From: Gammaproteobacteria bacterium
GTDB taxonomy: Bacteria; Pseudomonadota; Gammaproteobacteria; Xanthomonadales; SZUA-36
DNA: 49,483 nucleotides
NCBI GenBank assembly: GCA_024275935.1
Contig: JAJRYF010000089.1
Location: 1 to 49,483 of the forward strand
Direction of reading: 5' to 3'
The notes under the pieces are model-generated. The model was given only the letters and a program-made list of their open reading frames with translations. It was not told the DNA's origin and did not search any database. Positions 1 to 49,483 of the stretch are shown here, one piece after another (positions within the stretch are counted from its first letter, which is position 1; each line of letters begins with the position of its first letter). Both the position numbers and the translations under genes were made by a program.

Positions 1-10
1 GCATGCATAA

Positions 11-223
11 ATGGCCAAAATCAAAATCAGTTCAAAAGTAGAGCAACGAGAATGGCAGGCGCTGCAGGCGATTGCGCATGAGTCAAATCAGAGTATTGCC
101 GGCGTACTTTCCGAAGCCGTTGCAGATTATGTGCGCAAGCGTAGGATCCGTCCGCAAGTTCTTTCTCATCTCGAAGACTCGATAAGTGAAAATGCGGAAC
201 TGGGGCAACGCCTTGCCGAATGA
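11..223 (+). CDS. Ribbon-helix-helix-like antitoxin paired with Doc toxin
   Basis: A 70-residue basic, helical protein directly upstream of a Doc-family toxin, with the toxin reading frame beginning inside its last ~30 nt. The N-terminus (KIKISSKVEQREWQALQAIA) has the alternating beta strand then helix pattern of ribbon-helix-helix DNA-binding antitoxins, and the C-terminal ~25 residues are charged, as in a toxin-binding tail. Inferred role: it neutralises the downstream toxin and autorepresses the operon. It begins 11 bases into the window, so the promoter is not visible and an upstream in-frame start cannot be excluded. Assignment as an antitoxin rests mainly on context; the fold is a guess from pattern. 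Confidence 0.6.
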   Translation: MAKIKISSKVEQREWQALQAIAHESNQSIAGVLSEAVADYVRKRRIRPQVLSHLEDSISENAELGQRLAE

Positions 224-602
224 TATCGTCCGGTTTCTATCATTGGACGAGGCCATTGCTATCCATGCACGCTTAATAGAGCGCTTTGGTGGTTCTGAGG
301 GCTTACGGGATCTTGGTATTCTGGAAAGTGCACTTTTTCGACCACAAACTGGGTACTATACGGACTTAGCACAAATGGCAGCCGCGCTTTTTGAGTCCTT
401 AATCATCAACCACGCCTTTGTTGATGGCAATAAGCGCGCTGCATATTTTATCAGCGATACTTTCCTGCGCCTTAATGGATGGCGTATTAAAGTGGACGCA
501 GATGCGGGTTATGCTTTTATAGTTGATTCGCTGGGGCTGGGTAAATGTGACTTTGAGCATATTTTGCCCTGGATTCAGGGGCAAATGGAAAAGCTAAAAT
601 AA
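192..602 (+). CDS. Doc/Fic-family toxin (death-on-curing)
   Basis: Doc toxins are Fic-fold enzymes; Phage P1 Doc phosphorylates EF-Tu and stops translation. The protein has the opening expected of the family (RFLSLDEAIAIHARLIERFGG, then RDLGILESAL) and the signature HAFVDGNKRAA, a match to the Doc/Fic core HxFx(D/E)xNKR with the catalytic His, the acidic residue, and the Asn-Lys-Arg anion hole all present. Length (~136 residues) is normal for Doc. It overlaps the upstream antitoxin by about 30 nt, suggesting translational coupling. GTG at 186 and ATG at 192 are both possible starts and no clear ribosome-binding site separates them; family homology only begins around residue 13. The key residues are intact, so the toxin looks functional. 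Confidence 0.85.
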   Translation: MRNWGNALPNDIVRFLSLDEAIAIHARLIERFGGSEGLRDLGILESALFRPQTGYYTDLAQMAAALFESLIINHAFVDGNKRAAYFISDTFLRLNGWRIKVDADAGYAFIVDSLGLGKCDFEHILPWIQGQMEKLK

Positions 603-615
603 CAAGGTAGTGAAA

Positions 616-750
616 CTACTTGAGATAAATATTCTTTCTATGACCAACTCTCACAACCAGAACGACCATAACTTCATCGCGCAACTCGCAAATTAACCGG
701 TAATCACCCAGATAGAGGCACGGTATGGTGTACGCGCAGGCACTCGACAT
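616..750 (-). pseudogene. C-terminal remnant of a RelE/ParE-family toxin
   Basis: On the minus strand an open stretch of 44 codons ends in [20 protein letters not shown] followed by [10 protein letters not shown] and a stop. This is the conserved C-terminal half of RelE/ParE toxins (pattern GDYRvIyei...vvvLrVGHRrevY). The N-terminal half, which should precede it at higher coordinates, is missing: upstream are a few unrelated codons and a hairpin. No antitoxin partner is present. It is therefore a decayed toxin fragment lying tail to tail with the Doc gene. The identification comes from the motif alone. Confidence 0.65.
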
Positions 751-778
751 GCTCCTCCAAAATAATTGCAGGAGCATG
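748..778. repeat. 9-bp inverted repeat (hairpin)
   Basis: Arms CATGCTCCT (748-756) and AGGAGCATG (770-778) are perfectly complementary around a 13-nt loop. It lies between the RelE remnant and the end of the DUF885 gene. On the minus strand a run of seven T precedes rather than follows it, so it is not a classic intrinsic terminator for the peptidase gene; it could stabilise the mRNA 3' end or mark the breakpoint that truncated the toxin. Confidence 0.5.
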
Positions 779-804
779 CATTTACCTACAACAAAAAAAT
801 CAAA

Positions 805-2670
805 TTATTGTGCCAGTGTATCTGCAATATACTCATTAATATATTGAGTCAATACATCCAAAGGAACTGGGCCATTCTTTAGCACTACTTCATGGAAATC
901 CCGAATATCGAATTTATCGCCTAGTGCGGTTTTTGCTTTTTCTCGTAGTTCCAGAATTTTCATCATGCCTATCTTATAAGCAGTTGCCTGCGATGCCATG
1001 ACAATATGGCGCTCAACCATCTTTACTGCGTCATTTCTTGAGTTAGGGGTGTTATTTGCATAGTATTCGATGCCTTGCTCGCGGCTCCATTCCATTGCAT
1101 GAATTCCTGTGTCTACCACCAAGCGACAAGCGCGCCACAGTTCCATAGCCAAGCGCCCAAAATTTGAATATGGATCACTATACATGCCTATTTCTTTTGG
1201 TAGAAATTCGGAATAAAGCCCCCAACCTTCAGTGTAGGCGGTAAAGCGTGCGAACTTTCTAAACTTAGGGATGCCTTCTAATTCCAACGCAATCGCCAGC
1301 TGCATATGATGACCAGGCAGGCCTTCGTGATAGGCTAGTGCTTCCATTTGGTAAATCGGCATGTTTTTCATCCGATATAAATTGGCATAATAAATACCCG
1401 GGCGAGTACCATCCATCGAAGGGATTTGATAAAAAGCTTTACCCGCAGATTTTTCTCTAAATGCTTCAACTGCTTTAACCGTTAGTTCAGCTTTTGGTTT
1501 CACAATAAACAGTTCATCTAAACGGGTCTTCATGGTGTCAATAAGGGCTGTTGCTTCGCTCAGGTATTTTGCTCTTCCATCGTCGGAGTCAGCATAATAA
1601 AATTGTTCATCTTCACGCATAAAAGTGAAAAACTTTTTAAGATCGCCATCAAAACCAACTGACTCTTTAATCAGTTCCATTTCCGCATGAATTCTGGTGA
1701 CTTCTGCTAGTCCTGCTTGATGAATTTGCTCAGCAGTCATATCCGTGGTGGTAGTGCGGGCAAGGGCAGTGTTATAAAAAGCCTGGCCATCAGGCAGCTT
1801 CCACACGCCATCTTGGGTGTCGGCTTTAGCGGCTATGAGTTTTACTGCTTTAATCAGGCTTTCATAGCCGGGTTTAACATTTTCTTTTAAGGCAGTAATT
1901 GCTCTGCTGATAAGTTGTTCTTTTTCAGCGGCATCTATATCCAATTGATTTACTTTCTTACTAAAGTCGGCCAGTAAAGTGCTGTCCTCACCAGCATCAA
2001 AGGGCGCGCCTTTGATAATATTCTCACTATCACTAATTACATATGGATAAACAAATTTCGGTGCAATTATGCCTTTCTCAGCACGAATATTTACACCTTC
2101 TATTACCTGACCAAACAGGACAGGGATAGCATTTAGTCGTGAAATATAGTCTTCGGCATCAGCAACTTCGTCGATTTTGTGCTGATTGATTAGTAGCGCT
2201 GGTGCTGCAGAGTGAAGTCCACGCATTTGGTTTAGCGGGTAATTATGAAAGCGCCATTTAAAGTCAGCGATCTGCTGTTGTAGGCCTTGTTGCATTAAAT
2301 CCAGGCTGACTTTTGTTTGCGGGTCGAGTTTGCTGGCGTCAATAGAATTTACTTTAGCTAGATTATCTTTGGCAATTTGCAAACCTTCCTGTGCCCACTC
2401 TTCGGATAAATCATCCCATTTATCTTGATCATCTTTGATGCCAAGAAAAGATTGAGTAGTAGGGCTGCGTTTCACCGCCTGCATAAAAATTTCTTCAAAT
2501 AACTCATTAGCTTTATCGGCTTCAGTTGCTGAATCAGTGGCGGTTTCAGCAATGAGTTCTGAAGCAGCTTGGCTTTGGGCGGCCTGATTAGCTGGTTCAA
2601 CTTGTTCGCTACAAGCACTTATGGTGATTAACAAGCTAAGGACAGAAAGGGTTTTGAATAGCTTAAACAT
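805..2670 (-). CDS. DUF885-family metallopeptidase-like lipoprotein
   Basis: A 621-residue exported lipoprotein: hydrophobic signal with a lipobox ending at Cys20 (ITISAC), then a low-complexity Ala/Glu/Thr linker. The rest matches the DUF885 family, predicted zinc-dependent peptidases. The diagnostic segment AYHEGLPGHHMQ (HEGLPGHH at residues 448-455) supplies the HE..H metal-binding pattern, and TAYTEGWGLYSE (Glu481) follows ~30 residues later as in the family. Inferred role: a periplasmic or outer-membrane-anchored peptidase supporting peptide use; the substrate is unknown. ATG is preceded by an AGGA ribosome-binding site about 7 nt upstream. It stands alone between toxin-antitoxin genes. 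Confidence 0.85.
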   Translation of the reverse strand: MFKLFKTLSVLSLLITISACSEQVEPANQAAQSQAASELIAETATDSATEADKANELFEEIFMQAVKRSPTTQSFLGIKDDQDKWDDLSEEWAQEGLQIAKDNLAKVNSIDASKLDPQTKVSLDLMQQGLQQQIADFKWRFHNYPLNQMRGLHSAAPALLINQHKIDEVADAEDYISRLNAIPVLFGQVIEGVNIRAEKGIIAPKFVYPYVISDSENIIKGAPFDAGEDSTLLADFSKKVNQLDIDAAEKEQLISRAITALKENVKPGYESLIKAVKLIAAKADTQDGVWKLPDGQAFYNTALARTTTTDMTAEQIHQAGLAEVTRIHAEMELIKESVGFDGDLKKFFTFMREDEQFYYADSDDGRAKYLSEATALIDTMKTRLDELFIVKPKAELTVKAVEAFREKSAGKAFYQIPSMDGTRPGIYYANLYRMKNMPIYQMEALAYHEGLPGHHMQLAIALELEGIPKFRKFARFTAYTEGWGLYSEFLPKEIGMYSDPYSNFGRLAMELWRACRLVVDTGIHAMEWSREQGIEYYANNTPNSRNDAVKMVERHIVMASQATAYKIGMMKILELREKAKTALGDKFDIRDFHEVVLKNGPVPLDVLTQYINEYIADTLAQ

Positions 2671-2848
2671 GGAGATTCCTGATATTGTTTAGGAAAAATA
2701 AAGGCTAAATTTAGCCGATGATACTAACACGAATAGGGTCGGTAAGTTGCCCGATATATTGTAAAGAAGGGCGTAAGAAGGACTAGGGTGACCATTGTGG
2801 GCTGGTTATATATGGCTGCAATAATTTAATTCAGTATACAAGTCCAAA

Positions 2849-3256
2849 TTAGGGCACTAAGACTTGCACGCCAGGAATTTTCTCAAAATCACGCGAATTA
2901 CTCGTTAGCACGGGATATCCATAGGCAATAGCGGTTGCCGCTATTTGCAGGTCGTGTACACTCGCGCCCGTTTTCTTTCTGGGTTTAATAAAAGCCGAGT
3001 AAATTCGTGCATATACACGCGCCACCTGTTGATTAAAAGATAGGCAAGGCACGACAGCAACAATATTTTCGACAAAAACTTCTCGGGTTATTCTGCTGGG
3101 CTCATTAGTGGCTAGGTGCACACCCATGTAAAGCTCCGCAACACTAACAGCCGCAATAAAAGTATCGCCATATTCGGTGAATTTTTCCAAAGCCGATAAT
3201 TCATAACGGCCATTTTCGAGCGCTATAAATACATTGGTATCAATAATCAATCCCAT
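2849..3256 (-). CDS. VapC-like PIN-domain toxin
   Basis: PIN-domain ribonuclease toxin of 135 residues, the usual VapC length. The acidic metal-binding set is complete: Asp6 in LIIDTNVFIALE, Glu41 in SVAELYMG, Asp102 in VHDLQIAATAIAYG and Asp123 in NSRDFEKIPG. VapC proteins typically cleave tRNA or rRNA. The start codon lies inside the end of the upstream Phd-like gene (10-nt overlap), so the pair is one translationally coupled operon. Nothing suggests inactivation. Confidence 0.88.
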   Translation of the reverse strand: MGLIIDTNVFIALENGRYELSALEKFTEYGDTFIAAVSVAELYMGVHLATNEPSRITREVFVENIVAVVPCLSFNQQVARVYARIYSAFIKPRKKTGASVHDLQIAATAIAYGYPVLTSNSRDFEKIPGVQVLVP

Positions 3257-3531
3257 GGGTTGGCAGCCAGTGGAGTATTTTTCCGAATGGTTTCTAAGTC
3301 TTCAGAAAAACGCTGAGCGTCGCCCGCATTCAAGCTGGGCATATAAGCAAGCAAGCGAATTAACCCCTGCATGGATAAACCCGTCAGAGGAGGCGGCGCT
3401 AACTGTGCGATCACTCTGGTACCCTTGGTTATTAGTACAGTGTTTCTGGAGATGCGCACATCATCAATAGTTTGCGCCATATTACGCGCCAACTCAGTTG
3501 CAGAAATTTGTTGAGCTTCATGGGTTCGCAT
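3247..3531 (-). CDS. Phd/YefM-like antitoxin of the VapC pair
   Basis: A 94-residue protein with the N-terminal pattern of Phd/YefM antitoxins: ISATELARNMAQTIDDVRIS, then NTVLITKGTRVIAQLAPPP, corresponding to the helix and strand dimerisation/DNA-binding module. The C-terminal half is the presumed toxin-binding tail. It is first in a two-gene operon with the VapC-like toxin. A perfect 7+7 inverted repeat lies 33-49 nt upstream of the start and is the likely operator for autorepression. Pairing a Phd-type antitoxin with a PIN toxin is common. Confidence 0.8.
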   Translation of the reverse strand: MRTHEAQQISATELARNMAQTIDDVRISRNTVLITKGTRVIAQLAPPPLTGLSMQGLIRLLAYMPSLNAGDAQRFSEDLETIRKNTPLAANPWD

Positions 3532-3563
3532 TGATATTGCCTTTTTTATGCATAATTCATACT

Positions 3564-3580
3564 ATACATATAATATGTAT
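3564..3580. promoter_or_regulatory. Palindromic operator candidate for phd-vapC
   Basis: ATACATA-TAA-TATGTAT is a perfect inverted repeat with a 3-nt centre, in an AT-rich stretch just upstream of the Phd-like gene. Its position fits autoregulation by the antitoxin-toxin complex; the binding itself is inferred. Confidence 0.5.
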
Positions 3581-3655
3581 TATTTACAATCTAAAAACAG
3601 TGAGTTCCCAAAAGGCCTCGACCATGGGGAATATGTGGTGAGCGCCCGCATCCAT

Positions 3656-3684
3656 TTGACAATGGTTCTCATTTGCATTTAAAT
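3656..3684 (+). promoter_or_regulatory. bfd promoter overlapped by a Fur-box-like site
   Basis: A perfect -35 TTGACA (3656-3661), a 17-bp spacer and a -10-like TTAAAT (3679-3684) precede bfd. The 19 bases at 3658-3676 match the Fur consensus GATAATGATAATCATTATC at 13 of 19 positions by eye. Fur bound here would block RNA polymerase, consistent with iron-repressed bfd known from other proteobacteria. Confidence 0.5.
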
Positions 3685-3713
3685 ACTCATAGTTCCCAAT
3701 GGTATTTAAGTTC

Positions 3714-3926
3714 ATGTATGTTTGTATTTGTAATGCGGTCAACGAAAAAGCGGTGCTGGCGGCTATTGCTGAGGGTGCGATGAGTGTTCAGGACCTGCAA
3801 GTGGCCACTGGCCTGGCTACAGATTGCGGGAAGTGTGCGGTGGAAGCTACCCGAATGCTGCACTTGTATGCCAATGGTGACTCAGCCACAGCAAGCCCCC
3901 GCCAACTACTAACCATTGTTGGTTAA
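3714..3926 (+). CDS. bfd: Bacterioferritin-associated ferredoxin
   Basis: Bfd is a small [2Fe-2S] protein that binds bacterioferritin and passes electrons to its haem so that stored ferric iron is released. The 70-residue product starting MYVCICNAVNEK has the family's cluster ligands: Cys4 and Cys6 (C-x-C) and Cys38 and Cys41 (DCGKC). ATG at 3714 is chosen because Bfd proteins begin MYVC; an in-frame ATG at 3699 would add five residues with no better ribosome-binding site. It lies just upstream of bfr on the same strand, the partner of its product, behind a Fur-box-like promoter. Confidence 0.92.
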   Translation: MYVCICNAVNEKAVLAAIAEGAMSVQDLQVATGLATDCGKCAVEATRMLHLYANGDSATASPRQLLTIVG

Positions 3927-3933
3927 AAAATCC

Positions 3934-3961
3934 CTCACAATACGCAGTATGAGCATATAAT
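3934..3961 (+). promoter_or_regulatory. Candidate bfr promoter
   Basis: A perfect -10 hexamer TATAAT (3956-3961) lies 36 nt before the bfr start, with a weak -35-like CTCACA (3934-3939) 16 bp upstream. It would let bfr be transcribed independently of the iron-repressed bfd. Confidence 0.4.
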
Positions 3962-3997
3962 GGGGCTTCTTAAAGCTTCCAGACTCAGGGCACGCAT

Positions 3998-4462
3998 ATG
4001 AAAGGCGATAGCAAGGTTATTGAGCACCTTAATCAGGCACTATTTAACGAATTGATAGCAATCAATCAGTATTTTCTGCACTCGCGGATATTTCAGGACT
4101 GGGGTTTGACAGTATTAGCGGCTAAAGAGCGGGAAGAATCAATTGATGAGATGAAACATGCTGACCAGTTGATTGATCGCATTTTGTTTCTTGAGGGTAT
4201 GCCGAATATGCAAAACCTGGGGCGTTTACGGATAGGTGAAACTACCAAGGAAATGCTTGAAGGCGATCTGGCGTTGGAAATGGATGCTATCCCAGACCTG
4301 AAGTCGGGCATTGCTTATTGTGAGTCGGTACAGGACTTTACCAGCCGGGATCTTCTCAGAAGTATTCTAGATTCTGAAGAAGAGCATGTAGACTGGCTGG
4401 AAACCCAACTGGATTTAATCGAGCGGGTAGGTGAGCAAAACTACCAGCAGTCACAAATTTAA
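3998..4462 (+). CDS. bfr: Bacterioferritin
   Basis: A 154-residue bacterioferritin, the haem-containing 24-mer iron store. The ferroxidase centre is complete: Glu18, Tyr25, Glu51, His54, Glu94, Glu127 and His130 all fall at the standard positions. Met52, the axial haem ligand supplied by each subunit of a dimer, is present in EMKHAD. It lies 71 nt downstream of bfd with its own TATAAT. With bfd and the following sufT it forms an iron/Fe-S homeostasis cluster. An intact, ordinary member of the family. Confidence 0.95.
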
Positions 4463-4486
4463 GATTTCTTATAAGCAATAGCAAAA

Positions 4487-5038
4487 ATGTACAGCCAATC
4501 TTCTGAACCGGTGCGCTTTGAGCGCGACTGCGATGTGGTGATGATTCCTACTGGGGATCATCTCAGTATCCCTGCGGGTACTCCTGGGTATATTACCCAA
4601 TCGTTGGGTGGTTCTTTTACGGTTTTTGTTGATGGCAACCTGTTCCGGATTGCCGGTATTGATGCCGATGCCATTGGTAAACAACCAGTGCTACCACCTA
4701 CCCTAGACCTAGATGCCAGTGATACTGATGTTGAGGAACTGATGTGGGCGCAGATAAGAACCTGTTACGACCCCGAAATTCCAGTCAATATCGTTGATCT
4801 TGGGTTAATCTATACCGCTACCTTGAAACGCAGTAAACCCGGTCACCGAAACGCCCATATTCAAATGACTTTAACCGCACCAGGCTGCGGCATGGGCGAG
4901 ATTATTGTTGATGATGTACGCTCCAAGGTGGCCTTGATCCCCACTATCGACAAAGTTGATGTAGAGCTGGTTTTCGACCCCCCTTGGAATACCAGTATGA
5001 TGTCTGAAGTTGCCCGTCTGGAAACTGGTTTGTTGTAA
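4487..5038 (+). CDS. sufT: SufT-like Fe-S assembly protein (MIP18/DUF59)
   Basis: A 183-residue protein with two parts. Residues ~1-75 carry the SufT-specific N-terminal segment (VMIPTGDHLSIPAGTPGYIT). Residues ~85-180 form a MIP18/DUF59 domain with the typical DPEIPVNIVDLGLIY and TAPGCGMGEIIVDDV signatures, including the conserved reactive Cys of PGCGM, and VELVFDPPWN near the end. SufT proteins help mature Fe-S enzymes, particularly under heavy demand or iron limitation. It begins 24 nt after bfr and is probably co-transcribed with it, which fits an iron/Fe-S role. The ribosome-binding site is weak. Confidence 0.85.
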   Translation: MYSQSSEPVRFERDCDVVMIPTGDHLSIPAGTPGYITQSLGGSFTVFVDGNLFRIAGIDADAIGKQPVLPPTLDLDASDTDVEELMWAQIRTCYDPEIPVNIVDLGLIYTATLKRSKPGHRNAHIQMTLTAPGCGMGEIIVDDVRSKVALIPTIDKVDVELVFDPPWNTSMMSEVARLETGLL

Positions 5039-5111
5039 AGCCCATATGCTAGGGTGCTGGCGTATTTTGCTTGCCTCACTCTACAAGTGACCGCTGTTTT
5101 GGGCAGTAGCA

Positions 5112-5146
5112 TTGACAAATCCCCCCCCCCCCCCCCATGGTAGGGT
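5112..5146 (+). promoter_or_regulatory. Promoter-like region with a poly-C spacer
   Basis: A perfect -35 TTGACA (5112-5117) is followed by AAT, sixteen C and then ATGGTAGGGT. The nearest -10-like hexamer, TAGGGT (5141-5146), is 23 bp away. A tract of about 10 C would bring the spacer to the optimal 17. Variable C or G tracts between -35 and -10 are a known phase-variation device (porA and fetA in Neisseria). The -10 is weak, so promoter status is inference. Confidence 0.35.
5121..5136. repeat. Homopolymer tract of 16 C
   Basis: Sixteen consecutive C in the intergenic region between sufT and a small exported protein. It is the longest homopolymer I noticed in the window and is out of keeping with the moderate GC content. 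Such tracts slip readily during replication and are also prone to sequencing and assembly length errors, so the exact length is uncertain. Confidence 0.9.
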
Positions 5147-5197
5147 TGTTCTGCCAAATGACTTGGCTTTCAATTCAATAGGAATATGGAGATTCAT

Positions 5198-5398
5198 ATG
5201 CGTAAAATTCTAGCTATTGCCGTCGTTATTATCTCGCTGGCGGGTCTTACATTCTCACAAAGTGCCTTGGCCAATCTTTCTACGGTTTGTTTCGGTGGGA
5301 ACCTTTATATGGTTGCTTCCGAACTCAATGATAGTGGTCAATGGGTACAGACGATTACTCTTATCGAAAGTAACTCGCTCCAGTGCATGGTGCTTTAA
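5198..5398 (+). CDS. Small exported protein, unknown function
   Basis: Not a family I recognise. The 66-residue product begins MRKILAIAVVIISLAGLTF, a clear signal peptide, with likely cleavage after ALA at residue 25, leaving a mature peptide of ~41 residues. It has just two cysteines (Cys31 and Cys63), so a single disulfide closing most of the mature peptide is possible. ATG at 5198 is chosen because TGGAGA sits 5-10 nt upstream; ATG at 5186 would add MEIH before the basic signal start. It lies 61 nt downstream of the C16 tract and is followed by a strong hairpin, so it may be a single-gene transcription unit. Confidence 0.6.
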   Translation: MRKILAIAVVIISLAGLTFSQSALANLSTVCFGGNLYMVASELNDSGQWVQTITLIESNSLQCMVL

Positions 5399-5467
5399 TA
5401 GTAAGATAGTAAATGTACTACGCAGCATCCCTATTTTTGGTTTTGTGGTTGCTGTGAGTATGAAATT

Positions 5468-5502
5468 ACACTGCCCTGGAAGAAACAGCTCCAGGGCAGT
5501 GT
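5468..5502 (+). terminator. Strong hairpin, probable terminator
   Basis: ACACTGCCCTGGA (5468-5480) and TCCAGGGCAGTGT (5490-5502) pair perfectly over 13 bp around a 9-nt loop. Only a weak T-rich tail follows (TATAAAGTTCTGTTT). It lies 70 nt after the small exported protein gene and before the next gene, as expected for a terminator. Confidence 0.6.
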
Positions 5503-5558
5503 TATAAAGTTCTGTTTAAAGCTGGCGGCAGCAGGCCAAAAGTGCTTGAGTGGTGGCT

Positions 5559-6083
5559 ATGAAGATACTTTTCAAGATTATTGTATTGGCGCTGGCGCTG
5601 GTATTTACAGCACCTGTGAGTGCTAAAAGCGATATTATCGTTGTTAACCGGTCAGAGCTGGGAAAATACTGGGAGCATAAACGCCCGCGGAAATCGCGTT
5701 CAAACCCGGAAGGGGTAGCGATACTTAGAGTTGAGGTCAAAGGTGCAGAGCGGTTCCATAAAAAAAAAGATAGTTGTGTGGGGTATGTCTATTTAATCAA
5801 TAAAAGCGGTAGTACGGAGGCATTCCGTGTGATTAGTGCATACCCTGATGATAAATTAGTGAAATTTCATGCTCGGAAAGTAAAAGGGTATCGGTTTACC
5901 GCTACCCCGACTAATCCCGAAAAAAAACCAGTCTATACTTATGGTGTTTATACTACCCCCAATGCAAAATCAGTGGCGGTCTTTGAATCTCCAGAGTTTC
6001 GGGAAGCCGTCGAAAGAACCGCCAAAATATGCCGCAAAAGCCTTGATGAATATATCCAGCAGGTATTAACCCAAGCAGGTTGA
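5559..6083 (+). CDS. Exported protein, possible TonB C-terminal-like fold
   Basis: A 174-residue protein with a signal peptide (MKILFKIIVLALALVFTAPV, cleavage near residue 22 after SA). The segment GVAILRVEV... VISAYPDDKLVKFHARKVKG... TPTNPEKKPVYTYGVYT has the strand-helix-strand order of TonB/TolA C-terminal domains (cf. GxVxLxFxI... A...AVkkWrFkPA...GkPV), but no TonB membrane/proline-rich region is present, so it is not a TonB energiser. Two cysteines (in DSCVGY and KICRK) may form a disulfide. ATG at 5559 is preferred to the GTG codons just upstream because it starts the signal peptide directly. The fold suggestion is weak; otherwise hypothetical. Confidence 0.5.
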   Translation: MKILFKIIVLALALVFTAPVSAKSDIIVVNRSELGKYWEHKRPRKSRSNPEGVAILRVEVKGAERFHKKKDSCVGYVYLINKSGSTEAFRVISAYPDDKLVKFHARKVKGYRFTATPTNPEKKPVYTYGVYTTPNAKSVAVFESPEFREAVERTAKICRKSLDEYIQQVLTQAG

Positions 6084-6207
6084 TTTTAACCATGTTAACT
6101 CATGAATGAGCTGGGTCGTTTTTTTCATCGCCCTGAGCCGACACGCGCATCCGTGTGCTCCCCCGGCATTTGTGCTTTCTGCACTGCAAGCGCGAACACA
6201 AAATCAT

Positions 6208-6336
6208 GTCATCCCGGAAGCGCGAGTAGCGCTGTCCGGGATCCAGTTTATTGGAAAGCGGTTGGTTGCCGTGGTCGCTACAGTTTGCCCAACCAGCCTG
6301 GATTCCGGGTTCGGCTATTCGCCGCCCCGGAACGAC
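6208..6336. repeat. REP-like doublet (two inverted 38-nt units)
   Basis: Unit 1 (6208-6245) starts GTCATCCCGG and ends CCGGGATCCA; unit 2 (6299-6336) is the same type inverted, starting TGGATTCCGG and ending CCGGAACGAC. Each folds into a hairpin with a conserved GAGTA/GAATA-type loop, and base changes between the units are compensated across the stem. A nearly identical unit occurs at 26660-26697 in this window. These are the hallmarks of a REP/BIME-type dispersed repeat. The stretch 6084-6451 holds no convincing gene. Confidence 0.8.
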
Positions 6337-6451
6337 AGGGTGGGATTTGCCCCAGACGAAGGTAACGCCACCCCGACGATTGCCAAAAAGATTCTCTTTT
6401 CAATAAAACCTTCCCCATGTTAGAATCCATCCCCCGGCAGTTTTACTTGCC

Positions 6452-6797
6452 GGATTAGTTTCAGGTGATGTTCTGGGTAACCAGACATTGAAACGGGAAG
6501 CCGGTGAAAATCCGGCACTGCCCCCGCAACGGTAAGCGGTGTAAAGCGGTACCGGGAGCCTGTCCGAGAATGAAAGCCTACTGCGAAAAATTCATTTTGG
6601 TCATATTTCCCGTTCATTTTCGTTAAATAGAATGTCTATTTGCCTCAAATGAACGGAAAATCTGCCTCAAAATGACTTTTCCTCGCTACGGCCCTAATTC
6701 TCGGGCAGGCTCCAATGCCACTGTGAGAGATACTTCATGGGAAGGCGTACTGCCAATACATTCATCGCAAGTCCGGAGACCGGCCTGATTTATTGAA
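6452..6797 (+). promoter_or_regulatory. Cobalamin riboswitch (interrupted by an insertion)
   Basis: The conserved cobalamin-aptamer blocks are present in order: GGTGAAAATCCGGCACTGCC continuing into CCCGCAACGGTAAG (about 6502-6536), GCCACTGTG (6717-6725), GGGAAGG (6739-6745) and the B12-box-like AGTCCGGAGACCGGCCT (6770-6786). Adenosyl- or aquo-cobalamin binding normally represses B12-uptake genes, and btuB follows directly. A canonical aptamer is about 200 nt; here it spans ~345 nt because a 159-bp self-complementary element sits between the second and third blocks, in a peripheral variable arm. Confidence 0.93.
6555..6713. mobile_element. MITE-like palindromic insertion within the riboswitch
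   Basis: A 159-bp element bounded by inverted repeats GGAGCCTGTCCGAGAA (6555-6570) and TTCTCGGGCAGGCTCC (6698-6713), matching at 15 of 16 positions. Inside, further nested arms pair (TCATTTTG/CAAAATGA, CCGTTCATTT/AAATGAACGG, AAATAGA/TCTATTT), so the whole element is one long imperfect hairpin. It has no coding capacity, as expected for a MITE or ERIC-like repeat. No clear target-site duplication is visible. Confidence 0.7.
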
Positions 6798-6847
6798 TGG
6801 CGTATCGCGGCGGGCGATCACAGTCTTATGTGCATTTCTAGACTGTC

Positions 6848-6892
6848 TCCTCCTTCGTAATATCGCCACTCGCGGGTGAGCGAAACGGAGGA
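6848..6892 (+). promoter_or_regulatory. Candidate anti-SD/SD expression platform of the riboswitch
   Basis: The btuB ribosome-binding site GGAGGA (6887-6892) is exactly complementary to TCCTCC at 6848-6853, downstream of the aptamer. Just upstream, ACAGTCT and AGACTGT (around 6819-6846) can form an alternative hairpin. This arrangement fits ligand-dependent sequestration of the ribosome-binding site, i.e. translational control. The pairing is visible; the switch is inferred. Confidence 0.45.
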
Positions 6893-6896
6893 TTCC

Positions 6897-8693
6897 ATGC
6901 TAAATAATACCCCTACACAACTAAAAATTACGGCGCTTGTCTGTGCCTGTTCTATAACTTTATCGGCAACGGCTGATACCTACACAGCAGAACCAATGCT
7001 GGTTACTGCATCCAGAGTATCTGAAAACATTGAAGATACTCTGGCAACTGTGAGTTTGATTGATAGAGAAACAATTGAGCGTTCTCAAGCCCCTGATTTA
7101 TTAGAATTATTGCGCTTGCAAAGCGGCATTGATATAGTCCGTTCAGGCCCTGCTGGGGCTCAAACCAGCTTATTTATGCGTGGGACTAATTCTAACCATA
7201 CGCTGATTTTGATTGATGGTGTGCGGGTTAACTCTACCAATACTGGCGCTATTGCCTGGGAGAATTTGCCGTTAGCACAAATTGAGAGAATTGAAATTGT
7301 GCGGGGGCCAAGGACGAGCTTCTATGGTGCTAACGCAATTGGTGGGGTGATCCAGATTTTCACCCGTCAGGCAAATCAAACTACTGTGCGTATTGGACTA
7401 GGTAGTTATGGCCAGCAGGAAATCAGTGCAGCTACGGGCTATGCCGCTGAGCGTAGTGCACTTTCAATTACCGCAGGTTGGCGCGATAGCGATGGTTTTT
7501 CCGCCCAGAATGAGAATGGCTTTGGCTATGATCCAGATGACGATGGTTTTAATACCTGGAATGTATCCATGCGCGGTTCGGTTAAAACCAGTGATAGCAG
7601 TGAGCTCAGTTACCAACTGTTATATACAGATAATGAGAATGAATTCGACCAGGGCCAATCGCAATCGCAGCAAAGTGTGCTGGGTTTGAGTTGGGATTAT
7701 TGCAGTACCTGTAGTTATACGCAGAGCATTAACCTTGGATATACCAGCGATAAGCTGGATACAATGACCGCCTTTGGTAGCTCCGCACTAAACAGCAAGC
7801 ATAGCTCTATTGACTGGCAGTTAAGCCGCAAAATGGAACAGGCGCAATGGGTGTTTGGCGTAGATCTGGATTCAGAATCAGGCCGCAATAAAGATAACTA
7901 CAATCAAAGCCGGAATAATCTGGCAGCTTATACAGGTTTAACGCTAGAGGCAGGCAGAAGCGACCTGCAGTTTGCCCTGCGCTATGACGATAACTCAGTT
8001 TACGGCAGTGAACTTACTGGTAGTGCAGCCTTAGGGCTGGCGCTTACCGGGCAATTAAGACTGGTTGCAAGCTATGGCACAGCGTATCGGGCGCCAACTA
8101 TGAATGAGCTGTATTCACCCGGGTTCTTTGGTTTGTTTGCTGGAAATCCAGATTTGAACGCAGAAAGCTCTGACTCCAGCGAGCTGTCTTTACGCTGGCA
8201 GTTGGCAGCTAAACAGAAGTTAAGTTTAAGTGTGTATAGAACCAGAATTGATAACCTGATAGCATTTTCTGGCGAAGATTTTCAGGCTGTAAACATCAAC
8301 AAGGCGGCTATTGATGGAATAGAAGCTGAGTACCAATTAAATGCCGGCAACTGGCAACTAACAGCGAATGCAACTTTCCAGGATACTGAGGATAAGTCTA
8401 CCGGTAACAGCTTATTGCGCCGCCCGGATGAAAAATATAGCCTGACTTTAGACCGTAGTTGGAATAACGGTGCCTGGTTGGGGGTTGAAGTTTTTTATAG
8501 TGGTGAGCGCGAGGATTTTGGCGCCAGTCTGGATAGTTATACTTTAGTGAACTTGCGCGCGGGCCTGTCCTTGGCTGGTGGTTTTCGACTTGAGGGCAGG
8601 CTTGAAAACTTGCTGGATGAATACTACCAACCAGCTTTTGGGTTTAATGCAGCCGATAGATCCTATTACCTGAATATTCTCTGGCGCAAATAA
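6897..8693 (+). CDS. btuB: Vitamin B12 TonB-dependent outer-membrane receptor
   Basis: A ~598-residue TonB-dependent receptor of BtuB size, transporting cobalamin across the outer membrane. After a signal peptide (to about residue 26) comes a TonB box in PMLVTASRV, then the plug domain (SLIDRETIERSQAPDLLELL, RGTNSNHTLILIDGVRVN, IERIEIVRGPRTSFYGANAI, GGVIQIFTR), all typical of BtuB. The rest is a beta barrel ending in NILWRK. ATG at 6897 is chosen because GGAGGA lies 5 nt upstream; a GTG at 6876 is in frame but lacks a site and would swallow it. The cobalamin riboswitch in the leader independently supports the substrate. Confidence 0.93.
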   Translation: MLNNTPTQLKITALVCACSITLSATADTYTAEPMLVTASRVSENIEDTLATVSLIDRETIERSQAPDLLELLRLQSGIDIVRSGPAGAQTSLFMRGTNSNHTLILIDGVRVNSTNTGAIAWENLPLAQIERIEIVRGPRTSFYGANAIGGVIQIFTRQANQTTVRIGLGSYGQQEISAATGYAAERSALSITAGWRDSDGFSAQNENGFGYDPDDDGFNTWNVSMRGSVKTSDSSELSYQLLYTDNENEFDQGQSQSQQSVLGLSWDYCSTCSYTQSINLGYTSDKLDTMTAFGSSALNSKHSSIDWQLSRKMEQAQWVFGVDLDSESGRNKDNYNQSRNNLAAYTGLTLEAGRSDLQFALRYDDNSVYGSELTGSAALGLALTGQLRLVASYGTAYRAPTMNELYSPGFFGLFAGNPDLNAESSDSSELSLRWQLAAKQKLSLSVYRTRIDNLIAFSGEDFQAVNINKAAIDGIEAEYQLNAGNWQLTANATFQDTEDKSTGNSLLRRPDEKYSLTLDRSWNNGAWLGVEVFYSGEREDFGASLDSYTLVNLRAGLSLAGGFRLEGRLENLLDEYYQPAFGFNAADRSYYLNILWRK

Positions 8694-8710
8694 AGCCTTG
8701 TAACTGGAAG

Positions 8711-8776
8711 CTCCCGGTGCGTCCGCTGCGCTTGACAGCACCCTACAGGTACTCCGTTTTTCTGTAGCACCGGGAG
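8711..8776. repeat. Palindromic intergenic repeat after btuB
   Basis: Arms CTCCCGGTGC (8711-8720) and GCACCGGGAG (8767-8776) enclose an inner pair CTACAG/CTGTAG and a GC-rich hairpin. Read on the minus strand it contains GTAGGGTGCTGTCAAGCGCA, resembling the GTAGGGTG... class of dispersed gammaproteobacterial palindromes. There is a T5 run inside but none after the outer stem, so it is a repeat that may also attenuate read-through from btuB into apbE. Confidence 0.6.
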
Positions 8777-8808
8777 TTATTGCAACGCAAATCAGGTAAA
8801 ATTGACCG

Positions 8809-9852
8809 GTGCATACATTATTAAAATCAGTCTTGCTGTTGAGCTTCATCTTATTAAGCCTTAGCGCCTGCAAAAAGTCAGTTGAAAAAGCCCAGTTTCT
8901 TATTTTTGGGACTTTGGTAGACATCACTCTTATAGATGTAGACAAAGCCAGATCCACAGAAATATTTGCCCAGGTACAGCAAAATCTACAGTCTATGCAC
9001 CGTGACTGGCACCCTTGGGAGCCGAGTATGTTGATGACTATCAACCTGGCGTTCACCGAGGGTGAATGTGCTCCGTACGATCAACGGTTGCGAACTTTGA
9101 TCGAAACATCCCGGAGCACGGAAAAACTAACGGGTGGCTATTTTAATGCCGGTATTGGTGGTTTGGTTGGCCTTTGGGGCTTTCATACCTCTGACTACCC
9201 AATTCTTACGCCACCACCTACAGCCAGCGAAATTGAAGCGCTAGTTTCGCAGCGCCCAAGCATGAGCGATATTTATTTTACGGATGAGCAGGTGTGCTCC
9301 AACAATCCGGCAACCCAGCTCGATTTTGGTGGTATAGCCAAAGGCTATGCGGTGGATCTAGTTAGTGAACAATTACAGCAGCTAGGGGTAACGGCTGCCA
9401 TCGTAAATACTGGTGGCGACCTGCGTGCCTATAGCCATAAAGATGGATTTATCTGGCGTATCGCAGTCCGCCATCCTGAACAGGGATTAATTGGGCTAAT
9501 TGAAGTTGCCCAAGATGAGGCGGTATTTACTTCAGGAAACTACCAGCGTTTTGTCGAGTTTGAAGGTAAGCGGTTTGCGCATATTCTGGATCCACGCACA
9601 GGCTGGCCAGTAACGGAGCTAAGTTCGGTGACGGTGCTGGCAAAAACAGGGATTGAGGCCGATAGTGCGGCTACTGCATTAATGGTGGCAGGTCTGCAAG
9701 GATGGCGAGAGTTGGCTAATGCTTTGCAGTTTGAGGCAGTGCTACTGGTGACTGCGAGCGGCAAGCTTTATATGACTCCAGCGATGGAACAAAGGCTGGA
9801 GTTGTATATGGAAGACGACGACTCCCAGTGGCAAGTGGAAGTCGTCGAATAG
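8809..9852 (+). CDS. apbE: FAD:protein FMN transferase lipoprotein
   Basis: ApbE transfers FMN from FAD to Thr/Ser of target proteins such as NqrB/NqrC and RnfD/RnfG, in the periplasm. The 347-residue product begins at GTG with a lipoprotein signal (Cys21 in LLSLSAC). It carries the family motifs in order: TGGYFNAGIGGLVGLWGF, LDFGGIAKGYAVD, NTGGDLRAY, FTSGNYQR, HILDPRTGWPV and the metal-binding ADSAATALMVAG. An AGGT lies ~13 nt before the GTG. It follows btuB on the same strand 115 nt away with a palindromic repeat between, so co-regulation by B12 is possible but unproven. The target flavoprotein is not in the window. Confidence 0.93.
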   Translation: MHTLLKSVLLLSFILLSLSACKKSVEKAQFLIFGTLVDITLIDVDKARSTEIFAQVQQNLQSMHRDWHPWEPSMLMTINLAFTEGECAPYDQRLRTLIETSRSTEKLTGGYFNAGIGGLVGLWGFHTSDYPILTPPPTASEIEALVSQRPSMSDIYFTDEQVCSNNPATQLDFGGIAKGYAVDLVSEQLQQLGVTAAIVNTGGDLRAYSHKDGFIWRIAVRHPEQGLIGLIEVAQDEAVFTSGNYQRFVEFEGKRFAHILDPRTGWPVTELSSVTVLAKTGIEADSAATALMVAGLQGWRELANALQFEAVLLVTASGKLYMTPAMEQRLELYMEDDDSQWQVEVVE

Positions 9853-9865
9853 GGGGCGAATCTGC

Positions 9866-12328
9866 TTAAGCTGCGTTAGCCTTCTCTAATCCCATAACCT
9901 TGGCAGCTTTAAGTTCCTGATGGTCGAAATCATCTACGGCGATTACTTCCAGACGCAGTTCGCGTGCTTGTCGGAGGATTACGGCCTCATCTTCTGAAAT
10001 TAGTTGTTGTTTAAGCGCGCTTGCGAGCTTTTCATCCCAGGTATAACCATCGAGTTTAGCGGCACGGCTGGCTTTGATAAATTTCTTTTCAACATTGCCA
10101 GCGGCAATAATAATCGGTAGCGCAGTTTCCATTTTGCCAATTGGGTTGCCACTGCGATCAGAGGTATAAACCCCACGACAAAGGCGAGTGCGACTGGCTG
10201 ATGGGGTCATCAGTAATTGTGCAAGTTTACCGCCAAGCTTGTCATTAGGCTGTTTTTGGCGCGCACCTAAGGGTAAAACTATGGCTTTCAGGATAATGCC
10301 AACAGTCGGATTCGGGAAATTATCCAGGATTCCACGCATTGCCTGTTGGAGCTGAAAAATAGTCTCTTCCATCGACCACTGTAACAACTCAAGGTCAGCG
10401 GCTGGTCGGCCTTCATCGTCAAAGCGCTTGAGAATCGCCGAACCAATATACAAATGCGAAAGCATATCGCCCAGCCTGGCTGAGAGGCGTTCTTTACGCT
10501 TTAGCTCAGCCCCCAGAGTCAATAAAGTCGCATCGGCAAGGAAAGCAAAAGCGGAACTATAGCGGCTCAAGTGTTGATAGTAACGGGCGGTATCATTGCC
10601 CGCTGGTGCTTTGGCCAGGCGTGACCCAGTCAGCCCCAAGAGCAAGGCGCGCACAGCATTGCTTATGGTAAAGCCAATATGGCCGAATAACTGTTTATCA
10701 AAGTCTTTAAGGCTAGCGCGCTCATCTGTCAGTGCGGCTGCTGCCATCTCTTTCAGAATATAAGGGTGACAGCGAATTGCGCCTTGACCAAAGATAATCA
10801 TTGAGCGAGTCAGAATATTAGCCCCTTCAACGGTTACACTAATTGGCATCCCTTGCCAGCCCCGGCCAAGATAGTTCTTCGGCCCCAGAATAATCCCCTT
10901 GCCGCCATGCACATCCATAGCATCGCTTACAATTTTTCTGGCCAGCTCAACGGTGTGGTATTTGGCAATTGCAGATGGTACTGAGGGTTTCTCGCCTTGA
11001 TCAACAGCCACTGCGGTCATTTTAGACAAGGCGCTGGTGATGTAGGTATTGCCAGCAATTCTTGCCAGAGCTTCTTCTACGCCCTCAAATTTACCAATTG
11101 GTTGATTGAACTGGGTTCTAATACGAGCATAGGCACCAGTTGCCAGCGCCGCAGTTTTGGCGCCGCCAGTTGAGCCTGAAGGCAATGAAATGGCGCGACC
11201 TACCGAGAGGCATTCAACCAGCATTTTCCAACCATGGCCGGCCATTTCCGGGCCGCCAATTAAGCTGTCCAAGGGTACGAAAATATCCTTTCCGCGTACT
11301 GGTCCATTGGAAAATGGCATATTTAAGGGCATGTGTCGGCGGCCAACATCCAGACCTTTAATGTCGGCAGGTATAAGGCTTAGCGAAATCCCCAAGCGTT
11401 GTTTATCGCCCATCAAACCATCGGGGTCAAACATCTGGAAAGCAATACCTATCAGCGTGGCATCTGGAGCCAGGGTGATATAGCGCTTATCGAAGTTAAG
11501 CCTTATCCCGACCACTGTTTTACCTTTCCACTTACCCTTACAGACTATTCCATAATCAGGAATGGAGGTAGCATCGGAGCCGGCTTCTGGCCCGGTTAAG
11601 CCAAAACATGGAACTTCAATGCCTTGGGCCAGGCGGGGTAGGTAGTAGTTTTTCTGCTCATCAGTGCCGTACTTTAAGATTAACTCTGCCGGTCCGAGTG
11701 AGTTGGGTACTGACACAGTGGTGCTGGCAGTTTGGCTTACTCCGGCAATTTTGGTTAATACTGCACGGTGAGCCAGGGCAGAATAGTCTAAGCCACCATA
11801 TTTCTTGGGGATAATCATGCCAAAGAAGCGGTTGTCTTTAATGAATTGCCAGGTCTCGGGGTTCAGGTCGGCATCAATATGAGTAATTTCCCAGTCCCGT
11901 AGCATATCGCAAAGCTCTTCAACCGGGCCATCGAGAAAGGCTATTTCCTCGGTAGTTAGGCTTGGGGTATGAGTGTCTAGTAATTTGCTCCAGTTTGGGT
12001 TGCCACTGAATAAATCGCCTTCCCAGCCAACTGTGCCCGCATCCAGGGCGACCTGTTCGGTTTTAGATAGTTCTGGAGTCATTTTGCGGTAAATTTTTAG
12101 AAATGGGCCAGAAATCCATTGTTGGCGCAGAGCCGGGTTGTTAAGAAAAAACGCCAGCCCGCCGGAAATAATCGCCAGCAACCAGAAACTTAAAGAGCCT
12201 AAGCCCCCATTGAGGGCAAATAGACCTATAACGGCAGTAATTCCGAGTGACCATTTGTGTATGTTGGTGGCCAGAAATGCAGCCACCAGGCTGATGGCAA
12301 TTAAACTAAGCAGCATACTTAAAAACAT
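9866..12328 (-). CDS. fadE: FadE-type acyl-CoA dehydrogenase
   Basis: Catalyses the first step of fatty-acid beta-oxidation, oxidising acyl-CoA to trans-2-enoyl-CoA with FAD. At 820 residues it has the size of Escherichia coli FadE (814). The first ~70 residues are two or three membrane helices, as in FadE but not ordinary acyl-CoA dehydrogenases. The dehydrogenase core follows: WQFIKDNRFFGMIIPKKYGG, FGLTGPEAGSDATSIPD, QFNQPIGKFEGVEEALARIA, DVHGGKGIILGPKNYLGRGW. The C-terminal ~200 residues form the FadE-specific extension. ATG has AAGGA 7 nt upstream. A perfect 6+6 palindrome lies ~120 nt upstream and could be a regulator site. Convergent with apbE, 13 nt apart. Confidence 0.95.
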   Translation of the reverse strand: MFLSMLLSLIAISLVAAFLATNIHKWSLGITAVIGLFALNGGLGSLSFWLLAIISGGLAFFLNNPALRQQWISGPFLKIYRKMTPELSKTEQVALDAGTVGWEGDLFSGNPNWSKLLDTHTPSLTTEEIAFLDGPVEELCDMLRDWEITHIDADLNPETWQFIKDNRFFGMIIPKKYGGLDYSALAHRAVLTKIAGVSQTASTTVSVPNSLGPAELILKYGTDEQKNYYLPRLAQGIEVPCFGLTGPEAGSDATSIPDYGIVCKGKWKGKTVVGIRLNFDKRYITLAPDATLIGIAFQMFDPDGLMGDKQRLGISLSLIPADIKGLDVGRRHMPLNMPFSNGPVRGKDIFVPLDSLIGGPEMAGHGWKMLVECLSVGRAISLPSGSTGGAKTAALATGAYARIRTQFNQPIGKFEGVEEALARIAGNTYITSALSKMTAVAVDQGEKPSVPSAIAKYHTVELARKIVSDAMDVHGGKGIILGPKNYLGRGWQGMPISVTVEGANILTRSMIIFGQGAIRCHPYILKEMAAAALTDERASLKDFDKQLFGHIGFTISNAVRALLLGLTGSRLAKAPAGNDTARYYQHLSRYSSAFAFLADATLLTLGAELKRKERLSARLGDMLSHLYIGSAILKRFDDEGRPAADLELLQWSMEETIFQLQQAMRGILDNFPNPTVGIILKAIVLPLGARQKQPNDKLGGKLAQLLMTPSASRTRLCRGVYTSDRSGNPIGKMETALPIIIAAGNVEKKFIKASRAAKLDGYTWDEKLASALKQQLISEDEAVILRQARELRLEVIAVDDFDHQELKAAKVMGLEKANAA

Positions 12329-12445
12329 TACAATTCCTTTATTTCAGCGGCGCTGACCAACAAAATTCAGGGTCTGAATTGAGGAATCAGCAAGAAAAAT
12401 ATTAATTTGATGGAAAAAGTATGTTCCTGTATCGAGCATTTGTCA

Positions 12446-12459
12446 ATACGCAAGCGTAT
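12446..12459. promoter_or_regulatory. Palindrome upstream of fadE, possible TetR operator
   Basis: ATACGC-AA-GCGTAT is an inverted repeat with a 2-nt centre in the region between the divergent fadE and the decayed glycosyltransferase gene. Fatty-acid degradation genes are often under TetR-family control and a TetR gene lies 0.9 kb away. The link is inference. Confidence 0.35.
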
Positions 12460-12553
12460 GGAGGGTGGTTATTTGGGCGCTTAGACTCCTCGACAGCCCC
12501 CTGTAGGCTAGCCACAATCGTATTTAATTCGGTTAATCAAGAAACAACTATCA

Positions 12554-13304
12554 ATGACCAGCCTTAATGCCCCTTGTCACTGCGGTAGCGGTAAAAAATT
12601 CAAGCGTTGCCATGGCAAGCCCGCGGCTCGGGCGATTCGTCAGCAACTTGGCCCCCCTAAGCAACATTTCAGCCCCTTGCCATTGGATAATCGGCGATTG
12701 CGTATAGCATATCTTTCGGCCGATTTTCGTAAACATCCGGTAGCCAATTTCATAACCCCGGTTTTAGAGGCGCATAATAGGCATAAGTTTAAGATATTCG
12801 CCTATTACAGTCACCAGCATAAAGATGCCTGGACAGACCGGGCTCGGCGGGCAGTAGATATCTTCAGGCCGGTGGCTGACCTGAGTGCGGTAGGAATTGA
12901 CATCAGGCGGGTGGAGTTGCTGGGATAGTAATATTAACCACCATCTAGCTTGCTACCAGCAAGTGGATTTGTTGCTAGATAGTTTTCCCTACAACGGGAC
13001 TACGACAAATTGCGATAGCTTTATAATGGGGGTGCCGGTATTGACTGTTTTAGGTGACTCACATATCAGCCGGGTTACCGCCAGCCAGTTGTCTGTATTA
13101 GGCTTGAATGAGTTGGTGGCCGGAAATAGCAGCGAATACATTGCCAAAGCAATTGCTTATGCCAGCGAGCCAGATGGCATGTCCGGGCTAAGGCGGGACT
13201 TGCGTCAGCGAATGCAAGCCAGCCGACTGATGGATGCCACAAAATTTACTAAAGAACTGGAAACATTACTACTACAATCTTGGGTACAATATGAGTCTAT
13301 ATGA
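12554..13304 (+). pseudogene. Decayed SEC-C / O-GlcNAc-transferase-like gene
   Basis: Two out-of-frame pieces of one gene. Frame 1 (12554-12928) starts with a SEC-C zinc motif (CHCGSGKKFKRCHG), then the start of an OGT/SPINDLY-type catalytic domain (RIAYLSADFRKHPVANFITP, FKIFAYYSHQHKDAWTDRAR), and runs to RVELLG followed by stops. The other frame continues with WDSNINHHLACYQQVDLLLD, SFPYNGTTTNCDSFIMGVPV, the C-terminal UDP-GlcNAc-site half. Joining them as RVELLG-WDSN restores the family order, so a small indel causes the frameshift. In addition the ~200 residues normally lying between IFRPVADLSAVG and RVELLG are absent, an internal deletion. It cannot encode a complete enzyme. Intact homologues usually carry TPRs, absent here. 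Confidence 0.8.
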
Positions 13305-13335
13305 ATCGATTGATTTACCTGGTAACAAATATACT

Positions 13336-13920
13336 ATGAGCAAGCCCGCAAAAATCGAGAAGGAAAAACTAACTGCTGCCGACTGGGAGCGCGGCGCGCT
13401 GGAGCTAATCGCCGAAGAAGGCGTGAATGCGGTTGCAGTAGAGGGACTAGCCAAAAGGATGGGGATTACCAAAGGTAGCTTCTATTGGCACTTTTCCAAT
13501 CGCCAGGCCTTAATTGAGCAATCGCTGCTGCGTTGGCAAGAGCATGATGAGCGAAATTTGCAGGTTTTGTGGAAAAATATTGACGACCCGCGCGAACGGT
13601 TAATTCTGTTCTTCCGGCGTAGCTCACAAGTAAATCAACTTACCCACGATGTTTATGCCGCCTTGTGCTTTGCAGCCGATCACCCATTGGTGGGGCCGGT
13701 ATTGGCAGCAGTTGCCAAGCGCCGCTTGGCATATCTTACCCAGGCGTTTGTGGAGCTTAATATGCCCGCCAAAGAGGCTGCATCCAGAGCTATGTTGACC
13801 TATGCGGCCTATGTGGGTTATCTGCAGTTATTAGAACAGCAGCAAGCCCCTGAGCCGGATGGTGCTGATTTCGACCCCTATCTGGAACATATAATTAACA
13901 CTCTTATTCCGGCAGCTTAA
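13336..13920 (+). CDS. TetR/AcrR-family transcriptional regulator
   Basis: A ~194-residue one-domain regulator with an N-terminal helix-turn-helix: ALELIAEEGVNAVAVEGLAK then RMGITKGSFYWHFSNRQALI, the classic TetR signature with YWHF. The remaining ~130 residues are a ligand-binding domain of unknown specificity. ATG at 13336 (MSKPAKIEKEKL) is preferred; an in-frame ATG at 13291 would overlap the pseudogene end. The gene lies 65 nt before pckG, and a palindrome CTAA-TGCG-TTAG (13929-13940) sits between them. Control of pckG or fadE is plausible: both act when fatty acids or organic acids are the carbon source. Confidence 0.85.
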   Translation: MSKPAKIEKEKLTAADWERGALELIAEEGVNAVAVEGLAKRMGITKGSFYWHFSNRQALIEQSLLRWQEHDERNLQVLWKNIDDPRERLILFFRRSSQVNQLTHDVYAALCFAADHPLVGPVLAAVAKRRLAYLTQAFVELNMPAKEAASRAMLTYAAYVGYLQLLEQQQAPEPDGADFDPYLEHIINTLIPAA

Positions 13921-13985
13921 TTGATATACTAATGCGTTAGAGTATGGTGTTTTCTGCGCCACAGATCAGAATCAAAGGAAATATT

Positions 13986-15746
13986 ATGTCCAGCAATACC
14001 AGCAATGCAGCTCTGGCTGAATGGGTAGCCTCGGTTGCCAAATTAACTGAGCCAGATAATATTCAGTGGTGCACAGGTTCAGATGCTGAGAACCAGCAGC
14101 TTACAGAGCTACTGCTTGAGAGTGGTGATTTTAAGCCGCTTAATCCGCAAACCCATCCAAATAGCTATCTGCATTTATCCGACCCTGAAGATGTCGCCAG
14201 GGTTGAACACCTGACCTTTATCTGTACACCCGATGAGGCTGATGCCGGGCCTAATAATAACTGGATGACGCCGGCAGCTGCCCATGCAAAAATTGATGCT
14301 CTTTATCGCGGCGCAATGCGCGGTAGAACCATGTATGTGATTCCATACTGTATGGGGCCAATAGATTCCCCGTTATCCCGCTGTGGAGTTGAGATTACCG
14401 ATAGTGCCTATGTGGTTGCTAATATGCGTATTATGACGCGTATGGGTGCTCCGGCATTGGCGCGAATTGAACGCGAGGGCACTTTTGTTAAAGGCCTGCA
14501 TTCGATTGGCGATTTATCTCCTGAGCGCCGGTTTATCATGCATTTCCCAGAAGAGTTATCAATTAAAAGTATTGGTTCTGGTTATGGCGGCAATGCCTTG
14601 TTAGGAGAAAAGTGCCACGCTTTGCGGATTGCCTCTTATCAGGCGCGTACCGAGGGCTGGTTAGCAGAGCATATGCTGATTCTAGGGCTGGAAAGCCCCG
14701 CTGGTGAAATCCACTATGTAGCCGCGGCTTTCCCATCGGCCTGTGGTAAAACCAATTTGGCCATGCTTATTCCCCCGGAGAGCTACAAAGGCTGGAAGAT
14801 TTGGACTGTCGGCGATGACATTTGCTGGATGCGCCCAGGCTCTGATGGACGCTTGTGGGCAATTAACCCTGAAGCCGGGTTTTTTGGGGTAGTTCCTGGC
14901 ACCTCGGAGCAAACCAATCCAAATGCATTGTCTATGTTGTATCAGGACACGATCTTTACCAATGTAGCAACTACCGAGGATAATCAGCCTTGGTGGGAAG
15001 GCCTGGATGACCGAACTCCAGCCAAAGATTGGCAAGGGCGTGATTATGACCCCGCCAATGGCCCGGCAGCACATCCAAACTCGCGCTTTACTGTATCCAG
15101 CAAACGCTGTCCTTCATATACCGATAAGGCCGAGGCCCCGCAAGGGGTGCCAATTTCGGCAATTATTTTTGGTGGTCGGCGCGAGCGCTTGGTGCCGTTG
15201 GTGTTTGAGGCTAAATCATGGGCTCATGGGGTGCTGGTAGGGGCGGCTATGGCCTCAGAAACTACCGCTGCGGCCACTGGCGCTGTAGGTCTGGTTCGGC
15301 GTGACCCAATGGCAATGCAGCCATTTTGTGGCTATAACTTTGCCGATTATTGGGAGCACTGGCTTAGTTTTGCCGATAAAGCCGATAATTTACCCGGCAT
15401 TTTCCATGTTAACTGGTTCCGCAAAGATGCTAATGACGGCTTTATGTGGCCCGGTTTTGGTGACAATATGCGGGTGCTTGAGTGGATAGTTGAGCGTTGC
15501 CAGGGTTTGGTAAGCGCCACCGAAACTGCCGTTGGCTATTTGCCTCGTCCAGCGGACCTCAATATAGATGGATTGGAGCTGCCTATTGAGCAACTTGAGG
15601 CATTGCTTGAGGTTGACCAGCAAGGCTGGCTTGAAGAAATGGATCAAATTGCCGCCTATTTGGGTACTTATGGCGAGCGTCTACCCGAGGCGCTGAAGGC
15701 CGAGTTACTTTTGGTAAAGGAGCAATTAGCTAGAAACTTAGCTTAA
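13986..15746 (+). CDS. pckG: Phosphoenolpyruvate carboxykinase (GTP)
   Basis: Converts oxaloacetate and GTP to phosphoenolpyruvate, CO2 and GDP, the entry to gluconeogenesis. The 586-residue product has the GTP-class features: VIPYCMGPIDSPLSRCGVEI, the kinase-1a loop FPSACGKTNLAM (249-260), the metal-site VGDDICWM, and the mobile region QGVPISAIIFGGRRERLVPL with the C-terminal FHVNWFRKDANDGFMWPGFG guanine-binding region. Length is normal. ATG at 13986 has AAAGGA 7 nt upstream; the reading frame is open further upstream but without a site. With FadE and the peptidases it supports growth on fatty and amino acids. Confidence 0.96.
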   Translation: MSSNTSNAALAEWVASVAKLTEPDNIQWCTGSDAENQQLTELLLESGDFKPLNPQTHPNSYLHLSDPEDVARVEHLTFICTPDEADAGPNNNWMTPAAAHAKIDALYRGAMRGRTMYVIPYCMGPIDSPLSRCGVEITDSAYVVANMRIMTRMGAPALARIEREGTFVKGLHSIGDLSPERRFIMHFPEELSIKSIGSGYGGNALLGEKCHALRIASYQARTEGWLAEHMLILGLESPAGEIHYVAAAFPSACGKTNLAMLIPPESYKGWKIWTVGDDICWMRPGSDGRLWAINPEAGFFGVVPGTSEQTNPNALSMLYQDTIFTNVATTEDNQPWWEGLDDRTPAKDWQGRDYDPANGPAAHPNSRFTVSSKRCPSYTDKAEAPQGVPISAIIFGGRRERLVPLVFEAKSWAHGVLVGAAMASETTAAATGAVGLVRRDPMAMQPFCGYNFADYWEHWLSFADKADNLPGIFHVNWFRKDANDGFMWPGFGDNMRVLEWIVERCQGLVSATETAVGYLPRPADLNIDGLELPIEQLEALLEVDQQGWLEEMDQIAAYLGTYGERLPEALKAELLLVKEQLARNLA

Positions 15747-15934
15747 TTGTGGGCCCATAGGCGGGTGCGGTAGTTTTCGCTCAACTCAGTATAATTTATA
15801 TATTTTCTTTTATATTCAAGCATATACGGGATTCGCTGGCAGTTTGGATGGGATAGGATGAGAAGAGGGTAGTTCGCCTGAAACAGCAAGTATAGCTCTT
15901 TTGTAAGCCCCTGCGCTGAGTCAAGAAAATTCAT
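15743..15934 (-). CDS. Possible small protein, unknown
   Basis: A 63-codon frame starting at an ATG with AAAGGA 5 nt upstream and overlapping the stop of convergent pckG by 4 nt. The product is rich in Tyr, Leu and Arg and starts MNFLDSAQGLTKELYLLFQA; no signal peptide, domain or family recognised. The good ribosome-binding site is the only support, so it may be spurious. Confidence 0.25.
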   Translation of the reverse strand: MNFLDSAQGLTKELYLLFQANYPLLILSHPNCQRIPYMLEYKRKYINYTELSENYRTRLWAHN

Positions 15935-16189
15935 ATATTCCTTTATAATCATGCTATTACAGAGGTTTTTTCAGCATAGTATAGCTTTCGTGTAGTGATA
16001 GCTAAGGCCATATATTAAGCTAAACTAACAAATAGTTAACAAACTCTTTCCATTCTTGTCTAGCAGTGATACTATTGACCCCAAGTTGGAGCAAGAGCTC
16101 TGGCGTGGTGCTGTGCATGCCTATCGCACCCGATCAGAGAAAGCTTCGATCGAAATTTTTATTCCAACCCAATTGGGAGAGCTATTAAA
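15747..16189. other. 443-bp intergenic region between pckG and TBDT
   Basis: Apart from the doubtful minus-strand small frame (15743-15934) this stretch is AT-rich non-coding DNA. It must contain the promoter and leader of the TonB-dependent receptor gene, whose ribosome-binding site GGGAGA is at about 16174-16179. I see no convincing promoter hexamer pair, riboswitch or repeat. Confidence 0.6.
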
Positions 16190-18871
16190 ATGAAATATAA
16201 ACAAAACCTATTATCGCGGACTATCCAAAATTCTTTGGGTGCTGGTGCCGTGTTGAGTATGGCGCTTGCATCAGGTGTTGCCTTTGCGCAAGACACTGAT
16301 ACAGATGACGATGACTCATTAGAGCTGGATCGTGTTGAAGTAACCGGTACGCGAATTAAGCGTGTCGATATTGAAGGCGCTACTCCAATCACAATTATAA
16401 CCCGTGCAGATATCGATATGTCAGGCGACACCAGTGTTGCTGAAGTATTGCGTAATCTGTCGGCTAACACCTTCGGTTCCTGGAAAGGTCGTTCTGGTTT
16501 CGGTAACGGTGCCCCAGGCTCGGTAGAAGTTAACCTGCGTGGTGTTGGTGCAACTCTGGTACTGATAGATGGCCGCCGGATGCCTGGTGCTGGCTATGCT
16601 GGTGGTGCTACGCAAAACCTGAATAACATCCCGTTAGCTATTGTTGACCGGATTGAAGTCCTGCGTGGTGGTGCTTCAGCTATTTACGGTTCTGATGCTA
16701 TTGGCGGTGTTATCAATGTAATCACTCTGCGGGAAATGGATGGCGTTTCGGCAACATTCCTGTATGAAACTCGTGGTGTTGATGATGGTACTACCAAGCA
16801 GTTCGAATTTGCTGCTGGTGCTACCGGTGAGCGCGGTAATATTGTTATTACAGCTCAGGGTACTACCACTGACGAACTGGCTGATAATTCAATCTCCGGT
16901 TTTGACAATGGTGTTTCCTGGTACAGCCCGGTTGCCAACGTATTCTATGCCAGCCAATCAGCTGGTGATTACATAAGCTGGTTTGAAGACTCGTTGTGTG
17001 AAAATGTTGATAATACACTTGACCAAGGTTTCCGTTGTGGTTATGCATTCGGTAATGTAACCTGGTTATATCCACAGCAAGACCGTAATTCAATTATGTC
17101 TAAAATGAATTACGAGCTGACTGACAACATTAACTTTAATGCTAGATTGTCATATATTGGTAATACCACGGTTTCGCGTTTTGCGCCAACTCCGGTATCA
17201 ACTAATACAGTAACCATGCGCTTTGACAACCCTAATGCCCCTGCTGATATTGTAGCGGATATCTGGGATGCGGTAGATCCAAATCTATATATCTATACGC
17301 GTACTGCACTTCTGGGTACCCGTGATGCTACTTTCAACGACTCTACTTACGATCTGGTTTTCGGACTAGACGGCTATGTAGACGCACTTGAAGGTCTGGA
17401 CTGGGAAGTTAACTACCAGTACACCCTTAAACTTGAAGATATCCACAATACCAATCTGGTTAACGATGTGCTGTTCCAGGCAGGACTTGATGATGGTACC
17501 TTTGATCTCTTCAATGTTGCCGGTCTGAGTCAGGCTGAGTGGGAAGCAAACGCGATTGAATTCTTCAAAACCGTTGCCCACACAGGTATTACTGAGTACC
17601 GAAATGCGCGTAATATTGTTGACGGTAATATCGGTGGTATGCTCTGGAGCAATGACAGCATGATTTTCTCCGGCGTAGTCGGTGCTGAATTTGAAAGCCT
17701 GGACTTCACTAAGAAATCTGATCCTGCCTCAGCGGCCGGGTTTATCTCAGGTGGTTCTGGTGGTGATGATGTATTCGCCGTACGCGATCGTACATCTGCC
17801 TTTGCCGAGGTCGCTTTAGACTTTGACTTTGGTTTGGAGCTAAGTGCTGCTGCTCGCTATGATGAATATGACCAATCTGGTGATGTTGGTGCAGTAAGCG
17901 AAAATCGGGTATTTGACGATGTAACTTATATGCTTACAGCGGCTTATCGTCCGACTGAAAACATTCTGTTGCGTGGTGCTGTAGGTACTCAGTTCCGGGC
18001 GCCAACAATGAATGAATTGTTTGCCAGTCAGTCCTTTGGTTTTCCTTCAGCTTACGATTATTACTATTGTGATACACTAGGCAACCCTGGTAATGACGCT
18101 ACTTACTGTGATGCTACCAACAACCCGCAGATGTTAGTCTGGTCTGGTGGTAACCCTACTTTGTCACCTGAATATGCCGATACCATGAACTTTGGTTTTG
18201 TTTGGCAGATCACTGATGATCTTTCCTTTGAAGCCGGTTGGTATGATATCTCATATACAGATCGTATTGCTGCCATCAGTCTTGATGAGATCCTGAGACT
18301 CAACGACGAAGCAGGTGGTTCTACACCGGCTGTTACTCGTGGTGCTAATGGTCAGGTTGAATCGATTCAGGGCGGTGTGCAAAATGTGCTGCATACTATC
18401 ACCAATGGTGTAGATGTTGCGGTAAGGTACACTCTTGATACTGCCGGTATAGGTAGGTTCGATTTCGCTACCGATGCATCTTATGTGATTGAATATACCA
18501 ATGTTGATGTAGATGATGACGGTAATGAAGTCCGTCGTAATCTTGCTGGTGAGCGTGGTTTACCGAACTTCCGGTTAAACCACACTACTACTTGGTCTTA
18601 TAGCGACTTCTTCGCTTCTTGGAGAATGAACTATATTGCTGGTCAAGATGCTCCATCTGATGCCTTCCTGGCTATGGATGCAGTTCTTTATCACAATGTT
18701 CTGGTGGGTTATAACCTGCCGTGGGATGCCTCGATTACTCTGGGTGCCCGGAATGTGACTGACGAAGGAACGCAGTACTATACAGATACGCCATCATGGC
18801 GTAACTACAACCAGACATTATACGATCCGTCTGGTCGTACCCTGTATGTGCGGTACAAGCAAGACTTCTAA
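16190..18871 (+). CDS. Large TonB-dependent receptor
   Basis: An 893-residue outer-membrane transporter. Signal peptide cleaved after AFA at residue 33; acidic linker (DTDTDDDDSLELD); TonB box in DRVEVTGTRIKR; plug domain with TIITRADIDMSGDTSVAEVL, GSVEVNLRGVGATLVLIDGR, IVDRIEVLRGGASAIYGSDA, IGGVINVIT; then a long barrel with the FRAPTMNELFASQSF segment and a C-terminal aromatic end LYVRYKQDF. It belongs to the large TBDT class common in marine Gammaproteobacteria that imports glycans or peptides rather than B12 or siderophores; the ligand is unknown. An intrinsic terminator follows. Downstream lie TPR-oxygenase and TPR-sulfotransferase genes and a periplasmic-sensor hybrid kinase, which may modify or sense the same substrate. 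Confidence 0.93.
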   Translation: MKYKQNLLSRTIQNSLGAGAVLSMALASGVAFAQDTDTDDDDSLELDRVEVTGTRIKRVDIEGATPITIITRADIDMSGDTSVAEVLRNLSANTFGSWKGRSGFGNGAPGSVEVNLRGVGATLVLIDGRRMPGAGYAGGATQNLNNIPLAIVDRIEVLRGGASAIYGSDAIGGVINVITLREMDGVSATFLYETRGVDDGTTKQFEFAAGATGERGNIVITAQGTTTDELADNSISGFDNGVSWYSPVANVFYASQSAGDYISWFEDSLCENVDNTLDQGFRCGYAFGNVTWLYPQQDRNSIMSKMNYELTDNINFNARLSYIGNTTVSRFAPTPVSTNTVTMRFDNPNAPADIVADIWDAVDPNLYIYTRTALLGTRDATFNDSTYDLVFGLDGYVDALEGLDWEVNYQYTLKLEDIHNTNLVNDVLFQAGLDDGTFDLFNVAGLSQAEWEANAIEFFKTVAHTGITEYRNARNIVDGNIGGMLWSNDSMIFSGVVGAEFESLDFTKKSDPASAAGFISGGSGGDDVFAVRDRTSAFAEVALDFDFGLELSAAARYDEYDQSGDVGAVSENRVFDDVTYMLTAAYRPTENILLRGAVGTQFRAPTMNELFASQSFGFPSAYDYYYCDTLGNPGNDATYCDATNNPQMLVWSGGNPTLSPEYADTMNFGFVWQITDDLSFEAGWYDISYTDRIAAISLDEILRLNDEAGGSTPAVTRGANGQVESIQGGVQNVLHTITNGVDVAVRYTLDTAGIGRFDFATDASYVIEYTNVDVDDDGNEVRRNLAGERGLPNFRLNHTTTWSYSDFFASWRMNYIAGQDAPSDAFLAMDAVLYHNVLVGYNLPWDASITLGARNVTDEGTQYYTDTPSWRNYNQTLYDPSGRTLYVRYKQDF

Positions 18872-18888
18872 AGTTGTTGAACGAAGGA

Positions 18889-18918
18889 AACGGCGGATTT
18901 TATCCGCCGTTTTTTTTT
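18889..18918 (+). terminator. Intrinsic terminator after the TBDT gene
   Basis: AACGGCGGA (18889-18897), loop TTTTA, TCCGCCGTT (18903-18911), followed by a run of T to 18918. A textbook GC stem plus U-tract 17 nt after the receptor stop, so the receptor is probably transcribed separately from the TPR genes. Confidence 0.92.
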
Positions 18919-18995
18919 ACCTAAAGAAAGCTTAAATAATTGACAATTTGCCCCTGAGGGGCCATTGTTGGTTTTTATAGACTTAGCTGCTCGGT

Positions 18996-20807
18996 ATGCC
19001 AGTAAATCAATCACAAAAATTCCTTCAACAAGCATCAATGTTGTTGCAACAGCGGCAATTTAGCCAGGCTGCTAAGGTATTACGACAATTGCTGAAATTT
19101 AACCAGCGTAATTTTCAGGCCTTAAATATGCTGGGTGCAGCATTGCTGCACCAAGGGGAGCTGTTTGCAAGTAGAAATGCATTTATAAAGAGTATAAAAA
19201 TTAATCCTGGAGATCCGGGCGTACATACAAATCTTGGTAATCTCTATGCTAGGCAAGAGCAACTTGAAAATGCGGTTAAGTCTTACCAGCGAGCCTTAAG
19301 CCTTAAGCCTGATATGCCCGATGCGCTATATAATCTGGGTCTAACCTATAGAAAACTAGATGACCTGCAACAAGCTAAAGTCCAGCTGTATAAATTACTG
19401 GAAAGCGTGCCTGCACACGCACCCGCACATTCAACTTTGGGGTTGATTTATCAAGTTGAAGAAGACTACCCACAAGCGCTGGACCATTTCGATAAGTGTT
19501 TGGCACTTGATCCTGGCTCAATAATAGCCTTACATAACAAGGCAGTAGTGTTAAAGCTGCAAAAAGACTACCAGGCTGCCCTGCCGCTGTTACTGAAGGT
19601 GGTGGCAATAAATCCCCAAATAGCCGATGCTCACCAAAATATTGGCAGCTGTTATGCCTCTATGGGGGAAGCTGCGCTGGCACAGCGGGCATTTACCCAG
19701 GCTTTAGAGTTAGAGCCATTAAATACTTCGCATCACCACTGGCTTAACCAGTTGTTGTGGGTGGAAGATAGCGATGATTTTCTGAAGTCATATTACCGCG
19801 CCATCAAGCGTGCGCCGGAATCTCATTTCTTGAGGAGAGAGCTGGTCTATAAGCTCACTTTAGCAGATGATTTTGATGCAGCAGCGGAGCAATCGAAATA
19901 CCTATTGCAACACGACCCCAGTAACGCTATGAACTATAAGCTTTTTGGGGTGGTGTTGAGGAAGCAGTTAAAATTTGAAGAAGCGGTAAAAACGCATCTT
20001 CAGGCAGTACAGCTTGATCCGAGTAACTTGCTTTGTCAGGAAGAACTAGCCACCAGCTATCTTAGTAATGGCGACCATTTAGCAGCGTTGCCGGTGATTA
20101 ATAACTTAATTGCTCAAAACAATCTACATCAGGGATATGTTGCGTTAAAGGGGATTGCGTTTAGAATCGCTCAAAGTGATGAGTATTACGCGCTTTTTGA
20201 CTATGAAAAATTGGTCTTGAGAACAGTTATTCAAACCCCTCCAGGGTACTCATCATTAGCAGAGTTTAATCAAGAGCTACAACATCATTTGGCTGGTTTG
20301 CATTTGGATCGACGACAACCGCTGGATCAATCGCTGATGCACGGGAGTCAAACTGTTGGTGATTTATTTGAGAGTTCTGTAAGGGTGGTTCAACTGCTAA
20401 AAAACAGCTTCGATGAGCAAATGCAGGCTTTCCTGAATCAACTGCCGGTAGATGATACGCACCCCACTCTATCCAGAAATACGCGCAACTATGCCTATAC
20501 CGGAGCTTGGTCAGTGTTACTTAAAAAGCAAGGGTTTCACCTCAATCATTTCCATAGTGATGGCTGGTATAGTGGTCCATATTATGTCCAGCTGCCGACA
20601 GCAATAGAGAATGAGGCAGGCAAGCAAGGCTGGGTGAAATTTGGTGAACCCGGATTCGATTCAGTTGTCCCTTTGCCAGCAGACTTGATAGTTAAACCAG
20701 AGCCGGGATTGATGGTAAGATTTCCATCTTTTATGTGGCACGGTACGATTCCGTTCCATAGCGATGAGACACGGATGGTAGTAGCGTTGGATATAGACCC
20801 GGTATGA
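18996..20807 (+). CDS. TPR protein with 2OG-Fe(II) oxygenase domain
   Basis: A 603-residue fusion. Residues ~1-270 and ~300-380 are tetratricopeptide repeats (NFQALNMLGAALLHQGELFA, GVHTNLGNLYARQEQLENAV, ALYNLGLTYRKLDDLQQAKV). The C-terminal ~120 residues form a 2-oxoglutarate/Fe(II) dioxygenase of the 2OG-FeII_Oxy_5 type: iron ligands His520 and Asp522 in HFHSDGW, distal His582 in FMWHGTIPF and the 2OG-binding Arg593 in DETRMVVAL. A full HxD...H...R set implies an active hydroxylase; the substrate is unknown, probably a protein or peptide held by the TPRs. Its stop overlaps the next gene's start by 4 nt (ATGA), indicating an operon with the sulfotransferase. No signal peptide, so cytoplasmic. 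Confidence 0.88.
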   Translation: MPVNQSQKFLQQASMLLQQRQFSQAAKVLRQLLKFNQRNFQALNMLGAALLHQGELFASRNAFIKSIKINPGDPGVHTNLGNLYARQEQLENAVKSYQRALSLKPDMPDALYNLGLTYRKLDDLQQAKVQLYKLLESVPAHAPAHSTLGLIYQVEEDYPQALDHFDKCLALDPGSIIALHNKAVVLKLQKDYQAALPLLLKVVAINPQIADAHQNIGSCYASMGEAALAQRAFTQALELEPLNTSHHHWLNQLLWVEDSDDFLKSYYRAIKRAPESHFLRRELVYKLTLADDFDAAAEQSKYLLQHDPSNAMNYKLFGVVLRKQLKFEEAVKTHLQAVQLDPSNLLCQEELATSYLSNGDHLAALPVINNLIAQNNLHQGYVALKGIAFRIAQSDEYYALFDYEKLVLRTVIQTPPGYSSLAEFNQELQHHLAGLHLDRRQPLDQSLMHGSQTVGDLFESSVRVVQLLKNSFDEQMQAFLNQLPVDDTHPTLSRNTRNYAYTGAWSVLLKKQGFHLNHFHSDGWYSGPYYVQLPTAIENEAGKQGWVKFGEPGFDSVVPLPADLIVKPEPGLMVRFPSFMWHGTIPFHSDETRMVVALDIDPV

Positions 20808-22456
20808 ATTTAGCTGTAGTTAGTAGTAAATTAACCCAGCTAGGGAAGTTGATCAGGGTAAAAAACCTGAGAAAAGCTGAAAAACTTGCTGTGCAACTGT
20901 ATAAGGCCAATCCTGATAATGAGCAAGTCCTCAAAGCCTGTGTGTTGGTTTTCGCAAAAGACAATCAGCTTAAAAAGGCGGTGTATTTTGCCGATAAATT
21001 ACTGGCTAAAGACCCCGCTAACTTTGGTTATGTTGCTAATCTGGCTAACTGGTGCCTGAAACTTGAGAAAGAAAAGCGGGCAACGCAGTATTACCAGAGT
21101 TATATTTCCAGTTACCCCGGTAATGCGCGAGCATACTTTCAGTTAGGACTGATTTATAAGCGAACTTATAAATACAAACTGTCTGTGCAGATGTTCGAAA
21201 GTGCAATAAGCAGCGGTTTTACGCCACTGGAAGAGTGCTATCTAAACCTGGCTTTGGTGCATGGTGAGTTTCGGCATGAAGATGAGGCAGTTACTTGCCT
21301 TGAGCAAGCGCTTAGAATTAACCCCGGACACCAGATAGCCAGATTAAATCTGGCTACGCTATTCCAGGCAGGTGGTCGCAAACAGGAGGCCGAGAGCTTA
21401 TACAAGAAAATCTTGGCGCAGGCTCCAAATTTCACCGAAGCACTTATTCGCTTGCTGTATTCCACTAAAACCCGCCCTGATGAACCAGGCTTAATTGAAA
21501 TGGCACAGCGCCAGCTTGAGAGCCAGTCAGCATCTGTTCTTGATAAAGAAGGGCTTAATTATGCGCTTGGAAAAGGCTATGATGACCTGGCAGAATACTC
21601 CAGAGCATTTAAGTTCTACCGACTTGCCAATGACTTGCAGGCCAGCCGAATTGGCAACTATAACCCAGTTGAGACGGCACAGTTTGTAGATGATAGCATT
21701 GCCATGGTCAGTGCTGAATGGGTTAACGAAATTGAGAGCCAAACCGAAATTGAACCAATATTTATAGTTGGTCATTTCCGTTCCGGCTCCACCCTGGTAG
21801 AACAAATATTGGCAGGCCACAGTGCGGTTGAAACGCTGGGTGAAATAGATTATTTCATGCGCTTATATAACGAGCAAGAGGGATTGCTGACATCTCTTTA
21901 TGCGGATAATGATGCGAATGTATTGCTCAATATTGCCAGTGAGTACCAACAACTGACAAGCGCAATGTCAAAGCTCGGCAATCGGCGGCTAACTGATAAG
22001 CGTCCAGACAACCTGTTATTGATGGGTTTGATAAAAAGGTTGTTCCCCAGAGCTCGGTTTATACACACACAAAGGAACTTGCTAGATAATGCCATCTCAG
22101 TGTATTTCCAGCAGCTTAATGACCTATCAAAATATGCTACCAGCCTGCTGGCTTTTGCCGATTATGATTTCCAGTGCCAGCGACTAATGCGCCATTGGCA
22201 AGCAATTTTCGGAACTTGTATTTTTGAGCTTCGCTATGAGGATATGGTTAACGATCCGGAAGCTAATGCCCGTGAGTTAATTGATTTCCTGGGGCTTGAG
22301 TGGGAGTCTGGTTGTTTGAACTTTGAGCAGCGTAAAAATTTCGTTAGAACCGCCAGCGTTAGTCAGGTCAGAGAAAAAATATATACCAGCTCAGTTGGTC
22401 GCGGGCAAAACTACTCCGCACTCTTTACCGATGAGGAGAAAGAAATTTATTTTTGA
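20804..22456 (+). CDS. TPR-sulfotransferase
   Basis: A 550-residue cytoplasmic protein with N-terminal TPRs (residues ~15-290; e.g. ARAYFQLGLIYKRTYKYKLS) and a C-terminal PAPS-dependent sulfotransferase domain. The 5'-phosphosulfate-binding loop is IFIVGHFRSGSTLVEQILAG (FRSGSTL at ~325-331), followed by HSAVETLGEIDYF; the 3'-phosphate-binding region is IHTQRNLLDNAISVYFQQLN, and LRYEDMVNDPEANARELIDF is also conserved. These proteins are related in architecture to tyrosylprotein or glycan sulfotransferases but the substrate is unknown. Start overlaps the stop of the TPR-oxygenase by 4 nt, so the two are translationally coupled and probably act on one substrate. Confidence 0.9.
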   Translation: MNLAVVSSKLTQLGKLIRVKNLRKAEKLAVQLYKANPDNEQVLKACVLVFAKDNQLKKAVYFADKLLAKDPANFGYVANLANWCLKLEKEKRATQYYQSYISSYPGNARAYFQLGLIYKRTYKYKLSVQMFESAISSGFTPLEECYLNLALVHGEFRHEDEAVTCLEQALRINPGHQIARLNLATLFQAGGRKQEAESLYKKILAQAPNFTEALIRLLYSTKTRPDEPGLIEMAQRQLESQSASVLDKEGLNYALGKGYDDLAEYSRAFKFYRLANDLQASRIGNYNPVETAQFVDDSIAMVSAEWVNEIESQTEIEPIFIVGHFRSGSTLVEQILAGHSAVETLGEIDYFMRLYNEQEGLLTSLYADNDANVLLNIASEYQQLTSAMSKLGNRRLTDKRPDNLLLMGLIKRLFPRARFIHTQRNLLDNAISVYFQQLNDLSKYATSLLAFADYDFQCQRLMRHWQAIFGTCIFELRYEDMVNDPEANARELIDFLGLEWESGCLNFEQRKNFVRTASVSQVREKIYTSSVGRGQNYSALFTDEEKEIYF

Positions 22457-22538
22457 TCTAGTAACTTGGCAGCATCAATGCAGCCATATTTGTAATTGCA
22501 GCCACATACAGGCCGTATGTAATATAGAATGTTAAACT

Positions 22539-22548
22539 TAACATGTTA
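22539..22548. promoter_or_regulatory. Palindrome upstream of the hybrid kinase gene
   Basis: TAACATGTTA is a perfect 10-bp palindrome 15-24 nt before the kinase start, next to GTTAA-AC-TTAAC (22531-22542) and ACATAC/GTATGT arms (about 22504-22520). Possibly an operator in the short 106-bp leader. No known regulator motif matched. Confidence 0.25.
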
Positions 22549-22562
22549 GATGGGGCAAAATA

Positions 22563-25500
22563 GTGGGTTCAGGGGTCAGCTCATTGGGAGTTAACAAAGC
22601 ACTTGTATGTGGCTGTGTTTGGCTATTGTTGATAGTCTGTTTGTCTCCTCAACAGTTGTTGGCTGATCAGCGCATCACTACTCCAGTATTTCAAACCTGG
22701 AATATAGATGATGGATTGCCATCCGGACATATTGCAGCTATAGCCAGAGGGCCGGAAAATCATATTTGGCTGGGAACCCGTGAAGGCTTAGTACGCTTTA
22801 ACGGTAGAGACTTTATGGTTATGCGCCATGACCCGAAAGCCCCCACCTCGGTTCTACCTAGTAATAGTATTCAGCTCTTATTCAGCGATAGCTCTGGGCG
22901 TTTGTGGGTAAGTGTTGAAGAGTGGGGCTTGCTAAGCCTTAATGCAAGCTTGCAAGTTGAGCAGCGATTTACAACTACAACAGCCAGCAAACTACCCGGT
23001 AACGATATCTGGGCAATAGCGGAGGCTTGTGACGGCAGCCTGTGGTTGGGGTTCTATGGTCAGGGCCTGGCGCGGCTTTGGCCGGACACTGGTCAGCTTA
23101 GAATTTATCCGCCAACTGTAGACCAAATTGGTGGCTTGAATGCAAGGTCGGTGTTGTCGTTATTAGTAGATGATGAATGCCAGCTTTGGGTTGGCACTTG
23201 GGGTGGCGGCCTGTTGCGTCTGCGCGCCGAGTCCGACCAGTTCGAGTCGGTAGCACTACCTGTAGATGGGATAGATACTGATGTAATGATTATTGCATTA
23301 CAGCAAGATCGGAGTGGACGAATTTGGGCTGGGTCAAGGGAGGGCTTGGTTTATCTTGATTCTGGCGCCGAGGAGTTCAAGGCTTTTAACTTTGGGGTTA
23401 GTAGTAATCGCCGTCTGATGATTACAGATATTCATCAGGATTCAAGCGGTGAAATCTGGCTTACCTCCCGGCTGGGAATTTTCCAGTTAACGGCAGCAGG
23501 TAAACTCGAAAATCGCTTTCTGCCGGTTACGGGTCTTTATGGGGGCCTGCCGACAGACTCTTTTTGGAATATGACTGAAGATCATGAAGGCGGTATGTGG
23601 TTTGGATCTCTTGGGCAAGGCGTAGTGCGGCTGGGGCCGGGGTGGCGAAATTTTCAGCGTATCCAGCGCGACCCACAACAGGCTGGTATTCCCAGCGCTG
23701 ATAATATAATTTCAACCTACTGGGATGCCAAGACTGAGCATTTATGGGCTGGAACCGTAGATGATGGCCTGCATTATATTGATCCCGATAGTCTGGAGAC
23801 AACCGTTTATACCCAGAATACAGAGCAGGCTGACTCGTTAATGCGGGAGCGAACCAGGGTAGTTTACCGGGATAGTTCGGAGCGCCTATGGTTCGGTCAC
23901 TCCAGAGGTATCAGCGAAATGTTGTCCCCGGGAAAATTTAAGCACTGGTTTAATGACCCCCAGTGGATAGCTGTTTTAGGTGAGAGCTATGTCAGCGACA
24001 TAGCAGAGTCTCAAGATGGATTTTTATGGTTGAGCCTATATGGTGGCGGGGCAATGCGTTTCGATCCTGGAGGTGGGCCGCTGAAGGTTTACAATCGCGG
24101 GCAAGGAGAGGCTGAGCAGCTTGCAACTGAGTCGGTAACCTCAGTTGAAATAACTAGTGATGGTACAGTTTGGCTTGGCGGTGACGGTGGCTTGCAAGCA
24201 ATATCAGCAGCTGGACGGGCGCTGCATGTGATTGATGAATATGCAGATCAGGTTAGGGATATGACTATTGCTGCCGATGGTACGCTATGGGTTGCTTCAA
24301 GAACTGGTGTTAGTCAGTACCAGTTAGACCTTCCTAAGCCCAAAAGACTACGCCAGTACTCAACTATAGATGGCTTGCCGCCAACTACGGCAACTGGCAT
24401 AAAGGTAGTTAATGATGAGGTTTGGGTAACTACCCGTGGCGGCCTGGTACGAATTCGACCAGCCAAGGATGAGCTACGGATTTGTAGTAAAGTTGATGGC
24501 TTGCCCTCAATTGAGTTTGAAGAACGAACCATGTCAGTGCGTGATAATCAACGAATTTATGCTGGCACCTCGATGGGCATTTTCACCTTTGAACCAGCTA
24601 TGTTGGTAGATAACGCCCAGCATATTAATGCTAAAGTTTTTGCGGTAAGAACTATCGACCAGGTGATTCCACGGGGTGACTCTGGCGCTAACCTGGTGCG
24701 TGTGTCCCATGACGCTGGCGTGGTGACTTTTGAATTCGGCGCCTTGACATTTTCCGGGGTGGAGCAACTCCGCTACCGCTACCGGTTATTAGGTCACGAC
24801 CCCAACTGGGTGGTGGCGCGTAACATTGCCGAAAGGTCTTATAGCCGCTTACCGCCAGGGAGTTATGTTTTTGAAGTTCAGGCATCTGCGCAGGAAGGCA
24901 AGTGGCCCGATACCTTTGATCGAACCGTGCTGATAGTTGATTCACCTCCATGGCGTAGCTGGCAGGCATATCTGCTGTATATATTGTTTATCTTAGGAGC
25001 AGTTCTGGTAGCCTGGTACCGTTGGCAAATGGAGCTAAAGCGGCGGGCTGCATTGGCGCTGGCTAAGCAACGCGAGCAGTCTGCTGAGACCCAGCGGCAG
25101 CTCACTCGTTTCCTTACCGAGTCACTGGATATAAATGAAATCATGACCCGGTTCTCGAGCACCTTGCAGCAACAGCTTAAAGTCAGTGGTTTATTGCTCC
25201 AGTTCAAAGGTGAAGATTTACCAGAGAAGGCTTTTGTGGCCGGGGACTGTGGTGCAATCAAAGATGTAGACTGGATTGGCAGGCTGGAAGAGCAAGGTCT
25301 ATATATACCTGACTGGTCCGGCATGAAGCTGGAACTTGGTCAGAATACACATGCCTATATTGCCCCGCTTGCCTCCGGTGATGAGCTATTAGGGGTGGCG
25401 ATAATTAATGGCGGTAAAGAGCAGGAGTTTACCCCCGCGATACAATCTTTAATAAAACTCGATACTAAGGTCGCAGCATCTGCATTGCAAAATGCCAGGC

Positions 25501-26633
25501 TGTATTTGCGGGTACAGCAGTTAGCGCAGGCGGCAGATGCCGCTAATCTTGCCAAGTCATCTTTTCTGGCTACTATGAGTCATGAGATCCGGACTCCGTT
25601 AAACGGGGTTCTAGGGATGTCAGAACTGCTCTATGGAACTGAGCTGGACCCCCAGCAACGCAACCTGGTAGATTCCTTGCGACATTCAGGTGATAACTTG
25701 TTACGAGTTCTAAATGAGGTGCTTGACCTGTCTAAAATTGAAGCTGGTGTAATCGATATAGCCCAGAGCCAGGTTAATCTGAATGCACTATTAGAGCAGG
25801 TTATGACCCTGTTTGTAGGCGTTGCGGTACAGCGTAAGATAGAGCTTATAAGTGTGCTTGACCCTAATGTGCCAACGGTTATAGTCGGTGACCCTGCCAA
25901 GCTTGAGCAAGTGCTATGTAATTTGCTGAGTAATGCAATTAAGTTTACTGAGTCCGGTTATGTGGTGTTTGGGGTGAACTTGATGGCTACCCCGGAGCGG
26001 GTAGAGTTCTTCGTTCGCGATACTGGTATTGGTATTTTAGCTGCGGAACAATTAAGTATTTTCGATGCTTTTAATCAGGTAGACCAGTCGCCGAATCGCG
26101 AATATGAGGGCACTGGCTTGGGGCTTACAATCTCGCAACGCTTAGTCGAGGCTATGGGTGGCACTATTACTTTGGAGAGTAGCATTAACGAAGGCAGTTG
26201 TTTTTACTTTAACTTGCCATTAAGCGCTGTCTCCAACGCTGTGTCAGACTGGTTGGCAGATAGCTGCTTATTGCAACGCAACAGAGTATTGCTACAACTG
26301 GAGGACCCGCTGGCAGAGTCAGTTGAAAATTACTTGCAACGGTGGTCGATACCGGTGTGCCGAACGCCAGCAAACGAGAGCCAACAGGTGCCCGCAGATA
26401 TTGACACTATGGTGTTGTGTATAGACAAGGGTTTTACCAGTTGCGAGGAAGTAGCGGCTAAATCTGAACACCTGGCGCGGCAATATCCAGGAGTGGAGTT
26501 CGTTTTTCTGGTTCCGTTCAGCTCGGATTTAAAGCTCTGTCTTGGTATTCCGCATGCTTATACTTGTCAAAGGCCGGTTACTAGTGAGGCTTTGGCGACT
26601 GTTTTAATGGAAATTAATTTGGGAAGTCTCTGA
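22563..26633 (+). CDS. Propeller-type hybrid sensor histidine kinase
   Basis: A 1356-residue membrane sensor. Signal peptide (~10-35), then two periplasmic seven-bladed propellers built of two-component-propeller repeats (IWLGTREGLVRFNGRDF, LWVGTWGGGLLRLR, IWAGSREGLVYL and many more, residues ~45-690), a Y_Y_Y domain (YRYRLLGHDPNWVVA...YSRLPPGSYVFEVQA), one membrane helix (~800-825), a GAF-like region, HisKA with His1007 in TMSHEIRTPLNGVLG, and HATPase boxes CNLLSNAIKFT, VRDTGIGI, YEGTGLGLT. The last ~120 residues look like a receiver but lack the acidic pair, and RP replaces KP (QRPVTSEAL), so it is probably degenerate. Such sensors usually control polysaccharide or peptide utilisation loci; the neighbouring TBDT is the likely target. 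Starts at GTG. Confidence 0.9.
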   Translation: MGSGVSSLGVNKALVCGCVWLLLIVCLSPQQLLADQRITTPVFQTWNIDDGLPSGHIAAIARGPENHIWLGTREGLVRFNGRDFMVMRHDPKAPTSVLPSNSIQLLFSDSSGRLWVSVEEWGLLSLNASLQVEQRFTTTTASKLPGNDIWAIAEACDGSLWLGFYGQGLARLWPDTGQLRIYPPTVDQIGGLNARSVLSLLVDDECQLWVGTWGGGLLRLRAESDQFESVALPVDGIDTDVMIIALQQDRSGRIWAGSREGLVYLDSGAEEFKAFNFGVSSNRRLMITDIHQDSSGEIWLTSRLGIFQLTAAGKLENRFLPVTGLYGGLPTDSFWNMTEDHEGGMWFGSLGQGVVRLGPGWRNFQRIQRDPQQAGIPSADNIISTYWDAKTEHLWAGTVDDGLHYIDPDSLETTVYTQNTEQADSLMRERTRVVYRDSSERLWFGHSRGISEMLSPGKFKHWFNDPQWIAVLGESYVSDIAESQDGFLWLSLYGGGAMRFDPGGGPLKVYNRGQGEAEQLATESVTSVEITSDGTVWLGGDGGLQAISAAGRALHVIDEYADQVRDMTIAADGTLWVASRTGVSQYQLDLPKPKRLRQYSTIDGLPPTTATGIKVVNDEVWVTTRGGLVRIRPAKDELRICSKVDGLPSIEFEERTMSVRDNQRIYAGTSMGIFTFEPAMLVDNAQHINAKVFAVRTIDQVIPRGDSGANLVRVSHDAGVVTFEFGALTFSGVEQLRYRYRLLGHDPNWVVARNIAERSYSRLPPGSYVFEVQASAQEGKWPDTFDRTVLIVDSPPWRSWQAYLLYILFILGAVLVAWYRWQMELKRRAALALAKQREQSAETQRQLTRFLTESLDINEIMTRFSSTLQQQLKVSGLLLQFKGEDLPEKAFVAGDCGAIKDVDWIGRLEEQGLYIPDWSGMKLELGQNTHAYIAPLASGDELLGVAIINGGKEQEFTPAIQSLIKLDTKVAASALQNARLYLRVQQLAQAADAANLAKSSFLATMSHEIRTPLNGVLGMSELLYGTELDPQQRNLVDSLRHSGDNLLRVLNEVLDLSKIEAGVIDIAQSQVNLNALLEQVMTLFVGVAVQRKIELISVLDPNVPTVIVGDPAKLEQVLCNLLSNAIKFTESGYVVFGVNLMATPERVEFFVRDTGIGILAAEQLSIFDAFNQVDQSPNREYEGTGLGLTISQRLVEAMGGTITLESSINEGSCFYFNLPLSAVSNAVSDWLADSCLLQRNRVLLQLEDPLAESVENYLQRWSIPVCRTPANESQQVPADIDTMVLCIDKGFTSCEEVAAKSEHLARQYPGVEFVFLVPFSSDLKLCLGIPHAYTCQRPVTSEALATVLMEINLGSL

Positions 26634-26659
26634 CCTATTCGCAAGGCTAGCAAAACTCC

Positions 26660-26748
26660 GTCGTTCCGGGGCGGCGAGTAGCCGAACCCGGAATCCATGC
26701 GGCGGGGCTGGATTCGGGATATTGCTACTCGCAATCGATGTGCAGAAC
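26660..26748. repeat. REP-like doublet, second copy
   Basis: Unit 1 (26660-26697) is identical to the inverted unit at 6299-6336 except for one base (37 of 38). Unit 2 (26709-26748) is a degenerate inverted copy, TGGATTCGGG then GCTACTCGC. Orientation and spacing mirror the first doublet. It fills the gap between the convergent hybrid kinase and aroB genes. Confidence 0.8.
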
Positions 26749-26784
26749 GGCCCGGTGGGCACAAAGTCGCCGGTGCGTAGCAGC

Positions 26785-27870
26785 TTACGGCGTTAAGAGA
26801 AAGCTATCGAGGACTGCGTGGATATCTTGTGTGGATACATCAGCATTAACAACCGCGGTTCCAAGTTCCTTCAACAGGATAAATCGGTACTTCCCGCCAA
26901 TGTTTTTCTTGTCCAGGCGCATATAGTCTATCAATATCTGATTATCCGGCAGCCCTACCTCCGGGCCGGTTAAACCAAGCTTGCCGGAAAGCTCGGTTAA
27001 GCGCCGCTCCGCATCGCCACTATCGAGCCCCATTCTAGTGCTCAGGCGGGCTGCTAATATCATGCCTATGGCTACAGCTTCCCCATGCAGCCAGCGCTTA
27101 TATTCAGTGGCAGCCTCAAGCGCATGGGCAAAGGTATGGCCAAAATTAAGCAAAGCTCGTGGCCCCTGTTCCAGTTCATCGGCTGCAACCAGAGCTGCTT
27201 TTGCTTGGATCGAGCTTATAACTGCCTGCTCTATGGGTTCTGGGAGGCGGGCATTCAAAGCGGTGGCGTGCCGGTCTAACCAGTCAAAGAAATTCAGGTC
27301 TGTAATGGCGCCATATTTGATTACTTCCGCGAGGCCGGCACGGAATTCCCTTATTGGTAGGGTGTTGAGGGTTTCGCAATCGACAACTACCGCGCAAGGC
27401 TGATGGAAGGATCCCAGCAGGTTCTTGCCGGCGCTGTGGTTAATAGCAGTTTTGCCACCAACTGAGGCATCAACCTGCGCTAATAAGGTGGTTGGAACCT
27501 GGATTATATCTATGCCTCGCATCCAGCAAGCGGCAGCAAAGCCAGCGAGGTCTCCAGTAACCCCGCCGCCTATAGCAATTATGCAGGCATCGCGACCAAA
27601 CTCCATAGTGGCCAGCTTATCGGTAATCAATTGCCAGTTGCTCAGGTTTTTAGTTTGTTCACCATCTGCCAATATAAGCTGCTCATTGCGTCCACCCGGT
27701 AGTGCTGAAAGCAGGGTCTGCAAATACAATGGCGCAACCACTTCGTTGCTAACTATCAATACTGGTTGGTCGTTGAGTAATTTAGCCCACAGGGCGCGGT
27801 TGCTAAGAATTCCGCCACCAATATAAACCGGATAATCACGACTGCCGGTTTTAAGATCAATCAGCTCCAT
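26785..27870 (-). CDS. aroB: 3-dehydroquinate synthase
   Basis: Second step of the shikimate pathway, converting DAHP to 3-dehydroquinate with NAD+ and a divalent metal. The 361-residue protein has the signatures LADGEQTKNLSNWQLI, IAIGGGVTGDLAGFAAACWM (NAD-binding), IQVPTTLLAQVDASVGGKTA, and the metal-ligand region LNFGHTFAHALEA with LHGEAVAIGM. Length is standard. Its ATG shares one base with the aroK stop (TAATG), so translation is coupled to aroK. Confidence 0.97.
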   Translation of the reverse strand: MELIDLKTGSRDYPVYIGGGILSNRALWAKLLNDQPVLIVSNEVVAPLYLQTLLSALPGGRNEQLILADGEQTKNLSNWQLITDKLATMEFGRDACIIAIGGGVTGDLAGFAAACWMRGIDIIQVPTTLLAQVDASVGGKTAINHSAGKNLLGSFHQPCAVVVDCETLNTLPIREFRAGLAEVIKYGAITDLNFFDWLDRHATALNARLPEPIEQAVISSIQAKAALVAADELEQGPRALLNFGHTFAHALEAATEYKRWLHGEAVAIGMILAARLSTRMGLDSGDAERRLTELSGKLGLTGPEVGLPDNQILIDYMRLDKKNIGGKYRFILLKELGTAVVNADVSTQDIHAVLDSFLLTP

Positions 27871-28409
27871 TAATTTAGGCTGGTCTCGGCCAGGTACTTG
27901 GCAATGGCATCGAGTATCCGTGAGACCATGTAGGTACTGCTGCCCTGGCCTGATGCAACCCGGACATCTGCCAGTGAGCGATATAGTGGGTCCCGCTCAT
28001 GGTGCAGTTTTAAGAGAATTTCTTCTCTGTCTGCGCTACTCAGTAGGGGGCGTTTCTTATCCATCCGTAGTCGCTCCAGCTGCTGTTTTACGGTGGTTTC
28101 CAGGTAAACAACGATACCGCTACGGCGGATGCTAATACGGTTTTCCTCAGAGGCAACCACCCCACCACCGGTAGCAATCACGGCATTGGGCAAAAGCAGT
28201 AACTCTTCTAGTAAAACTGCTTCACGGCGGCGGAATCCAGCTTCCCCTTCAATATCAAAAATTGTTGCTATATCTACCCCAGTACGGTTCTCAAGTTCGC
28301 TGTCGCAATCCACAAATTCGCGCCCCAGCTTGGTAGCTAACTGGCGACCAACTGTAGTTTTACCAGCTCCCATGGAGCCAATCAGAATGATGTTTTGATT
28401 TATTTTCAC
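27870..28409 (-). CDS. aroK: Shikimate kinase
   Basis: Phosphorylates shikimate at the 3-hydroxyl using ATP. A 179-residue P-loop kinase: Walker A GSMGAGKT (11-18), shikimate-binding DCDSELENRTG and FRRREAVLLEEL, the Walker-B-like GGGVVA, and the lid region RPLL. Starts with GTG, preceded by TAGGA. First gene of an aroK-aroB operon. In many Gammaproteobacteria pilMNOPQ lie immediately upstream; here upstream is 250 bp of AT-rich non-coding DNA, so the usual pil linkage is lost. Confidence 0.96.
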   Translation of the reverse strand: MKINQNIILIGSMGAGKTTVGRQLATKLGREFVDCDSELENRTGVDIATIFDIEGEAGFRRREAVLLEELLLLPNAVIATGGGVVASEENRISIRRSGIVVYLETTVKQQLERLRMDKKRPLLSSADREEILLKLHHERDPLYRSLADVRVASGQGSSTYMVSRILDAIAKYLAETSLN

Positions 28410-28660
28410 TTAATTCCTAATTTCCTAGCTAAGAAGGTATATTTTGTACCCGCGGTTAATCCCATAGAAGAACGAAAAACAAGCGCTGAACTTATTGATA
28501 TGGCTTATATTTTTCATTTTACTTTAAAAGAATATAATGCCATTATATCGTGCTTCTATCCAGAGGTTTGGAAAATTATAACCTTTGAATGCTCAATGAA
28601 GATGCCCTTTGTTGATAACTCCGTTAACATATAAGCACCGAGATAAAGATTGGACAAGAA

Positions 28661-29182
28661 ATGACCCGTTTTTTTATACTATTTGTGATTTTGCTGGTTG
28701 GCCTGTTTACGTTGGAGATTTTGCAGCCAGTACAGGATTATGTGATTTCTCCCTTCACCGGGGTACTGGCCAAAATTAGTGTTTTTTTAATCGAACTGTT
28801 TGATGATCAGGTAATTTCCAGTGGTCGGGTTATTCGTAGTCTTGAAAATGGTTTTGCAGTTGAGATTCAGGCTGGTTGCAACGGTGTAGAGGCGTTAATT
28901 ATATTGTTTGCTGCCTTATTCGCTTTTCCGGCTCCGCTAAAAAATAAATTTATCGGCTTTTTCTGGGGCTTTTTTGCCATTCAAATCCTGAATTTGGTAA
29001 GGATCATTTCTCTTTTTTATCTGGGGCAATGGAATGAAACTGCGTTTACCTGGTTTCACTTGTATCTCTGGCAGGCGTTGATTATTCTCGATGCTTTGAT
29101 TGTCTGGCTAATTTGGCTACGCTCACTGCCAAAGCCTGAACAACCGCCTCAAGATTCGCCGAATTTAGAACCAGCAAGCTAA
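28661..29182 (+). CDS. xrtH: Exosortase H-like transpeptidase (XrtH)
   Basis: Exosortases are multi-spanning inner-membrane enzymes that recognise a C-terminal sorting signal and cleave it. The 173-residue product has about five membrane helices and the exosortase/archaeosortase catalytic set: Cys73 in IQAGCNGVEA, Arg114 in LNLVRIISLFY and His133 in WFHLYLWQAL. The small size and the AGCNGVEAL sequence fit the XrtH type, whose targets carry an IPTLxxWG C-terminal signal. The C-terminal tail is Pro/Glu-rich. GGAC lies shortly upstream of the ATG. No target protein with such a signal and no polysaccharide cluster is seen in the window, so it acts on substrates encoded elsewhere. Confidence 0.85.
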   Translation: MTRFFILFVILLVGLFTLEILQPVQDYVISPFTGVLAKISVFLIELFDDQVISSGRVIRSLENGFAVEIQAGCNGVEALIILFAALFAFPAPLKNKFIGFFWGFFAIQILNLVRIISLFYLGQWNETAFTWFHLYLWQALIILDALIVWLIWLRSLPKPEQPPQDSPNLEPAS

Positions 29183-29209
29183 ATCTAGCCCGAATACCTA
29201 GCTGTGCCC

Positions 29210-29869
29210 CTAATGCGGGATAGTTTCTAATAAGTCGCCATTGGCATCCAGTTTAGGGTAGCTCAACTGGTGGCGTCGGCAGAAGTCTGTCAGTATCGGA
29301 TGCAGCCATTCAAAGCGTAGTCTATCTCTTTCCTCAGGGGGTAGGCGCATTTGCTGGTACAGTCCCGCCTGTTGCCGCTGTCGCTGAACTTCATAAAGGA
29401 TTACCGCGCAAGCAACTGAAACATTCAGTGAGGGGGTCATACCAACCATTGGAACAATCACCTCTGCATCTGCCATTTTCAGCGCTTGCGAACTTACGCC
29501 GGTTTTTTCAGTGCCAAATACTAGCGCAGTTGGCTGGCAATAGTCCAGCGTGCGGAAATCAATAGCTTGTGCAGATAGGTGGGTAACTACTAGTTGATAA
29601 CCAGCAGCTTTTAATTGCTTATAGGCAGCGCTGATATTCTTATGCGCCTCAACTTCTACCCATTTGTGCGCGCCACTACTGATGTGCGCATACTCAGGCA
29701 CACCGCTATGGTGTGCCACTGCGTGTACTTTCGGAATACCCACCGCGTCACAGCTACGAATAATGGCGGAAAAATTATGTGGTTTGTAAACTTGCTCAAG
29801 TAACACCGTGAGGTCAGGCTGGCGGCGTGCTAACACCGCATCTACAATTCGCAATCGCTCAGGTGTCAC
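29210..29869 (-). CDS. trmH: tRNA (guanosine(18)-2'-O)-methyltransferase
   Basis: A 219-residue SPOUT-family enzyme that 2'-O-methylates G18 of tRNA using S-adenosylmethionine. Family motifs: LLEQVYKPHNFSAIIRSCDA (motif 1, with the catalytic Arg), LVFGTEKTGVS (motif 2) and VPMVGMTPSLNVSVACAVIL (motif 3, the knot). The C-terminal Arg-rich extension is typical of TrmH. It starts at a GTG only 5 nt after the DUF4426 stop, so the two are co-transcribed. Confidence 0.94.
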   Translation of the reverse strand: MTPERLRIVDAVLARRQPDLTVLLEQVYKPHNFSAIIRSCDAVGIPKVHAVAHHSGVPEYAHISSGAHKWVEVEAHKNISAAYKQLKAAGYQLVVTHLSAQAIDFRTLDYCQPTALVFGTEKTGVSSQALKMADAEVIVPMVGMTPSLNVSVACAVILYEVQRQRQQAGLYQQMRLPPEERDRLRFEWLHPILTDFCRRHQLSYPKLDANGDLLETIPH

Positions 29870-29874
29870 TGAAA

Positions 29875-30339
29875 TTATTCAGTAAAAAATTGTTGGCGGA
29901 AATTTAATTTTAGCGATTGCTTTTCACCATCAGGGGTGACCTCAATTTGGAAATCGAAAGTTTCTTCGTTGTTGAAACGAAACTCTCCAAGGTAATAAAC
30001 TGCGCCCGGGCCATTCTCGCCTACACTAGGCTCGGATACTTCGCGCAACTGTATTTGCCGGCGTTGACCAGTCAGGTTTATGGCGCTAGCTGTGGTCTGT
30101 GCGTGTATCGGGATGGTGCTGCCATCGGTAGCTTTTTTCAATACTGTGATATTTAATAAAGCCCGGCTGCCAGAGCGAAGAATATTGTTGGCCTTAGCCA
30201 CCTGGGGGGGCAATAAATTGGTATTGATGGCGTTATAGTGAATCACATAGTCGCCATATTGCTGTGATTGTTGCGCCGAGGCTGGGTTACAGAGAAATAA
30301 CCAAAGGCCTGCAAACAGTAATTTTGAGACTATTTTCAT
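29875..30339 (-). CDS. DUF4426 exported protein
   Basis: A 154-residue secreted protein of the DUF4426 family; function unknown. Signal peptide to about residue 22 (CNPASA). The mature start QQYGDYVIHYNAINTNLLPP, then VAKANNILRSGSRALLNITV, is the family's recognisable opening. In Pseudomonas the homologue follows metX-metW in the yggT neighbourhood; here it directly follows yggT, with trmH immediately downstream. The ~88 bp between yggT and this gene contains CCGGATC/GATCCGG arms (30374-30380, 30413-30419). AGGAG precedes the ATG. Confidence 0.85.
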   Translation of the reverse strand: MKIVSKLLFAGLWLFLCNPASAQQSQQYGDYVIHYNAINTNLLPPQVAKANNILRSGSRALLNITVLKKATDGSTIPIHAQTTASAINLTGQRRQIQLREVSEPSVGENGPGAVYYLGEFRFNNEETFDFQIEVTPDGEKQSLKLNFRQQFFTE

Positions 30340-30427
30340 AGTGCATCTCCTTATTTCAATTACTAATATGCTGCCGGATCCAGACGACCATAATTGGCAG
30401 TAGCCTGATCCTGATCCGGGCAGGTTA

Positions 30428-30970
30428 CTAGTATCCTACCAAAAGCCGCAGGAATTGTATTGCTATAAGCGCCACAAGTGGACTGAAATCAAAACCGCCA
30501 GCGGCTGGTAACCACCGCCGCAACGGCGACAGTACCGGCTCGGTTAGTTGGTAAATCAATGGAATTATGGGGTGACGCCAGGACTGTCCTAGCCAGCTAA
30601 TTACTATAGTAACGATAATCAGCACACTGTAGAGGCTTAAAACTGTGTGTGCAGATCGAATAAGAGTCCGCCCGGTAATTGAGAACCAGTTAGTTGCTAG
30701 TGGATCCCAAAAAGCCACAGTCAACCCGGTTGCGAGCAAATACAGGAACAGACTGGCGCTATCTATTTTCCCAGCCGGCTGTAGTAGTCGGCGGACTGGT
30801 GTTACTACCGGGTTGGTCAGCATTACAATAACCTGTACTAGTGGATTACGGTAATCTGCTTTAACCCATTGCAGAATCAGCCGCAGCAATAAGACTAGAG
30901 TAAACAGGGTTAGCAGGGTTTCCAGCAACCAGCTGCCGGCATTAGTGAAATTGTTACTAAGTTGCTCCAT
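30428..30970 (-). CDS. YggT-family membrane protein
   Basis: A ~180-residue integral membrane protein with two YGGT domains, each a pair of helices with the conserved loop: LLRLILQWVKADYRNPLVQV (first) and VISWLGQSWRHPIIPLIYQL followed by TEPVLSPLRRWLP (second). The role is poorly defined; it has been linked to membrane or osmotic stress and, via synteny, to YggS. ATG at 30970 (MEQLSNNFTNAG) is chosen over an upstream frame start because GGGGACG precedes it and family members begin there; it overlaps the proC end by 14 nt, part of a yggS-proC-yggT operon. Confidence 0.9.
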   Translation of the reverse strand: MEQLSNNFTNAGSWLLETLLTLFTLVLLLRLILQWVKADYRNPLVQVIVMLTNPVVTPVRRLLQPAGKIDSASLFLYLLATGLTVAFWDPLATNWFSITGRTLIRSAHTVLSLYSVLIIVTIVISWLGQSWRHPIIPLIYQLTEPVLSPLRRWLPAAGGFDFSPLVALIAIQFLRLLVGY

Positions 30971-31784
30971 TTTCGTCCCCACGGGCCAATTCGCGGCCAC
31001 GGTCGCGGGCGCTTAATACTGCCCGGTGAATAATTTTGTCCCAGCCAGAGTTTATTAGCTCATCCATAGCTGCCGCAGTGGTACCGCCGGGAGAAGTTAC
31101 CTGTTGGCGTAATTGAGTGACATCGGTAGTGCTCTGTAGTGCTAATTGCCCAGCTCCGGCTACGGTATTGGCAGCCAAAGTGGTTGCGAGATCAAGGCTC
31201 AGGCCGGCTTTAACCCCGGCATCGCGCATCGCCTCGATAAGGTAGAAGGCATAGGCAGGCCCCGAACCGGAAACTGCGGTAACCGCATCCATTAGTTGCT
31301 CATCACCTACCCAAACAGTTTGCCCAACTGCCGCGAGGATAGCTTGCGCCTGGTTTTTATCATCTTGCTGGCAACCAGCATTGGCATATAGCCCGGAAAT
31401 TCCCTTGCCAATTAGTGCTGGGGTATTAGGCATAGCCCGGACGATTGCAGTTTCTCGGCCCAGCAGTGACTCAATTTTTTCACAAGAAACCCCCGCAGCG
31501 ATAGAAATTAGTAGCTGCCCGGGGTGAAGCTGGGCTTTGATTTGTTGGATTACTACAGGAATGATTTGCGGCTTTACTGCTAAAATGATGATCTCTGTCG
31601 TAGCTATAGCCTCGGTAGGGCTGCTATGGCCGTGTACGCCATAAAGGTTTTCTAGCTGCTTGCGTATGGTTGCCACCGGCTCCACCACTAGGATGCTTGC
31701 CCCTGCCTGTGGATCGTCGGCGCAGAGGCCGCCGATAATAGCGGTAGCCATGTTGCCGCCACCAATAAAGCCGATAGTTTTCAT
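30957..31784 (-). CDS. proC: Pyrroline-5-carboxylate reductase
   Basis: Final step of proline synthesis, reducing pyrroline-5-carboxylate with NAD(P)H. The 275-residue protein shows the Rossmann loop GFIGGGNMATAIIGG at the N-terminus, AVKPQ, RAMPNTPALIGKGISGLYAN, and the C-terminal dimerisation/active-site helix with VSGSGPAYAFYLIEAMRDAG and VTSPGGTTAAAMDEL. It lies between yggS (19 nt upstream) and yggT (overlapping), the conserved gammaproteobacterial order. Confidence 0.97.
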   Translation of the reverse strand: MKTIGFIGGGNMATAIIGGLCADDPQAGASILVVEPVATIRKQLENLYGVHGHSSPTEAIATTEIIILAVKPQIIPVVIQQIKAQLHPGQLLISIAAGVSCEKIESLLGRETAIVRAMPNTPALIGKGISGLYANAGCQQDDKNQAQAILAAVGQTVWVGDEQLMDAVTAVSGSGPAYAFYLIEAMRDAGVKAGLSLDLATTLAANTVAGAGQLALQSTTDVTQLRQQVTSPGGTTAAAMDELINSGWDKIIHRAVLSARDRGRELARGDENGAT

Positions 31785-31803
31785 AAATTATGCTCCAAAA
31801 TAT

Positions 31804-32490
31804 CTATTCTTCGCGTGGACCAAATAATAAAGTGCCTACTCTGACCATGGTGCTGCCTGCTGCAATAGCAGCTTCCAAGTCTGTGGACATTCCCATCGAT
31901 AGTGTATCAATGTCTGCACTGAGGGGTTTGATCTGTTGCATCAACTCAGTTAGTTTATGGAAACTATGGAGTTGTTGTTGCGTGGATTCCTTAATCGCCG
32001 GAATGGCCATTAGACCGCGCAGGCGTAAGCCGTCTAATTTAAGTGCCTGTTGTGCCAGCTGGTGGAGGTCTTTGGGGTTAATGCCGCGTTTGTGGACTTC
32101 AGCATCAATATTTACTTGTAACAAAATGTTTAATGGGGGCTTATTTGTGGGTCGCTGCTGCGCTAGGCGAGTTAACAGTTTTTCACTATCAACGCTTTGA
32201 ACCCAATCAAAATGGGTTGCAACCAGCCGGCTCTTGTTACTCTGTAATGGGCCGATAAAATGCCATTCAATTGGCAGGTCACTCAATTCACTTATCTTGC
32301 CCAAAGCCTCTTGCAGGTAACTTTCACCGAATGCTATTTGCCCTAAAGCATACAGTTTGCGTATCTCTAGCGCAGGCTGGCGCTTGCTCACAGCCAATAA
32401 GCGTACACAGCCAAGTGCCCTCCCAGAGCTGTCAATAGCTGTTAAGATGCGTTTATGCAGTTTTAAATTAGATTGTAAAAGTTCAGACAT
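31804..32490 (-). CDS. yggS: PLP homeostasis protein YggS/PROSC
   Basis: A 228-residue non-enzymatic PLP-binding TIM-barrel protein that keeps vitamin B6 and amino-acid pools balanced. PLP Lys36 is in LLAVSKRQPA; FGESYLQEA, WHFIGPLQSNKSR and LSMGMSTDLEAAIAAGSTMV followed by RVGTLLFG form the phosphate site. Slightly unusual: the family's usual FGENYVQE is FGESYLQE here. First gene of the yggS-proC-yggT operon and divergent from pilT, sharing a 128-bp regulatory region. Confidence 0.95.
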   Translation of the reverse strand: MSELLQSNLKLHKRILTAIDSSGRALGCVRLLAVSKRQPALEIRKLYALGQIAFGESYLQEALGKISELSDLPIEWHFIGPLQSNKSRLVATHFDWVQSVDSEKLLTRLAQQRPTNKPPLNILLQVNIDAEVHKRGINPKDLHQLAQQALKLDGLRLRGLMAIPAIKESTQQQLHSFHKLTELMQQIKPLSADIDTLSMGMSTDLEAAIAAGSTMVRVGTLLFGPREE

Positions 32491-32556
32491 ACTTGCCTAA
32501 AAGTACTATAGTATTCTATGGTTAGAGTATAACTCTTAGGTTTACCATGATAACAA

Positions 32557-32578
32557 GTTTAAAAGGTAGCCTTTAAAC
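32557..32578. repeat. Bulged inverted repeat upstream of pilT
   Basis: GTTTAAAAGG-TAG-CCTTTAAAC pairs completely apart from one extra A. It lies 41 nt before pilT in the yggS/pilT divergent region; a second small repeat AGAGT-ATA-ACTCT is at 32524-32536. They could be operator or leader structures. Confidence 0.35.
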
Positions 32579-32618
32579 ATGATATTTTAGCGCAGGGTGC
32601 CAGCAATGAGGGATACAA

Positions 32619-33656
32619 ATGGACATTAATGAACTACTTGCCTTTTCGGTTAAGAACAAAGCTTCGGACTTACACCTATCTGCCGGCATGCCGCCGATTA
32701 TTCGTGTAGATGGGGATATTAGGCGGCTAGATATGCCATCGCTTGAGAACCGGCATTTGCTGGATCTGGTCTACAGCACCCTTAACGACCATCAACGGCG
32801 AGATTTTGAAGCCAATCTGGAAATAGATTATTCATACAGCGTTCCCGAGGTTGCCCGTTTCAGGGTTAATGCTTATCACCAGGATCGTGGAGTTGGTGCT
32901 GCTTTTCGTACTATTCCAGCTAATATATGGACCCTTGAAGACATCCAGGCACCACCTATTTTCCGAGATATAGTTGATGTTCCCAGAGGTTTAGTGCTGG
33001 TTACCGGGCCTACTGGGTCAGGTAAATCAACCACTTTGGCGGCTATGATTGATCATCTTAATAGCACTACCAAAAACCACATTCTCACCATCGAAGACCC
33101 GATTGAGTTTTTGCATAAACCCAAGCAATGTTTAATCAGTCAGCGCGAGGTGCACCGCGATACCCACGGGTTTAATCAGGCGCTTCGCTCCGCCTTGCGT
33201 GAAGATCCGGATATAATCCTGGTTGGTGAAATGCGTGATATTGAAACCATTCGCCTGGCAATGACTGCGGCTGAAACGGGGCACTTGGTATTTGCTACCT
33301 TGCACACCAGTTCAGCGGCCAAGACTATTGATCGTATTATTGATGTCTTCCCTGCCGGGGAGAAAGATATGGTGCGTTCAATGCTGTCGGAGTCTTTGCG
33401 GGCTGTAATTTCCCAAACTTTGATGAAACGGGTTAGTGGCGGCAGAATTGCTGCGCATGAAATCATGTTGGGAACTCCGGCTATCAGAAACCTTATTCGT
33501 GAGAACAAGGTTGCGCAGATGTACTCTGCGATTCAGTCCGGACAAAATGTTGGCATGTGTACTCTCGACCAGAATCTGGAGAATCTTGTAAACCGTGGTT
33601 TGATAACCCGTCATGAAGCTGCCCGCAGAGCAGTTAACCGGAAGCTATTTGCTTGA
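32619..33656 (+). CDS. pilT: Type IV pilus retraction ATPase
   Basis: PilT powers pilus retraction for twitching motility, DNA uptake and surface sensing. The 345-residue protein has the N-terminal PAS-like domain (ASDLHLSAGMPPIIRVDGDI), Walker A PTGSGKST (131-138), Asp box ILTIEDPIEFLH, Walker B DIILVGEMRDIETIRLAM, His box TGHLVFATLHTSSA and the retraction-specific AIRNLIRENKVAQMYSAIQS. Length matches typical PilT. GAGGGA precedes the ATG. First gene of a pilT-pilU operon; no other pilus genes are nearby. Confidence 0.97.
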   Translation: MDINELLAFSVKNKASDLHLSAGMPPIIRVDGDIRRLDMPSLENRHLLDLVYSTLNDHQRRDFEANLEIDYSYSVPEVARFRVNAYHQDRGVGAAFRTIPANIWTLEDIQAPPIFRDIVDVPRGLVLVTGPTGSGKSTTLAAMIDHLNSTTKNHILTIEDPIEFLHKPKQCLISQREVHRDTHGFNQALRSALREDPDIILVGEMRDIETIRLAMTAAETGHLVFATLHTSSAAKTIDRIIDVFPAGEKDMVRSMLSESLRAVISQTLMKRVSGGRIAAHEIMLGTPAIRNLIRENKVAQMYSAIQSGQNVGMCTLDQNLENLVNRGLITRHEAARRAVNRKLFA

Positions 33657-33672
33657 TTAGGAGCAGACTATA

Positions 33673-34794
33673 ATGAATAAAGTCAATGATTGGTTGTTAG
33701 AGCTATACAAGCGTAGAGGCTCTGATCTTTTCGTTACCCAGGGAATGCCGCCGTGTCTGAAAGTTAATGGTGAGATTGAGGCGATAGGGGAAGGTTTCTT
33801 AAGTTCAGAAGAGACCGAAAGCCTGGTTATATCTATCATGAATGAGCACCAGCGGGCTGAGTTTGAAAACACTAATGAGTGTCAGTTTGCGGTAGCTTTG
33901 AATGATGATGCCCGTTTCCGGGTTAGCGCTTTCAGGCAGCAAGGCAACGCCGGTATTGTGTGTCGTTTGATTGAAACCAGAATTCCAGGCTCCGAAGAGT
34001 TATGCCTGCCCCCAATACTTGCTGATCTGGCCTTGGCCAAACGCGGGGTAGTGTTCTTTGTGGGTGCAACTGGCACAGGTAAATCTACCTCGTTGGCGGC
34101 AATGGTTGGCTATAGAAACCAGAAAATGAGCGGGCATATTGTAACTATTGAAGACCCCATTGAGTTTGTCCATAAACATGCCAAAAGCTTGATTACCCAG
34201 CGTGAAGTGGGTGTAGATACGGCCTCTTTTGAGGTTGCTTTGCAGAATACGCTACGCCAGGCACCAGATGTAATTCTGATTGGTGAAATTAGAACCCGTG
34301 AGGCAATGGAGCACGCTTTGACTTTTGCCGAGACCGGACATCTATGCTTATGCACGCTACATGCGAATAATGCTAACCAGGCTATGGATAGGATTTTGCA
34401 CTTCTTTCCTGAAGATGCACGCGATCAGGTACTGCTTGACCTCTCTTTCAATCTCAAGGCTATCATCGCCCAGCAGCTACTCCCCTCAATTGACGGCGAC
34501 CGGCGTTGGGCGGCAGTTGAAGTGTTGGTAAACACGCCGTTAGTACAGGCTAAAATCCGACAGGGTGAGATCCATGAGCTCAAAGACATCATGAAGCGTT
34601 CTGGCCATTTAGGCATGATTACATTTGATGAGTGCCTGTTTAATATGTACCGTGAGGGCAATATTTCTTATGAGGATGGGTTGCGGCACGCCGATTCAGC
34701 TAATGAATTCAGGCTGATGGTGAAGATGGATAAGGGTGGCTCAGCAGAGGAATTAGCCAGCACTCTTTCCGGGGTCAGTTTGATTGAAGATTAG
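33673..34794 (+). CDS. pilU: Type IV pilus retraction-associated ATPase
   Basis: PilU is the PilT paralogue that assists forceful retraction. The 373-residue protein starts 16 nt after pilT with AGGAG upstream. Motifs: GSDLFVTQGMPPCLKVNG, Walker A GATGTGKST (131-139), VTIEDPIEFVH, Walker B DVILIGEIRTREAMEHAL, and TGHLCLCTLHANNANQAMDR; the C-terminal extension typical of PilU is present. A hairpin follows the gene. Confidence 0.96.
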   Translation: MNKVNDWLLELYKRRGSDLFVTQGMPPCLKVNGEIEAIGEGFLSSEETESLVISIMNEHQRAEFENTNECQFAVALNDDARFRVSAFRQQGNAGIVCRLIETRIPGSEELCLPPILADLALAKRGVVFFVGATGTGKSTSLAAMVGYRNQKMSGHIVTIEDPIEFVHKHAKSLITQREVGVDTASFEVALQNTLRQAPDVILIGEIRTREAMEHALTFAETGHLCLCTLHANNANQAMDRILHFFPEDARDQVLLDLSFNLKAIIAQQLLPSIDGDRRWAAVEVLVNTPLVQAKIRQGEIHELKDIMKRSGHLGMITFDECLFNMYREGNISYEDGLRHADSANEFRLMVKMDKGGSAEELASTLSGVSLIED

Positions 34795-34831
34795 TTAACG
34801 GTTTCTTAACTGTCATTGGCGTATTCTACGC

Positions 34832-34860
34832 CCACACAGGGTAAATGCTGCTCTGTGTGG
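34832..34860 (+). terminator. Hairpin after pilU, possible terminator
   Basis: CCACACAG (34832-34839) pairs with CTGTGTGG (34853-34860) across a 13-nt loop, 37 nt after the pilU stop. No U-tract follows, so termination would be weak or Rho-assisted. Confidence 0.35.
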
Positions 34861-34959
34861 CATTGCTTGAGCTTGTTGATAACAGGTCTCCTTAAGCAAA
34901 TCTAAGAGTTATAATAGCCCAATGATTTTATGATCAAGGCCAGCCTACAGGTACCCTGA

Positions 34960-35646
34960 ATGAAAGTCCTTATTATTGAAGATAACCCGGATATAGCTGC
35001 CAATATAGGCGACTATCTTGAGGAAAATGAGCATACAGTTGATTTTGCTGGAGATGGTATTACTGGCTTGCATCTAGCCATCGTAAATGACTTTGATGCT
35101 ATTGTGTTGGACTTGCAATTGCCCGGCATGGATGGCCTTGAGGTGTGTCGTAAATTGCGCGAGGAAGCGCGTAAAGACACCCCGGTATTGATGTTGACCG
35201 CAAGAGATCGCTTGGAAGATAAACTGGCTGGCTTTGATCACGGTGCTGATGACTACCTGGTTAAGCCATTCGAGTTACAGGAAATTGAAGCCAGATTATT
35301 AGTGCTGGTGAAGCGGGGTCGCACAGTGCAACCGCGTGAGCTAGAGTTTGGCCCGTTGCTCTATAACCTTGACACAGTGATGGTAGAGCGTGAAGGAAAA
35401 TCCCTGGAGCTGAACCCTATTGGCTTAAAGCTGTTACGCAAGCTGATGGAGGCGGCCCCCAATGTGGTAACTCGCAAAGAGCTGGAAACTCATGTCTGGG
35501 GCGAAGAGATGCCTGATAGTGATAGCCTAAGGGTGCATATACACACGCTTAGGGGCGCAATTGATAAGCCTTTTGATAAGCCCATGATCCAAACCCGTCA
35601 CGGGATTGGCTATCGCATGGTTGACCCTGATGCGGTATCGGCGTAG
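34960..35646 (+). CDS. OmpR-family response regulator
   Basis: A 228-residue two-domain regulator. Receiver: acidic pair IIEDNPD, phospho-acceptor Asp51 in IVLDLQLPGMDGLEV, Thr80 in MLTARD and Lys102 in LVKPFELQEI, all intact. C-terminal winged helix: LELNPIGLKLLRKLMEAAPN, VVTRKELETHVWGEEMPDSD, SLRVHIHTLRGAIDKPF and TRHGIGYRMV. It overlaps the following kinase gene by 17 nt, so the pair is a standard two-component operon. The signal is unknown; proximity to pilTU is not evidence of control. Confidence 0.93.
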   Translation: MKVLIIEDNPDIAANIGDYLEENEHTVDFAGDGITGLHLAIVNDFDAIVLDLQLPGMDGLEVCRKLREEARKDTPVLMLTARDRLEDKLAGFDHGADDYLVKPFELQEIEARLLVLVKRGRTVQPRELEFGPLLYNLDTVMVEREGKSLELNPIGLKLLRKLMEAAPNVVTRKELETHVWGEEMPDSDSLRVHIHTLRGAIDKPFDKPMIQTRHGIGYRMVDPDAVSA

Positions 35647-36913
35647 GTTACGCAGCCGAATAATATTATCGTTCCTGCTGTTTGGTACCTTGCTCAGCGG
35701 TCTGTTTGCGATCGCCACAAATCTGCTACAAGACTATCTTGAAGACCAACTGGTAGCGGAAACACTGAAGAAAGAAGTCGATGATTATATCGATACATTA
35801 AGGCTAAACCCCGGAGCTAGAGAGCCGTTTCATAGCCGTATCGAAGGCTTTGTAACTGCCCCGGAAAAAGCTGAAATAGTCCCCGTGTTATTCCGTGACC
35901 TCCCTTCTGGTGTGCATAAAGTCAGCAACGGGACTAGAACCTGGCAGGCAGCTATTCGCAAAGACTCAGACATGTGGGTTTTCCTGACTCAGGATGTTAG
36001 TAATAGCGAGCGTATTGAGGCTCGCCTTAACTGGGCTTTGATTGGGGTTGTAGGGCTATTTTCTTTATTGTCACTACTGCTGGGCCTGTGGTCATCGGGG
36101 CGGGTGATGCGGCCGGTAGCTGATCTTGCCAAGCGCTTAGGTAGTTTTGATGAAACCGACAAGCCAGAGCCATTGGCAAGTTTTTTTGCAGATGATGAAG
36201 TTGGGCAGCTGGCCGCAGCGCTTGACCAGTACGCCGAACACCTACAGCATATAGTTGAGCGCGACCGGGAATTTAACGCTGATGTTTCGCACGAGCTCCG
36301 CACGCCTTTATCGGTGATAACCGGTGCTACTGAGCTACTGTTAAGCCAGAAGGATTTACCCGAGAAGGTCCGCACTCGGTTGTTACGCATTGCCAGAGCT
36401 GCTAGACAATCTTCAGATACAACTAGTGCCCTGCTGCATCTGGTTCGGGCAGAGAAGGGCATTAATCAGGAAAGTCGCTCACAGGATGTATATGCGATCG
36501 CAGAAGACCTGATCTCTCACTATCAGCCCTTAATTGGCAGCAAGTCAGTGCGCCTGTCTGCGCAAAAGTTAAACTCATTAAGCGTTATCGCCCCGGAGTC
36601 TGTGATTGCCGTAACTATTGGTAATCTAATTGGTAATGCGGTTCGGTATACCAGAGAAGGGTCGATAGATGTCATTGTGGGCAACGGTACGGTAGAAGTT
36701 CTTGATACCGGCCCGGGTGTGCCGGAAGAAGAAATCGAGCTCTTGTTCGAGCGCCATTATCGGGGTAAAAAAGTGATTGGAAAAGGCTCTGGATTAGGCT
36801 TGGCTATTGTGTATAGGCTCTGTGATTTGTATCATTGGCGGATAGAAATCAGTAATCGCCCAAGCGGTGGCTTGCGTGCTGTGATTCACTATTTTATTGA
36901 TACTGATGATTGA
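35630..36913 (+). CDS. Membrane sensor histidine kinase
   Basis: Partner kinase of the preceding regulator. The ~427-residue protein has two membrane helices (about residues 10-32 and 132-155) flanking a ~100-residue periplasmic sensor, a HAMP linker (SSGRVMRPVADLAKRLGSF), HisKA with His221 in FNADVSHELRTPLSVITGAT, and HATPase boxes GNLIGNAVRYTREG, VLDTGPGVPEEEI and GSGLGLAIVYRL. ATG at 35630 (MRYRRRLRSRII) is chosen; a TTG further upstream would deepen the overlap with the regulator without benefit. Catalytic residues look intact. Confidence 0.92.
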   Translation: MRYRRRLRSRIILSFLLFGTLLSGLFAIATNLLQDYLEDQLVAETLKKEVDDYIDTLRLNPGAREPFHSRIEGFVTAPEKAEIVPVLFRDLPSGVHKVSNGTRTWQAAIRKDSDMWVFLTQDVSNSERIEARLNWALIGVVGLFSLLSLLLGLWSSGRVMRPVADLAKRLGSFDETDKPEPLASFFADDEVGQLAAALDQYAEHLQHIVERDREFNADVSHELRTPLSVITGATELLLSQKDLPEKVRTRLLRIARAARQSSDTTSALLHLVRAEKGINQESRSQDVYAIAEDLISHYQPLIGSKSVRLSAQKLNSLSVIAPESVIAVTIGNLIGNAVRYTREGSIDVIVGNGTVEVLDTGPGVPEEEIELLFERHYRGKKVIGKGSGLGLAIVYRLCDLYHWRIEISNRPSGGLRAVIHYFIDTDD

Positions 36914-36954
36914 TAATTTCTGCAATCGCAGTTTCTCACTTTAGGAGTTTGCCG

Positions 36955-37296
36955 ATGGCACTAAGAAATTGCCCCCGTTGTGGAAACCGATTCTCAAGCC
37001 GGTTAACAGCTTGCCCGGATTGTGGGTTGAACCCGGAGACGACGGATCTGGAGAAGCTGAAGAAAACTGCTTTACGGGCATTCAGAGTCCGGATATACCA
37101 TCTTAAAATGGCCTCTTATGTGGCTTTGACCTTGATTATGGCAGGGTTTATCTGGTATTACTTTAAGAGTGACCAGTTTATGTTTAGTGCCGGTAATGGC
37201 CCTTGGGTAATTATGGGTGCTGGAGTATTTGCCTATGTAGTTATCCGTGCGCTGATGCTGCAGTGTAAATTACAGTACCGTAAAAAGTGGCGTTAA
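36955..37296 (+). CDS. Zinc-ribbon membrane protein, unknown
   Basis: A ~113-residue protein starting MALRNCPRCGNRFSSRLTAC. Cys6, Cys9, Cys20 and Cys23 form a C-x2-C...C-x2-C zinc ribbon, followed by two membrane helices (SYVALTLIMAGFIWYYF and WVIMGAGVFAYVVIRAL). TAGGAG lies 8 nt before the ATG; an in-frame start at 36910 overlapping the kinase is less likely. Probably a small inner-membrane protein with a cytosolic zinc ribbon; no function can be assigned. Confidence 0.75.
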   Translation: MALRNCPRCGNRFSSRLTACPDCGLNPETTDLEKLKKTALRAFRVRIYHLKMASYVALTLIMAGFIWYYFKSDQFMFSAGNGPWVIMGAGVFAYVVIRALMLQCKLQYRKKWR

Positions 37297-37326
37297 CCCT
37301 TTTTGTAGAGGCTCCTAAAGCGTAAT

Positions 37327-37824
37327 CTACTGAATACGCTTAACTTTGACATTGGAATTGTAGCCTTCAATAGATAGCTTCCAGGCTGAAAACATACCGG
37401 GTTTGATTAGCACTTCTGGATTTTCTACAGCTTTTATAAAGAAAGTATCTTTATCATCTTGAACCCAGATCATGCCGTTCTCAAGTTCAAACACGGTATT
37501 GCCATCCCAGCCCTGGAACGATCCTTTTATACGACTAATAATAGGCTCGCCACTCCGGTGCTTGGCATCATCCTCCGAGCTTGCCTGGCCACTAAAGTTT
37601 TCAGATCCTTTGGCCGCTTGCATATATTGGGCTAAAGAGCGATCGCGGATCCAGGTGTTTAATGCGGCCAGCTCGGTAGCTGTGAGCCTCTCCAGGCCGG
37701 CATCAGCAAACTCTTGGCCGGTCATGCGCTCTTCAAGAGAAGAGAAGACCTGATCAGCGGTCGCATATGGCAACCATAGCAGGCAGGTCAGCAGAATAAA
37801 TACGGATAGAGTTGTAGCAAGCAT
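37327..37824 (-). CDS. Exported protein, unknown function
   Basis: A ~165-residue protein starting MLATTLSVFILLTCLLWLPY, a signal peptide or N-terminal anchor cleaved near ATA. The mature part starts DQVFSSLEERMTGQEFADAG, a segment that I recall from conserved proteobacterial hypothetical proteins, and ends with a beta-rich region (GWDGNTVFELENGMIWVQDD) resembling a small OB- or SH3-like fold. An upstream TTG at 37839 would add five residues. No catalytic motif seen. Convergent with the zinc-ribbon gene. Confidence 0.6.
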   Translation of the reverse strand: MLATTLSVFILLTCLLWLPYATADQVFSSLEERMTGQEFADAGLERLTATELAALNTWIRDRSLAQYMQAAKGSENFSGQASSEDDAKHRSGEPIISRIKGSFQGWDGNTVFELENGMIWVQDDKDTFFIKAVENPEVLIKPGMFSAWKLSIEGYNSNVKVKRIQ

Positions 37825-37912
37825 AATTAGGAGTCTCAAGAATTAGCCGTGGCTTGGTTGGCAATTAGTTTACCAAAAGTTGAGGGGGTTGGCAGGGTAA
37901 AGTTTACTGTGC

Positions 37913-39121
37913 TTATAAATCTTGCTGATAGCGAACATAAGGAACCCGGCCATAAATAGTCTCGAACGGGTCGCTGCTATCATTGGTCAGCTTATTGGTG
38001 TTGCCAGCGTCAATTATGGTACTGGTACCGATAGATAGGTTGGCATTCCAAGGCGTGTTCCAGCTGAAATAAATATCAAAACCAGCCAGACCATCAGTGT
38101 TTTGTTGGTTATATAGGGTTAATGGTTCGCGGTAAAAACCCTGCACGCCCCCACTAAACGAGCCACGGCCCCAGTCAAAACTTACAGTTGCAGTGTTGTA
38201 TGGAGCAATTGGAGTTAATTGCAGAGCGGTTTGAGGGCTGTTATTAAAACCATAATTAGTTGCTGGCTTGTCCACCTCTACATGGTTAATTCGAGATAAC
38301 TGCAGGCCTAGTTGCAGCTTACCCATGCTGTCGTGGTTTATCCCTAGTGCAAGATTTACGCCCACGCCCTCCAGGGTGGTGCCAGCTTCCATTGAGGCAA
38401 CAGGCAGGAGTCCACGATTATTGGTTAGCTGATTGCTGCCAGCATTGAAAAGGTTTGGTACAGCAAAGCCTCCAGCGGCAGCAGTTTGTTGTTGAAAATA
38501 ATCAAGTTGTAAGCTGGCGATGGTCCTGGCGGAAATATTTGGTGACCAGGTTGCGCCTAAGCTAGTAAAACGGCTGATTAATTGGCCACCAATTTCGCCA
38601 CCATCGGTAAAACGACAATTGCTGGCGTGGTAGACACCAGGCTCCAGCAGCGCGCTTTCACAGCTGATGTTGCTTATCTGTTGGAAGTGGTTAGCACTAT
38701 TGTCGTTGTTGTCAAAAATGGAGTTGCTCAACCCTAGAGCCATAACTATTTGGTCCAGTGGTTGCCAGGCCAGCGCCCCAGCAAAGCTTAGCTGTCCAGC
38801 ATTATTGAGGCTGGAGGGTGGGCTAAACTGGCTGCTCTGTAGTTCGAAAAATAAAGGGGTAGTGCCTGCCGATAAAAAATCGAGGGGCACCTGGCTTCTT
38901 GTGGTTTCAACTCGACCAGTGGTTGTCGGCATTGGGTTAAGGGTATATATAGGCCGTGTGTTATTGGTGTTTTCAGGCACTAAAGACCACCCGGAGTTTG
39001 CTGGTTGGGAGTCGTTTGCCAGGGCAGCTAGCGGTAATAAAGCCAGGCACAGCACAACTCCAAGAATTATATTCTTGATTTTATAGTTGCTAGTAACTGT
39101 TGCCGAGCCTTCAGGTTTCAT
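37913..39121 (-). CDS. Outer-membrane beta-barrel protein candidate
   Basis: A ~402-residue exported protein: signal peptide KNIILGVVLCLALLPLAALA, a Ser/Asn-rich linker, then alternating hydrophobic strands and turns (LSFAGALAWQPLDQIVMALG, GATWSPNISARTIASLQLDY, GVNLALGINHDSMGKLQLGL, TATVSFDWGRGSFSGGVQGF) and a C-terminal strand PYVRYQQDL. The pattern fits an outer-membrane barrel; the family is not identified. A disulfide is possible between the two Cys in ISCESAL and ASNCRF. The start at 39121 is preferred because the 36 residues upstream look non-coding and GGCAG precedes this ATG. Divergent from the thioredoxin-like gene. Confidence 0.65.
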   Translation of the reverse strand: MKPEGSATVTSNYKIKNIILGVVLCLALLPLAALANDSQPANSGWSLVPENTNNTRPIYTLNPMPTTTGRVETTRSQVPLDFLSAGTTPLFFELQSSQFSPPSSLNNAGQLSFAGALAWQPLDQIVMALGLSNSIFDNNDNSANHFQQISNISCESALLEPGVYHASNCRFTDGGEIGGQLISRFTSLGATWSPNISARTIASLQLDYFQQQTAAAGGFAVPNLFNAGSNQLTNNRGLLPVASMEAGTTLEGVGVNLALGINHDSMGKLQLGLQLSRINHVEVDKPATNYGFNNSPQTALQLTPIAPYNTATVSFDWGRGSFSGGVQGFYREPLTLYNQQNTDGLAGFDIYFSWNTPWNANLSIGTSTIIDAGNTNKLTNDSSDPFETIYGRVPYVRYQQDL

Positions 39122-39298
39122 GGTCTGCCTGCGTTGAGTTTCACAAATACCTGCATTTGGAATGCAAAATCTGCTTATAGTTCCGCCAATTATAGCAAAT
39201 TTGGGAAGTCTTTTCTGGGAATGTCGCATTCTCGGGCAGGAATTGGCCCCTAATTTGTTACTATAGACATAGTAAGACCCATCGCAAAGGAATTTTAA

Positions 39299-39859
39299 AT
39301 GACTTTACTTCATACCCCGGTCTGCAACTATGGTCTGGCGGCGGTCGAATTTGAGCTTCCAGGAGTAGATGCTCGCAGTTGGTCGTTGCAGCAGTGTGCG
39401 GGAGAAAATGGGTTGCTGGTTATGTTTATTTGTAACCATTGCCCTTATGTGAAATCGATTTTGGGGAAATTGGTGCGTGACACTAACGAGCTAAAAACTC
39501 TAGGGATCAATAGTGTGGCGATTATGGCAAACGACCCTGATGACTACCCGGAAGATAGCTTTGAAAATATGGCGATAGTGGCGCAGGAGCAGCAGTTTTC
39601 GTTTCCGTATTTGTTAGATGAGAGCCAGCAAGTTGCTAGGGCGTACGGGGCTGTTTGTACCCCGGATTTTTTTGGTTATAACAGTGAGCTTGAACTGCAA
39701 TACCGGGGCCGCCTGGATGATAGCGGCAGTCAACATGACCGCCCAGATGCGCGCAGGGATCTATTTCTTGCAATGCAAGAACTTGGCCAAAGCGGGCGGG
39801 GGCCAGAGCATCAGGTTGCATCCATGGGTTGCTCAATTAAATGGCGAAATACAGATTGA
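39299..39859 (+). CDS. Thioredoxin-like / AhpC-TSA family protein
   Basis: A 186-residue thioredoxin-fold protein with the CNHCPYVK active site (Cys45-x-x-Cys48) and a downstream FPYLLDESQQVARAYGAVCT PDFFGY-type cis-Pro region (CTPDFF). This is the conserved 'thioredoxin family protein' group close to peroxiredoxins, presumably a cytosolic thiol oxidoreductase; its partner is unknown. No signal peptide. AAAGGAA lies 6 nt before the ATG. Single gene, divergent from the barrel protein, upstream of the symporter. Confidence 0.85.
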   Translation: MTLLHTPVCNYGLAAVEFELPGVDARSWSLQQCAGENGLLVMFICNHCPYVKSILGKLVRDTNELKTLGINSVAIMANDPDDYPEDSFENMAIVAQEQQFSFPYLLDESQQVARAYGAVCTPDFFGYNSELELQYRGRLDDSGSQHDRPDARRDLFLAMQELGQSGRGPEHQVASMGCSIKWRNTD

Positions 39860-40008
39860 GGCATGAAAATTTTGTTTCTTGCGAGCCATAGGCTAAGATG
39901 TACGCCTACTGGTTGGCCACAAACAGGTTTGGTTTGCCTAATAAGAACAAAATATTGACCTCAACCAGACCACCTAATAACAATGATAGCAATACTGGAG
40001 ATCCCCCA

Positions 40009-41541
40009 ATGCAGCGCATAAATAAACTCTCTACCCGTGTTCTAACGGCGTTAAGCGCCATGTTTTTACCGCTTATAGCTCAGGCTGAATTAGGCCTGGA
40101 TGAGAAAATAGAGCAAGCAGTTGCACCGGCTGCAAATGCGGTTGGAAACTTTGTTTTTAGCGCATTTACTATAGCCGGGGTATCGGTTCCCTTTGTTCTG
40201 GTCTGGCTGGTTGTGGCAGCCTGTGTTTTCACCGTGTATTTCAGGTTTATCAATTTACGCGCCTTGAAGTTAGGTTTCAAATTGGTTCGTGGAGACTTTA
40301 ACGATCCTACAGCCCCAGGTGAGGTGACTCATTTTCAGGCGCTGGCAACGGCCTTATCCGGTACGGTTGGTTTGGGCAATATCGCCGGGGTGGCAATAGC
40401 GGTATCAATTGGTGGGCCAGGCGCTACATTCTGGATGATTATGGCAGGCTTGCTAGGTATGTCATCTAAGTTTGTTGAATGTACCCTGGGGGTGAAATAT
40501 AGAAATATTAACCCCGATGGCTCAATCTCCGGTGGGCCGATGTACTACCTCTCCAAGGGTTTGGCTGAGCGTAGTCCAAAGCTTAAGACTTTGGGTAAAG
40601 TATTGGCGGCTATGTTTGCGGTTTTCTGTATTGGCGGAGCTTTTGGCGGCGGCAATATGTTTCAGGCCAATCAGAGCTTCTTGATGATAACCACAGTAAC
40701 CGGGGGCGAGAACAGCTGGCTGGCTGATAAAGGCTGGCTCTATGGCTTAGTGGTGGCGGCTATTGTTGGCATGGTAATAATTGGTGGAATTAAAAGTATC
40801 GCCAAGGTGACTTCTAAAGTAGTGCCATTTATGGCGATTATTTATGTTACCGCCGGTTTGGCAATTATCCTGTTGAATATCTCTGCCGTACCAGCTGCAT
40901 TTGTTACAATTTTCCAAGGTGCTTTCAGCCCTGAAGGCGTAGCAGGCGGTATAATTGGCGTCCTGATCCAAGGGGTTCAACGGGCGGCGTTCTCTAACGA
41001 GGCCGGTATCGGTTCTGCCGCTATTGCGCACTCTGCGGTAAAAACCAGAGAGCCGGTAACCGAGGGCCTGGTGTCTTTGTACGAGCCATTCATTGATACT
41101 GTGGTGATTTGTACAATTACCGCACTGGTCATAATTCTTACCGGTGCCTACGGTGATTCAGGTGCGAATGGTGTAGCGCTGACCTCAGCGGCTTTCGAGT
41201 CCGCTTTTAGTTGGTTCCCGTATGTGTTGGCAGTGGCGGTAGTGTTATTTGCCTTCTCCACCATGCTCTCCTGGTCATATTATGGCCTTAAAGCCTGGAC
41301 TTACCTATTCGGTGAGCGACCGGTAGTGGCTAATACTTTCAAAGTATTATTCTTGATTTTTGTGGTGATTGGCGCATCCATGCAATTAAATGCGGTGATT
41401 TACTTCTCTGATGCGATGATATTTGCAATGGCCTTCCCCAATATCATTGGTTTGTACTTCCTGATGCCGGTGGTTAAAAAGCATCTGGATGATTATTGGG
41501 GTCGCTATAAAGCCGGTGAATTGGTAAGCAATCGAAAATAA
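40009..41541 (+). CDS. Alanine/glycine:cation symporter (AGCS)
   Basis: A ~510-residue transporter with about eleven membrane helices, of the AGCS family that imports alanine or glycine with Na+. Family signatures: [20 protein letters not shown] (substrate/Na+ site), [60 protein letters not shown] and [20 protein letters not shown]. An N-terminal segment [20 protein letters not shown] looks like an extra helix or signal. ATG at 40009 is chosen because GGAG is 7 nt upstream. A GC hairpin follows. No glycine riboswitch is seen upstream. Confidence 0.93.
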
Positions 41542-41551
41542 GTGACGCTGC

Positions 41552-41570
41552 GGCGGGTTTTTTGCCCGCC
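41552..41570 (+). terminator. GC hairpin after the AGCS gene
   Basis: GGCGGG (41552-41557), loop TTTTTTG, CCCGCC (41565-41570), 11 nt after the symporter stop. The T-run is in the loop rather than after the stem, so it is an atypical terminator. Confidence 0.5.
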
Positions 41571-41642
41571 AAGCCTTGCTCTAAACCCTTCCATGGGTAA
41601 CAATTACCAGCGGTCTAATTACTAAATTACTGAGAGCTAATA

Positions 41643-43646
41643 ATGCCAAGCCGCAGAGAACTTGCCAATGCCATTCGCGCATTGAGTATGGACGCTGTTC
41701 AGCAAGCGAATAGTGGTCACCCGGGCGCACCCATGGGAATGGCGGATTTCGCCGAAGTTCTCTGGCGCGACTTCCATAAACATAACCCGGCCAATCCCCA
41801 CTGGCCTGACCGTGATCGCTTCGTGCTTTCCAATGGTCATGCCTCTATGCTGATATATTCCTTGTTGCATTTAAGCGGCTATGATCTCAGCATTCAGGAT
41901 CTAAAAGATTTTCGTAAATTAAATTCAAAAACTGCCGGCCATCCGGAGTATGGACATACTCCCGGAGTTGAAACCACTACCGGTCCATTAGGGCAGGGGC
42001 TTACCAATGCTGTAGGTATGGCGCTGGCAGAGAAAGTGCTGGCGCGACGCTTTAACCGTGAAGACTTCCCGGTGGTAGACCACCATACCTGGGTGTTTTT
42101 AGGTGATGGTTGCTTGATGGAAGGCATATCTCACGAGGCCTGTTCACTTGCCGGCACTCTAGGCTTGGGCAAGCTGATTATGCTCTGGGATGACAATAAC
42201 ATCTCCATTGATGGTGAAGTCGAAGGCTGGTTTACTGATAACACTCCAGAGCGATTTCGCGCCTATGGCTGGCAGGTAATTGAAGCCGTTGACGGCCACT
42301 GCGCCGACTCTGTAGCGGCTGCTATCAATGCAGCTAAAACCGAAACTGGCAAGCCCACATTGATTTGTTGTAAAACTACAATCGGCTTTGGCTCCCCTAA
42401 CAAACAGGGTACCTCCGGCGTGCATGGCTCACCTTTAGGGGCTGAGGAAATTGCTGCTGCGCGTAAGGTTTTGAACTGGGAACACCCAGCGTTTGAAATT
42501 CCAGATGAATATTATCAGGCCTGGGATGCTCGCCAAACTGGGCAACAGCGCGAAGCTGAGTGGCAAACCATGTTTAACCGCTACCAACAGGCGTTTCCTG
42601 AGTTAGCAACTGAGTTTAACCGCCGCATGGCTGGTGAGATGCCGGATAATTGGTCCGCCTTTGCCACCGATATTGTGGCTAAAATGCAGCAAGATGGAGC
42701 AGATGTCGCCACCCGCAAAGCTTCGCAGATGGCATTGGATGCCTTTGGGCCGGCATTGCCAGAGTTGATAGGTGGCTCGGCTGATCTGGCTGGCTCGAAT
42801 AACACCATCTGGCAGGGCAGCGTAGATGTACTGGATGATACTGAGGCGGGCAACTATATCTATTTTGGCGTGCGTGAATTCGGGATGACCGCAATTTGTA
42901 ACGGTTTGGCTTTGCATGGGGGCTTCAGCCCGTATAACGCTACTTTCCTGGTGTTTTCTGATTACGCCCGCAACGCGGTACGGATGTCGGCGTTGATGCC
43001 ATGCCAGAATATCCATGTCTATACCCACGACTCCATAGGTCTGGGTGAAGACGGCCCTACCCATCAGCCGGTAGAGCATGTTGCCAGTTTACGCCTGATA
43101 CCGGGGCTGGATGTTTGGCGACCATGTGACACGGTTGAGACAGCGGTTGCCTGGCAGCTGGCGTTGGAAAACAAACAGCAACCAACGGCGCTGATTCTGA
43201 CTCGCCAAGGTTTGCCGCATCAGCAGCGCGATAGCGATACGGTGGCTGCCATATCCAGAGGTGGCTATGTGCTTAGAGATGCCGATAAGCCTGCAGCTAT
43301 TATTATGGCAACCGGTTCTGAAATTGGTTTGGCAATTGCTGCCGCCGCTGAGCTAGAGGCTGCCGGAACTCCGGTGCGGGTAGTGTCTATTCCTTGTGCG
43401 GATCTATTTTTGCGCCAGGACCAGGCCTGGCAGGATTCAGTCCTGCCACCACAGATAAAAGCCCGAGTCGCGGTGGAGGCAGGAGTCAGTGATTATTGGT
43501 TCCGCTTTATTGGCGATGCCGGAGAGATAATCGGGATTGATAAATTTGGCGCCTCGGCACCGGCAAGTGTACTGTTCGAACAATACGGTTTTACCACTGA
43601 TCATGTGGTCGCAGCTGTCAATAGCAGCATTCAAGCGGCCCGTTAA
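41643..43646 (+). CDS. tkt: Transketolase
   Basis: Moves two-carbon units between sugar phosphates in the pentose phosphate pathway using thiamine diphosphate. A 667-residue protein of normal length: [59 protein letters not shown], the TPP motif [31 protein letters not shown] and [19 protein letters not shown]. First of a tkt-gap-pgk operon with 14 nt before gap. GAGAG precedes the ATG. Confidence 0.97.
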
Positions 43647-43660
43647 AGGAGTTATATTAA

Positions 43661-44677
43661 ATGACGATTAAAGTAGCAATTAACGGTTATGGCCGCATCG
43701 GCCGCAATATTTTGCGCTCGGTATATGAAAGTGCCCGTACTGATGAAATTCAGATTGTGGCACTTAATGACCTAGGTGATGTAGCAACCAACGCCCACCT
43801 AACTAAATATGATACTGCCCACGGCAGATTCGACGCGAGTGTAGAAGTAGACGGGGATCATTTAATAGTAAATGGTGACCGAATTCGGGTTTTGGCAGAG
43901 CGTGACCCTTCCAAACTACCCTGGGCCGAATTGGGTGTAGATGTGGTCTATGAATGCACCGGGTTTTTCCGTACCAAAGATACCGCTGGCAAACACTTGG
44001 AAGCAGGCGCAAAAAAAGTAATTATCTCAGCCCCTGGCGGCAAAGATATTGATGCCACCGTGGTTTATGGTGTTAACCACGATATCTTGCGACCAGAGCA
44101 TACAATTATTTCCAACGCCTCTTGCACTACCAACTGTCTGGCACCGTTAGCCAAGGTGCTCAATGATGCAATCGGAATTAACCACGGCCTGATGACTACT
44201 ATTCATGCCTACACCAACGATCAGGTGTTGACCGATGTATTTCATAATGATCTGCGCCGTGCTCGTTCAGCAACCATGAGCCAGATCCCTACCAGCACCG
44301 GAGCTGCCGCTGCGGTAGGTATAGTGCTGCCGGAACTGAATGGCAAGCTCGATGGCTTCTCCATGCGTGTGCCAACTATAAATGTATCAGTAGTTGATCT
44401 GGTATTTGAGGCCTCCCGTGATACCACAGTTGAAGAAGTAAATGCTATCGTCAAAGCCGCCGCTGATTCAGGGCCGCTAGCCGGAGTGTTGGATTATTGT
44501 GATGAACCATTGGTATCAATCGACTTTAATCACTCACCAGCCTCGTCCACCCTGGATGCAGGTTTAACCAAAGTGATGAATGGCAATATGGTCAAAGTGC
44601 TGAGCTGGTATGACAATGAGTGGGGCTTCTCAAACCGGATGCTCGATACCACCATTGCCTTGATGAATGCCCGCTAG
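43661..44677 (+). CDS. gap: Glyceraldehyde-3-phosphate dehydrogenase, type I
   Basis: NAD-dependent GAPDH of 338 residues: Rossmann [13 protein letters not shown]-specifying Asp37 in ALNDLGD, catalytic Cys155 in [15 protein letters not shown], His182 in [10 protein letters not shown], and the phosphate site [11 protein letters not shown]. The paralogue erythrose-4-phosphate dehydrogenase often sits in this operon, but HAYTNDQ and STGAA are the GAPDH versions, so GAPDH is preferred. AAGGAG precedes the ATG and the gene overlaps pgk by 11 nt. Confidence 0.93.
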
Positions 44678-45872
44678 TTCATTTAAGCGCCTGACAGAAC
44701 TGCTTGGCGAGAGTGATCTTGCGGGCAAGCGAGTGCTGGTTCGGGAAGACCTGAATGTCCCAATTGCAAACGGCAAGGTCAGTTCTGATGCCCGCATTCA
44801 GGCTGCCTTGCCAACTTTAAGAATGTTGCTACGGGCTGGTGCCAAGTTGATGGTAATGTCGCATCTTGGTCGTCCGATCGAAGGCCAGCCGGAGGAAAAA
44901 TTCTCACTCCAGCCGATTGCTAATTATCTCAGTACAGCCTTAAGCCAAACAGTGCGGCTACAAACCGACTGGTTAAATGGCTTTGAGCTAAATCCCGGAG
45001 AGCTAGTGCTGTGTGAAAATGTACGCTTTAATCCTGGCGAAAAAGCCAACGATAAACAACTGGCAAAAGCCATGGCCGCACTATGCGATGTCTTTGTTAT
45101 GGATGCTTTCGGTACCGCCCACCGGGCGCAGGCATCAACTGAAGGGGTGGCTCGCTATGCACCAATCGCCGTTGCCGGCCCTTTATTGTGCGCAGAGCTA
45201 GATAGCCTGGAGCAAGCTTTGAGCAATCCCGTCCAGCCGGTACTTGCCATAGTCGGTGGCTCCAAGGTTTCCACCAAGCTTACCGTACTAGATGCCTTAT
45301 CCAGCAAAGTAGATCAACTAATCCCCGGCGGTGGAATAGCCAATACATTTATAGCCGCCAGCGGATATGGGGTGGGAAAATCACTGGTGGAATTGGATTT
45401 ACTGGATGAGGCGCGCAAGCTAATGAGAGCCGCCACAGCCAAAGACGAAGCCATTCCGGTACCAGAAGATGTGGTAGTTGGTTTAGAGTTTTCCGCTGAT
45501 GCCAAGGGTATAACCAAGCCAGTTGATCAAGTAGGTGAAGATGAAATGATTTTTGATATTGGCCCGAGAACCGCAGCCACTTACAGGAAATTGATAATGC
45601 AGGCCGGTACCGTTATTTGGAATGGCCCGGTAGGGGTATTTGAATTCCCCGCATTCGCAGCCGGCACTGAAGCTCTGGCAAAAGCCATTGCCGACAGTCC
45701 AGCTTTCTCAATCGCTGGTGGTGGTGACACTCTGGCGGCAATTGATAAATTCAATATTAGAGATGATATTTCCTGTATTTCCACTGGTGGTGGGGCTTTT
45801 CTAGAGTATCTGGAAGGTAAAACCTTGCCTGCTGTAGCAATCTTGGAACAAAGAGCCCATGGGTTGGGGTGA
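44667..45872 (+). CDS. pgk: Phosphoglycerate kinase
   Basis: Interconverts 1,3-bisphosphoglycerate + ADP and 3-phosphoglycerate + ATP. The 401-residue protein has [82 protein letters not shown], the nucleotide-site [20 protein letters not shown], and GGGDTLAAI...[16 protein letters not shown]. Its ATG is inside the end of gap, so translation is coupled. The aldolase gene that often follows is absent; a secreted peptidase comes next. Confidence 0.97.
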
Positions 45873-45934
45873 AGAATGAGCCCAACAATGACATTACTGG
45901 TAAAAATTTTAATCTGTATAAGGTTGGAGGATAT

Positions 45935-48025
45935 ATGAGTCGCAACAACAATATAATTATCTTGGTTCTGGCTGTACTGGCCATTACTACTAATGTAATT
46001 GCCAACCCAAAGTCTGATGCAGATCAATTCCTTTGGCTAGAGGAGGTTCAGGGTGAGAAAGCCTTGTCCTGGGTGGAGGGGCAGAATAAGCAAACTCTGG
46101 AAGTATTGGAAAATTTGCCAACCTTTCAGCAGTTTTTTGACAAGAATCTGGAAATTGCAAATTCCAGTGAACAAATAGCCTATCCCAGCTTTCGCGGTGA
46201 TTATATTTATAATTTCTGGCGTGATGCTACGCATGTACGCGGTATCTTGAGGCGCACCAGTTTGGCTGAGTATAAAAAAGCAGAGCCTGCTTGGGAGACC
46301 GTTCTCGATATAGATGCCTTAGCTAAGAGTGAGGATGAAAACTGGGTATATAAAGGCAACAGTTGTCTATACCCTGAATATCGCCATTGCATTGTTAGCC
46401 TCTCTCGTGGTGGCGCTGATGCCTCAGTTCGGCGCGAATTTGATATGCAGACAAAGGCTTTCATTACAGATGGTTTTATTACTGCAGAATCAAAAGGTGG
46501 GATCAGCTGGATCAATAAAGATACAGTCATGATAGGCTCTGATTTTGGTGCCGGCAGCATGACCGATTCAGGTTATCCGCGGATCACAAAAATCTGGAAT
46601 CGTGGCTCTCCATTGGCAGATGCCAAAATCGTATTTGAAGGCAAACAGTCAGATGTCGGTATTTGGGGAGTGGTATATAACACCCCAACAGCTAGTTATC
46701 CGGTTATTGTTCAGGCAACATCCTTTTATACCAGCAATACCTACTCTTACAATGACGGCGAGTTGACCAAGATTGAAATTCCTGAAGATGCCAATATTAG
46801 TGGTATTTATAAAGGCCAGTTGCTAGTTAGACTAAAAACCGACTGGAATGTAAATGTCGCCACCTACCCACAAGGAAGTTTGATAAGTATAGACTTTGAG
46901 AAACTTCTGGGTGGTAGCCGTGATTTCAGCCTGGTTATTAACCCGGATAAACGCAGTACGATTAGTGGTTTGTCAATAACCCACGACAAGCTGTTAGTAA
47001 ATATGCTTAGTAATGTACGCAGTGAGCTTTTCTCCTATACTTTCAACGCTGGTAAATGGCAGCATAGTAGAGTAGATACACCGGCGCTGGGAAGTATCTC
47101 AGTAGTAGCCAGTAGCGATACCTCGAATGATGTGTTTTATGCCTATGCTGGATTCCTCAAGCCAACTACGCTTTATTATCTGGATGAGAATCTGCAAAGT
47201 CAGGAGTATAAATCTTTGCCCGCATTTTTTGATGCATCCCCTTATATAGTTAGCCAGCATGCAACCAGATCTAAAGACGGAACCTTGGTGCCGTATTTTA
47301 TGATTGCCCGTAAAGATATACAGTTAGATGGCACTAACCCGGTGTTGCAATATGGTTATGGTGGTTTTGAAATTTCTATGCGCCCCAGCTACTCGGCAAC
47401 AATCGGGGTAAGCTGGCTGGATCAGGGCGGGGTATATGTACTTGCTAATATTCGTGGTGGCGGTGAGTTCGGTCCGGCCTGGCACCTGGCTGCGCTAAAA
47501 GAGAACCGTCAAAAGTCGTATGATGATTTTATCGCAGTTGCAGAAGATTTGATCAAGCATAAGGTTACTTCCCCCCAGCATTTGGGTATTCGCGGGCGTA
47601 GCAATGGGGGCTTGCTAATGGGAGTAATGCTAACCCAGCGCCCGGATTTATTTAATGCGGTAGTCTGCCAGGTTCCGCTTCTGGATATGCGGCGGTTTAA
47701 TAAGCTACTTGCCGGAGCCAGTTGGATGGCAGAGTATGGTGACCCTGATATTCCTGAGCAATGGGAATATATCCGTAAGTATTCACCCTACCAAAACCTG
47801 GATGCGGACAAAACTTATCCTAAAGTACTCTTCACCACTTCAACCCGCGATGACCGGGTTCACCCGGGACACGCGCGTAAAATGGTGGCTTTAATGGAGG
47901 CCATGGGCAAGCCGGTATATTATTATGAAAATACCGAAGGTGGTCATGATGGCGCTAGTAACAAAAAGCAATCAGCGTATCTGAATGCGCTGGTTTATAG
48001 TTATCTTTTGGATCAGCTAAAGTAA
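45935..48025 (+). CDS. Secreted prolyl oligopeptidase family protein (S9A)
   Basis: A ~696-residue serine peptidase cutting after proline in short peptides. Signal peptide MSRNNNIIILVLAVLAITTN (to about residue 24), N-terminal QFLWLEEVQGEKALSWVEGQ and a beta-propeller, then an alpha/beta-hydrolase domain with Ser556 in IRGRSNGGLLMG, Asp in TSTRDDRVHPGHA (~639/640) and His671 in TEGGHDGASNKKQS. ATG at 45935 has GGAGG 5 nt upstream; an in-frame GTG overlapping pgk is unlikely. Export suggests extracytoplasmic peptide digestion, complementing the DUF885 lipoprotein and AGCS symporter. It starts 62 nt after pgk and is followed by a strong terminator. Confidence 0.93.
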   Translation: MSRNNNIIILVLAVLAITTNVIANPKSDADQFLWLEEVQGEKALSWVEGQNKQTLEVLENLPTFQQFFDKNLEIANSSEQIAYPSFRGDYIYNFWRDATHVRGILRRTSLAEYKKAEPAWETVLDIDALAKSEDENWVYKGNSCLYPEYRHCIVSLSRGGADASVRREFDMQTKAFITDGFITAESKGGISWINKDTVMIGSDFGAGSMTDSGYPRITKIWNRGSPLADAKIVFEGKQSDVGIWGVVYNTPTASYPVIVQATSFYTSNTYSYNDGELTKIEIPEDANISGIYKGQLLVRLKTDWNVNVATYPQGSLISIDFEKLLGGSRDFSLVINPDKRSTISGLSITHDKLLVNMLSNVRSELFSYTFNAGKWQHSRVDTPALGSISVVASSDTSNDVFYAYAGFLKPTTLYYLDENLQSQEYKSLPAFFDASPYIVSQHATRSKDGTLVPYFMIARKDIQLDGTNPVLQYGYGGFEISMRPSYSATIGVSWLDQGGVYVLANIRGGGEFGPAWHLAALKENRQKSYDDFIAVAEDLIKHKVTSPQHLGIRGRSNGGLLMGVMLTQRPDLFNAVVCQVPLLDMRRFNKLLAGASWMAEYGDPDIPEQWEYIRKYSPYQNLDADKTYPKVLFTTSTRDDRVHPGHARKMVALMEAMGKPVYYYENTEGGHDGASNKKQSAYLNALVYSYLLDQLK

Positions 48026-48055
48026 ATAATTCCCTCTTTGAGGATTGACCTAGAG

Positions 48056-48086
48056 AATGCACCACTCATAGTGGTGCATTTCTTTT
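48056..48086 (+). terminator. Intrinsic terminator after the S9 peptidase
   Basis: AATGCACCACT (48056-48066), loop CAT, AGTGGTGCATT (48070-48080), followed by TCTTTT. A perfect 11-bp stem with a T-rich tail 30 nt after the stop. Confidence 0.88.
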
Positions 48087-48222
48087 GCCCGCTTGATGTA
48101 GATCAGCAAATCGCAAATCAATCGTAATTCTATCTAAACCTGTTTGAGCTTCAGTGGTCGTATGCTTGAAGACTAGTAAACAGGCTTATGTATGTATCAA
48201 CTTTTTAATCAGAGGTATTTTT

Positions 48223-48858
48223 ATGGGTATTGATGTTGGCACCCAGTTGGTACAGGCGTACCTGCAAGCGAATGGCTATTTCACGGTTGCCGATTATCCT
48301 CTGGTCGAAGTAGCTAAGTCGCAGGTAGTCCGCAGTGTTACCGATCTCGATATGCTGGCGTTTCGTTTTGCCGGACAGTCTGTAGATAGTGGCAAAAGTA
48401 AGCAGCAAAAGGTAGTGGGGCCAATGGTGCTAACCCCGGATGCAGCTTTGCGTTGTCCACAGCAAGGTACCGACATGATAGTGGCCGAAGTAAAGCAGGG
48501 TCGGGCACGGGTTAATTCTGCTAGTCGCAACCCCAGGGTATTGGAAGCCGCGCTAAGTCGCTTCGGTTGTTGTGAGCCCGGTGATGCGAACAGGGTTGTT
48601 AGTGAATTATTGCAGCATGGGCAGACACGGGTTATGCATGGGCACAAAATCAGGATGGTCTTGTTTGCATCTTCAGGCGAAAGAGCGCCCGCCGGCTGGC
48701 ATTTAGTCTACCTCGAACAGGTATTTATGTTTCTCGACCAGTTGCTACGCGAGCACCAGTCCAATTGGCGATCAATTGATTTCCATGACCCGGCTTTGGC
48801 ATGGCTTTCGCTATTACAGAAAAGCAAGCTATCGTTGCAAATTGATAGTTCGAACTAG
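48223..48858 (+). CDS. Unknown protein with PD-(D/E)XK-nuclease-like motif
   Basis: A ~211-residue cytosolic protein of unrecognised family. The N-terminal region MGIDVGTQLVQAYLQANGYF resembles the first helix of restriction-endonuclease-fold proteins. It is followed by TDLDMLAFRF (Asp43) and, 40 residues on, DMIVAEVKQGRARVN (Glu89-x-Lys91), matching the D...(D/E)-x-K active-site pattern of PD-(D/E)XK nucleases. The remainder is helical and has no obvious DNA-binding motif. ATG at 48223 has GAGG upstream; the frame extends further 5' but without a site. A nuclease role is inference from the motif only. It stands alone before the small membrane genes. Confidence 0.5.
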   Translation: MGIDVGTQLVQAYLQANGYFTVADYPLVEVAKSQVVRSVTDLDMLAFRFAGQSVDSGKSKQQKVVGPMVLTPDAALRCPQQGTDMIVAEVKQGRARVNSASRNPRVLEAALSRFGCCEPGDANRVVSELLQHGQTRVMHGHKIRMVLFASSGERAPAGWHLVYLEQVFMFLDQLLREHQSNWRSIDFHDPALAWLSLLQKSKLSLQIDSSN

Positions 48859-48901
48859 ATTAAAGCATATCCATAGCGGGTACTCAGAGGAGCAAGAAAT
48901 T

Positions 48902-49021
48902 ATGAATTGGTTAATAAGTAATTCTTTTTTAATTATAGTGCTACTAGTTTGTATTGGTATGCATATATTTGGTCATGGTAAGCATGAGGACCACAATAAA
49001 GATTCTGAAAGGAGAAAATAA
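48902..49021 (+). CDS. Small DUF2933-like membrane protein
   Basis: A 39-residue protein, MNWLISNSFLIIVLLVCIGM then HIFGHGKHEDHNKDSERRK: one membrane helix followed by a His-rich charged tail, as in the DUF2933 family found beside heavy-metal transport genes. GGAG lies ~8 nt before the ATG. It is followed 3 nt later by a DUF5676-like gene and then a YHS-domain gene, all on the same strand with good ribosome-binding sites. The His-rich tail may bind metal. Confidence 0.7.
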   Translation: MNWLISNSFLIIVLLVCIGMHIFGHGKHEDHNKDSERRK

Positions 49022-49024
49022 ATT

Positions 49025-49306
49025 ATGTTGAACTGGAAAATTGTTTGTTGGACACTGGGATTGACAACCGCAGTGTCTTTTGTGATTTGTGTTATTTGGG
49101 GTTTATTGATGCCCCAGGCGGTGCATATGCACGAATTCCTTGAATTGGTATTGCCGGCTTTCAAATGGCTGACTTGGTGGGGCTTCCTGTTAGGCCTGGT
49201 TGAGAGTTTCTTGTGGGGGTTCTATGTGGGCATAGTTTATGTGCCTATCTACAACTTCTTATATAAGCGTTGGGGCAATGCCCAGCACGATACTAAGGTC
49301 GCCTAA
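49025..49306 (+). CDS. DUF5676-like membrane protein
   Basis: A 93-residue protein with two strong hydrophobic segments (LGLTTAVSFVICVIWGLLMP and TWWGFLLGLVESFLWGFYVG) and the typical GFLLGLVESFLWGFYVGI...YVPIYNFLY ending of DUF5676 proteins, whose function is unknown but which are often encoded next to copper/heavy-metal P-type ATPases. Preceded by AAGGAG and starting 3 nt after the DUF2933-like stop. Confidence 0.7.
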   Translation: MLNWKIVCWTLGLTTAVSFVICVIWGLLMPQAVHMHEFLELVLPAFKWLTWWGFLLGLVESFLWGFYVGIVYVPIYNFLYKRWGNAQHDTKVA

Positions 49307-49316
49307 GGAGACGAAA

Positions 49317-49483
49317 ATGCGCAGATCAAGCACCAGTCAAAGTTATAAAGACCCGGTTTGTGGTATGCAGGTTAGTCACTTAACCGCCATTGATACATAT
49401 GACTACGATGGCAAGACCTGGTATTTTTGTGCCACAATATGTTTGGATGCATTCCAGCTAGAGCCTGAGAAGTACATCCACCA
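49317..49483 (+). CDS. YHS-domain protein, N-terminus (cut by window end)
   Basis: The first 55 codons read MRRSSTSQSYKDPVCGMQVS... YDYDGKTWYFCATICLDAFQ LEPEKYIH. This is a YHS metal-binding domain (DPVCGM, G-K-x-Y-x-F-C-x3-C, F..P..Y). Such a domain opens many copper/silver P-type ATPases and also exists alone; the window ends before this can be decided. AAGGAG lies ~7 nt before the ATG. With the two preceding small membrane proteins it suggests a copper or heavy-metal operon. Confidence 0.85.
   Translation, partial: MRRSSTSQSYKDPVCGMQVSHLTAIDTYDYDGKTWYFCATICLDAFQLEPEKYIH

Follow-up and report, generated by a model that had tools for sequence, protein, structure and literature searches.

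The locus described here is best explained as a sigma-70-type phase-variable promoter of the kind found at porA and fetA, a reading that we hold to be fairly likely. Judging from its sequence, it probably turns an exported product on and off at random. It lies in the window, by which we mean the whole stretch of 49,483 nucleotides that was analysed; the promoter elements, the hairpin and the genes for which coordinates are given below are all on the + strand.

Architecture of the C16 promoter

A perfect -35 hexamer (TTGACA, 5112–5117) is followed by AAT (5118–5120), a tract of 16 C (5121–5136), ATGG (5137–5140) and the -10-like hexamer TAGGGT (5141–5146). A direct reading yields a total spacer of 23 bp and confirms the order of elements given in the first-pass annotation. 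That annotation had also put the tract length for a 17-bp spacer at about ten C, and according to the coordinates a tract of ten Cs at 5121 corresponds to exactly this distance. The run, our proposed slippage site, is the only one of at least 12 C or G in the assembly (2.42 Mb in 155 contigs) and much longer than chance would produce; the second-longest C or G run found on scanning the 49-kb window has a length of 7. TAGGGT scores three out of six as a -10 element and would not be convincing if taken alone. A consensus promoter scan gave no match at the TTGACA at 5112, because the scan does not cover spacers as long as 23 bp. The RNA fold of the antisense G run is ordinary (z = -0.7). The start codon of a peptide gene is located about 50 bp downstream of the TTGACA-C16-TAGGGT arrangement.

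Since this is a draft assembly, and long C or G runs are error-prone, the count of exactly 16 C is uncertain. The run might even have been miscalled or falsely extended during sequencing or assembly, and a relative (G030) does have artefactual C64 contig ends fused to Illumina adapter. We nevertheless regard an artefact as very improbable: both flanks of the C16 tract are genomic, the run is internal to a contig of 49 kb, no adapter sequence is found next to it, and the synteny of sufT and btuB is the same as in a sister species. An adapter or poly-G sequencing artefact was rejected in particular, as the signs seen in G030 are absent at the window tract. In G030 itself, contigs C230 (L115) and C369 start with a long C run; in C230 it is the C64 run, joined to Illumina adapter-like sequence, which represents assembly contamination in that genome.

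A promoter without a tract was found on contig C139. It consists of TTGACA (L155:11–16), a 16-bp spacer free of long runs, and TAGTGT, and a paralogue of the second gene of our locus (see below) is placed directly behind TTGACAAATGCCCCGAGGGGGGTAGTGTTCTTTTTGCCAAATAACT. The sequence following the tract in the window, GGTAGGGTT-GTTCTGCCAAATGACT, aligns with GGTAGTGTTCTTTTTGCCAAATAACT of C139, with TAGGGT opposite TAGTGT; six of 2000 simple shuffles gave an equally good alignment. TTGACAAAT is identical in the two promoters, and a stretch GGTAG(G/T)GTT...GCCAAAT(G/A)ACT is common to both. This likeness supports the choice of the -35 and -10 hexamers in the first-pass annotation, the poor -10 notwithstanding, and suggests that the spacer in the window grew through C expansion.

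Based on this architecture we propose the following mechanism. The spacer that separates TTGACA from TAGGGT consists largely of the C tract, and slipped-strand replication would lead to the gain or loss of Cs. With approximately 9–12 C (spacer of 16–19 bp) RNA polymerase could bridge the two hexamers, and with other lengths it could not. The assembled 16-C allele with its 23-bp spacer is predicted to be OFF or very weak. The switched product would be a 66-residue exported peptide and possibly also the TonB-C-terminal-like exported protein encoded behind it. We infer the slippage, the ON and OFF lengths, transcription from the C16 promoter and the functions of the products from sequence.

Genes behind the promoter and their neighbourhood

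The peptide gene (5198–5398) starts with an ATG at 5198, is preceded by a Shine-Dalgarno sequence GGAG (5188–5191) and encodes 66 amino acids. The signal-like N-terminus starts with MRKILAIAVVIISLAGLTFSQSALA, ends in ...QSALA and passes our crude signal-peptide rule; about 41 mature residues with two cysteines would remain. Open reading frame, Shine-Dalgarno sequence and N-terminus are all in agreement with the earlier description of an exported peptide of this size, and the gene looks real. The further description as a plausible surface or secreted product goes back to the signal peptide. The peptide is an orphan, with no relatives detected among 101 related genomes, GTDB genome contigs, viral contigs, plasmids, phages, Pfam and NCBIfam, and the DNA of the intergenic region shows no conservation in the family. 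Two stop codons in the frame of the peptide (5141–5143 and 5159–5161) separate the tract from the ATG. Tract length therefore cannot alter the reading frame of the peptide, and a translational (frameshift) switch was ruled out.

The second gene (5559–6083) encodes an exported protein of 174 amino acids counted from its ATG. It has a paralogue on contig C139 (39–40% identity) and distant relatives in the family. The window protein itself matched no Pfam family, TonB_C included, at E-values up to 1. Two of its relatives (28% and 21% identity) matched TonB_C above the gathering score with E-values of 4.6e-14 and 7.4e-9, and the C139 paralogue (39% identity) came just under that score (4.9e-4). 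A structure model of the window protein had a pLDDT of 74.5, and the top 16 Foldseek matches in the PDB were all C-terminal domains of TonB, HasB or FusB. The best of them (6fip, 6i97 and 1u07) had modest E-values of 0.006–0.01. Together with the matches of the relatives, the model points with modest strength to a TonB C-terminal domain fold. A possible third copy of the gene, a weak match at a contig end (G000:C65), has no tract nearby. Downstream of each of the two TonB-like copies there is a similar dispersed repeat with GGGTTCGGCTATTCGCCGCCCCGGAA (window 6135–6360 and L155:1010–1120).

A strong hairpin with a weak U tail (5468–5502, -24.8 kcal/mol, z = -4.8) follows the peptide gene and is a possible terminator or attenuator. 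The C16 promoter may also, or mainly, serve the TonB-C-terminal-like gene; co-transcription of the two genes is uncertain because the hairpin lies between them.

Upstream of the promoter are the genes for bacterioferritin and sufT (4487–5038). Downstream, the exported open reading frame of 174–177 residues is followed by a cobalamin riboswitch (6446–6581) and a btuB-like receptor gene. The sister species G001 and G002 have kept sufT, and tract and peptide are absent from its neighbourhood in both. In G001 the riboswitch and btuB come directly after sufT, and in G002 unrelated sequence is found there. Given these different neighbourhoods, tract, peptide gene and the 177-residue frame would most simply be an addition in the window lineage. 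The missing locus in the sister species also means that there is no orthologous allele series in which tract lengths could be compared.

An orphan peptide at a locus missing from sister species, behind a 23-bp spacer and a weak -10, is also what would be expected if runaway C expansion had damaged an ancestral promoter like that on C139. The tract would then be decayed or neutral, the peptide a chance or dying reading frame, and no switching would occur. We consider this unlikely, as the reading frame is intact with a Shine-Dalgarno and a good signal sequence, and promoters built in this way, complete with -10-like hexamers, are found at several independent loci of the genus.

Promoters with C or G runs in the genus and beyond

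These loci were found in a family-wide scan for TTGACA with a run of at least 8 G or C no more than 13 bp behind it, with the reversed pattern as a control. Nine sites belong to the genus, three in the window genome and six in G001, and the reversed pattern did not occur in the genus genomes. Expressed differently, nine of the 50 C or G runs of at least 8 in four genus genomes lie 0–13 bp after an exact TTGACA, where 0.3 would be expected from the rate at random positions (0.0062). The corresponding binomial P of about 3e-11 overstates independence, since some of the promoters are paralogous and form about four unlike groups, and the true P is weaker. The association of a perfect TTGACA with a C or G run in the genus is not due to chance.

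In the window genome two lipoprotein paralogues have near-identical promoters with runs of G10 and G9. In G001, runs of G9, G10 and G14 are found with the members of an exported protein family whose leaders are similar, and a C11 promoter (TTGACA-A-C11-TATGC-CATGAT) has a 17-bp spacer. Nearly all genes behind the run promoters of the genus encode signal-peptide proteins or lipoproteins. The poly-G promoters (L173, L174, L175, L177, L178 and L179) and the C11 promoter (L180) share with the window a perfect -35, a run in the spacer, a -10-like hexamer and a downstream gene for a signal-peptide protein or lipoprotein. In contrast to the window, where a C run close to the -35 is part of a 23-bp spacer, most of them have a G run abutting the -10 and a spacer of 19 bp. 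As in other spacer-tract promoters, the homopolymer in the window (C16) reaches the 8 or more C or G needed for slippage and lies between -35 and -10, the latter weak and matched by C139; with one genome per species, length differences are found between paralogous promoters only. The phase-variable promoter proposed in the first-pass annotation is strongly supported by the same-genus promoters and by C139 in its architecture, in the position of the tract and in the predicted export of its product; the switching itself is inferred.

Several further features were noted around these promoters. ACCGGACATATTATGTNNTACTAACA is a dispersed element with 12 copies, confined to the genus (G000–G003, L228–L239) and found nowhere else in the family. 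Several poly-G promoters have it on their upstream side, as do some unrelated genes (by eye, an ATPase, an Lrp-like regulator and a parDE-like pair), and it resembles the border of a mobile cassette or repeat. The poly-G exported proteins at L145 and L178 (G001), and also at L175, L180 and L181, have a common N-terminal part and divergent C-terminal parts, and a second, membrane-anchored or exported protein is often encoded behind them; such arrangements are reminiscent of polymorphic effector/partner pairs. A conserved leader hairpin (GCGGTA-AGGA-TGCCGT) followed by a T run is located just after the poly-G promoter at L173, L174 and L181, with a counterpart in another genus (GCGATA-AGGA-TATCGT), and is a possible attenuator. 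In G001:C62 (L176), TTGACA-G8-TAGTCTATTATTT is apparently broken just downstream by what, by eye, looks like an IS66-type end (GTAAGCG...).

Across the order (398 genomes), TTGACA-N0-13-G9 occurred at 26 sites in 19 genomes, compared to two genomes for the reversed pattern, although some of these G9 sites are embedded in long open frames and probably represent chance matches. The C-run version was not enriched in the order (6 forward against 4 reversed sites), so the orientation seen in the window is the less common and less secure of the two. L379 (G061:C186:7874), from a different family within the order, has TTGACA-CG-C11 about 50 bp before the gene for a small exported protein (about 70 residues) that contains Cys, a window-like layout with no evident sequence relation.

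We also scanned 84,980 bacterial species genomes for TTGACA-N2-14-G9-TANNNT and obtained at least 84 readable sites (L263–L342 as a sample). The matches listed span Clostridia, Bacilli, Spirochaetes, Saccharibacteria, Alphaproteobacteria and others. Among these 84 the most frequent spacers were 19 bp (31 sites), 18 bp (16), 16 bp (9) and 17 bp (7), followed by 15 and 20 bp (6 each), whereas tract-free promoters at the same loci peaked at 17 bp (Fisher P = 2e-6 for 17 against 18–19 bp, among the matches listed). An exported-protein reading frame, called by a crude signal-peptide rule of our own, started within 250 bp of 55 out of 76 G-run promoters listed (72%); the corresponding share was 10% for tract-free promoters and 8% for random positions. 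The 23-bp spacer in the window is outside the range of nearly all listed G-run promoters, and the window promoter could therefore be dead.

It is conceivable, if somewhat doubtful, that the window locus belongs to a very widespread and largely unrecognised promoter class of many phyla, with a C or G run in the spacer, devoted to exported proteins and lipoproteins, and with assembled spacers mostly of 18–19 bp, exceeding the 17-bp optimum by one or two bases. The G-run spacers of this length may either be mostly-OFF alleles or reflect a shifted optimum for G-run DNA. If such a class exists, its members would either need just one or two slips to become fully active or would follow the shifted optimum.

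Comparison with known systems

In Neisseria, the length of a homopolymer between -35 and -10, poly-G in porA and poly-C in fetA, sets the hexamer spacing and with it the transcription of envelope proteins (PMC5320596, PMC7864442). The window likewise has a homopolymer in this position, here read from sequence alone, but differs in its perfect -35, its longer run, its products and its uncultured-looking relatives. Treponema pallidum tp0126 also contains a poly-G run between -35 and -10, and the optimum distance is 17 for both porA and tp0126 (PMC7864442). In tp0126, however, the run is G on the coding strand, where the window has C, and the product is an OmpW homologue, unlike that of the window.

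As an alternative to a simple change in hexamer distance, a C run beside the -35 could alter the binding of a regulator or of the polymerase, as in opc or the fim promoters of Bordetella. The fim2, fim3 and fimX promoters have a fim box and are BvgA-dependent. Their long C run, of up to C19, changes transcription (PMC1891110) and is comparable to that in the window. The C run begins 1–3 bp after TTGACA in both the window and the sister C11 promoter, and the 18–19-bp peak of the G-run promoters listed is unlike a plain 17-bp rule. However, neither a fim-type element nor any other activator site was recognised at the window locus, and a perfect -35 favours direct recognition by sigma-70. We consider altered binding quite unlikely and prefer switching by spacer length.

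Most known examples of promoter phase variation through homopolymer slippage come from host-adapted pathogens. A likely case in an obscure genome, together with several sister promoters in the genus and a broad sample of lookalikes from other bacteria, suggests that exported proteins are commonly switched at random far beyond the pathogens, and that a simple sequence pattern is enough to catalogue such switches. Whether G-run spacers of 18–19 bp are poised in the OFF state or represent the actual optimum for such DNA also becomes a testable question.
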